In this document: piece by piece, positions 1-42,925 of the stretch | Numbering within the stretch: position 1 is the first letter of the stretch | Layout of the letters: each line of letters starts with the position of its first letter | Assembly: GCA_905478065.1 (NCBI GenBank) | Contig: CAJQGZ010000064.1 | Coordinates: 1-42,925, forward strand | Reading direction: 5' to 3' | Origin: an uncultured bacterium | Lineage (GTDB): Bacteria > Fidelibacterota > Marinisomatia > Marinisomatales > UBA1611 | DNA: 42,925 nt | The notes under the pieces: generated by a model | The model's input: the letters and a program-made list of their open reading frames with translations, nothing else | The model's database searches: none | What the model was told of the DNA's origin: nothing | Translations under genes and position numbers: made by a program

Positions 1-3000
1 TCTTTTCCTGCGAATATATAAGGAGTATAAGGACCCCCACTTTGGTAAAAGGCAGTTACAGCTGCATTGATACCGAATGGCAACCCAGTATAAAACCAGA
101 ATGTTAGATCGTGAGGCCTATCATAAAACTGCAATGATTCTTGACTAGGAGCATCTACATATTGGCCACTAACATTTGCCCAAGGGTATTCACTGTTATT
201 CTTTGCTATCGAATACGTATACTGCAACTGCGACCCAAATGCTCGACCTCTAAACTTCAATGTTAAGTCTATACCCTTTGCACTGCCATAATCTCCATTT
301 TCACTAATATTATAAGAATAAACACCAGAACGCTGGAACGTATTTTTAGTCAACTGATCCATATTTTTCACCCAAGTCATCAGAGAATAAGACCAGTTTT
401 GCCCAACTTGCACGTTAAAACCGGCTGAATAGGACTGGGTTCTTTGTGCATTCATCGTCGCGTTGCCAACCTCTCCATTACCTTCTTCAAACAGTTCTTC
501 AGGATCTTCCATCCTATTGGTATTTAAATAGATGTTCTGGTACTTCGGGGTTTGATAATAAAGGCCATAATTAAAAGTAAATGTCGACTTATCTGTAATA
601 ACATGACTGAAACCTATACGCGGACTAATCTTATAAAACCAATCTGCACTTTTGAGTATCACTTTTTGTCTTGGCAACCCGGCCAGAGTACTTACTTCTT
701 CATTATTGTCCCATGTATCATTATCATTCAAATCAGAAAAATACCATGGCGTACCCGGAGTATACTTTCCTGTAGTATCGGCCCATATTTGAGTATTATA
801 ATTTACGGCATCTATCCGGATACCATAATTAATCACCATCCATGGAACCTCAAAAGTATTTTGCATATATGCTGAAAACTCTTCTGGCTCTCTGTAGTTA
901 TCCCACCTACCATTTTCATTAGAATCAGAATAGTCTTCTCCCTCATCCCACTTGCCATTATTTTCACCTATATCTGGATTAACGTAGCCGCTATCAATAG
1001 GCAATAATCCATCTGGTCCAGTATCTTGCCAATACTCTGCAAAAGTTTGCCTTGAAGCTGCTTGACCAAGCCAAGGGCTAATAATTTCATAAAAATTCAG
1101 TCTATGATATTTATAATCAAATCCCCAACGTGCTTTCCACTTATCAGATATCTGAGACGTAAGATCGATTCGAACCTCATCTGTAACAGCTCTAGAATCT
1201 GCATAAAAATTATCGTGCCCACCAAAAGCTCTTCCCTCCTCCCACACATCACCTTGTGGCGTGGGCATGTAATAATAAATGTTTTCAGGATCCCATGGCG
1301 TATTAACGGGTGCTCTAGAATTCCCTGGAATATTTTCAAATTGCAACCTAATACTATTGTAATCTAGAAAGGGCTCATAATCTTCATACATTTCAGGCTC
1401 GAGCCAATAACTGTCATCTCTATATTCTAGCTCTTTAACGAGTTCTGGGCCATCCCAAGAGCCATCATTATCCCAATCCGTAAAACTCTCACCTACATCC
1501 CAGACACCATTACCATTAGAATCATCAAATTTTTCAGCAGACTCCCAATTCCACATGCCTGGAGTTGCACCAACATGCCAACCGCTTATATCATCTCTGT
1601 TGGTATATCTAACTGTATCTCCGTCCTCACCAATCCTATAAGGAACTACATTGGAATTTTCCGGATCTGAAATATCTTTGTTCCCAGCTGCGTGCCGCCA
1701 TTCAAACCAATTCGGGAAACCATCGTTATCATTGTCTCTCCAGCGAACCCCCTGGAACTGATCTTGAATGAAACGCGCAAAACGAACTGTATAAAAAGTT
1801 TTTGGAGTCAAAGAGTGATTTATTTCAAAATTCACCCTATACGTATCACGAAATAATTCATTTCTACCCTCATCCCAATAAAGATATCGAGCATTAAAAG
1901 CTTGTAAATGGTTTGCAACCCTCCAATAACTGAGATGAAACCTTAATTTACCAGAGTATTTATAGCTTAATTTTGTAAAGATATCCGTAGTCTTATCAAA
2001 ACCAAATCCTCGAAAACCTGATATATTGTCCCAAGGATTCACTAAATTGGATTTATTTAATGCTAAGGTATCCAGCAATAAATCTTGATCCTCACCTAAA
2101 TAAACACGATCATCAAATTCATACACACTGTAGTTTTCTTCTGTTGTATGCTGACCACTAAACCAAAACCTTAATTTTGGAATCCCTAATACTGGACCAC
2201 CAATACCAAAATTATAATCATTCAAACCCCTTAACTTATCAAAGTTTTCAGTATCTTTTGTTTTACCACGAAGCTCATTCAAAAAAGCACCAACCAAACT
2301 AGTCTCATATTCAAAATGGTATTCAATGTTTTCACCACCAGATGAGGTGTGCCAATTTGAAACCGCTGACATTGCATCACCATATTCTGCATTGAAACCG
2401 CCTGGCTGCCAATCAAATTCATTAATTGCAAATAGGTTCAACCTTGTGCCAGAGCCAATACCACCGAAAATTGGATTTCTTATATACATACCATCAATCA
2501 TGTAAGCGATTTCTCCAGACCTACCACCTCGAACATGGACTTCTTCAAGACCTCTTTCCTCCTGGTTCGGAATGCCCCTGGTTTTACTCTCAACTTTTAC
2601 AACGCCAGATTGTAAAGAGTAGAGCTCAGACATATCTCGAATAGGCAACGACTGAATGGCTTCTTTATCCACCGTGATTTTTTTCGACGTACTGCCTCGT
2701 TCTACCAAAGGCCTCGTTCCTAAAACTTCTACCTCGTCACCCTCTACGGCTGCAACAGGCAACGTTGGATTTAGCCAAACAGTTTGGTCCATCACAACAT
2801 GAATTTCTTTATATGTTTTCTTTTGATAACCCACCATTTGAACGACGACATCGTACTTACCAACTGGTATATTTAGAATAATAAAATTACCGTTTACATC
2901 AGCTGCTGCACCAACGCCCAAACCGGGTAGATAAATAGTCGCCCCCGGCAACTCCATTGAGTCCTCATCAGAGACTTTACCACGAATAGTTCCGTCTGTC

Positions 3001-3059
3001 CCAGCAACAACAAAACCAGATAGATAGATAAGGGCTAATAATAAAAGTCTACTAATCAT
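1..3059 (-). CDS. TonB-dependent outer-membrane receptor, C-terminus cut by window edge
   Basis: The minus-strand reading frame is open from the ATG at 3059 to the left edge (about 1019 codons), so only the last part of the barrel is missing. Order seen: a signal peptide (first ~19 residues, hydrophobic, ending near VVAG), a carboxypeptidase-regulatory-like/CarbopepD_reg domain (about 22-100, with GATIYLPG and NGNFIILNIPVGKY), a plug domain (about 115-230, with VHVRGGRSGE and AEYGDAMS), then a barrel. The final visible residues (FYQSGGPYTPYIFAG) are typical of the last third of such receptors. Asp/Asn/Gly-rich insertions sit in the barrel at about 438-455, 508-540, 693-728 and 773-790 and look like calcium-type surface loops. 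The start overlaps the upstream lipoprotein stop by four bases (ATGA), implying coupled translation. The family imports substrates across the outer membrane using TonB energy; the ligand cannot be read from sequence. Confidence 0.93.
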   Translation of the reverse strand, partial: MISRLLLLALIYLSGFVVAGTDGTIRGKVSDEDSMELPGATIYLPGLGVGAAADVNGNFIILNIPVGKYDVVVQMVGYQKKTYKEIHVVMDQTVWLNPTLPVAAVEGDEVEVLGTRPLVERGSTSKKITVDKEAIQSLPIRDMSELYSLQSGVVKVESKTRGIPNQEERGLEEVHVRGGRSGEIAYMIDGMYIRNPIFGGIGSGTRLNLFAINEFDWQPGGFNAEYGDAMSAVSNWHTSSGGENIEYHFEYETSLVGAFLNELRGKTKDTENFDKLRGLNDYNFGIGGPVLGIPKLRFWFSGQHTTEENYSVYEFDDRVYLGEDQDLLLDTLALNKSNLVNPWDNISGFRGFGFDKTTDIFTKLSYKYSGKLRFHLSYWRVANHLQAFNARYLYWDEGRNELFRDTYRVNFEINHSLTPKTFYTVRFARFIQDQFQGVRWRDNDNDGFPNWFEWRHAAGNKDISDPENSNVVPYRIGEDGDTVRYTNRDDISGWHVGATPGMWNWESAEKFDDSNGNGVWDVGESFTDWDNDGSWDGPELVKELEYRDDSYWLEPEMYEDYEPFLDYNSIRLQFENIPGNSRAPVNTPWDPENIYYYMPTPQGDVWEEGRAFGGHDNFYADSRAVTDEVRIDLTSQISDKWKARWGFDYKYHRLNFYEIISPWLGQAASRQTFAEYWQDTGPDGLLPIDSGYVNPDIGENNGKWDEGEDYSDSNENGRWDNYREPEEFSAYMQNTFEVPWMVINYGIRIDAVNYNTQIWADTTGKYTPGTPWYFSDLNDNDTWDNNEEVSTLAGLPRQKVILKSADWFYKISPRIGFSHVITDKSTFTFNYGLYYQTPKYQNIYLNTNRMEDPEELFEEGNGEVGNATMNAQRTQSYSAGFNVQVGQNWSYSLMTWVKNMDQLTKNTFQRSGVYSYNISENGDYGSAKGIDLTLKFRGRAFGSQLQYTYSIAKNNSEYPWANVSGQYVDAPSQESLQFYDRPHDLTFWFYTGLPFGINAAVTAFYQSGGPYTPYIFAGK

Positions 3060-5251
3060 TCAACAATCTCACGCATATCAATAGTATGAAAACCAATCTG
3101 ATTGCTTATTTTAAAAGCGTCATAATTAAAATCAGGCAGGTCTTTAAAATTCTCTTTTTTGACTACTTGAGCGGGGTTATATATTTGTCTAAAAACATTG
3201 CCAGATTTATTCACATTAATTTCAGCTAGCTCAATCCTCGAAAACCCCGACCATGTTTGCCCATTCTCATCCACCTCTCCAGAAGAAAATGAGTCAGCAT
3301 ATGGACTTTCTGTCCAACGAATGTATAGGTCACTTTTTACTATGCCATGGTCCTTTGCAAGCCAGGTGTAAACTTTTTGACCATATTCAACGCCAGAACC
3401 CATCATAGTCATATTCGTTGTGCTTGTAATTTTAAAACAATCAACAAATGTCGTATCTACTTGAGGGCAGTCTTCTTCAAAATCAGCTATTGATTCATCC
3501 CTAAGGCAGTTATATGAGCCATTGTTGAATATTGCTTTAATTTTAGCTGCTGGAACTGTTACTTCAGCTCTCTCAACCTCAAATGACTTCTCAATTAGGT
3601 ACACAGCTATTTCAGTTGTGTCATAATACGCGGTATCTACATGCTCACCATCTCGAAATAGACCATTGTAAGAATATAAATAGATATCTTTTTCTAATTG
3701 TGTTTTGTGCCAAAAACCTTGACTAACTTGAGATTCACTCCAATAAAACCCTAATGGCAAAAAGTAACTCTTATATAAATGCTGATTTATATGCTGATCT
3801 TTTGAAAAAATTTGATAATCATAATCGACTCTTAATCCATCATCCCCGATACGATTAGAAAGCAACTCGGTTTTTGTTACATAGAAATCTCCAGGCTGCT
3901 GAGAACTATCGTCAATATAGCCGACTACATCATTTGTGTAAAGAGTCACCAGAGAATCAATATCCCCGACTTCTTTTCTTTTTGTGTCAACAAATGAAAC
4001 AGTTTCTATAATGTTCTGATAAACAATTCCCCACCTATTTGTAACACTATCACCAATACTAATACTGAGTAACAACTCCGGATTTTCTGAGTCTGTCCAA
4101 TCTACTAAAATATTATTGGGCACAGAGCCAATTTTATATAAATGTTTTTCTACACCGCCATCAGAATCATTAACAGTATATTCTTCAATATCATCATACT
4201 GACCATTACCCTTATCAATTATTTCTGCGGTATCCCACCCATTATTACAGTTTCTGTCTTCATAGGGTTCTCCAATATCATAAATCCCATTTCCATTAAC
4301 ATCATAATAGGTTTCAGCTGGATCTAAGATATCATTTCCTCTATCAATAAATTCATAAATAACATCATCTAAATTGCCGTCACCATTGTAATCAAAATTG
4401 TCATTATTTTCGAAAAATGTGTCCTTCATATCCCCGTCATTATTATAGTCAGCAACCCCAAGTTCAGCCTGATCCCACTGGTTATTATCATTACAATCAG
4501 TGTTTGTCCTAAATATTAGAGAGTCAACATGCATTTGAGTTCTTGCAAACTCGAAATTGTTAGTAAAAACAATTAAATCGTCCTTTATAAAAGAATAACT
4601 AGTATCCTGCCACTCTGAAGTATCAACAAACATAAAACCATTATCTATTAAGGGAGTATCAACAACTGCCCAATAGGATTTAACATCAAATGTGTCTGCG
4701 TAGTATATAAGGGTATCTTCTTGAACCCAGCCCGAGTTTCTTAATCTGTATCTTTGCAAGGAAGGTTCGGCTTCTAAATCCCACTCAATAGATTCCAAAT
4801 TTTTAAATTGAGAAGACACTAAGGAGATTGAGTCTTGAACTATTTTACCAATATCTGAAGTAATTGTATCTGACGCAATTACTAAAGTATCAATAGGATT
4901 ACGAATTAAGAATTGCCCTGAATCAGGAGAGATATCAAGTAAATAGTCGGGAAAATTTTTCATCGTCATATAATCAGGGGGGTATGGATAAGACGATAAA
5001 AATTTATCATAGGAAGTACTAAATTTAGATTTAGAGTATTTTAAATACTTTACATCATATGAGTTATCAAAGTTGTAAAAATAATCATCAGTAGAGCCCG
5101 TACTTCCATCTCCAACAGACTGACTCTGCAATGTGTTTCTATAAGTTTTTAATTCAGAATCTTCATCGTTTTTTGGTTCTTCACAATTTTGAAAAATTAT
5201 AACGACAAATAAAGATACTAAAAATTTATATAGATTTTTATTATTCAACAT
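3056..5251 (-). CDS. Large outer-membrane lipoprotein with calcium-type Asp/Asn repeats
   Basis: 731 residues. It begins with a lipoprotein signal peptide: a basic start, a hydrophobic stretch and a Cys in the context FQNC near residue 23, followed by acidic residues. Residues about 247-357 hold a run of D-x-N-x-N-G-type loops (for example DYNNDGD, DYNGDGN, DVNGNGIYDIGEP), resembling dockerin or thrombospondin-3 calcium loops. I recognise no enzyme domain. It directly precedes a TonB-dependent receptor with an ATGA overlap (3056-3059), so the two are probably made in a fixed ratio and work together at the outer membrane. This arrangement recalls SusC/SusD pairs, but I see no SusD tetratricopeptide-like pattern. 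The function is unknown; a substrate-binding or surface-scaffold role is inference. Confidence 0.85.
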   Translation of the reverse strand: MLNNKNLYKFLVSLFVVIIFQNCEEPKNDEDSELKTYRNTLQSQSVGDGSTGSTDDYFYNFDNSYDVKYLKYSKSKFSTSYDKFLSSYPYPPDYMTMKNFPDYLLDISPDSGQFLIRNPIDTLVIASDTITSDIGKIVQDSISLVSSQFKNLESIEWDLEAEPSLQRYRLRNSGWVQEDTLIYYADTFDVKSYWAVVDTPLIDNGFMFVDTSEWQDTSYSFIKDDLIVFTNNFEFARTQMHVDSLIFRTNTDCNDNNQWDQAELGVADYNNDGDMKDTFFENNDNFDYNGDGNLDDVIYEFIDRGNDILDPAETYYDVNGNGIYDIGEPYEDRNCNNGWDTAEIIDKGNGQYDDIEEYTVNDSDGGVEKHLYKIGSVPNNILVDWTDSENPELLLSISIGDSVTNRWGIVYQNIIETVSFVDTKRKEVGDIDSLVTLYTNDVVGYIDDSSQQPGDFYVTKTELLSNRIGDDGLRVDYDYQIFSKDQHINQHLYKSYFLPLGFYWSESQVSQGFWHKTQLEKDIYLYSYNGLFRDGEHVDTAYYDTTEIAVYLIEKSFEVERAEVTVPAAKIKAIFNNGSYNCLRDESIADFEEDCPQVDTTFVDCFKITSTTNMTMMGSGVEYGQKVYTWLAKDHGIVKSDLYIRWTESPYADSFSSGEVDENGQTWSGFSRIELAEINVNKSGNVFRQIYNPAQVVKKENFKDLPDFNYDAFKISNQIGFHTIDMREIVE

Positions 5252-5271
5252 TTTATATCAAAAATATAAAC

Positions 5272-5314
5272 AACAATCGTCGTTTAATTAAAAGATAATC
5301 TATTTACGATTGTT
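5272..5314. repeat. 9-bp inverted repeat upstream of lipoprotein-receptor operon
   Basis: AACAATCGT at 5272-5280 and its exact reverse complement ACGATTGTT at 5306-5314 are separated by 25 bases. They lie 21-63 bases before the ATG of the lipoprotein gene, inside the only spacer (5252-5391) that can hold its promoter. The repeat could be an operator for a dimeric regulator or a 5'-UTR stem. It has no T-tract, so it is not an obvious terminator for clpX. Confidence 0.4.
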
Positions 5315-5391
5315 TAAAAAGTTATTATCTTAAAAATGAGTATAGAATATATTTAATAAGGTAGAAAAAATCAGCTATAATATTAAAATTA

Positions 5392-6558
5392 TTAAGCCGA
5401 CTTCTTCTTAGTCTCTTTTAGGCCTGACAAGCCTAGAACGCCCGATACAAAATCTTCGCTGATAATAATTTTTTCAGGTTTATTCATGTCAGGGACTTCG
5501 TACATCAAATCCATTAAACTTTCTTCGAGAACAGCCCTTAAAGACCTTGCACCTGAATTACGTTTTTGTGCTAATTCAACAATTTTTTTAAGTGCAGTAT
5601 TCTCAAAAATTAATTCTACATCCTCCATTTGAAATAGTTTTTTATACTGATTTATCAGAGCATTTTTAGGTTTTGTCAAAATTTTCAACATTTCGAAATC
5701 AGATAAATTACTCATAGTTGATACCACCGGTAACCGGCCAATAAGCTCAGGAATAATTCCAAATTCAACAAGGTCTCGCTGCCTCACAGATTTAAATATA
5801 TTATATATATCAGAAACATTCGAACCATCTTTATTTTTTTCATTTTTAATAGAATTAAAACCCAGCTCTCCTTTTCCAGTACGCTTTTGGATAATGTCTT
5901 CCAGCCCAGAAAAAGAACCCCCACAAATAAATAAAATATTTGAAGTGTCTATTGATATTAAACTTTGCTCGGGATGCTTGCGTCCTCCTTTTGGTGGAAC
6001 GTTGCTTATAGTGCCCTCGATTATTTTGAGTAGGGCTTGTTGAACCCCTTCTCCGCTAACATCACGAGTAATCGAAGTACTTGCAGATTTTCTGCCAACT
6101 TTATCAATCTCATCAATATAAACAATTCCCTTCTCAGCAGCACCAACGCTGTAGTTAGACACCTGGAGTAACCTAACCAAAATATTTTCAACATCTTCTC
6201 CTACATATCCAGCTTCTGTAAAGGTAGTTGCATCCGCTATCGCGAAAGGAACAGAGAGAAAACGGGCTAACGTTTGAGCTATCAAAGTTTTACCTGTCCC
6301 TGTTGGGCCTATGAGCAAAATATTACTTTTATCTAATTCAACGCCAGACTCATAAGACTGATTAATTATACGCTTGTAATGATTATATACGGCCACGGAG
6401 ATTGTCTTCTTAGCATAATCTTGACCAACAACGTAAGAATCTAAAAATTCTTTTATTTTTGAAGGTTTTTGTAAAGTAACCTTAAAACTTTCTTTAGGCT
6501 TCTCTTCTTCAGACAGGTTCAATTCTAGATTACTATTTTTTGTTGGTCTATTAGTCAT
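5392..6558 (-). CDS. clpX: ATP-dependent Clp protease ATPase subunit ClpX, lacking N-terminal zinc domain
   Basis: AAA+ unfoldase that feeds proteins into ClpP. 388 residues against about 420 for the usual family. Seen: Walker A GPTGTGKT (84-91), Walker B IVYIDEID (145-151), pore-1 loop GYVG (117-120), RKH loop (193-195), a ClpP-docking loop LGF (232-234, normally IGF) and a sensor-2 region [11 protein letters not shown]. The usual N-terminal C4 zinc-binding domain is absent: the first 50 residues contain no cysteine and run straight into [11 protein letters not shown]. The gene starts on the base after the clpP stop, so the missing domain cannot lie upstream in the same frame without overlapping clpP. 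Third gene of tig-clpP-clpX. The AAA+ core looks fully functional; substrate or adaptor choice is probably altered. Confidence 0.96.
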
Positions 6559-7167
6559 TTATTTTCTAGTAGATAATACCAAATCAATTAAACCGTATTT
6601 TTTTGCTTCGTTAGCTGACATAAAATTATCTCTATCTGTATCTTCCTCGATCTTTTTTAATGATTGTCCTGTATTTTTAGATAATATTTTATTAAGCTGA
6701 GTTTTCATTCTAAGAATTTCATCTGCTTGAATCCTGATATCAACAGCTTGTCCTTGTGCACCACCCATTGGCTGGTGAATCATAATTCTACTGTTTGGGA
6801 GAGCCGATCTTTTCCCTTTTGCACCACCAGCAAGAAGGAAAGCGCCCATACTAGCAGCTTGCCCCATACAAATTGTAGCCACATCAGGTTTAATGTATTG
6901 CATAGTATCATAAATCCCAAAACCAGAGGTTATAACTCCACCAGGCGAATTAATATAAAGATAGATATCCTTTTCAGAGTCTTCTGATTCTAAAAAAAGA
7001 AGCTGCGCAATTACAAGAGAAGACATCGTATCATCTATAGGGGTACCAAGGAATATTATTCTTTCTTTTAGTAGTCTTGAATAAATATCAAATGCTCTTT
7101 CAGATCGACCAGTTTGTTCTACTACTATAGGTACTAACTGATTAATAATATTTTTATCTATGCTCAT
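6559..7167 (-). CDS. clpP: ATP-dependent Clp protease proteolytic subunit ClpP
   Basis: Serine peptidase forming the tetradecameric chamber that degrades proteins unfolded by ClpX. 202 residues, normal length. The catalytic triad is visible: Ser106 in [10 protein letters not shown], His131 in [10 protein letters not shown] and Asp180 in [10 protein letters not shown]. The [12 protein letters not shown] segment that lines the active site is intact. It overlaps the trigger factor stop by four bases (ATGA, 7164-7167), and clpX begins immediately after its stop, so the three genes form one transcript. Confidence 0.98.
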
Positions 7168-8450
7168 TGGCCTTCTCCACGAATTTCCTTTGTATTTACT
7201 TCGACTTCTTTAATTTTTGCAAATTGAGTAAGATACTCTAATATCTTTTTTTCAGTTAAATCATCTTCAATTCGCTGCCTATTACTAGGCTTTTTATAAA
7301 ACCTTCGAATTTCTTTTTCAGATTGCGGAGTACGAGAGATTAAGAGTTCTACCTCAGCATCTATATCCGATCTACTGAAACTTAGCTGCTCTTGATCAAT
7401 AAGCTTTTTACGGATCAAGTACCACTTTAAATTTCTTTCAGCAGAAGGCCTGTATGTTTCAAGAACTTTCTGTTCATCAACCTTTTCGCCATTATTTTGT
7501 TTTTTTACATCTTCCAAAATATTATTTAGATAGTTGTTTACCATACTAGGAGGCGTTTCAAATCCTATTTTATCTATCAAAGCATCTGAAATTTCTTTCT
7601 CAAAACTTTGACGAGATCTTTCTGCAAAATTCTCATTAATTTTTTCAAGTACGTCATTATTTAATTCATCTACTGATTTTAATTCAGGATTTACCATCTT
7701 GACAAAATCATCGTTAAGCTCTGGCAATACTTCTCTTTCTACTTTTACAACAGTTAAGTCATATGGATTTTTGATTGTTTTATCTTCATTATCTGGTAGA
7801 TCTAATTTTGATGACTCACCTGGCTTGAGCCCAATTAATTTAATTGTTTGATCATCAGTAAAAGAACCATCTCCAACTTTCAACATTTGTTTTTCAAATT
7901 TTTTACCAATTATTGCGACACCAGAATCGTCTAGTTTTTGAAGATCACATAAAATAAAATCTTTCTCTTTGGCACCGTCTTCGATTGTTTCAATTCGAGC
8001 ATGAGACCTTCTAAGTTGATTTATACCATCAGTAATATCTTGTTCATCTGGAATAAATTTATTCCTCTGAACTTTAAACATATTATTTTTGAATTTGGGT
8101 AGCTTAAAATCTGGTTCAACCTCGAATTTTGCGGCAAATGAAAAATGTTCTCCCATCTGAAAACTAACATCACTTATTTCCGCTTGATTTACTGGAACAA
8201 TTTTTTCTTCCTGCAAAGCCATTAAATAATATTTATGAATATTATCATCCATGAACTGAGCCTCAATATTTGGCTGGAATTGTTGCATCAGCCTATCACG
8301 AGGAATTTTCCCAGGTCTAAAACCCGGAAGCTTTACCTTTTTACTAAATTTTTTAATAGTAGATTCAAAGTCCGGCTCTAATGTAGACCATGGAATGTCA
8401 AGCTTTACTTCTTTTGTATAATCATTTATTTTTTTTACGTTTATCTTCAA
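7164..8450 (-). CDS. tig: Trigger factor, ribosome-associated chaperone
   Basis: Binds nascent chains at the ribosome exit tunnel and has a peptidyl-prolyl isomerase domain. 428 residues, standard length. The N-terminal ribosome-binding domain carries the signature GFRPGKIP (43-50); a degenerate FKBP-like middle domain spans about 160-245, followed by a helical C-terminal chaperone domain. The chosen start is TTG at 8450, because the frame then reads [15 protein letters not shown], matching family N-termini, and AAGGA lies six bases before it. An ATG at 8457 is in another frame and opens only an 11-codon peptide. First gene of tig-clpP-clpX, preceded by the promoter at 8495-8523. Confidence 0.97.
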
Positions 8451-8494
8451 TTTTCATCCTTTTCTAAGGCGAGGAATTTATACAAGCATTTACA

Positions 8495-8523
8495 AGTATA
8501 CCACATAGTTAATGATAATTTAA
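8495..8523 (-). promoter_or_regulatory. Probable sigma-70-type promoter for tig-clpP-clpX
   Basis: On the minus strand a TATACT -10 element (8495-8500) is preceded by TGG, giving an extended -10. A weak TTAAAT -35 (8518-8523) lies 17 bases upstream. It sits 45 bases before the trigger factor start in a gene-free spacer. Pattern-based only. Confidence 0.5.
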
Positions 8524-8541
8524 TCGACTTTAAAACAAAAA

Positions 8542-10275
8542 TTACTTTTCCGAATCAATAAAATTTTGGATTTTTTCATTCCACCTTGTCCATCTTTCCT
8601 TTTTTACAGACCTCTTTGGAGTGCCTTCAAAACTTTTCGTTCCATCAGCATACCACTCTATCCATTTACCAATAGCCAACCCTTCTTCAACTTCACCTTC
8701 AATGCTTTTTTGTCCATCGGAATACCACTCAGTCCATTTCCCTGTTAGCACTCCACTTTCCCAATTTGCTTCTTGCTTTGAATTGCTATTAGCATACCAC
8801 TGAGTCCATTCCCCACTAGGAAGACCCTCCTCATAGGATTCTACTGATTTTTTTTCACCATTAACAAAATACTCTGTCCAGGAACCAACCTTAGCCCCTT
8901 CCAAATACTCGCCTTCTATTTTCTCTTGGCCGCTTTCATACCATTCCGTATACTTGCCATTTAAGCTTCCGCTTGACCAATTATATTCTTTTTTATTTGT
9001 TCCTGATTCGAACCACTCACTCCAAGTGCCCTCTTCTTTTCCATTTAGATATGACTGAGATAATTTTTCATTGCCATTCTCAAACCAAAGATTCCAAGTT
9101 CCACTGCCTTTACCTAGTTTACCTTCACCGCCCGATTCATAAGTAACCTGTACTCTTTTTTCACCATTCGAATACCACTCTGTCCATTCTCTGTCCATAA
9201 CGTCATATTGATCTTTTTTTGGATCAAAATCATTCAATGCCGATACAGCAATCAAGTTTGATAGCAAACCATTTTCGTATCTACCTTCTAATTGTTTGTT
9301 CGCCTCAGAATCTCTAAATGTCCATTTGCCAGACCTTAGGCCCGCATCAAATACTCCCGAACTATCAAGCATCCCTTCTCGACTCCACCAAACCCAAGTT
9401 TTATCTTCCCGATTATTTTTAAAAAAACCTTCACTAGATTTTTGTTGATCATCAAACCAAAGTATAAATGCAGATTCACTTTCTTTTTTATTTAGCTCAT
9501 GAGAGCGCCAGCCCCAAGGATACCAATTAGTCCACTTACCAGATTTTTCACCATCTATGTAATCTCCCTCAACCTCAATTTGTCCATTATTGTACCATAA
9601 AAGCCATTTACCATTTTTTTTATTGTTTTTATAGGTTTCTTTTAACTTTGTTTGCCCATTACTATGCCATTCAACCCATTGGCCATCTTTTTCGCCGTTG
9701 ATATAGTTACCAGTTTCTTTGAGTTGCCCATTGGGATGCCAATAATTCCAAATGCCATCATTTAAAAAAGCTAAACTAGAGCTATCACTACTTACAGGGT
9801 TCCCTTCCTCTCTTTTTTGCCCGTTTGGATACCAATAAACCCATAGACCATCAGGTTTACCATTTAAAAAGTTACCTTCAACCATTAATTGGCCATTCTG
9901 ATACCACTCTGTCCATTTCCCATCATGGATACCTTCTTTATAAGTTCTCTCAAACTCTAGCTGCCCATTGGAATACCATTGTTTATGAACTCCATTCTTA
10001 ATTCCTAATTGATATTCAATTTCCTCTTCAGGCTGACCGCTTTCATACCAATTGTTCCATTTTGCATCAGGCTTACCATCGACATAATTATATTCTAGCT
10101 TATTAATCCCACTAGCCCAAATAGCCTTTACATTACCACTAAAACTAGTATCTTGGTCTGGAGCGTACACCAACCCGTTTCTATCAAACAGATCTTCATA
10201 TTTAATTATCTGATCATCTTGAGCAAACGCCAAAGCATAAAATACTAGAAATAGATAAAATCGAGATATATTCAT
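8542..10275 (-). CDS. Secreted MORN_2-repeat protein (YwqK-like)
   Basis: 577 residues: a signal peptide (hydrophobic residues 4-18 ending AFAQ) followed by about 19 tandem repeats of roughly 24 residues. The repeat pattern is Y-x-x-G-x-x-x-G-x-W-x-x-W-Y-x-x-G-Q-x-x-x-E-G, seen for example as NGKPDGLWVYWYPNGQ. This is the MORN_2 repeat of YwqK-type proteins, which stack into long beta-sheet rods. The two central repeats around residues 270-290 and 340-370 are degenerate or carry insertions. Some database members are labelled antitoxin, but nothing here suggests a toxin-antitoxin pair. An extracytoplasmic, probably scaffold or binding role is inference. The small gene at 10294-10485 lies 18 bases upstream on the same strand. 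Confidence 0.9.
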   Translation of the reverse strand: MNISRFYLFLVFYALAFAQDDQIIKYEDLFDRNGLVYAPDQDTSFSGNVKAIWASGINKLEYNYVDGKPDAKWNNWYESGQPEEEIEYQLGIKNGVHKQWYSNGQLEFERTYKEGIHDGKWTEWYQNGQLMVEGNFLNGKPDGLWVYWYPNGQKREEGNPVSSDSSSLAFLNDGIWNYWHPNGQLKETGNYINGEKDGQWVEWHSNGQTKLKETYKNNKKNGKWLLWYNNGQIEVEGDYIDGEKSGKWTNWYPWGWRSHELNKKESESAFILWFDDQQKSSEGFFKNNREDKTWVWWSREGMLDSSGVFDAGLRSGKWTFRDSEANKQLEGRYENGLLSNLIAVSALNDFDPKKDQYDVMDREWTEWYSNGEKRVQVTYESGGEGKLGKGSGTWNLWFENGNEKLSQSYLNGKEEGTWSEWFESGTNKKEYNWSSGSLNGKYTEWYESGQEKIEGEYLEGAKVGSWTEYFVNGEKKSVESYEEGLPSGEWTQWYANSNSKQEANWESGVLTGKWTEWYSDGQKSIEGEVEEGLAIGKWIEWYADGTKSFEGTPKRSVKKERWTRWNEKIQNFIDSEK

Positions 10276-10293
10276 TTTAATGCGAAGTAGTTT

Positions 10294-10485
10294 TTAAATA
10301 GGCTTAACCAAATAAACCTGAATATTTGTGCCACCACTACTACTTGACACAACAGTAAATCCCTTTTTGATATAATCATCTACAGCATCAACAAGCTCTA
10401 GGCCACAACTAACAGTTGTGGTAATCATCACGTTGTTATCTCCTTCGAAAATATCTAAATGTTCAATAATTTTACGTTCACCCAT
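10294..10485 (-). CDS. Small conserved-looking hypothetical protein, 63 aa
   Basis: The predicted product is a compact soluble alpha/beta protein with one cysteine (VSCGLEL), a run of serines (VVSSSSGGTN) and no signal or membrane segment. A clear Shine-Dalgarno GGAG lies seven bases before the ATG, which supports real translation. A 12-bp perfect palindrome (10498-10509) sits just upstream of that site. It lies between the EamA permease gene and the MORN gene on the same strand. I do not recognise the family. Confidence 0.65.
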   Translation of the reverse strand: MGERKIIEHLDIFEGDNNVMITTTVSCGLELVDAVDDYIKKGFTVVSSSSGGTNIQVYLVKPI

Positions 10486-10497
10486 TCATTTACTCCA

Positions 10498-10509
10498 ATT
10501 GTTAACAAT
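10498..10509. promoter_or_regulatory. 12-bp perfect palindrome before a small gene
   Basis: ATTGTTAACAAT reads the same on both strands and lies two bases upstream of the GGAG ribosome-binding site of the 63-residue gene. A TATAGT -10-like hexamer lies about 15 bases further upstream on the minus strand, so the palindrome would fall in the early transcript. Candidate operator; AT-rich sequence makes chance occurrence possible. Confidence 0.35.
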
Positions 10510-10556
10510 AATTTCTATTTAACTATACAAATTAATTTTTTTCTTAACCACAATTT

Positions 10557-11465
10557 TCATTGAGATCTCATTTTTTTACTAAACTCATTCGAAATAACCA
10601 TTTTAATAGAAAAAAGTACTATTACAGACCCTACTATAAAATTGAAATTTATTAACTCATCAAAAAATAATATACCGATAATGGTCGCAAATAAAACTTG
10701 AACATAGCTAATTGGAGCAGCCTTTGTAGCTGGTAATTCTTTATATCCATAGGTTAAAAACAATTGTCCAAGTTGAGTAAAAACACCCACAAGAATCAAA
10801 TACGACCACTCTTTAAGTGATGGAGTGTTCCAATTTGAAAAAATAAATGGAAGGAATACTGGAACTGTGAAAAGGGGGAAGAAGAACATCACAACTAAGG
10901 GGTGTTCATTTAAATTAGTAGCTTTTTTAACTAGAACATAAGCTAGACCTGTCAAAATACTTCCACTTACTGCTAAAATTAAATTCATAATATCTATTGA
11001 GTTTTGCGATATAATTGGAAAGCCCAACAAGCAGTACACACCAAAAAAACCAGAGCATAAACCAATAATTATATTTTTAGTTATTGGCTCTGAAAGTAGT
11101 AAAACAGCAAAAACTGCAGTAAATAAAGGATATAGATACTGAATCACAGTCGCCTCAGATAGAGGGAAACGATTAATTGATTCATAGACTAGAAAAAGTG
11201 CAACTGTTCCTGCTAGACCCCTAGCTGCAAGTAACTTTCTGTGTTTTCCGAAAGGATTTATTTTTTTTCGATATATAAAAATCCAAGTCAGAACTAATGT
11301 AAAAAGACCTCTTACAAAAACGATCTGAATTGTAGGAAGAGTTTCTCCCGCCATTTTAACAAAGACAGTCATCATGCAGAAACTAGCTGCACTTAAAACC
11401 ATAAATATAAACCCGAATGATAATGGGGAATTATCTACGACTTGATTGAGTAAACCCCTCTTCAA
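10557..11465 (-). CDS. EamA/DMT-superfamily permease
   Basis: 302 residues with about ten hydrophobic helices arranged as two EamA halves, typical of drug/metabolite transporters of the RhaT/YdcZ type. Repeat-type motifs are visible: FVRGLF in the first half and the PISYVQVLFATIIGILFFDE segment near the C-terminus. It is an inner-membrane exporter or importer of a small metabolite; the substrate cannot be assigned. The frame opens at a TTG (11465) without a clear ribosome-binding site. An internal ATG at residue 18 is possible but would start within the first helix. It lies 31 bases after the rhodanese gene on the same strand. Confidence 0.88.
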   Translation of the reverse strand: MKRGLLNQVVDNSPLSFGFIFMVLSAASFCMMTVFVKMAGETLPTIQIVFVRGLFTLVLTWIFIYRKKINPFGKHRKLLAARGLAGTVALFLVYESINRFPLSEATVIQYLYPLFTAVFAVLLLSEPITKNIIIGLCSGFFGVYCLLGFPIISQNSIDIMNLILAVSGSILTGLAYVLVKKATNLNEHPLVVMFFFPLFTVPVFLPFIFSNWNTPSLKEWSYLILVGVFTQLGQLFLTYGYKELPATKAAPISYVQVLFATIIGILFFDELINFNFIVGSVIVLFSIKMVISNEFSKKMRSQ

Positions 11466-11496
11466 AAAACTTGTTTCAGATAAATACGAACAGTGT

Positions 11497-11862
11497 TCAA
11501 TCTAACCTCGGATGTTTTTTCCAAGCCACAAACCCACCTTCAATAGTAAAAGCTTTAAAATTATTTTTTTTTAAAAAAGCAGCAGCAAGCTTTGAACGGC
11601 TTCCCGTTTTACAGTAAACAATTATTTTTTTATTTTTATAATACTCTAGTATCGTTAGTTTTTTTTCTAATTGATTTACTGGTATAAGAAGCGCATTTTT
11701 TATACTGCCATCATAGTTAAACTCATTTTGAGTCCTAACATCTAAAAAAAGAACTTCATCATCGTTTAAATATTTAATGGCTTCTTTTACTGTTAAATTA
11801 TTTTTTTCTTCACATCCAATCAAAAGAAAAAAAAATAAAAAATAAAAACTTTTCTTGAACAT
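11497..11862 (-). CDS. Rhodanese-domain lipoprotein
   Basis: 121 residues. A lipoprotein signal peptide ends at LLIGC with Cys17. The rest is a single rhodanese domain: DVRTQNEF near 41-48, the active-site loop CKTGSRS starting at Cys84, and a C-terminal GGFVAWKK. Rhodaneses move sulfane sulfur through the active-site cysteine; the loop length and C-x-x-G-x-R pattern look catalytically competent. A periplasmic or outer-membrane-anchored location is inferred from the lipobox. It follows the GIDE-domain gene by 12 bases. Confidence 0.92.
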   Translation of the reverse strand: MFKKSFYFLFFFLLIGCEEKNNLTVKEAIKYLNDDEVLFLDVRTQNEFNYDGSIKNALLIPVNQLEKKLTILEYYKNKKIIVYCKTGSRSKLAAAFLKKNNFKAFTIEGGFVAWKKHPRLD

Positions 11863-11874
11863 AATAAACTTAAC

Positions 11875-12744
11875 CTAACCGAACACATTCAAAATTAAAC
11901 CTAAACCTAATCCAGAAAAAATGATACCTAAGGGTACAACCCAAAATTGCCCGCCTCTATCCTCAATTAGTTCTTTTTCGGATTTGTCACTAACAATGAA
12001 AACACTGTTGTTAACCATTTCAATTGCAGCCGTAACGCTTTTTGAATTTTTTATTTCTTTTTGTAATAAAGGCCTAGCATGACCTAGAACGTAGATATTG
12101 TCATTAGGTTCTAAGTAAGTCACTCTACAGCGCATTCTTTTTTTACCTCCAAAAAGCCCTCTAAACCTTATTCTATTTTTATTACAATAATTTCGAACGT
12201 TTAATGGCAATTTATCTGAAAACAATAAAGCTGTTTCATATTGACTGTCACGTTTCACATCATCCATATTTGCACCTTCTAATTTTATTAGTACTGAACC
12301 AGAATCATCGCTAATAAAAAAAGGCACTTGACCCTTTGCTTTGTGCCTTGTAATCCATCTCCCATGCTTACCTCTTTTTACTCGCTCTTCAATATGCACG
12401 CGCCAAAAAACACATTTTTTTTTATCAAAAGGGTCTTCTAATACTTTATCAGAAACTTCTATCTTCCCTTTTAATTCAACTAAACCCATAGCAACAGATC
12501 TCATTTTAGATGTAGGAACGTTTTCAATCAGCCTCTTCAATTTTAAATTTTTAAGACTGTTGTAAAACATGTATAACCCAGCGCAGAGTAATAAAACCCC
12601 AAAAAGTCCACCATCTTTTGCTATCTGACCAATGCTACTACTGTATCGAACAAAATTATTTTGAACTTCATAGCAAGGAAAAATAAAGCTGGAGACTACA
12701 CAAGTAACAAAACAATTCATTAAAAGGGCACTCTTAGAATTCAC
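11875..12744 (-). CDS. GIDE-domain (bacterial MULAN/E3-ligase-like) membrane protein
   Basis: 289 residues with hydrophobic segments near 9-25 and 46-62, a soluble middle part, and a C-terminal helix (about 268-288). The middle part has features of the GIDE domain (PF12483, also found in the eukaryotic mitochondrial ligase MUL1): SVAMGLVELKGK followed by DPFDKKKCVFWRV and later FISDDSGSVLI. No RING finger is present, so ubiquitin ligase activity is not implied despite how databases often name it. The GTG start at 12744 is preceded by AGGA at eight bases; an ATG at residue 9 is the alternative. Its role in bacteria is unknown. It is divergent from the MFS gene. Confidence 0.8.
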   Translation of the reverse strand: MNSKSALLMNCFVTCVVSSFIFPCYEVQNNFVRYSSSIGQIAKDGGLFGVLLLCAGLYMFYNSLKNLKLKRLIENVPTSKMRSVAMGLVELKGKIEVSDKVLEDPFDKKKCVFWRVHIEERVKRGKHGRWITRHKAKGQVPFFISDDSGSVLIKLEGANMDDVKRDSQYETALLFSDKLPLNVRNYCNKNRIRFRGLFGGKKRMRCRVTYLEPNDNIYVLGHARPLLQKEIKNSKSVTAAIEMVNNSVFIVSDKSEKELIEDRGGQFWVVPLGIIFSGLGLGLILNVFG

Positions 12745-12864
12745 GAGAATATTCCTAATTATTTATAAAATTAAAGTTTTAAGTTTTTAATTTAATGCAT
12801 ATTTAAATTGCAATTGACTCTCTTTAATGAGGAAAAATCAAATTATAAAACCCTATGATTATTT

Positions 12865-14094
12865 ATGCTGGATATTTTAAGAAATAAAACTTTTTTATTA
12901 TTTTTTCTTGGAAATATCATATCATTAATTGGATTTGGTTTTAATTTAATTGCATTTAGCTGGCTTGTACTTGAAGAAACCGGATCCGAATTTGCACTTG
13001 GGAAAATCATGGCTGCTGCAACAACGCCTGGCTTAATTCTTGCCTTATTTGCTGGCGTTATAATTGATAAAGTTAATCGAAAATGGCTCTTAGTGATTCT
13101 AGATATTTTTAGAGTATTAGTCCTTGCAGTTTTCATTTATAACTTTAAAGTCGACGGTTTTAATTTATTGGTACTTTACCCTGTTATGATGTTAATGGGT
13201 TTAGGCAACTCACTCTTTTGGCCAACGGCTCAGGCATTTGTCCAAGAGTTGGTAGATGAAAAAGATTATTTCCCGGCAAATGCATTATTATCCGCTAGCT
13301 ATCAAGTAGGTTCATTAATTGGTGCCAGCGCAGGCGGGTTTATAGTTCATATTTATGGCCCCATAGCTGCATTGTATTTTAATGCTATGGCCTATTTTAT
13401 TTCTGCTATCTTTATTTCTCTCGCGCCGTTTAAAAATAATAACCCTAGAGAAAATTCTGAAAATATATTGAATGCAATATCGAAAGGCTTTTTATTTTTA
13501 AAAGACAAGGCGGGGGTTCTTTTTCTTGGTCTTACAACCATTATGTCTGACATAGCAATTTGGGGAGCACTTAGTGTCCTAACGATTACTATATCAAAAG
13601 AAATTTTTAATAAAGGCAGCTGGGGTTATGGCCTAATGGATGGCATGTATGGTTTCGGAGCATTGATATCAACAGTTGTAGTCGCAATACTTACTAAAAA
13701 ATTTGGACGGAGAAAATCTTTGATTGCGTGTTATAGCATAGCTGGGTTGTGCTGTTTCATATCACCATTTGCGCCAACAATTTATATTGCTGGGATTGCT
13801 TATCTTTTGATGGGACTATATAATAATTCAGCAAGAATAATTGTAAGAACTCTTTTTATGGAAATAATACCAAACAATATAATGGGCAGAGTACAAACTA
13901 TTTTTGGCGTTTACACTAGAGTGATGATGTTAATTAGTGTGTTAATAGCAGGGTGGATTACTGAGAACTTAACCCCCTACGCAGGTATGAATTTTGCAAG
14001 TGCTCATTATTTTGTAGCGTTTATAGGAGCTGTTATTATAAGCAATTACTCAAATTTTAAAAAAGCAATATTCAATTCTAAAAACCATGCCTGA
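12865..14094 (+). CDS. Major facilitator superfamily transporter (MFS_3/EntS-like)
   Basis: 409 residues with about twelve hydrophobic helices. The N-terminus (RNKTFLLFFLGNIISLIGFG) and the motif DKVNRKWLLVILD after helix 2 match the MFS_3/DHA3 group that includes EntS-type exporters. The start is the only in-frame ATG after a nearby TGA stop. The substrate is not predictable. The stop overlaps mutM by eight bases, so the two are cotranscribed, a link that need not be functional. Confidence 0.9.
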   Translation: MLDILRNKTFLLFFLGNIISLIGFGFNLIAFSWLVLEETGSEFALGKIMAAATTPGLILALFAGVIIDKVNRKWLLVILDIFRVLVLAVFIYNFKVDGFNLLVLYPVMMLMGLGNSLFWPTAQAFVQELVDEKDYFPANALLSASYQVGSLIGASAGGFIVHIYGPIAALYFNAMAYFISAIFISLAPFKNNNPRENSENILNAISKGFLFLKDKAGVLFLGLTTIMSDIAIWGALSVLTITISKEIFNKGSWGYGLMDGMYGFGALISTVVVAILTKKFGRRKSLIACYSIAGLCCFISPFAPTIYIAGIAYLLMGLYNNSARIIVRTLFMEIIPNNIMGRVQTIFGVYTRVMMLISVLIAGWITENLTPYAGMNFASAHYFVAFIGAVIISNYSNFKKAIFNSKNHA

Positions 14095-14893
14095 GCTCCC
14101 AGAAGTACAAACAGTAGCAAATCATATTAAACCCTATGTGATTGGTAAATATGTACTATCTATAAATCCAATTTGGGATAAAGTATTAGATAACTTTCAT
14201 CATCAAGATATTAAAGGTAGAAATAAGATTTTAGATGTCACTCGAAGAGCAAAGTTTATCATCATTAACTTTGAGAAATTTTTGATTGCAGTGCATCTTA
14301 GAATGACTGGGAAACTTTATGTTTTAGAAGGGACTGATATACCAAAGCATACTAGCGCAATAATGGAGCTTGAAAGTGGTGAAAAATTAATTTTTGAAGA
14401 TACAAGAAAGTTTGGGAGAATCTATAAATACGATGATCTTATGTTAATAAATGAAAAACATGGTCCCGAGCCTCTTGAAGATGATTTTACTAGTGAGTGG
14501 TTATTAACCAACTTTAAAAGTAGGAAAAGGAATATCAAAGCTCTTTTATTAGATCAATCATTCCTTTCGGGACTGGGGAACATATATGTTGACGAAAGTC
14601 TTTGGGCTAGTAACATTCACCCAAATTCAATTTCATGTTATATCCCAAAAAAGAAAATTATAATTCTTCACAAAAATATACGTGAAATATTAAGCGAATC
14701 TATTGAACAGCTTGGAACGACCTTTATAAGTTTTACGTTCTTAAACGGGCAGTCAGGAAACTATTCTAACGAACTAAAAATATTTGGAAAACAAGGCGCG
14801 CCTTGCATAAAGTGCTCAAATACTATTGAAAAAATTAAAGTAGCTGGTAGAGGAACTCATGTGTGTAGCAAATGCCAAAAAATACATAAATGA
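14087..14893 (+). CDS. mutM: Formamidopyrimidine-DNA glycosylase (Fpg/MutM)
   Basis: Bifunctional glycosylase and beta/delta-lyase that removes 8-oxoguanine and formamidopyrimidines. 268 residues, normal length. N-terminal PELPEVQ supplies the catalytic Pro and Glu after Met removal. A conserved lysine lies in LRMTGKLYV. The C-terminal zinc finger has Cys240, Cys243, Cys260 and Cys263 with AGRGTH between the pairs. All key residues are present, so it should be active. It overlaps the MFS gene by eight bases and is followed 21 bases later by the YwaF-like gene. Confidence 0.97.
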   Translation: MPELPEVQTVANHIKPYVIGKYVLSINPIWDKVLDNFHHQDIKGRNKILDVTRRAKFIIINFEKFLIAVHLRMTGKLYVLEGTDIPKHTSAIMELESGEKLIFEDTRKFGRIYKYDDLMLINEKHGPEPLEDDFTSEWLLTNFKSRKRNIKALLLDQSFLSGLGNIYVDESLWASNIHPNSISCYIPKKKIIILHKNIREILSESIEQLGTTFISFTFLNGQSGNYSNELKIFGKQGAPCIKCSNTIEKIKVAGRGTHVCSKCQKIHK

Positions 14894-14914
14894 AAAATAG
14901 AGAAGGAAAGTGGA

Positions 14915-15637
14915 TTGACTCTAATTTCTAATTATATGTACGATGAAACGATTCCCTTTGAGTTCATGGGAGTAGATCATTTCGTCTCTATCGTTGTTTT
15001 CATAATACTATGTATCGCAATACCTTTGTTTGCTAAAACTAGATTGAATGAAGAACAGCAGCACTCTGTTGGAATTATTATAGGCAGTTTGGTTTTGTTT
15101 TCATATTTAAGTTGGGTTTTATTAGAAATTGCTGGCGGAACATTCAGCATAAAACTCCATCTGCCCTTCCATTTGTGCCGGGCTGCTAACATTTTGGTTT
15201 TTTTTGTTTTAGTATATAGAAGTCCACTGGCTTATGAAATAGTTTTTTTTTGGGGACTAACCGTTATACATGCCGTTATAACCCCAGATATTACCCAAGG
15301 CTTCCCACATTATCATTTTATAAGATATTGGCTTAGTCATCAGTTAATGATAATCGCAATTATTTACGCTACATTTGTTTACGATATGAGGCCGAATAAA
15401 AAGAGTATTTATGTTTCTTTTTTCAGTCTCATTATTTTTTTTGCAATTACAATTCCCATCAACTTGTTATTAAAAGCTAATTATTTTTGGATTTGTGGGA
15501 AACCCCCTGTTGGAACAATATTAGATTTTTTTGGTCCATGGCCATGGTATTTAATTGTAGCAACAATTTTAGCTCTAATTCATTTTTACTTTTTTTATTA
15601 TTTAACTAATTATGTTTTATCAAAAACATCAAAATAA
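14915..15637 (+). CDS. YwaF/TIGR02206-family integral membrane protein
   Basis: 240 residues with about seven hydrophobic helices. It matches the YwaF (TIGR02206) pattern: a start of F-M-G-x-D-H-F, HLPFHLCRAANI in the middle, a region GFPHYHFIRYWLSHQ, and a late GPWPWY. Function is unknown for the family; conserved His residues in the helices are typical. The TTG start at 14915 is favoured because AGAAGGA lies just upstream; the ATG at 14936 is the alternative. Same strand as mutM with a 21-base gap. Confidence 0.85.
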   Translation: MTLISNYMYDETIPFEFMGVDHFVSIVVFIILCIAIPLFAKTRLNEEQQHSVGIIIGSLVLFSYLSWVLLEIAGGTFSIKLHLPFHLCRAANILVFFVLVYRSPLAYEIVFFWGLTVIHAVITPDITQGFPHYHFIRYWLSHQLMIIAIIYATFVYDMRPNKKSIYVSFFSLIIFFAITIPINLLLKANYFWICGKPPVGTILDFFGPWPWYLIVATILALIHFYFFYYLTNYVLSKTSK

Positions 15638-15639
15638 AT

Positions 15640-15668
15640 GACTGTTGTAAAATCGTTTTATAATAGTC
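15640..15668 (+). other. 13-bp RNA stem-loop after the YwaF-like gene
   Basis: The arms at 15640-15652 and 15656-15668 pair over 13 positions with a TCG loop. Two of the pairs are G-U, so the stem is fully paired only in plus-strand RNA (the minus-strand version would have A-C mismatches). No T-tract follows, so it is either a weak terminator or a 3' processing/stability element of the mutM-ywaF transcript. Confidence 0.5.
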
Positions 15669-15695
15669 GATGGACCAAAAGAGAGTGTATTTGAT

Positions 15696-16100
15696 ATGAT
15701 AGATCAATACAAATACACTTGGAAAATGGTAAAACCCTTAATTCCAATTATATTTTTAGCTCTCTGGGTTATATTATTTGAAGAGAAGATATGGCCTGAT
15801 TGGGAGAATGAAATTCCAATAAAAACTTTTAGTAAAGGTGCACTTCAATGGGAATATGCAATGGACCCTAATATTGCAAATGAAAACTATCGTTTTCAGT
15901 TTGTTGCATTTTCTGGCCAAGTAGATACCTTTAAAAATGATACCTTGATTATTGATAAAACAACATTCTGTAAAATGGAAAACGCAGATACTACTCTTTT
16001 CAAAAAAATTATAGGTAAAACTGTTATAATTAAAGGAAGAATATTAGGCTACAATAGAACATCTAAAAAGTTAAGATTAGATAAATCTTTCATTTTATAG
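15696..16100 (+). CDS. Membrane-anchored OB-fold (tRNA_anti-like) protein
   Basis: 134 residues: one N-terminal membrane helix (about 12-30), then a small beta-rich domain with FSGQVDTFKNDTLIID, a cysteine (TTFCKM) and TVIIKGRILGYN near the end. The spacing matches the tRNA_anti-like OB-fold family (PF12869) common in Bacteroidetes. It is clearly related to the protein at 17954-18355 (IKGRILGYN versus IKGRCLGYD; both end in a short beta strand). Its stop is one base from the convergent DUF5777 gene stop. Function unknown. Confidence 0.75.
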   Translation: MIDQYKYTWKMVKPLIPIIFLALWVILFEEKIWPDWENEIPIKTFSKGALQWEYAMDPNIANENYRFQFVAFSGQVDTFKNDTLIIDKTTFCKMENADTTLFKKIIGKTVIIKGRILGYNRTSKKLRLDKSFIL

Positions 16101-16101
16101 A

Positions 16102-16983
16102 CTACCAGGTTTCTGAGTCATTCCCCTTAAAAGAAAAGGCTCTAGATATATTAAAGCCTAAATACAGTTTTCCTGATGAAGGATCGCCATTAGCCTTTTC
16201 TATAAAAGTAAATTCATATGGGCCTTGCGCATTGGAGAGCATTACTTGAAAAACATGCCCTCCAGTTTCATAGTCAAAACCTACAGCAAAGCTATTTTTA
16301 TAATTACTATCTCGATCCTCTAATGGAATGAAATAGTCTGCATTGATTGAAAACTGGTTCGTGATCTTATACCTGCCCGCAAATCCAAATGAAGCTAGTT
16401 GATGTTTCTCATTAGGTGTTAGAACAAGGTTTCTATGTATGACAGTTGGTAAAACCTGTAACGAAAGATTGCGATTAAATTTTCTGCCAATGATTAATTG
16501 ATTTATGTAGAGCAAACGATTCGAAAAATTTTCTTTCAGTGCGGGTGTTTGTTCAGATTTACGGTTCGTCTTAATTCCGATATCATTAAATAAAATAACC
16601 GAAATAGGAAAATTTTTAACGCCCTTAGATTGCCTTATTAATTTTGTTTTAAGAAATATATCATATACTTTATCAAAACTACTTCTCCCTGCTCCTAAGG
16701 CAAGAACATCATTAAATCCATAACTAAAATCATAACGTATTGCTGCATAATCAGTACCAAAAAGGTCATAGAACCCATTTTCGATCGATCCAAAACGATG
16801 TTGTATCATAAATTGCAGAACTTTTGGCGCAGGGATTTCTAATGATTGCGCATTAGCAACCCTCGTCCCTTTAAAAGCCGATTGCACATATTCGACATTT
16901 ACCTCTTCATCGTTCAGAATATCTAAAAGATCATCTTGGCTGTATGAAAGACAAATAAAAAAAATTAAAAATATATACTTCAT
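16102..16983 (-). CDS. DUF5777-family outer-membrane beta-barrel
   Basis: 293 residues with a short signal peptide ending at SYSQ. Family traits seen: AFKGTRVANAQSLE near residues 38-51, FMIQHRFGSIENGFYDLFG, YDFSYGF, LGAGRSSFDKVYD, and alternating beta strands to the C-terminal aromatic residue. DUF5777 barrels are often encoded next to YceI and cytochrome-like lipoproteins in the Bacteroidetes group, as here. The ATG overlaps the YceI stop by four bases (ATGA), so they are cotranslated. Role not established. Confidence 0.85.
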   Translation of the reverse strand: MKYIFLIFFICLSYSQDDLLDILNDEEVNVEYVQSAFKGTRVANAQSLEIPAPKVLQFMIQHRFGSIENGFYDLFGTDYAAIRYDFSYGFNDVLALGAGRSSFDKVYDIFLKTKLIRQSKGVKNFPISVILFNDIGIKTNRKSEQTPALKENFSNRLLYINQLIIGRKFNRNLSLQVLPTVIHRNLVLTPNEKHQLASFGFAGRYKITNQFSINADYFIPLEDRDSNYKNSFAVGFDYETGGHVFQVMLSNAQGPYEFTFIEKANGDPSSGKLYLGFNISRAFSFKGNDSETW

Positions 16984-17516
16984 TTCTTTTTTAGTTCTAC
17001 GCTGACGTTTACTTTAATTATTTCAGCAATATTTTCTCTGACGATCTTAGGCACTTTTATATTGTAATCTACTAAATTAACATTAAAAACACATTCCCCT
17101 CTAATCAAGTCAGAAGATAACCACATTGCACCAGACTGCTTTATCTTATTCGTTTGGCCATGCATTGTTAAGTCACCTTCAATAAAAACTTCTAATGAAT
17201 CTTTTGACAGTTCAATATTGTTCCAGCCTAATACTTTGCCTTTAAACACCGCTTTCGGGTACACGTCTGATTCAAGATAGCTTTCATTAAAATGCTCCTG
17301 CATCAAAGCATTTTTAAAGGTGAAAGCTTTTATCGGCACTTGAAATGCAAATTGACCATTGTTTCTATCCAACACACATGAAATCTGGTTGTTGATTGCT
17401 TTTATATCTTCAATAGGAGTTGAAGAAAAAAAATCTATATTACCAGAACGTGTTAGATATAAATCCTTTGCAAATAGGGATGATAACAGAAGGCTTATAA
17501 AAAAAACCTTATTCAT
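16980..17516 (-). CDS. Secreted YceI-family protein
   Basis: About 178 residues from the ATG at 17516, which gives a clean signal peptide (NKVFFISLLLSSLFA); an in-frame ATG at 17537 would add seven residues and overlap the upstream gene. Family features: SGNIDFFSSTPIEDIKA, VPIKAFTFKNALMQEHFNE, YPKAVFKG and GDLTMHGQTNKI. YceI proteins are lipocalin-like barrels that bind isoprenoid quinone-like lipids in the periplasm. It sits in a three-gene unit with a cytochrome c lipoprotein (11 bases upstream) and a DUF5777 barrel (overlap), which fits an extracytoplasmic redox or lipid role, but that is inference. Confidence 0.92.
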   Translation of the reverse strand: MNKVFFISLLLSSLFAKDLYLTRSGNIDFFSSTPIEDIKAINNQISCVLDRNNGQFAFQVPIKAFTFKNALMQEHFNESYLESDVYPKAVFKGKVLGWNNIELSKDSLEVFIEGDLTMHGQTNKIKQSGAMWLSSDLIRGECVFNVNLVDYNIKVPKIVRENIAEIIKVNVSVELKKK

Positions 17517-17527
17517 ATTAATTCTTT

Positions 17528-17875
17528 TTACTGGCATAATTGTTCTGCAAAATTTTGTATAGCATCAATGCTCTGTTGCGATAGTTTTTCCGATCCGAGC
17601 GGCATAAAAAGAGGGTTTGATACTTCCATATTTATTCTACTAATTACATTACCACTCATAATTCCACCCACTGCAGCATCAAAACTATCCAAGGCAAGGT
17701 TCCCACTTTGATTAGAAGCTGAATGACAGGCTGTGCATTGACTGGCTAATATTGGAGCAACTGATTCTTCATACAATAATTCCATTTCTGCACAATCATA
17801 TATTATATAATCGGATTCAATATTAGTTTCACAGCTCATTACGATTAGAAGGAATAAATAAATTATTATTTTCAT
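17528..17875 (-). CDS. Monohaem cytochrome c-type lipoprotein
   Basis: 115 residues. Lipoprotein signal with Cys15 (IVMSC), haem attachment motif C-T-A-C-H at 47-51, and a likely axial methionine at Met91 (LFMPLGSEKLS). The surrounding pattern (APILASQCTACH, SGNLALDSFDAAVGG) is that of short planctomycete-type/C-type cytochromes. It should be anchored in the periplasm or outer membrane and shuttle electrons. First gene of the minus-strand trio with YceI and DUF5777, and divergent from the OB-fold gene at 17954. Confidence 0.9.
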   Translation of the reverse strand: MKIIIYLFLLIVMSCETNIESDYIIYDCAEMELLYEESVAPILASQCTACHSASNQSGNLALDSFDAAVGGIMSGNVISRINMEVSNPLFMPLGSEKLSQQSIDAIQNFAEQLCQ

Positions 17876-17953
17876 ATGTTTGCTACTTATTTATTTAATT
17901 TGTCCGCATATAAACGTAAGCAATAAACATGACAATGACTATAATTGTCAATA

Positions 17954-18355
17954 ATGAACAATAAAAAAATATTAATCGGATTTACTTTTTTCTCTGCCAT
18001 AGTAATTTTTGCTATTGTCTACTTCAGCTTCAATAAGCCGCATAAAAATTTTGTTAAAGCTTCTTTTGAGTACACAATTCAATCCACCGAACTTTTTCAA
18101 AAGTATCAGCTTGATGTGTCAAATGCTAATACAAGTTTTCTAGATAAAGTCTTATTAATAAATGGAACAATTAAAGAAATAAGTTCTAATATGATTATTC
18201 TCGATGGCAATACCGTTTGCTCTTTTAATCCTGCTCAAACTATTGACCCTAAATTAAAGCTAGCAGACAAGATATCTATTAAAGGGCGATGTCTCGGTTA
18301 TGATGACCTTTTAGAAGAGGTTAGGATTGATAACTGCTCTCTCATGCAAAACTAA
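17954..18355 (+). CDS. Membrane-anchored OB-fold (tRNA_anti-like) protein, second copy
   Basis: 133 residues from the ATG at 17954 (a TTG at 17945 is the alternative). One N-terminal membrane helix (about residues 5-25), then the OB-like domain with VLLINGTIKEIS, a conserved cysteine (GNTVCSF) and KISIKGRCLGYD. It resembles the protein at 15696-16100 over the whole domain. The 3' end overlaps the convergent dnaE2 gene by 14 bases. Divergent from the cytochrome lipoprotein with about 78 bases between them, room for two promoters. Function unknown. Confidence 0.75.
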   Translation: MNNKKILIGFTFFSAIVIFAIVYFSFNKPHKNFVKASFEYTIQSTELFQKYQLDVSNANTSFLDKVLLINGTIKEISSNMIILDGNTVCSFNPAQTIDPKLKLADKISIKGRCLGYDDLLEEVRIDNCSLMQN

Positions 18356-21353
18356 CTGACTTAGTCTTTTTTACCCATTCTCTTAAACTAACCATTTTAT
18401 CAACATTAATATTGTATACTCCAAAAGAGGCCTCCACTTTTCCATAAATAATAAATAATGTTTCCCAATTCATAATATCACCAAACTCAGCAAACACTTT
18501 CGGAAACAAAATACACTCATACGTATCTGTTTCGTCTTCTAAGGTTAAAAACTGCATTGGTTCATTTTGATTCGTTTGTGTTTCTTTACGCGTAACGTAA
18601 ACTCCTAAGAGATAGATATATTGACCTAACTTTTTTGGTATATCTTTAGCAAGACCAATCCGCTTACTCACAAAAGAACGATATGGTTCTAAGGGATGGA
18701 GACTGACAGGATAACCGAAAGAACCAATTTCCAGCCTATATATTTCATATTTTGTGAGTACTTCTATAATAGGAGCACGGTTCAAAGGCTCGTTGTTATC
18801 TTTACCGTTAAGATGAAACTCAGCAACTATATATGCAATTTGCCTATGACTTTTATCGTGACATAATTTTTTAAAACATTGCGCATTTGTTAACGCCATT
18901 GCATCGGATAAATCAATTTTCACTCTAAATAAAAAGTCCTCTAAAGATAAAAAGTTTCCAGACTTTCTATTTTCTAATATTACTTTCACTGTATTTTTTT
19001 TTAAGCGCTTGATACTCATGAAACCCATTAAAATCTGATTATTCTCTCCTATCCATTCGTATTTACTGTCATTGATATCTGGTGTGTGTATCGCTACCCC
19101 AAAACGTTTTGCCTCACTCATGTAGGCATATGAAGAATAATAACCACCCTGATTTGATATTACTGAGGAAATGAACTCTGCAGTAAAATGCGTTTTAAGA
19201 TATGCACAGGTAAAAGCAAGCATTGCATAAGAAGCGGAATGAGGTTTGCAAAATGAAAAACCTTTAAAAGAAGATATCATTTGCCAGGTTTGATCAATTG
19301 TATCAGGTTTGTAACCTCTTTTGAATGCGTTTTTAAAAAATGTGTTTTTCCAATTATTTATTTTATGCTCATCAGAGTTACGAGAGATTACTTTTCTTAA
19401 CTTATTTGCTTCTGCATAACCCAATCCAGTCATTATCATAACGACCATAGATACTTGTTCTTCATAAACCATAATACCATATGTCTCATTTAAACAAATT
19501 AAATCCGGATGAACTAAACTCCACTTTTGTCCATGTATTCTATCTAACATTAAATTCGTGAAACGATTAGCTGCGGGGCGAATGATTGATGAGAAAATAA
19601 CAATATGTTCAAAATCGACAACTTTAGCCTTCGCCATTAACTGCCTAACGGCAGGGCTTTCAATATAAAAAACGCCCATTGTTTTACCCGCTCTCATAAT
19701 CTCTCTCGTTTTGGAATCTTCTAGAGGCTGTATCTTATGATAATTAATATAGGGGATTTTATCTGTACTCGATTGGAGATTAATTCGTTTTATTGTATCT
19801 CGTACAACTGCTAAACTACGATTACCAAGAAGATCAATTTTAAGTAAGCCTGAATCTTCGATTTGATCTTTTTCCCACTCTACAATTTGTATTCCCTTTG
19901 GCGCTTTCAAAACAGGGACATACTTACATATTTCATCCGGAACAATCACAACACCTCCTGGATGGACAGAAGAATGTCTGAACACACCTAATAGGCTCTC
20001 ACTAATTTGCAGAACATTCTTCATGTTATCATCAATATCCAAGACAGCATTATTCTTAACTTTTTTTATTATTTTTTTATTAGAACTGAATGACTTTATT
20101 CGTTTTGTAACACTTTTAATTTGCTCATTTGAAAGACCATGAACTTTCCCAACCTCGCGAATTGTAGACCTTGGTTTTAAAAAAACCTGATTCGAAACCA
20201 TTGCAGTACGTTCATTTCCATATTTCTTAAAAACATAGTCAATAATCCTATCTCGCTCATCCCAAGGAAAATCTATGTCGATATCTGGCATATCAATTCT
20301 TTCTGGATGAATAAAACGATCAAATGACAAGTTATACTTCATAGGATCTACCTGTGTAATAAATAAACAGTAACTAACAACCGAGGCTGCGGCAGAACCT
20401 CTTCCAATAGTTGATTTAGTTTGAGAAACAATATCATTCACAATCAAAAAATAAGGAGCAAAACCCTTTTGAGTAATTAATCTTAATTCAGACTCAATGC
20501 GATTAATCAAATCATTTGTTATCTTTTCATAACGTATTGCAGCTCCTTGATAAGCATATTCTTTCAATTTTTTATTTGCTTGAAAAGTATCTTTCAATGA
20601 TAGTCCTGGGAAAATAGTATTAATAAATGACCATTTATTTTTACATCTTTTTGCTAGATAATAACTATTGTTAATTGCATCGAGGCTATTTGGAAAAAGG
20701 TCAAACATGTCCGTTTCTTTCCTAAACCAATGCTCCTTACTTTTATAATCGCAGCCATTCAAACTATTTAAAGTACTGTTAAGATCAATCGCTCTTAATG
20801 TTTTATGCGAAAGATGATCTAGAGGTGTTTCATAATAAACATCGCCCGTTGCAATTATTTCAAGTTTGTGTTTTTTAGATAACTTTCTCGCAAATGACTC
20901 TTCGACACCTGGCCTCAGTTCAATAAAAAGACGATCCTCCGGTATTATATTTTTTAAGCGTTCAATCAAGGATGATTGGTAAGCTAGAACAAATATTCCT
21001 TTTGAATTTTCTTTTATTATATCAACAACTGAACAAATGGGGTTTACGTAGTAATTAGTTATTGCCCGGCACATGTTTTCATATCCGATATCATTCTCAA
21101 CAAGGATAACAACCTCGTCCATACTTGTTATGAGGTTAACACCAGCAATCGGTGCCACTTTATTTGATTGAGAAAATTGAACAAAATTTATAAAACCTCT
21201 GACCGTATTAACATCCGTCAAAGCAATACTCTGTTGCGATTTACTGAGCGTGATTATGTCTTTAAGTGTAAGCGTACTCTGCATTTTTGAATACACTGAA
21301 TGAATATTTAAATTGATAAACATAAAAAAATAATGCCATGGATTACATGACAA
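18342..21353 (-). CDS. dnaE2: Error-prone DNA polymerase DnaE2/ImuC
   Basis: Catalytic C-family polymerase of the SOS mutagenesis system. About 1003 residues, typical for DnaE2 and shorter than replicative DnaE. Active-site acids are intact: PDIDID near 353-358 and KIDLLG near 503-508. GRGSAAASVVSYCL precedes the first, and a C-terminal OB-fold (YLLGVYVTRKE) is present. The PHP domain is degraded: the expected H-x-H reads N-I-H and the LTDHD motif reads LTDVN, so its metal site is lost. An internal ATG at 21323 gives MFINLNIHSVYS, matching family N-termini, and may be the true start; the longer start leaves a 10-base gap to imuB. Third protein of lexA-imuB-dnaE2. Confidence 0.95.
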   Translation of the reverse strand: MSCNPWHYFFMFINLNIHSVYSKMQSTLTLKDIITLSKSQQSIALTDVNTVRGFINFVQFSQSNKVAPIAGVNLITSMDEVVILVENDIGYENMCRAITNYYVNPICSVVDIIKENSKGIFVLAYQSSLIERLKNIIPEDRLFIELRPGVEESFARKLSKKHKLEIIATGDVYYETPLDHLSHKTLRAIDLNSTLNSLNGCDYKSKEHWFRKETDMFDLFPNSLDAINNSYYLAKRCKNKWSFINTIFPGLSLKDTFQANKKLKEYAYQGAAIRYEKITNDLINRIESELRLITQKGFAPYFLIVNDIVSQTKSTIGRGSAAASVVSYCLFITQVDPMKYNLSFDRFIHPERIDMPDIDIDFPWDERDRIIDYVFKKYGNERTAMVSNQVFLKPRSTIREVGKVHGLSNEQIKSVTKRIKSFSSNKKIIKKVKNNAVLDIDDNMKNVLQISESLLGVFRHSSVHPGGVVIVPDEICKYVPVLKAPKGIQIVEWEKDQIEDSGLLKIDLLGNRSLAVVRDTIKRINLQSSTDKIPYINYHKIQPLEDSKTREIMRAGKTMGVFYIESPAVRQLMAKAKVVDFEHIVIFSSIIRPAANRFTNLMLDRIHGQKWSLVHPDLICLNETYGIMVYEEQVSMVVMIMTGLGYAEANKLRKVISRNSDEHKINNWKNTFFKNAFKRGYKPDTIDQTWQMISSFKGFSFCKPHSASYAMLAFTCAYLKTHFTAEFISSVISNQGGYYSSYAYMSEAKRFGVAIHTPDINDSKYEWIGENNQILMGFMSIKRLKKNTVKVILENRKSGNFLSLEDFLFRVKIDLSDAMALTNAQCFKKLCHDKSHRQIAYIVAEFHLNGKDNNEPLNRAPIIEVLTKYEIYRLEIGSFGYPVSLHPLEPYRSFVSKRIGLAKDIPKKLGQYIYLLGVYVTRKETQTNQNEPMQFLTLEDETDTYECILFPKVFAEFGDIMNWETLFIIYGKVEASFGVYNINVDKMVSLREWVKKTKSVSFA

Positions 21354-21363
21354 ATATTATAAT

Positions 21364-22527
21364 TTAGCCCAATGCATGTAATACGTTCGCTTTTTTTATA
21401 ATTGTTATACCATATTTACGACGTATTTTTTCAACGGCTCTAGATATTTCCATATCACGTGACTCAGAGTCAAAAAATAAATTCTTCTGTTCAGTATAAG
21501 GCTTGAATTGGCTCAAGTCTAATAAGATACTCCTTATTGAAACACGCCTATTATTTGCCTTCGCAAACAACTTTTTGCACTTTTTACTGATCGAAATATC
21601 ATCCGGGTAATTAGCACTTCCAATTATACTAGAACTATAGCCATCAACATAGTGGACCTCCAGCCTAATTCTTTTTGCTATTTGTCCACGCTTCCTCAAT
21701 TGAAATGCTACTTTTTCCGATAAATCTTGCACAGCAGATAAAAGAACATATTGATTGTTTGTATTTTTAGGCAAAACTAATTGTTCTAGCAAATGATCCT
21801 TGAATATAGGCGGCCTGACTAATGATGTATCTCTACCAACTGCTTCGTCTGCTAACTGAACAGCGTTTACGCCAAACAATGTTCGAAAATCTTCAGCACA
21901 TTTAGTCAAGATTTGTAGTTGGAAAATTTTATCTATGAATAGAAAGTGTAGTATCCTATGTACAGGTTTGAGCCTAGCCGTTGGCAGGACATTAAAGCTT
22001 AAAGGAGCAAGAAATTGATTTTCTAATCCAAAATGAACTTCGTGGATACTCTCATGAACAACATTAGTAATGATTCTACTAACAAGTTTATTCGCACTAA
22101 TTCCTATTACTGAAAATAGACTAATACGGCTTTCTATTTTTTTAATAACAGACAAACCAAAGTCTTTTATACTATCTTGAGATCGAACCATACCTTTCAT
22201 ATCCATATAAAAACCATTCATCCCACTTGGTTCTACAATAGGTGTAAACTTAGAAAGTGTATCATAGGTATATTTATTTACACGCTGATACAAGGCACGA
22301 TTGTATGGTAAAAATTGAACCATTTGTTTTTTCTTTTTTGCAATAGAAACTTTCATCCCTTCGTACAAGCCTTCTTCCTTTGCTTCGTTTGAAAGAGATA
22401 TAATCGTACCACTACTATCGGCAGAAGATATGATAGCAATAGGGCGCGTTTTTAAAGTTGGATCAACTGTCCTTTCCGCTTGTAACTCTATCGAATCTAA
22501 ATTGAGATAAAATACTTCAGATAACAT
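21364..22527 (-). CDS. imuB: ImuB, inactive Y-family polymerase homologue
   Basis: 387 residues with a Y-family (DinB/UmuC) fold, but the three catalytic acids are replaced. The V-D-M-D motif reads L-N-L-D (residues 8-11), so the first Asp is Asn. The S-I-D-E-A-Y motif reads G-M-N-G-F-Y (about 100-105), so the Asp-Glu pair is Asn-Gly. Loss of catalysis is the hallmark of ImuB, the scaffold that links DnaE2 to the sliding clamp. A QKNLFF stretch near 343-348 fits a clamp-binding motif (Q-x-x-L-F). It lies between lexA and dnaE2 with gaps of 12 and 10 bases. No imuA/recA-like partner is present in the window. Confidence 0.92.
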   Translation of the reverse strand: MLSEVFYLNLDSIELQAERTVDPTLKTRPIAIISSADSSGTIISLSNEAKEEGLYEGMKVSIAKKKKQMVQFLPYNRALYQRVNKYTYDTLSKFTPIVEPSGMNGFYMDMKGMVRSQDSIKDFGLSVIKKIESRISLFSVIGISANKLVSRIITNVVHESIHEVHFGLENQFLAPLSFNVLPTARLKPVHRILHFLFIDKIFQLQILTKCAEDFRTLFGVNAVQLADEAVGRDTSLVRPPIFKDHLLEQLVLPKNTNNQYVLLSAVQDLSEKVAFQLRKRGQIAKRIRLEVHYVDGYSSSIIGSANYPDDISISKKCKKLFAKANNRRVSIRSILLDLSQFKPYTEQKNLFFDSESRDMEISRAVEKIRRKYGITIIKKANVLHALG

Positions 22528-22539
22528 TCATGACGTGTA

Positions 22540-23154
22540 TTAACTAGGATATTCTCGAAAAGAATATAAAAGCACGCCGTTTATATTAAATCTATCTGTC
22601 TCTTTAATAGTAATAACTGGAAAACTAGGATTGCGAGGGTGTAACTCTATATGATTTGTTTTGGGGACATAACACTTTAACGTTGCTTCATCATTAATGA
22701 GAGCAACCACAATTTGCCCTGATCTAGCTGTAGCTGTTTTTTTAACTACAATATAATCACCATCTTGAATTTGTTCATCTATCATTGATTGTCCTCGAAC
22801 CTGTAAGACAAAATTATCAGGATGAACCAAAGAAAGTGGAACTGTAACACTATTTGGCGTTTCTAATGCCTCAATAGGCTCTCCTGCGGCAATCAGGCCC
22901 AATAACGGCAAACAAGCCTCGGGATGCGTGGCGTGCTCTTGCGTTAATGTTAATGCCCGTTTGCCGTTAGAGCCTTTCGTACGATATAAATGACCTTCTT
23001 TCTCAAGCGTTTTAACATACCAATCCACTGTCCCTAAAGATTTAAAACCAAGCCCAGACATTATCTCATCATACGCTGGCGCTTCACCTTGCATGAGAGT
23101 AAAATTCTTTATGAAGTTCAAAAACTTTTTCTGCTTTAGGGACAGCGGTTTCAT
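22540..23154 (-). CDS. lexA: LexA repressor
   Basis: 204 residues: an N-terminal winged helix (about 1-65, LSLKQKKFLNFIKNF then GTVDWYVKTLEKEGHL) and a C-terminal self-cleaving domain. The cleavage site is Ala90-Gly91 (LIAAGEP), with nucleophile Ser123 (GQSMIDEQ) and base Lys160 (DEATLKCY). All are intact, so RecA-stimulated autocleavage is expected. The start is firm: no alternative start codon lies between it and an upstream in-frame stop. There is no Shine-Dalgarno, but a 51-codon frame ends across its ATG with an ATGA overlap, which suggests coupled translation. It likely represses its own operon through the repeat at 23315-23334. Confidence 0.95.
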   Translation of the reverse strand: MKPLSLKQKKFLNFIKNFTLMQGEAPAYDEIMSGLGFKSLGTVDWYVKTLEKEGHLYRTKGSNGKRALTLTQEHATHPEACLPLLGLIAAGEPIEALETPNSVTVPLSLVHPDNFVLQVRGQSMIDEQIQDGDYIVVKKTATARSGQIVVALINDEATLKCYVPKTNHIELHPRNPSFPVITIKETDRFNINGVLLYSFREYPS

Positions 23155-23306
23155 GACGTTAAAGAATGGCTGCCTTGTTGCCGCCCTAATGAATCATAAG
23201 CGCGATATAAATGGTTTTCATTCATCTCATACCTATTGATGCGATTGATCGCTCGTAGGACTATGAGTGAACTTTTTCTTTGTTTTTTACTTTTTAATCT
23301 AAACAT
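23151..23306 (-). CDS. Small basic ORF (51 aa) leading the lexA-imuB-dnaE2 operon
   Basis: A frame from ATG at 23306 to TGA at 23151-23153 encodes 51 residues, beginning MFRLKSKKQRKSSLIVLRA and ending GSHSLTS. It starts about 24 bases after the predicted transcription start and its TGA overlaps the lexA ATG as ATGA. A GAG lies eight bases before its ATG. The N-terminal third is strongly basic (K/R) and there is no membrane segment. Because lexA has no ribosome-binding site of its own, translation of this frame would explain lexA expression. It may be a functional peptide, a coupling leader, or both. I do not recognise it and it is not ImuA. Confidence 0.5.
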   Translation of the reverse strand: MFRLKSKKQRKSSLIVLRAINRINRYEMNENHLYRAYDSLGRQQGSHSLTS

Positions 23307-23314
23307 ATTATTTA

Positions 23315-23334
23315 CTCGTAAGTTGCTCGTAAGT
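23315..23334 (-). promoter_or_regulatory. Candidate LexA operator: direct repeat with 11-bp period
   Basis: CTCGTAAGT occurs at 23315-23323 and again at 23326-23334 (minus strand ACTTACGAG twice). The period is 11 bp, about one helical turn, and it lies on the expected start site just downstream of the -10 box. LexA sites differ between phyla; alphaproteobacterial LexA uses GTTC-N7-GTTC, also an 11-bp direct repeat. The position and periodicity fit repression of the lexA operon; binding is inferred. Confidence 0.6.
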
Positions 23335-23336
23335 AG

Positions 23337-23364
23337 TTTATAAAAGAAAAGCGTTACAAGTCAA
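23337..23364 (-). promoter_or_regulatory. Sigma-70-type promoter for the lexA operon
   Basis: On the minus strand TTGACT (23359-23364) and TATAAA (23337-23342) are separated by 16 bases, close to consensus. The start site would be near 23330, inside the direct repeat, giving a leader of about 24 bases before the 51-codon ORF. Confidence 0.7.
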
Positions 23365-23377
23365 GAGTTGATATGGC

Positions 23378-23605
23378 TTAAACTAAGCTATGATTGATTA
23401 GATCGTCGATTTCACTATGCTCAGGGAATCGACCCAGGGATTTTTTTGAAAAAATAAGCTTATCTTCAAGACATACTTCAAACACGCCACCACCACTTGA
23501 TATAAGCTCTATTTCAACTTCATACTTCCCTTTTAAATATTCCTCCAAACTGGAGGCTTTAGGCAGGTAGTTTCAAACGTTACAATATTCTATAGATATT
23601 TTCAT
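23378..23605 (-). CDS. selW: SelW/Rdx-family selenoprotein (in-frame UGA = selenocysteine)
   Basis: Reading from ATG at 23605 to TAA at 23378-23380 gives 75 residues with one internal TGA at 23573-23575 (residue 11). The N-terminus reads KISIEYCNVUNYLPKA if TGA is selenocysteine, exactly the C-x-x-U redox motif of SelW (YCGAUGY in mammals). The remaining pattern also matches: a GGGVFEV strand, then KLIFSKKSLGRFP, then a C-terminal helix. A hairpin meeting bacterial SECIS spacing lies 17-31 bases after the UGA. Other genes here use TGA as stop (for example clpP's neighbour tig and yceI), so this is local recoding. Rdx proteins are thioredoxin-fold redox proteins. It lies 30 bases after the PAP2 gene stop on the same strand and 14 bases before the lexA promoter. 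Confidence 0.88.
23542..23556 (-). promoter_or_regulatory. Bacterial SECIS-like hairpin of the selW gene
   Basis: On the minus strand CCTCC (23552-23556), AGTTT (23547-23551) and GGAGG (23542-23546) form a five-pair GC-rich stem, extendable by one A-T pair. The loop starts 22 bases after the UGA and has G as its second base. Published bacterial SECIS rules put the apical loop about 16-37 bases after UGA with a G among its first two bases. It is within the coding region, as SelB-dependent elements are. Confidence 0.7.
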
Positions 23606-23635
23606 AATTCTTATTTTTATATATCAGTATATTAA

Positions 23636-24451
23636 TTAAAACTTATAGGATAGGCGAGTTTTAATTTTGCCAGCTGATTGCAATGATAATGAAACATTCA
23701 CATTGCTATTTTCTCTATGCCATTTTGGAACAAGCATTCCAATAGCACCACCAACAATATAACCTGTGACCAAATCTGAAGGGAAATGCTTTCCAGCATC
23801 ATAACGATAATATGCTGTACAAGCAGGAATCAAAAAGGCTGAGGTCCATAGATATGGTGAAATTTTACTATTTGGGTTATAGTCATCATACATACTTGCC
23901 ATTAAAAACCAAGAAACAGCAGCTATGGAAGTGTGGCCTGAAAAGAAGCTTTTTTTATTGTCTTTCTTTAACCTGTAATCACGAGGAGCCTTATCGCCGT
24001 AAAGATAAGGCCTAGGCCGACCAACTAATACCTTAGTGAAATTTGTAATACCTACAGTTAAAAAAAGGCTTTCTGCCCATATTAAAGAAAAGTTTTGATA
24101 ATCATTCCGGATTTTTTTATTTGCCATCAATACACCTGGTATCGCGAGACTAGAAAAAAGTAAAACATCACTCATTGCTATGCTTTTTAAACTCCAATTA
24201 TCTATTGCCTTCGAATCATATTTTGGAATATTCTTAGAATTTAAATTTGATATATTATCCAAGCTCATTGGAGCATAATCCATTAGCACAGAACCTAATA
24301 GCAAGCTGGCGCTAAGCCCCGCAATTTTCAAATCAAGATTGTTTGAAAATGAGTACGGTGAACTATTTTTTTCTTGCCCCATACCAGGAGAAGATACAAT
24401 TGTTATAAGTAGTAAAACTATTCGTGTTAGCTCAATACTATTTTTATTCAT
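23636..24451 (-). CDS. PAP2-family (type 2 phosphatidic acid) phosphatase
   Basis: 271 residues with a signal peptide or N-terminal helix and further hydrophobic segments. The three PAP2 motifs are present: KVLVGRPRP (140-148), FSGHTS (170-175) and RYDAGKHFPSD (216-226), so the phosphatase site looks intact. The family dephosphorylates lipid phosphates such as phosphatidic acid or undecaprenyl pyrophosphate at the membrane. A beta-rich C-terminal tail (NVNVSLSLQ, RLSYKF) resembles an outer-membrane ending. selW begins 30 bases after the stop, so they may share a transcript; glpK lies 108 bases upstream. Confidence 0.9.
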   Translation of the reverse strand: MNKNSIELTRIVLLLITIVSSPGMGQEKNSSPYSFSNNLDLKIAGLSASLLLGSVLMDYAPMSLDNISNLNSKNIPKYDSKAIDNWSLKSIAMSDVLLFSSLAIPGVLMANKKIRNDYQNFSLIWAESLFLTVGITNFTKVLVGRPRPYLYGDKAPRDYRLKKDNKKSFFSGHTSIAAVSWFLMASMYDDYNPNSKISPYLWTSAFLIPACTAYYRYDAGKHFPSDLVTGYIVGGAIGMLVPKWHRENSNVNVSLSLQSAGKIKTRLSYKF

Positions 24452-24559
24452 ATTCTTATAATACTACCCATTAAGTGAAAAACATATTAGTGAAATTAAA
24501 GAAGAGTTGAGAAAAAATCGAATTAAGGCAAAGTCTAACAGAATTTTAAATTAAATATT

Positions 24560-26053
24560 TTAATTTTCTTTTTCCACCCAGTTTTTTGCCCTCTGCACCG
24601 CTTTTTGCCAATTTTTCTTAATCGAATGCAGGTCTATTTTTGAAGGAATAAATTTCTTATCTACTTCCCAGAGCGATTGTATCTCTTCAATATTTTTCCA
24701 ATATCCTGCGCTTAAACCCGCAAGAAAAGCTACTCCTTGTGCTGTTGTTTCAATAATCTTCGGTCTTACAATTTTTAACCCAGCTATATCAGATTGTATT
24801 TGAATGAGTAGATCATTCGCTGACGCGCCACCATCAACTCTAAGTTCTTTTATTTTAATATTAGAATCCAAAGACATGGTTTCAATAACGTCCAGACTTT
24901 GTAAAGCAAGTGCCTCTAGTGCAGCCCTAGCAATATGCCCTTTTTTTGTGCCACGCGTTAATCCAATGATTAATCCAGTACCGAACTGATCCCAATGAGG
25001 AGCACCAAGGCCCACAAAACCAGGGACAAAATAGACTCCTCCATTATTTTCAACAGATTTTGCTAAAGTTTCAATTTCTTCAGCTGATTCTATGAAATCA
25101 ACATTATCACGTAGCCATTGTACTAAAGCTCCACCTATGAAGATACTCCCCTCTAAAGCATAGCTCACCTCATTATTGATTTTCCATGCAATTGTCGTGA
25201 GGAGTTTATTTTTTGATTTAATAGCTTGCGATCCAGTATTCATCATTAAAAAACAACCTGTTCCATAAGTATTTTTGACCATTCCAGGATTAACGCACAT
25301 TTGACCAAAAAGAGCAGAATGTTGATCGCCCGCTATTGCTCCTATCGGAATTGCTTTACTAAAAATATCCGGGTCTGTATTTCCATAATAATCACTACTT
25401 TGCCTGACATCAGGTAACATAGATTTTGGAATATTAAAAAGATTAAGTAAATCATTATCCCAATCTAATTCATGAATATTAAATAGCATTGTTCTGCTAG
25501 CATTGGTAACGTCAGTAGCATGGACTTCCCCTTTTGTCAATTTCCACAGTAACCAAGAATCTACCGTACCAAAAGCTAACTTTCCATTTTCAGCGCTTTT
25601 TTGAGCTCCATCAACATGATCTAAAATCCAACGAATTTTTGTGGCAGAAAAATAAGAATCTATTAAAAGACCTGTTTTATCTTGAACTATTTCTACATGG
25701 CCATCTGCTTTTAATTTGTCACAATATTCCGATGTCCTACGATCTTGCCATACAATAGCCTTGTGTAGTGCTTTACCTGTTCCTCTATCCCAAACCACTG
25801 TCGTTTCTCTCTGGTTTGTGATTCCTATAACAGCTAATTCAGAGATGTCTATACCTGATTTTTGCAGTACACTGTCAATCGTGAGTTTTTGGATTTCCCA
25901 TATCTCAATAGGGTCATGTTCGACCCATCCAGGGTTAGGATAAAATTGTTTAAGCTTTTCTTGAGCAATATTCAGGATTTTCCCCTTTTTATTGAATAAG
26001 ATAGCTCTTTGGCTAGTTGTTCCAGCATCTATGGCTAATACATATTTAGACAT
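24560..26053 (-). CDS. glpK: Glycerol kinase
   Basis: FGGY-family kinase making sn-glycerol 3-phosphate from glycerol and ATP. 497 residues, the standard length. Recognisable segments: AIDAGTTSQRAILF at the N-terminus, ITNQRETTVVWD, the FGGY signature region GGALVQWLRDNV, and YGTGCFLMMNTG in the ATP-binding half. No glpF, glpD or regulator is adjacent. The neighbouring PAP2 phosphatase could connect both to glycerolipid turnover, but the 108-base spacer leaves that open. Confidence 0.97.
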   Translation of the reverse strand: MSKYVLAIDAGTTSQRAILFNKKGKILNIAQEKLKQFYPNPGWVEHDPIEIWEIQKLTIDSVLQKSGIDISELAVIGITNQRETTVVWDRGTGKALHKAIVWQDRRTSEYCDKLKADGHVEIVQDKTGLLIDSYFSATKIRWILDHVDGAQKSAENGKLAFGTVDSWLLWKLTKGEVHATDVTNASRTMLFNIHELDWDNDLLNLFNIPKSMLPDVRQSSDYYGNTDPDIFSKAIPIGAIAGDQHSALFGQMCVNPGMVKNTYGTGCFLMMNTGSQAIKSKNKLLTTIAWKINNEVSYALEGSIFIGGALVQWLRDNVDFIESAEEIETLAKSVENNGGVYFVPGFVGLGAPHWDQFGTGLIIGLTRGTKKGHIARAALEALALQSLDVIETMSLDSNIKIKELRVDGGASANDLLIQIQSDIAGLKIVRPKIIETTAQGVAFLAGLSAGYWKNIEEIQSLWEVDKKFIPSKIDLHSIKKNWQKAVQRAKNWVEKEN

Positions 26054-26374
26054 TTAAATATAATGACTGTCTCAAACAGACTTTGTTTTGTGAAATTGAT
26101 AAAATTGAAGTAACCATAATCATAAAAACAAAATTAATATGAAAATTATATATAGTTTTAGTCATTCTTGATACTTTCATTTGATACATATTATAAATTA
26201 AAATGCCATGAACAATAATGAAATCTGAAAAAATACTTTAAATATCATACACTATTAAACTTTTCATATTTAAGAAAATTTATGACAATAAAAAAAAGAA
26301 TAACTATTGTATTTATTGTTTATCTCTCCAAAATAATTTGAGTAAAATAAGAGCAAGGATATAAACACACAAAA
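26054..26374. other. Gene-free AT-rich divergent promoter region
   Basis: 321 bases between divergent glpK (minus) and lysA (plus). No reading frame with a credible start, RBS or composition is seen on either strand, and no RNA gene is recognised. It must carry the promoters of both transcripts. A TTGTAT / AAAATA pair about 17 bases apart (26308-26336 region) could serve lysA, but the high AT content makes this weak. Confidence 0.6.
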
Positions 26375-27631
26375 ATGATTAATCATCCATTATCTAACCT
26401 TCTATCACAAACAAAATTTTTAGAAAACATCGCTGAACAGCACGGAACGCCAACGTATGTTTACTCAAAAAGAAGATTAGAAGAAAATATTAGTAGGCTC
26501 TCCAGTGCAATAAGTCAGAGTTTCACTAAACATCAAATTTATTATGCCGTAAAAGCAAATAGTAATATTCAAATTATAAGAACACTCAAAAATGAGTTTA
26601 ATGATTTAGGATGTGATTGTTCTAGTCCCGGCGAATTATTTGCAGCAAGTAAAGCGGGGCTAAATATGTCTGATTGCGTTTACACTGGTAATTACGAGTC
26701 ATTGGAAGATCTACAGATTGCATATGATTCAGGCGCTGAAATCAATTTAGATGATTTGAACTCTTTTAAAAGGCTCAAGACTATCGGCATTCCCGATTAC
26801 ATAAGCTTTAGATTAAATCCAGGCAAAGGGCACGGGCAGTTTAAAGGTATTATTACTGGCGGTAAAAATTCAAAGTTTGGTATTCCGAAAGAAACTATAG
26901 TTGAAGCATATAATGTCGCAAAATCATCAGGTGTCAAAAAATTTGGGCTTCAATGTCATGCTGGTTCTTCAACACTAGACGCAAAGACCTTCAGTGATAT
27001 AACCAAACAAATATTAAAATCTGCTAGAGAAATCGAAGATAATCTAGGACAAAAATTAGAAAAAATAAGTATCGGAAGTGGGTTTGGTATACCCTACCGA
27101 GATGAAGAAGAACCATTGGATTTAGAACAGTTATTCCAAAATACAAAAAGAACCTTTAAAGATTTCTATGGTGAAGATAATTCAAGCTGGCCGACATTAT
27201 GCATTGAACCAGGACGAATACTCGTAGCAGATACTGGTTTTATCCTTACAAGAGTGACTGGCATCAAATCTTCATACAAAGAATTTGTAGGGCTTGATGC
27301 TGGAATGGAAACCTTAATGAGGCCTGCTCTCTACGGCGCGTTTCACAGAGTCCAAAAAATTGGACACATTGATGAAAATGATACTATCATATATGACATT
27401 ACTGGAAGAATCTGTGAGAATACTGACCGAATATCTGAGGGTTATAAAATGCCCGAGATGAAAGAAGGGGAACTATGCGCAATCATGGATAGTGGCGCAT
27501 ATGGATATTCAATGTCACATAACTTTAACACACGACCTCGGTCATCTGAAGTTTTAGTTGATGAGGAAGAAGTGTCACTAATAAGAAAAAGAGAAACTAT
27601 AGAAGAGTTATTTAGGGGTTGCGATGTATAG
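26375..27631 (+). CDS. lysA: Diaminopimelate decarboxylase
   Basis: PLP fold-III decarboxylase converting meso-diaminopimelate to L-lysine. 418 residues. The PLP lysine is Lys60 in YYAVKANSN; other family segments are CHAGSS, GSGFGIPY, EPGRILVADTGF and MDSGAYGYSMSHNFN near the end. The glycine-rich phosphate loop and the CENTD segment are intact. The ATG has a distant AAGGA (about 15 bases). It overlaps the GH18 gene by eight bases, placing DAP metabolism and a secreted glycan hydrolase in one transcript. Confidence 0.94.
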   Translation: MINHPLSNLLSQTKFLENIAEQHGTPTYVYSKRRLEENISRLSSAISQSFTKHQIYYAVKANSNIQIIRTLKNEFNDLGCDCSSPGELFAASKAGLNMSDCVYTGNYESLEDLQIAYDSGAEINLDDLNSFKRLKTIGIPDYISFRLNPGKGHGQFKGIITGGKNSKFGIPKETIVEAYNVAKSSGVKKFGLQCHAGSSTLDAKTFSDITKQILKSAREIEDNLGQKLEKISIGSGFGIPYRDEEEPLDLEQLFQNTKRTFKDFYGEDNSSWPTLCIEPGRILVADTGFILTRVTGIKSSYKEFVGLDAGMETLMRPALYGAFHRVQKIGHIDENDTIIYDITGRICENTDRISEGYKMPEMKEGELCAIMDSGAYGYSMSHNFNTRPRSSEVLVDEEEVSLIRKRETIEELFRGCDV

Positions 27632-30059
27632 AATATTATTTTTTTATTTGACAGCCCTCTCCTTCCTATTATCTCAAAACCATCAAAGTATACACCAGCA
27701 ACAGTTAGAATATTATAACGCCAATTATATTGTGCCAAAAAATACAGATACCACTGTCGTTATCAGTTCAATATCACCAAGGTCCAGAGTACCTTCGAAA
27801 GAAGTTTTTGGATATCATCCTTATTGGATGGGAACAGCATGGACGAACTATAATTTCAATTTAATATCTACACTTGCCTATTTCAGCGCTGAAATAACAC
27901 CAACAGGCGGAATTAGTAACTTGCATGGTTGGCCCGTAGCTAGTTTAATTAATGAAGCACATGCTCATGGAACGAAAGTTGTATTATGTGCTACCCTTTT
28001 CAGTAGCGCTAGTATTACTACACTGCTGAGTAGTGCTGAAAATCGCCAAAACCTAATTGATAATTTACTTGCCCAGGTACAGGCAGGAAACGCTGATGGT
28101 GTAAATATTGACTTTGAGTCTTTTCCCTCATCGCAGCGGAGTAATATGGTGACTTTTATTACAGACCTTACTGAAACTTTCCATTCTGCAATCCCAGGTT
28201 CTCAAGTAACCTTAGCAATGCCCCCAATTGACTGGAGTAATGCCTGGGACTACAATGCCTTAGCTTCTATTAGTGATGGGTTATTTATTATGGGTTATAA
28301 TTATCATTACAGCGGCAGTTCAACTACTGGACCGAACTCCCCATTGTCTGGTCCTGGATACACACTTACATGGTCAGTGCTAGATTATTTAAATAAAACA
28401 AATTTTCAGGCGGATAAGCTAATTCTTGGAGTCCCCTATTATGGATTTGAATGGGCATCATCTTCAAATGCTGCTGGAGCAAATACAAGTGGAACAGGCA
28501 GTGCAAAATTCTACTCAGAAATTGAAGGATTAGCCCAATCTTATGGGAAGTTATGGCATTCTAGTTCTCAAACCCCTTGGTATAATTATAATAACAATGG
28601 CTGGAATCAAGGATGGTATGATGATAGCCTCTCTCTTTCATTAAAATACGACTTCGCACTATTTAACAACTTAAAGGGAGTTGGAATTTGGGCTTTAGGC
28701 TATGATGATGGTCGTCCAGAACTTTGGGATTTACTATATAATAAGTTTGGTGAAAGTGCACCACCGATAAAGCCGTCTAACCTCTTCATGAAAAATATAG
28801 GTCAAGGATCAATCAAAATTGATTTCGAAAGTTCCGATAATTCGTCGGAGTTTATAGTTTTAAGAGGATTTCTAGAAGTAGTCGGAGGACTAGACACCGT
28901 TGGGGTTTACTCTGAAAAACCTATCATCATTAACAATTTAAATGAAGGTGAAAGTTATTTTCTTAGTGTTGTTGCAAAAAACTCTCTTGGGAATAGCGAG
29001 CCGACAGAAATGCTTGGTATAGTTCCTTCAAATAATGAAGTAAACGTTCTTATCGTTAATGGATTTGATAGAATTAGTGGAACGAATAATACATTTGATT
29101 ACATCCGCCAACATGGCAGCGCATTTAATAATCATGGCCAAGCATTTGACGCTGCGTCAAACGAAGCAGTCGTTAGCCAACAGATTGATCTGCAAGACTA
29201 TCAATTTGTTGATTGGATGCTTGGAGAAGAAGGCACTTCAACTAGCGTATTTTCTTATTCTGAACAAAATTTAATTACTACCTATTTAGAATCAGGCCGA
29301 TTTCTATTTATTTCAGGATCAGAAATTGGTTATGATCTTGAAGATCAGGGAAGCACTACGGATAGAGATTTTTATCAAAACTATTTAAAAGCTGATTACA
29401 TATCAGATGCTGCCGGTGGGCACGAAGGTGTCTATAGTGGCTATGGCTATAGTGGCTCAATCTTTGATGGAATAAATGTTATTAATTATGATGATGGAGG
29501 CCATGGCACCTATAATGTTGATTGGCCTGATGGCATAAAACCACTTGGTGGCGCCTCATTCTGTGCTGCATTTTCCGGCGTAGATCAAAATAGCTCTGGC
29601 GGAATGGGTATTCAATATATTGGCTCTTTTGGGTTAAGTAATCTTACAGGGGGACTCGTTTATTTATCTGTTGGGTTTGAAACAATCTATCCTGAAGAAA
29701 AAAGAAATGAACTCATGTCAAAAATAATAACATCTTATGAATCGCAACTAAAAATAGAGGATTCGAAAAGTATACAACCTAAAACCGTAAATATAAAAAA
29801 TATTTATCCAAACCCATCAAACAGCTCAATTACTATTTCATTTTCTGTATTATCATCAAATACTACTGTTGATTTAAGCATTAAAAACATCTTAGGCCAA
29901 GAAGTATATAAAACTTCTATTAAACCAGTATCAGTTAATGAAAAATGGACATGGAATGGCACTCAGCAGAATGGTTTTATTGCTCCGTCAGGAAATTATT
30001 TTATTTCAATCAGTCAATCAAATGAGATTTCAACAAGAAAAATAACACTGCTAAAATGA
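27624..30059 (+). CDS. Secreted GH18 glycoside hydrolase with type IX sorting domain
   Basis: 811 residues. Signal peptide (about 1-17), then a GH18 TIM-barrel (about 60-380) with the catalytic motif DGVNIDFE near 157-164 and closing GVGIWALGYDDGRPELW. A fibronectin-III-like segment follows (about 390-470), then a class-I glutamine-amidotransferase-like region (from NVLIVNGFDR near 475 to about 710) of the kind found at the end of xanthan-lyase-like proteins. A C-terminal Por/type IX sorting domain begins IYPNPSNSSI. GH18 cleaves beta-1,4-linked N-acetylglucosamine polymers; the YaaH/SleL-like barrel could act on chitin or murein. Overlaps lysA by eight bases and the NamZ-like gene by four (ATGA). 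Confidence 0.92.
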   Translation: MYRILFFYLTALSFLLSQNHQSIHQQQLEYYNANYIVPKNTDTTVVISSISPRSRVPSKEVFGYHPYWMGTAWTNYNFNLISTLAYFSAEITPTGGISNLHGWPVASLINEAHAHGTKVVLCATLFSSASITTLLSSAENRQNLIDNLLAQVQAGNADGVNIDFESFPSSQRSNMVTFITDLTETFHSAIPGSQVTLAMPPIDWSNAWDYNALASISDGLFIMGYNYHYSGSSTTGPNSPLSGPGYTLTWSVLDYLNKTNFQADKLILGVPYYGFEWASSSNAAGANTSGTGSAKFYSEIEGLAQSYGKLWHSSSQTPWYNYNNNGWNQGWYDDSLSLSLKYDFALFNNLKGVGIWALGYDDGRPELWDLLYNKFGESAPPIKPSNLFMKNIGQGSIKIDFESSDNSSEFIVLRGFLEVVGGLDTVGVYSEKPIIINNLNEGESYFLSVVAKNSLGNSEPTEMLGIVPSNNEVNVLIVNGFDRISGTNNTFDYIRQHGSAFNNHGQAFDAASNEAVVSQQIDLQDYQFVDWMLGEEGTSTSVFSYSEQNLITTYLESGRFLFISGSEIGYDLEDQGSTTDRDFYQNYLKADYISDAAGGHEGVYSGYGYSGSIFDGINVINYDDGGHGTYNVDWPDGIKPLGGASFCAAFSGVDQNSSGGMGIQYIGSFGLSNLTGGLVYLSVGFETIYPEEKRNELMSKIITSYESQLKIEDSKSIQPKTVNIKNIYPNPSNSSITISFSVLSSNTTVDLSIKNILGQEVYKTSIKPVSVNEKWTWNGTQQNGFIAPSGNYFISISQSNEISTRKITLLK

Positions 30060-31306
30060 ATCTATATCTGAAAATATTTTTTTATTTGTGTTTCATATTA
30101 TTACCAATCAATTGCCAACAGAATAAAAAAAGTATAGGAATCCATCAAGCACAATCAATGTATTTTCAAAATAAAAGGAAACCAATTAGTGCAAAAATAA
30201 CTGTTCTAAATGGTATTGATGTGCTCCTTGAAAAAAAACTGCATTTCATACAATCAAGAAAAATTGCGTTAGTAACTAACCATAGTGGAGTTGATAAAAA
30301 CTCCATTCCTAATTATAAACGACTAATGGAAATTGATGATGTAGAATTAAAAGTTATTTTTTCTCCAGAGCATGGCCTTTTTGGAGAGTCTGAAGCTGGT
30401 GAAAAAATAAATTATACTGATATTGAAAAACTGCCTAAAGTCATTAGTTTATATGGTGGAACACGAAAACCAAGCGCTGAAATGCTTGAAGGCGTTAACC
30501 TTATCATCTATGATATCCAAGATATCGGAGCGCGTTTTTATACTTATATTTCAACATTAGGACTTGTGATGGAAACTGGTGCAGAACTAGGAATTCCTAT
30601 ATTAGTTCTTGATAGACCGAATCCAATTCGCGGAGATATAATTGAAGGTCCTATCCTTGATCTTGCATACAAATCATTTGTTGGACATTACCCAATTCCT
30701 ACTCGATATGGAGGTACTGTGGGTGAACTTGCGATTGAAATATTGAAAAATAAGTGGATAGCCTCATTGCCAGAACTTGAAATAATTAAAATGGAAGGAT
30801 GGCAACCAAACGCTTGGTTTGACCAAACAGACTTACCGTGGATACCACCTTCTCCGAATATTCCAGATCTTAAAACTGCCATAATATATCCGGGGATGTG
30901 CCTATTCGAAGCTACAAATGTTAGTGAAGGTCGAGGAACGCCAAATCCTTTTAAATGGATAGGCGCTCCTTGGATTGATGGAAAAAAGCTATCACAGGTT
31001 TTAAACAACTTTAAGCTTCCTGGCGTTGTATTCGTTCCAAAAACATTTACACCTCAAACAATAAAAGGAAAGTCTGAGAACCCCAAATTTAAAAATAAAA
31101 AATGTAGTGGAATTGAGATCTGGATAACGGACCGAAATCGGTATAGAAGCATTGACGTTGGCGTTTTGACCTTATTTTCCATTTATAATATGTATCCTGA
31201 TAAGATAAAAATTAAAGAAAGTGGGCTCAATAGATTGTGGGGAAATAGCGGCCTATATAAAAATCTAAAACGCGGAGTAACAGCCGACGATATTTTAAAA
31301 TATTAG
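30056..31306 (+). CDS. NamZ-like exo-N-acetylmuramidase lipoprotein (DUF1343)
   Basis: 416 residues with a lipoprotein signal (ILLPINC, Cys near 20). The domain matches DUF1343: KIALVTNHSGVD, FSPEHGLFGESEAGE, LPKVISLYGGTRKPS, IYDIQDIGARFYTYISTL, LDRPNPI, VSEGRGTPNPFKWIG. Bacillus subtilis NamZ of this family releases terminal MurNAc from peptidoglycan fragments. The Glu in VSEGRGT lies in the putative active site region. The start overlaps the GH18 stop as ATGA, and NicO-like permease follows four bases after the stop. A murein-scavenging or recycling role fits the neighbours. Confidence 0.9.
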   Translation: MNLYLKIFFYLCFILLPINCQQNKKSIGIHQAQSMYFQNKRKPISAKITVLNGIDVLLEKKLHFIQSRKIALVTNHSGVDKNSIPNYKRLMEIDDVELKVIFSPEHGLFGESEAGEKINYTDIEKLPKVISLYGGTRKPSAEMLEGVNLIIYDIQDIGARFYTYISTLGLVMETGAELGIPILVLDRPNPIRGDIIEGPILDLAYKSFVGHYPIPTRYGGTVGELAIEILKNKWIASLPELEIIKMEGWQPNAWFDQTDLPWIPPSPNIPDLKTAIIYPGMCLFEATNVSEGRGTPNPFKWIGAPWIDGKKLSQVLNNFKLPGVVFVPKTFTPQTIKGKSENPKFKNKKCSGIEIWITDRNRYRSIDVGVLTLFSIYNMYPDKIKIKESGLNRLWGNSGLYKNLKRGVTADDILKY

Positions 31307-31310
31307 TTCT

Positions 31311-31985
31311 ATGGCTGACTCGCTTACTTTCACCTCTATTTTTTTATTAGGTTGCTTACATGCTTTAGAACCTGGCCATGGCAAAACTTTTTTATTGGCA
31401 TATACTGTTGGAGGAAAACTAGATTTTCAAAAAATCATACTACTTACCCTCAGTTTATTAGTATCTCATTTTTTAGTACTAAGTATTATTGCTATAATAT
31501 TTAATATAATTTTAGCAGAGGTCGCCAGTTCTTTTTTGCATGAATTTTCTCATTGGATTGCGCCTGTAATAATTATCAGCTTTGGTTCTTATATTCTTGG
31601 AAAAGCCATATATAAAATGAGACATGTTCATTCAAATGATTGTGGTCATAATCATGGGGATTTTGGCGATTCAAAAATAGAAAATCCCATCACAGTTGGT
31701 TTGCTAACAGGTATTTTACCGTGCGCATCTTCTCTTGCTGTTGTAATGATGACAGGAATGACTCCCTCTATATATTCTATTATTGGCTTTATATTGATAT
31801 ACGTTCTAGGAATAGCACTTGTACTATTTCTAGTTGTATTAACTTTCAATTTCGCTAAAAATATAATTATTGAAAAATTCAACAATCTTAAAATAAATAT
31901 AAACCAAGAGGTCCTAAGCGGTTGCTTAATTCTTGGTGTCGGGTTTATTTATCTGACCTATAATTTTTTAGGCCATTCACATTGA
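31311..31985 (+). CDS. NicO/RcnA-type metal permease
   Basis: 224 residues with about six membrane helices. The first helix carries LHALEPGHGKT, the signature of NicO-family nickel/cobalt transporters, and a cytoplasmic loop has a histidine cluster (HVHSNDCGHNHGD). A second motif TGILPCASSLAVV fits the paired repeat. The direction of transport and the metal are not certain. Starts four bases after the NamZ-like stop; it may simply share the transcript. It ends 18 bases before the convergent amidase gene. Confidence 0.85.
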   Translation: MADSLTFTSIFLLGCLHALEPGHGKTFLLAYTVGGKLDFQKIILLTLSLLVSHFLVLSIIAIIFNIILAEVASSFLHEFSHWIAPVIIISFGSYILGKAIYKMRHVHSNDCGHNHGDFGDSKIENPITVGLLTGILPCASSLAVVMMTGMTPSIYSIIGFILIYVLGIALVLFLVVLTFNFAKNIIIEKFNNLKININQEVLSGCLILGVGFIYLTYNFLGHSH

Positions 31986-31997
31986 TTCTATAATGAG

Positions 31998-32024
31998 GTT
32001 GTTCTATTTTTTTAATAAAACAAC
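31998..32024. terminator. Possible hairpin between convergent genes
   Basis: Arms 31998-32008 and 32014-32024 pair over 11 positions with one mismatch and a five-T loop. It lies at the junction of the NicO-like gene and the convergent amidase gene and overlaps the last codons of the latter. A short TTTT follows on the plus strand. The stem is AT-rich, so termination is uncertain. Confidence 0.35.
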
Positions 32025-33284
32025 TTTTAAAGGCTCAACATCATTAAAAGAAGCCAGTTTTGCAATATAGATACCTGAACCTAATTTTTTGCCATCAAAA
32101 TCTTTACCATCCCAAAAAAGAGTCAATCTTCCAGAAGCTGCATTATTCCGTTCAATCATATTAACTTTTCTTCCTAGAATATCATAAATATTCATTCTGA
32201 AATCCATTTGATCTATTAAATCAAAATTAAAAGAAATCGAATTAAAAAATGGATTTGGGTAAGGTGATTTAAAGATTGAAATAGGCGGTATCTCAAAGTA
32301 GGATTGTGTGAAATCAAATATTTCAGCTCTAAACCTCGGAAGATCTATCGATACATTATCACCTGGACAAGCCGTTGTACCAAAATAATCACGGTGACCT
32401 AATAGCAAAGATGGATCCTGTCCATATGTGTCTGAGATCCAAGAAAAAAGTTTTACTATCGCTTCTCTACTTTCACTCGTTATCTCTTGCAAACAAGATA
32501 CCTCTGGAGGATGGTAACAACCCAGTAGACAGACACCAATATTACCCGTATTTGCTCCCCCCACATGAGCACCGATAACAGTCTCAGGACGACCTTGGTA
32601 TATGTTACCTCCTCTATCTACAAGAAAATGGTACCCAATATCATTCCACCCTCTTCCATTTTGATGAAAGTCTTGAATCCAATAAACCTGATCTTTTCCT
32701 TCTTCTATATCATCTGCACTACAACAAGCTGCGTGGTGAAGAGTGAGTTTGTCAAAATAAGGATGATAGCTGTAAGATGATTTCGAGTCCTCTGCGCCCC
32801 ATTCTTCTCTGCTAATTATTGCAGGTTTTGGAACTGTTCCAGATATAGCTCCTAGCCCTTTTGCTAATCCCGGTAGTTCTATATCTATGGGGAAAATGAT
32901 AATCGACTTTAATTGTATTCTACTTTTTGCTAATATTTTATATGAAAAATAAATTGGTGAATCTTTTATTTCTTTTAAAAATGTTCCAATTGTGTTTTCA
33001 TCACTCGGTTGATTAAATATCCTACCAAAAATTTGGAGGGAGTCCTCGCCATCTTGAAATATTTTAAAAATGACTTCTTCAATTTCATCACCATAAATAT
33101 TAAGTGCTGCGCCTTCGATATCTCTTTCAAATAATGGAGATTCGCCTTCTATAATAAAATAGTCTAGACTATCACGAGATGAAAAAGGAGGGTCAACTTG
33201 GAGCGTGACTCCAACATCATCAAGCTGAGAAAAAATCAGTGAAGGCAATAATACAAAAGAAACTAAAAAAAACGCTCTATTCAT
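32004..33284 (-). CDS. Secreted N-acetylmuramoyl-L-alanine amidase (PGRP/Amidase_2) with type IX sorting domain
   Basis: 426 residues: signal peptide (about 1-19), an N-terminal beta domain, then an Amidase_2/PGRP zinc domain (about 155-315). Zinc-site residues are seen in LTLHHAACC, LLGHRDYFG and TACPGDNV, with YHFLVDRGGNIYQGRPE between them. The last ~80 residues (PYPNPFFNSISFNF ... IYDILGRKV) form a Por/type IX sorting domain. It cleaves the MurNAc to L-Ala bond; secretion to the surface suggests digestion of external murein or competitors' walls. It converges on the GH18-NamZ operon. Confidence 0.92.
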   Translation of the reverse strand: MNRAFFLVSFVLLPSLIFSQLDDVGVTLQVDPPFSSRDSLDYFIIEGESPLFERDIEGAALNIYGDEIEEVIFKIFQDGEDSLQIFGRIFNQPSDENTIGTFLKEIKDSPIYFSYKILAKSRIQLKSIIIFPIDIELPGLAKGLGAISGTVPKPAIISREEWGAEDSKSSYSYHPYFDKLTLHHAACCSADDIEEGKDQVYWIQDFHQNGRGWNDIGYHFLVDRGGNIYQGRPETVIGAHVGGANTGNIGVCLLGCYHPPEVSCLQEITSESREAIVKLFSWISDTYGQDPSLLLGHRDYFGTTACPGDNVSIDLPRFRAEIFDFTQSYFEIPPISIFKSPYPNPFFNSISFNFDLIDQMDFRMNIYDILGRKVNMIERNNAASGRLTLFWDGKDFDGKKLGSGIYIAKLASFNDVEPLKVVLLKK

Positions 33285-33313
33285 TATAGAGAAGTTGATA
33301 AGTGCTATATGTA

Positions 33314-34348
33314 TTAGTAATTAAAACTAATGGATACTCTTTGAACTATCCCTAAAGGGCCAAAATCTGCTGATGTATAATCAATTGTAAAATTATTCGT
33401 AGAGTTCAGGATTGGATATTTAAGACCAAAACCAAAGGAGGCGCCTTCGATTGCATCTTTTTTCCCAATGCTAGGATAACCAGCACGAATAGAAAACATA
33501 TTATTTATATTTGTCTCAAACCCAATGTTTATATATTCATAATTATCATTTGGATGAACAGCATCAAAAGCTAAGAGCACATCTAAATTTTCTTTTTTAA
33601 CAAGGTAGCCACCTAGTCCGACTCTAAATAGTAGCGGTAATGGGAAAGCATCGGTCTCATACTGTGCATTTACGAATTCAATATTGCCTTGATTTGTCGG
33701 ATCAGGGTCAACACTTAAATTCATATCTCTACCTGTTAATGAGATATCATTGCCAAAGTTTGCAATACTCGCCCCAAGGATTAAGTTTTTAATAGGTGTA
33801 TTATACTGGACGCCAATGTCAACACCAACTGTTTGGCCAGTAGAATGCCATATCCGCTGTCTAATATTTTTAATTGTCGCGCCTAATGAAAGGTCATCTG
33901 TCAATTTTTTACCAATACTCAGGCCTATTGACATATCTTGTGAGTTGAATTTTTCACCCGTACCAGATGGGTTTTCGACAGTCCTAACTAAATCATCTGG
34001 TGTCGTCAGCATAGTAAGTGATAATGAAAAAACGCCTACTCTTGGCCATTCAAAACCAAATGAGCCAAAATTATAATCGGTGCCAGCTAACCAGCCATTA
34101 TTTTCAAAGTATACTTGAATGCCTTTTAAGTGGGCTAAACCAGCAGGATTCCAAAATCCGCTAGATAAATCATTTGCGATGGCAACATTCGCATTCCCCA
34201 TTGCTAGACCCCTAGAACCTGCACTGATTTTTAAAAATTGAGCAGCGGTTGTTCCGACCTTAGAAATATCTTGGCTATTCTCTAGCTGAGCTAGACTAAA
34301 AGTAGAAGCAATTATTAGAAAGGATACTATATTTTTATAAAATTGCAT
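33314..34348 (-). CDS. PorV/PorQ-family outer-membrane barrel
   Basis: 344 residues with a signal peptide (about 1-20, ending SLAQ). Family hallmarks: AAQFLKISAGSRGLAMGNANVAIANDLSSGFWNPAGLA at the N-terminus, then beta strands to the final aromatic SISFNY. PorV/PorQ (UPF0164) proteins shuttle type IX cargo to the attachment complex in Bacteroidetes. Its start overlaps the stop of the 1122-residue secreted protein by one base (TAATG), so the cargo-like protein and barrel are coupled. It may be a dedicated partner rather than the general PorV. Confidence 0.88.
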   Translation of the reverse strand: MQFYKNIVSFLIIASTFSLAQLENSQDISKVGTTAAQFLKISAGSRGLAMGNANVAIANDLSSGFWNPAGLAHLKGIQVYFENNGWLAGTDYNFGSFGFEWPRVGVFSLSLTMLTTPDDLVRTVENPSGTGEKFNSQDMSIGLSIGKKLTDDLSLGATIKNIRQRIWHSTGQTVGVDIGVQYNTPIKNLILGASIANFGNDISLTGRDMNLSVDPDPTNQGNIEFVNAQYETDAFPLPLLFRVGLGGYLVKKENLDVLLAFDAVHPNDNYEYINIGFETNINNMFSIRAGYPSIGKKDAIEGASFGFGLKYPILNSTNNFTIDYTSADFGPLGIVQRVSISFNY

Positions 34349-37300
34349 TATTTAATGATTGCAAACCTTCCTGTCGATTCGTTTCCATCTTCACTCTTAA
34401 CATGATATATATACATACCAAATGAAACAGGAAAATTATCTGAAGTTGTGAGATCCCAATATTTTATACCATCTTCAATTGCACTGTCATGTTTTAAAGA
34501 CTTTACTATTTCACCAGACATTGTATAAATATCGATTGTACAATTTGCTGGGATATTTGCGAAATAAACTCTTCGTGGTCCTCTATCTAATGGGTTTTGA
34601 AGATCTAGAGGTTCAATATTACTCGAAACAACATAAGGATTAGGCACTACATAAATATCATCCATATTATCCTTTTCAACCACCTTATCTTCCTTTGCAG
34701 ATGAAGTAGTGAATGTAAATTTATCATCAGAAAAGGACCTTGTTGTAAATATAGAAAAAATGTCTCCTGAAGAAGGTGAAACTGGAGCATCTGTCGTGTC
34801 AAATGTTAGCTCCCAAGAAAATGAATTCATTGTAGAGTCCTGAAGAATTATAATACGCTCACCAGGATTCCAAAGGCTATCAAAGGGAGCACTTTCAATT
34901 AGGACAAAAGGTAATTGTTTTTGCTCGAAACCTCTTGTTGTTTCCCATATTTCAAAATTTGCTTTGACATATTCATATCCAGGACGATAATTACTACTAA
35001 CGGTATCACTAAACCAACGAAGCTCGTAGTCAGCTGGATATTTATTAGCACCTAGATTGTTGAATGGTTTGACAGTTGGCTCCCAGTTAGTTAAAGTACT
35101 AGCATTCCAACCTATTTTTTGTTCTTCTAAAGCCAAACCCTGATTTTGAACAGACAAAGTCATACCATCAAAAATTGGATTCCCTTCCTCTAAGCTTAAC
35201 TTTTTACTATTCACAATAGGATAATAAATAAACGTTGCGGTTATTTCTTCAGATTCGGCTATTGCGCCATCCGCATAAATTAAAATTTGACCATCCTTAT
35301 CCAATAAATCATAATCAACACCACTGCTAAGCAATGCGCCATTAGAACCGATAAGTTTGAAACTCAAACTATCAATGTTTTTGTAAGATAATTTATGATA
35401 ATTACCCAATCGCGCTGTCAATGTGTCTGATACTTCTTTTTCATCTAAGACACTATAACTAAGCCCATCGTCTTCATTAAAAACAATCTGAAAATTATTT
35501 TGATCTTGTATCGAAGAAGGATCAATGATTTCTAGATTAATTAATCCGGTACCATTACCTTGAACTTGACTTGGTGCATTATTTGTTATTGATGAAGCGA
35601 CATAACCTGCTGTCATTGTTCTTGGAACTACTGCTATCGTGTTGACGTCTAATAAAATTTCCCCTGTTTCAGGGTTTACTGTAATTGTTTTTGAACATTC
35701 TACAGGTGCAACTTCTAATGCAGCATCTCCATGATCATAAGAAACAACAGCGTAGTAATATTTTTGCCCATTGACGACATTATTTGAATCTACGAATACA
35801 TGACGCAAACCCGTATTGTTTCCTAAATTATAACTAACACCTCTTCCAGAATAAGGTATTTGACTAAGACCAGTATAATCATTTACTAAATCAAATTTAG
35901 CAGATGCTCCATCCACTGTCTTTAAAGGTTCAAACAAAAATTTAGAACCATTTGCATCCGTGATTGTTTGCTGATCTAAGAAAGAAGGATCTGTTGAACG
36001 ATAAATTACATAACCCTCAAAGTCATAGGTTTCTGTAATCGGATCAAAGCTAGATTCTGCAACATCATCCCAATACAACGTTACCTTTTGATCACCAGGG
36101 ACCGCGGTAACATTTGGTTTTTCCGGTGGCTTAGCAAATTGATAGTTTTTTTCGTAAATATCTTGCGCAGTAGTCGCATTCAATGTCAAATCATCATAAT
36201 CTTGGCCAACTATTAACGCAATACTGAATCTTCTAGACTCATTTTTAGGCAAGCTTATGGGACCTGAGCTGTAAATAAATATATAGTCTCCAGCTTGAAC
36301 AGAATTGGCTGAATCAAAGACACCAGGCGTTAAATAATTTTCAAAAATAAATTGATCATTTGATATTCTATTTTGACTCGTGAATGGCGGTGAGGCAAAT
36401 CCAGTTAAACCTACCATGTCAGACTCATCTAAATCTGTCCAATCTATATTTGGTTCTCCCGGCTTTCTTAAATCAAATTGATCTCCAGGAGTTGGAACGC
36501 CATCATCTTCACCTTCATCTCCTGTATTTGGGATACCATCAATACCAACATCGTGCTTTTCAACATTCCAATCACCATCTTCATCTATACCATTGTCCTG
36601 TCTCTCATCGAGTAAACCATCATTGTCATTATCAATACCATCATAGGGCTGACCAGGACTCTCTAAAAACTTATATCCAAAGTAACCCGGCTCTTTTCCT
36701 GATACATCAGAAATTCCATCTGCATCCCAACAGTAAACCATATTAAGGTCACGATCAAAATAAGATAAATCATCTTGCCAATTAGAAGGACCGCCAACGT
36801 GGGGATCACCCCACATTCCAAAGGTAACCTCTTCAAGGTCTTTATCACTTTTATTCGTCACTTTATAAATTAGAAAAATTATATCTTCAGCTAACGGATT
36901 CGCCCATTGGTAATACCTTGATTCTATTTCAATCCCCAAACCGCGTTTCGTAGAATCGCTAGTAAAAGGATAGTAGTCAAATTCTTTATTTGTTCTATCA
37001 TCCACCACAAAGAAGGACTCCAGATCAGAATTTGAAGCACCTTGCCTAAGAGCACCAGGCCAAACGTAATCTTTCAAATTAGGATTATACCAACCAAACG
37101 GCCAACTATCTGGTTTTCCATCACCATCTCTATCTAAATCATTACTAGTTGGAATATTCTCACTAGTTGGGTCGCCGTAAGGGACTGTTAAGTCATCATT
37201 AAAAGCCAATGGTTCCCAACCATAAAACTCTAAACCATCAGGAGAGACTTCTCCCCCTAAAGAAGTTAATCCATCACTAATCATTCTAGCATACCATGAA

Positions 37301-37716
37301 GTGTCACCATTTGATACTTCATAAAAAGCATCTTGATGACCATCAGATAATAAAGGAACTTTTGCACAAATAAATGGTCCAAACTCATATCCATAGCCTA
37401 GTGTCTCCCAGACAATGTCTGTGACTCTATTACCTGGACTACTAATCGAGCCGTAATTCCATATTTCGGTCGTTATTTTATTGCCGTTTAAAATCGCTTT
37501 TTGCCTTGGCAAAATTTGCTCATCAGTTGTTTCAGCTTTCCTAGACGCTGAAAGCCTATCTCTCCATCTATAGTAGCGATCATGATCACGCTTTGTCCAA
37601 TTTTTCTTTGGTCCATCAATATACCAATCAATATCTTTTCCAAAAGGCCATTGACCATATAGATTTGAAAATAAAGATCCGACACAAAAAGTAATTAATA
37701 TTATTATTCTCATCAT
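34348..37716 (-). CDS. Large secreted surface protein with type IX-like sorting domain
   Basis: 1122 residues with a signal peptide (about 1-21). The first third is unlike any enzyme I know; residues about 190-207 and 354-430 hold Asp-rich calcium-type loops (DRDGDGKPD, DNDNDGLLDE, GIDEDGDW). A fibronectin-III-like region lies about 535-675 (TAVPGDQKVTLYWDD ... GYVIYRSTD), and the C-terminus (VVPNPYVV ... IYTMSGEIVKSL ... FGMYIYHV) resembles a Por-type sorting domain. Proteins like this often sit beside TonB receptors and PorV-like barrels in Marinimicrobia-like genomes. It starts six bases after the receptor stop. Role unknown; surface partner of the receptor is inference. Confidence 0.85.
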   Translation of the reverse strand: MMRIIILITFCVGSLFSNLYGQWPFGKDIDWYIDGPKKNWTKRDHDRYYRWRDRLSASRKAETTDEQILPRQKAILNGNKITTEIWNYGSISSPGNRVTDIVWETLGYGYEFGPFICAKVPLLSDGHQDAFYEVSNGDTSWYARMISDGLTSLGGEVSPDGLEFYGWEPLAFNDDLTVPYGDPTSENIPTSNDLDRDGDGKPDSWPFGWYNPNLKDYVWPGALRQGASNSDLESFFVVDDRTNKEFDYYPFTSDSTKRGLGIEIESRYYQWANPLAEDIIFLIYKVTNKSDKDLEEVTFGMWGDPHVGGPSNWQDDLSYFDRDLNMVYCWDADGISDVSGKEPGYFGYKFLESPGQPYDGIDNDNDGLLDERQDNGIDEDGDWNVEKHDVGIDGIPNTGDEGEDDGVPTPGDQFDLRKPGEPNIDWTDLDESDMVGLTGFASPPFTSQNRISNDQFIFENYLTPGVFDSANSVQAGDYIFIYSSGPISLPKNESRRFSIALIVGQDYDDLTLNATTAQDIYEKNYQFAKPPEKPNVTAVPGDQKVTLYWDDVAESSFDPITETYDFEGYVIYRSTDPSFLDQQTITDANGSKFLFEPLKTVDGASAKFDLVNDYTGLSQIPYSGRGVSYNLGNNTGLRHVFVDSNNVVNGQKYYYAVVSYDHGDAALEVAPVECSKTITVNPETGEILLDVNTIAVVPRTMTAGYVASSITNNAPSQVQGNGTGLINLEIIDPSSIQDQNNFQIVFNEDDGLSYSVLDEKEVSDTLTARLGNYHKLSYKNIDSLSFKLIGSNGALLSSGVDYDLLDKDGQILIYADGAIAESEEITATFIYYPIVNSKKLSLEEGNPIFDGMTLSVQNQGLALEEQKIGWNASTLTNWEPTVKPFNNLGANKYPADYELRWFSDTVSSNYRPGYEYVKANFEIWETTRGFEQKQLPFVLIESAPFDSLWNPGERIIILQDSTMNSFSWELTFDTTDAPVSPSSGDIFSIFTTRSFSDDKFTFTTSSAKEDKVVEKDNMDDIYVVPNPYVVSSNIEPLDLQNPLDRGPRRVYFANIPANCTIDIYTMSGEIVKSLKHDSAIEDGIKYWDLTTSDNFPVSFGMYIYHVKSEDGNESTGRFAIIK

Positions 37717-37722
37717 ACTATT

Positions 37723-40377
37723 TTATAAATCCAGACTTAATCCTACTTTAAAAGACCTAGGAGCAGAATAATAATTTGGCCTCGTGACATAATCTTCCCA
37801 TGTATGAAGACCAGGCATTCCATAATTTTCAATCAATTGCTCAGACTCTTGATTACTACGATATTCATATGTGTACTTTGCTGTTCCAGTATCATCAAAT
37901 ACATATCGTTCATTACGAAGATCAAATAAATTATATACCCTGACAAATAATGCAACCCTATATCCTTGAACTGACACTCTCGTTTCTAACTTTGCATCAA
38001 CATTTCTTTGAATAGGTTTCCTGCCACTATTTGGCTTAGGAATGAAGTTTGCATTTGGAATGGATGGCGTGTAAGGCCAACCCGTTGAGATTTTTCCAAT
38101 GATACCAAGTGTCGTTTTTGATGGGTCTCCAACAATCAAAGTTGTATTAAGTAAATGAGACTGATCCCATGATAAAGGTACAATAAGCTTCTCTTCCTCT
38201 GTACCACTAAGCGCACTAAAGTAAAAAGACCCAGAGTTAACAGAGTTTCCTTCAGATTTCTGGTAGGTATAATCTACCCATAAGCTCGTTCTTGACACCG
38301 GGTCATACCTTTTAGTAATAGATAGCGTCAAGCCCCTTGCGCTTCCATAATCTTTGTTTAAATATATTGAATAATTAGAAGGGCCATAGTTTGGACTATT
38401 ATATCGAATACTCTGTAAAGCTAAAAGCTCACGAATATCTTTATAAAACACATTAAAGTCCATTCCAATTAGATTACCGAACTGTTGTTGAAAGCCAAAT
38501 TCATACAAAACTGTTTTTTCTGGTTTGAGGTCAGGATTTCCAACCGTTGGTGCCAGTCCTGCACCAAAATAACTTTCTCTATATAGATTCCTTAAAGTTG
38601 GCATTTGATAAAAATGCCCATAAGAAAAGTGGAAAATACCTTTCTCCGTTATAGGTAAAGAGACGCCAACCCGGGGAGAGACCATTGTCTTTGTTTTCGC
38701 TTCTTTTTGGTCTGCCTCGGGATAAAGCAAATTAGCAATAGTTGAATCATTAGGAACAAAGACATCATAACGAATACCAGCGTTCATTATCATAGAGCTA
38801 TATTCCATTTTATCTTGGATATAAGCTGAATACTGAACAGCATCTTTATCATAGAAAATGTGATAAGGAGATTTATTCTCAGATAATACAGTTGGTTCAT
38901 CAAAATTTTGATCAAATAGCACAGTAAGGTTTCTTTCAACTAAATTATCATTTCTAAAACTAAACCCAGTTTTTATTTCATGGTTAGAGCTTATTTGGCT
39001 CGTGAAGTCGAACTTACCGCCAACAGATTTTGAGTTTCTATATGTATGCCCCATCTGCGTACCACCAAATAAAAAAGTAGCAGATGTTGGCTCAGTATTA
39101 ATATAGTCTGTATTTACGTACCGCTGATCTAATGTATCTGCATATAAATAATTCTTATAATCAGTATCACTAAAGAAGACATTGCCTTCATAGAAACTTT
39201 TTGGAGAAAGTGAATGATTGATTTGCAATGAATGGTTATTATTTTGTGTGTAGCCAGTGGCTATGCCTTCAGGGTTGTATTTATAAGCATGTGAATAGCT
39301 CTTACTTTGAGACTGAGACATAATCGATTGAGTAGATATTTTAATCCTCGGTGAGAGTCTCCACGTAAATTTTGAAAGAAAGTTATTGCTCTCGCTAGGG
39401 TTCATTGGAACATAATTACTATCACCGGTCATTTGGATATACCAATTCCCACTGGGCGGGAAATAAGCAAAATCACCAGGAGAATGTTCTCTTATACCAT
39501 TAAGATAACCTTCACTTTGGTTTCTCCTTACAGAAATATTAAACGTTAATTTATCACCTAAACCTGGAATCACCGGTCCAGACACAAATGCATCTAAGGT
39601 GGTATTTGCCGTAAAAGACTGATCGGAAATATTAGGAAAAATATCTTCTGCATTTGAATTATAATCACCGGCATAATAAGAAAGACTACCTTGATATTTT
39701 TTGCCACCATCTTTTACTTTTACGTTCACAACTCCACTCATCGCGTTCCCATATTCTGCATTGAAAGCGCCACTAACGAGCTTCATTTCTTCCAGAGCTT
39801 TATTACTTAAACCGACTGCTAATGAGTTTGTGAAAAACGGGTTTGACATAGAAACACCGCCGATATAATACCCAACTTCATTGCTTCTACCACCTCTGAC
39901 ATGCAAAGCACCATCAGCACTTTTATTTACACCTGCATGTGTTGATAGAACGCCAAGGAAAGATTCAACCGGCATATCTGCAATTTCCTTAGCCGTTGTA
40001 ACCCGTTGAGAAGCAGTTAAGTCTTTCTGAATTAAAGGTCTTTCCGCAACAACAGTGACCTCTTGACCTTCCACAACTGATTCATCGAGTTTAATATTGA
40101 TTTCTGTGGTTTGAGATGTCGTAATCCTGACATTTTGAAGAACAACTGGAGCAAACCCGATAGCATCCACCCTAACAGAATACGTTCCTGGAGGGATGTT
40201 TAAAATTACAAATCTTCCATCCTGTGCAGAAGCTGCACCCAAATATGTATCGGCAATCATTATATTGACGCCTACAGCAGGAGCATTATCAGACTTTTGA
40301 GTTATTGTGCCAGTTAGCTTACCATTTGAACTAAATAAGAAACCTGAGAGGAGTGTGAGGAATATAAATTTTTTCAT
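37723..40377 (-). CDS. TonB-dependent outer-membrane receptor
   Basis: 884 residues, complete. Signal peptide (about 1-18), carboxypeptidase-regulatory-like domain (about 20-100: GVNIMIADTYLGAASAQDG, ILNIPPGTYSVRV), plug domain (about 120-225: LHVRGGRSNEVGYYIGG, AEYGNAMSGVVNVKV), then a barrel ending in SFKVGLSLDL. No clear ribosome-binding site precedes the ATG. It heads the transcript receptor / 1122-residue protein / PorV-like barrel, and lies right behind the hairpin at 40392-40425. The Asp-rich loops seen in the other receptor are absent. Ligand unknown. Confidence 0.95.
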   Translation of the reverse strand: MKKFIFLTLLSGFLFSSNGKLTGTITQKSDNAPAVGVNIMIADTYLGAASAQDGRFVILNIPPGTYSVRVDAIGFAPVVLQNVRITTSQTTEINIKLDESVVEGQEVTVVAERPLIQKDLTASQRVTTAKEIADMPVESFLGVLSTHAGVNKSADGALHVRGGRSNEVGYYIGGVSMSNPFFTNSLAVGLSNKALEEMKLVSGAFNAEYGNAMSGVVNVKVKDGGKKYQGSLSYYAGDYNSNAEDIFPNISDQSFTANTTLDAFVSGPVIPGLGDKLTFNISVRRNQSEGYLNGIREHSPGDFAYFPPSGNWYIQMTGDSNYVPMNPSESNNFLSKFTWRLSPRIKISTQSIMSQSQSKSYSHAYKYNPEGIATGYTQNNNHSLQINHSLSPKSFYEGNVFFSDTDYKNYLYADTLDQRYVNTDYINTEPTSATFLFGGTQMGHTYRNSKSVGGKFDFTSQISSNHEIKTGFSFRNDNLVERNLTVLFDQNFDEPTVLSENKSPYHIFYDKDAVQYSAYIQDKMEYSSMIMNAGIRYDVFVPNDSTIANLLYPEADQKEAKTKTMVSPRVGVSLPITEKGIFHFSYGHFYQMPTLRNLYRESYFGAGLAPTVGNPDLKPEKTVLYEFGFQQQFGNLIGMDFNVFYKDIRELLALQSIRYNSPNYGPSNYSIYLNKDYGSARGLTLSITKRYDPVSRTSLWVDYTYQKSEGNSVNSGSFYFSALSGTEEEKLIVPLSWDQSHLLNTTLIVGDPSKTTLGIIGKISTGWPYTPSIPNANFIPKPNSGRKPIQRNVDAKLETRVSVQGYRVALFVRVYNLFDLRNERYVFDDTGTAKYTYEYRSNQESEQLIENYGMPGLHTWEDYVTRPNYYSAPRSFKVGLSLDL

Positions 40378-40391
40378 TTTTAAAAACTAAA

Positions 40392-40425
40392 AAACAAGGG
40401 AGAACGTAGTAGTTCTCCCTTGTTT
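40392..40425 (-). terminator. Strong intrinsic terminator or attenuator
   Basis: A perfect 14-bp stem (40392-40405 with 40412-40425, arm AAACAAGGGAGAAC) closes a six-base loop. On the minus strand it is followed by TTTAGTTTTTA. It lies 25 bases after the FG-GAP gene stop and 14 bases before the ATG of the TonB receptor, so it should end the FG-GAP transcript or let only part of it through. Confidence 0.85.
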
Positions 40426-40450
40426 GAGTAAAGTAATTAAACGGAGCTTA

Positions 40451-42925
40451 TTACTTAAGCAAGGTCATGCTTTTGACCTTCTTCATGCCTGCCCACTCTA
40501 GACTGTAAAAATACATTCCAGTTGAGACTTGAAGACCATTTGTATTTTTCCCATTCCACATCACCTTGTGAGTACCTGCAGAAACTAATTTGTTGTTAAC
40601 CAGTGTATTTACCAGCTGGCCATTAACGTTATAGATCTTAATAGATACTTTACGATTAATAGGTAACGTGTATTGAATAGTCGTATTAGGGTTGAACGGA
40701 TTTGGATAGTTCTGTTCTAAACGATATTCTTCAGGAGAAATAAAGGTAATTGGATCATCTGTAGCCAGCTGTTCTGAACCGTTTTCTAGAAGTACAAACT
40801 CCCAGTTTTTAGGGTTAACAACTCTTGTTTCTACAACGATATTTGAGTCACCAGTAGCATCCCAAGTAATATCTTTGTGTGTTAAAGAATCAGGATTACT
40901 TTGGAAAGACATGAGTATCTCTTTTTTACCATCACCATCAAAATCTAGAAGATCATAGCCCCAGTTTGTCTGGATCTTTTGAGGAAATCCCCATTTTCTT
41001 TTGTAGGTAGTAACTGCTGTACCAGTTGAATCTGTTGTAGTCGTTCTTTCCGCTACATCGAGCTCACCATAGTAGACAGCTTTTTGAAGATAACTTGAAG
41101 CTGATGAAGGATCAGGTCCAATATACTCATGAGCAATAACTTGCGGTCTTCTACTGCTAGTACCACTAGTAAAAATATGATGGTTGTCTCCACCATCGTA
41201 TCCATTACCAATACCACCAATTATGTTACCACCACCAAAGCCAACTCTTTTGACTTGACCTGGTCCAATCATAGTTACGTCATCAGTTGCATCATAGTCA
41301 ACAACATATAATTCCCCTGAATTAGCTGCATAACCAAAACCTGCGCCATATGTTGCGAAATACGCTTCTTCATTTCCATCGCCATCAACATCTGCTTTAC
41401 TTCCACCATTCAACGAGTGCTGGTCGTTACTAGCAGCTTGATAGAAACTACCCATTGATGTCGTATCATAAGTATCAGCTCCAGTTACTGCAATAGTATG
41501 GAAATTAAAATTATTCCATTGATGTCCTAAGATTTCTCTTTGTCCATCACCATTCAAATCTACTGGAAGTGCATGGTAAGGAGATCCGCCACCGAAATCA
41601 TTGTAATCAGTATGCAACTCAACAGACCATGTTTCAAAGCTACCGCCTGAATTGTGAACGATGTCATCTCCTGCAGCAATAGAGGAGACTATCATACCCT
41701 TAGAGCCATCTCTTACTACTGAAATCAATTCCTGCTGACCATCACCATCGATATCATCAATTTCAAATCGTTCATGACGAAGATTTTTATTGTTGTCGTC
41801 TGTACCGTTATACAAGCCATTTATAGAAGAAAATGTTGTTCCATAGTTATCACTACCAACTACACCATCCCATTCATAAATATGGAAACCAACAGCGTCA
41901 GCTTCACTAACAGGAAATACAATTTCATGTTTACCATCACCATCAAGATCGCCAACATTCACACTTCTTGTACTGAATCCGTATCGTAACGAATCTGGTA
42001 TCGGAGACTGCCATACAACGTCAAAGGCATTGTTTGCACTATCAAATTCATAAACTGAGACTCTTCCAGCATAACTTGTAGTAACTACTTCATGCTTGCC
42101 GTCTTGGTCCATATCCATACCACCTTTTACAGCTCTTGTATTATTGTACGAACTGACTTCACCAGCAGCTGTTGCAGAATCACCCATAGCAGCAGTTCCA
42201 TAACCGGCAACTGTCCAACCAGTTCCCGCATTTAAGGTTTCATTGCCACCATCATTACTCCATGAAAAAGGAGCATGCTCAACAACTAAGAGTTGTGCTT
42301 GAGAAGCTTCTGTCGCATAAAGGTTTGAAATAACAACTTCATGGTTTCCATCTCCATCTAAATCAGAGTTTGGAATTGAAAGAGGATAGTATCTATCTAA
42401 TGGACCACCTTTACTTGAAAGTATAGTTGTAGTCTCGTAAGACATTGCATCCTTAGGATTAGATCCAACGTATTCTATCCATAATACTGTTTCACCAGTT
42501 CCAGTTCCAACAATGATATCTGGCTTACTGTCACCATCTATATCACCCATTCCAGCACCTCTACTTGAAGCTCCACCGAATGCTAAAACTTCAGTAAAGT
42601 CCGCAGCTGTAATATCAGCAACACCGTTACCGACCACAGGACTCATTTTTAGTTCATCTACAAAGATACTGCTAACATCAGCACCACCAGTATACGATAC
42701 ACCTACCTGAACTATCGTTGCTCCAGCAGGAACCCTACCAAAAATCTCTAAAGGTGTCCAAGAATTTAGAGAAGCAGCAGTTGATGTCACTGGAAGTGTT
42801 TTAGTATCCGAGCTAATGAATGCATAATTAGGACCAAAATACTTCGCAAAAAGTGTCGCGGTACCTGATGCTGCTGTAGTAGTTGGGCTCCCAACTATAA
42901 CATGAGCAGATGCATAAAACTGCAA
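40451..42925 (-). CDS. FG-GAP/VCBS-repeat surface protein with type IX sorting domain, N-terminus cut by window edge
   Basis: 824 residues visible; the frame is open at the right edge, and the TTG there is not evidence for a start. A beta-rich, jelly-roll-like segment comes first, then about eight FG-GAP-type repeats with calcium loops (DIDGDSKPD, DLDGDGNHE, DMDQDGKHE, DLDGDGKHE, DIDGDGQQE, DLNGDGQRE, DVDGDGNEE, DFDGDGKKE), as in integrin-like beta-propellers. The C-terminus is a clear Por-type sorting domain (LEQNYPNPFNPNTTIQYTLP ... KSMTLLK). It is expected to be exported through the type IX pathway and displayed on the cell surface, with adhesion or polymer binding likely. Ends in the hairpin at 40392-40425. 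Confidence 0.93.
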   Translation of the reverse strand: MQFYASAHVIVGSPTTTAASGTATLFAKYFGPNYAFISSDTKTLPVTSTAASLNSWTPLEIFGRVPAGATIVQVGVSYTGGADVSSIFVDELKMSPVVGNGVADITAADFTEVLAFGGASSRGAGMGDIDGDSKPDIIVGTGTGETVLWIEYVGSNPKDAMSYETTTILSSKGGPLDRYYPLSIPNSDLDGDGNHEVVISNLYATEASQAQLLVVEHAPFSWSNDGGNETLNAGTGWTVAGYGTAAMGDSATAAGEVSSYNNTRAVKGGMDMDQDGKHEVVTTSYAGRVSVYEFDSANNAFDVVWQSPIPDSLRYGFSTRSVNVGDLDGDGKHEIVFPVSEADAVGFHIYEWDGVVGSDNYGTTFSSINGLYNGTDDNNKNLRHERFEIDDIDGDGQQELISVVRDGSKGMIVSSIAAGDDIVHNSGGSFETWSVELHTDYNDFGGGSPYHALPVDLNGDGQREILGHQWNNFNFHTIAVTGADTYDTTSMGSFYQAASNDQHSLNGGSKADVDGDGNEEAYFATYGAGFGYAANSGELYVVDYDATDDVTMIGPGQVKRVGFGGGNIIGGIGNGYDGGDNHHIFTSGTSSRRPQVIAHEYIGPDPSSASSYLQKAVYYGELDVAERTTTTDSTGTAVTTYKRKWGFPQKIQTNWGYDLLDFDGDGKKEILMSFQSNPDSLTHKDITWDATGDSNIVVETRVVNPKNWEFVLLENGSEQLATDDPITFISPEEYRLEQNYPNPFNPNTTIQYTLPINRKVSIKIYNVNGQLVNTLVNNKLVSAGTHKVMWNGKNTNGLQVSTGMYFYSLEWAGMKKVKSMTLLK

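Follow-up and report, generated by a model that had tools for sequence, protein, structure and literature searches.

In the Global Ocean Sampling data, SelW-like proteins are the most abundant of 51 families of prokaryotic selenoproteins, with 427 sequences carrying a CxxU motif according to the accessible part of that report (PMC2398784), and a later survey assigned to them 11.3% of marine selenoprotein genes (PMC9402790). The SelW genes of epsilonproteobacteria, in which a selenocysteine (Sec) UGA is followed just 3' by a hairpin, had escaped annotation (PMC4607533). NCBI now has a family model, NF041051 (SelT/SelW/SelH family (seleno)protein), also called SelTWH_Campy after Campylobacterota. 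Structures have been solved for relatives from Agrobacterium (2fa8), Streptomyces (3dex) and Pseudomonas (2obk), and for the more distant mouse SelW (2npb). To our knowledge, the bacterial SelW-like family has no known substrate or partner. In eukaryotes the SECIS element is located in the 3' untranslated region.

The locus described here belongs to a genome of the Neomarinimicrobiota (SAR406) and lies within a window of 42,925 nucleotides, the whole stretch of DNA analysed. Judged from its sequence, it is almost certainly a SelW-like, Rdx-family selenoprotein gene in which selenocysteine is inserted at a UGA codon. The features of the gene itself are as follows.

23378..23605, minus strand: predicted SelW-like (Rdx family) selenoprotein gene, supported by its translation, by Pfam and NCBIfam profiles and by orthologues in 34 relatives
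23573..23575, minus strand: UGA codon predicted to encode selenocysteine, residue 11; TGA kept in homologues, Cys in 3dex and 2fa8
23573..23584, minus strand: CxxU redox motif formed by C-N-V-U at residues 8-11; neither C8 nor residue 11 varies among 28 diverse homologues

The frame runs for 75 codons from an ATG at 23605 to a TAA stop at 23380-23378, and its sole in-frame stop is the TGA at residue 11. With this codon read as U, the product is MKISIEYCNVUNYLPKASSLEEYLKGKYEVEIELISSGGGVFEVCLEDKLIFSKKSLGRFPEHSEIDDLINHSLV. Translation thus reproduced the residues, coordinates and natural stop given in the initial annotation, which had left out the strand; it is the minus strand, and the TGA does sit, as had been claimed, at the U of C-x-x-U, that is, at the second position of the CxxC/CxxU motif. 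The plus strand of 23378-23605 was rejected as coding, as it contains several stops and offers no candidate. TGA terminates 10 of the 29 other genes counted in the window, which therefore uses the ordinary code; a genome-wide code change was rejected on this ground, in line with the earlier view of TGA as an ordinary stop elsewhere in the window.

Profile searches, in which the TGA residue was entered as C, placed the 75 residues in the SelW/SelT/Rdx group. Pfam Rdx (PF10262) matched residues 2-71 with an E-value of 7.3e-19 (68.2 bits, against a cut-off of 22.6), NF041051 matched over all 70 of its positions with 1.9e-29 (101.7 bits; curated cut-off 88), and TIGR02174 was recovered in the NCBIfam search with 3.2e-16 (59.4 bits, cut-off 34.2). 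The shortness of the gene, 75 codons, might suggest a chance open frame with a spurious resemblance to the family, but the Rdx match runs on both sides of the TGA, as does that of NF041051, and orthologues occur in 34 relatives; a chance frame is thus refuted, and its probability is vanishingly small.

An AlphaFold model built from 28 homologues (mean pLDDT 94.4) is consistent with membership of the SelW-like family. The best 22 PDB matches of the model are SelW-family proteins and MIEN1, with mouse SelW next. Similarity to solved SelW-family structures reaches TM values of 0.8-0.9, the best being 0.90 to 2fa8; the Agrobacterium, Streptomyces and Pseudomonas proteins share the predicted fold at 23-34% identity, and mouse SelW, of the same family and fold, is distant (E 0.025 by sequence, TM 0.67). 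In the model, a first strand (residues 2-8) leads into the motif C8-N-V-U11, followed by a helix (14-27), so that the product is predicted to adopt a thioredoxin-like fold in which a Cys-x-x-Sec site closes the first strand. Cysteine homologues were looked for at residue 11, and the residue aligned with the TGA is Cys in the solved relatives 3dex and 2fa8, which thus carry Cys at the second motif position where Sec is predicted here. By analogy with its family, the protein is most likely a small thiol/selenol oxidoreductase.

The in-frame TGA is conserved well beyond this genome. Among 41 genomes of the order, a match was found in 35, and the best match has an in-frame TGA in 35 of 35; in all 30 loci read from these 35 matched genomes, TGA specifies the second residue of the CxxU motif. 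In named bacterial genomes, all 80 hits kept carried TGA/U at the Sec position; 79 were classified automatically, all as TGA, and the remaining one (L097), which contains ambiguous bases, also reads U. This set was gathered with two search patterns and is biased to close relatives; one pattern lies 3' of the TGA and hence did not select for it. The hosts of the 80 hits comprise Neomarinimicrobiota, SAR324, KSB1, Calditrichota, Gemmatimonadota, Chloroflexota, Clostridia, Desulforamulus, and Aneurinibacillus, some of these names being those of metagenome bins and possibly wrong.

Downstream of the TGA, dN/dS values of about 0.09, 0.04, and 0.17 against three congeners indicate purifying selection, and therefore that the codons beyond the "stop" are translated and under selection. 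The outcome is the opposite of relatives ending at the TGA or lacking similarity beyond it, which had been named as what would speak against a selenoprotein; both the TGA and the downstream sequence are kept. These data also bear on a pseudogene, in which codon 11 of an Rdx gene of the Cys type would recently have mutated to a stop. Such a reading would account for the one in-frame stop and would agree with the lack of a detected tRNA-Sec in the assembly (see below), but all full orthologues of the order carry the identical stop at this very codon, as do homologues in other phyla, dN/dS is low past it, and the hairpin that follows covaries. The kept UGA and the kept reading frame after it refute the pseudogene, which is extremely improbable.

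A hairpin of the bacterial selenocysteine insertion type lies within the coding region, as follows.

23542..23556, minus strand: predicted bacterial SECIS hairpin with a 6-bp stem, CCUCCA/UGGAGG; supported by its folding energy, by covariation and by the bSECIS constraints

Its stem begins 16 nt past the UGA, and the apical loop, GUU at 23550-23548, 22 nt past it. The bSECIS model describes a loop of 3-9 nt, a stem of 4-16 bp, a G in the first two loop positions, a distance of 16-37 nt from the UGA and an MFE of at most -7.5 kcal/mol (PMC13188914). The SelW-like hairpin satisfies this model, with its GUU loop and G first, 6 bp, 22 nt, and -8.6 kcal/mol. When the window was scanned with Rfam at gathering thresholds, nothing matched and hence no SECIS was reported. 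Relative to shuffles, the hairpin of the single sequence is not unusually stable (z = -1.3), and it is convincing through comparison only. For an 8-pair version of the stem, 82.8% of cells were paired across 29 distinct orthologues, against at most 45.3% when it was slid by 1-3 columns, and RNAalifold independently recovered the same hairpin. Pair 21-33, which joins two third codon positions, occurs in five types (UA, CG, AU, GC, and UG). At pair 22-32, a shift from UA to GC coincides with the replacement of both Ser and Glu by Ala in the protein; this shift probably reflects a single lineage split and should be counted once. All 75 distinct sequences open the loop with G, and the serine encoded there is therefore always AGY, never TCN.

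From established knowledge of bacterial selenocysteine insertion, the UGA would be recoded in the cell as follows: ribosomes would reach the UGA at codon 11 of the SelW-like mRNA, SelB with Sec-tRNA-Sec would bind the hairpin 3' of it, and selenocysteine would be inserted with no termination. The initial annotation had supposed that the organism possesses SelA, SelB, SelC, and SelD, and had regarded an absence of selenocysteine machinery as contrary evidence. In the assembly of this genome (G000, 82% complete), profile searches located selA (466.9 bits) and selB (316.5 bits) adjacent to each other on contig G000:C29; of the 41 genomes of the order, 35 have a selB that scores above the cut-off. 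The selD gene is on contig G000:C35 (L054:1441-2500; G000:C35:9721-10647) and contains an in-frame UGA itself, in SHGAGUACK, so that Sec synthesis depends on Sec insertion. Three of the four supposed components are thus present, but the fourth, SelC (tRNA-Sec), was not found in the assembly.

The search for tRNA-Sec in G000 employed the Rfam model, a clade-specific pattern (at most 3 mismatches) and the tRNA-Sec of a congener as query, all with negative results; sub-threshold Rfam hits checked with ARAGORN corresponded to Ser, Gly, Leu, Cys, Asp, and other tRNAs. No recognisable tRNA-Sec was found in five assemblies, G000, G002 (93% complete), G003 (92%), G023, and G025, four of them more than 90% complete; selB is present in all five, as is selA where searched. 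The congener G005 has the gene, and across the order about 24 of 41 genomes have it with a score of at least 57 bits. The flanks of the congener's gene, which are sugar-nucleotide genes, had no match in G000-G003. In several relatives tRNA-Sec genes lie within about 25 bases of contig ends (G012:C27, G034:C151, and G040:C111), which favours an assembly gap over loss of the gene; such a position would be expected for a repeated or integration site. The tRNA-Sec gene of this genome thus presumably resides in the unassembled part. It is far more likely to have been lost at an assembly break than to be divergent or replaced by another decoding; that G000-G003 have a tRNA-Sec too divergent for the Rfam model and the clade pattern, or decode UGA otherwise, is improbable.

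The undetected tRNA is also the argument for a rival reading in which the Sec route has been lost and UGA is decoded as Cys or Trp, or by simple suppression, instead of Sec: no tRNA-Sec was found in G000 or in the genomes closest to it, even though two of these, G002 and G003, are more than 90% complete. Against this, selA, selB, and the UGA-containing selD are intact, the SECIS hairpin is retained, TGA closes ordinary genes of the window, and a congener has a normal tRNA-Sec, which makes decoding as another amino acid very improbable. Insertion of selenocysteine is thus the preferred reading of codon 11.

The gene is flanked on the same strand by the following features.

23636..24451, minus strand: PAP2-family phosphatase, upstream neighbour (Pfam PAP2, 1.1e-20)
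22540..23154, minus strand: LexA-like repressor, downstream neighbour and first gene of a LexA-ImuB-DnaE2 cassette (Pfam LexA_DNA_bind and Peptidase_S24)
18342-23154, minus strand: SOS mutagenesis cassette of consecutive genes for a LexA-like repressor, a Y-family polymerase resembling ImuB and a polymerase resembling DnaE2

A gap of 30 nt separates the end of the PAP2 phosphatase gene from the start codon of SelW. The order PAP2 - SelW - LexA cassette is kept within the genus and is irregular beyond it, and the neighbours therefore tell little about the function of SelW. The cassette is probably functionally unrelated to SelW, and no functional link between them is claimed. Elsewhere in the window, a second uncovered frame interrupted by TGA was noticed at 10294-10518 on the minus strand, with about 62 codons after TGA-ATG (MGERKIIEHLDIF...). 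It was rejected as a Sec-type frame; an ATG directly follows its TGA, and it is thus an ordinary small ORF.

It had further been proposed that conventional gene calling would report nothing at this locus. This is plausible, given two plasmid records with TGA-containing relatives, one without a gene and one with a truncated gene, the gene table being stated to be incomplete. On a plasmid of Cytobacillus spongiae (NZ_CP089998.1, L154:286-540), a probable SelW-like gene, recognised by its CxxU motif (EFCMRUNYAPKA), lies beside selD, and the plasmid table has no gene there. In Thermomicrobium roseum (NC_011961.1, L153:286-540), an annotated "Rdx family protein" begins only past an in-frame TGA (EYCTSUGY); the listed gene is therefore probably truncated at the Sec codon. 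The SelW-like gene of the window shows again that small genes with an early Sec codon are missed by gene callers.

Compared with the described systems, the gene shares with the SelW-like sequences of the Global Ocean Sampling the CxxU motif, the SelW/Rdx family and a marine bacterial origin, and no difference was found within the accessible part of that report, where the family is the commonest prokaryotic selenoprotein of the ocean metagenome (PMC2398784). The host is a Neomarinimicrobiota genome here, whereas that part of the report leaves the host of its sequences unnamed (PMC2398784). The present member of NF041051 comes from a phylum other than the one after which the model is named. With epsilonproteobacterial SelW (PMC4607533), likened by description, it shares the Sec UGA and the hairpin just 3' of it, in another phylum.

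A literature search on Marinimicrobia/SAR406 with selenoprotein or selenocysteine yielded few papers, and in their accessible parts this gene was not found described. In the accessible part of one survey, three SAR406 single-cell genomes are tabulated as "orphan SelD", a label for genomes that have SelD but no known selenium trait (PMC5029168, Table 1). Since selB and a Sec-type SelW are each present in 35 of the order's 41 genomes, these three cases may reflect incomplete genomes.

The SelW-like gene described here is real but unsurprising, belonging to a long-known bacterial family, the understanding of which it leaves unchanged. An abundant uncultured marine phylum nevertheless gains a well-supported selenoprotein, and hence a need for selenium.
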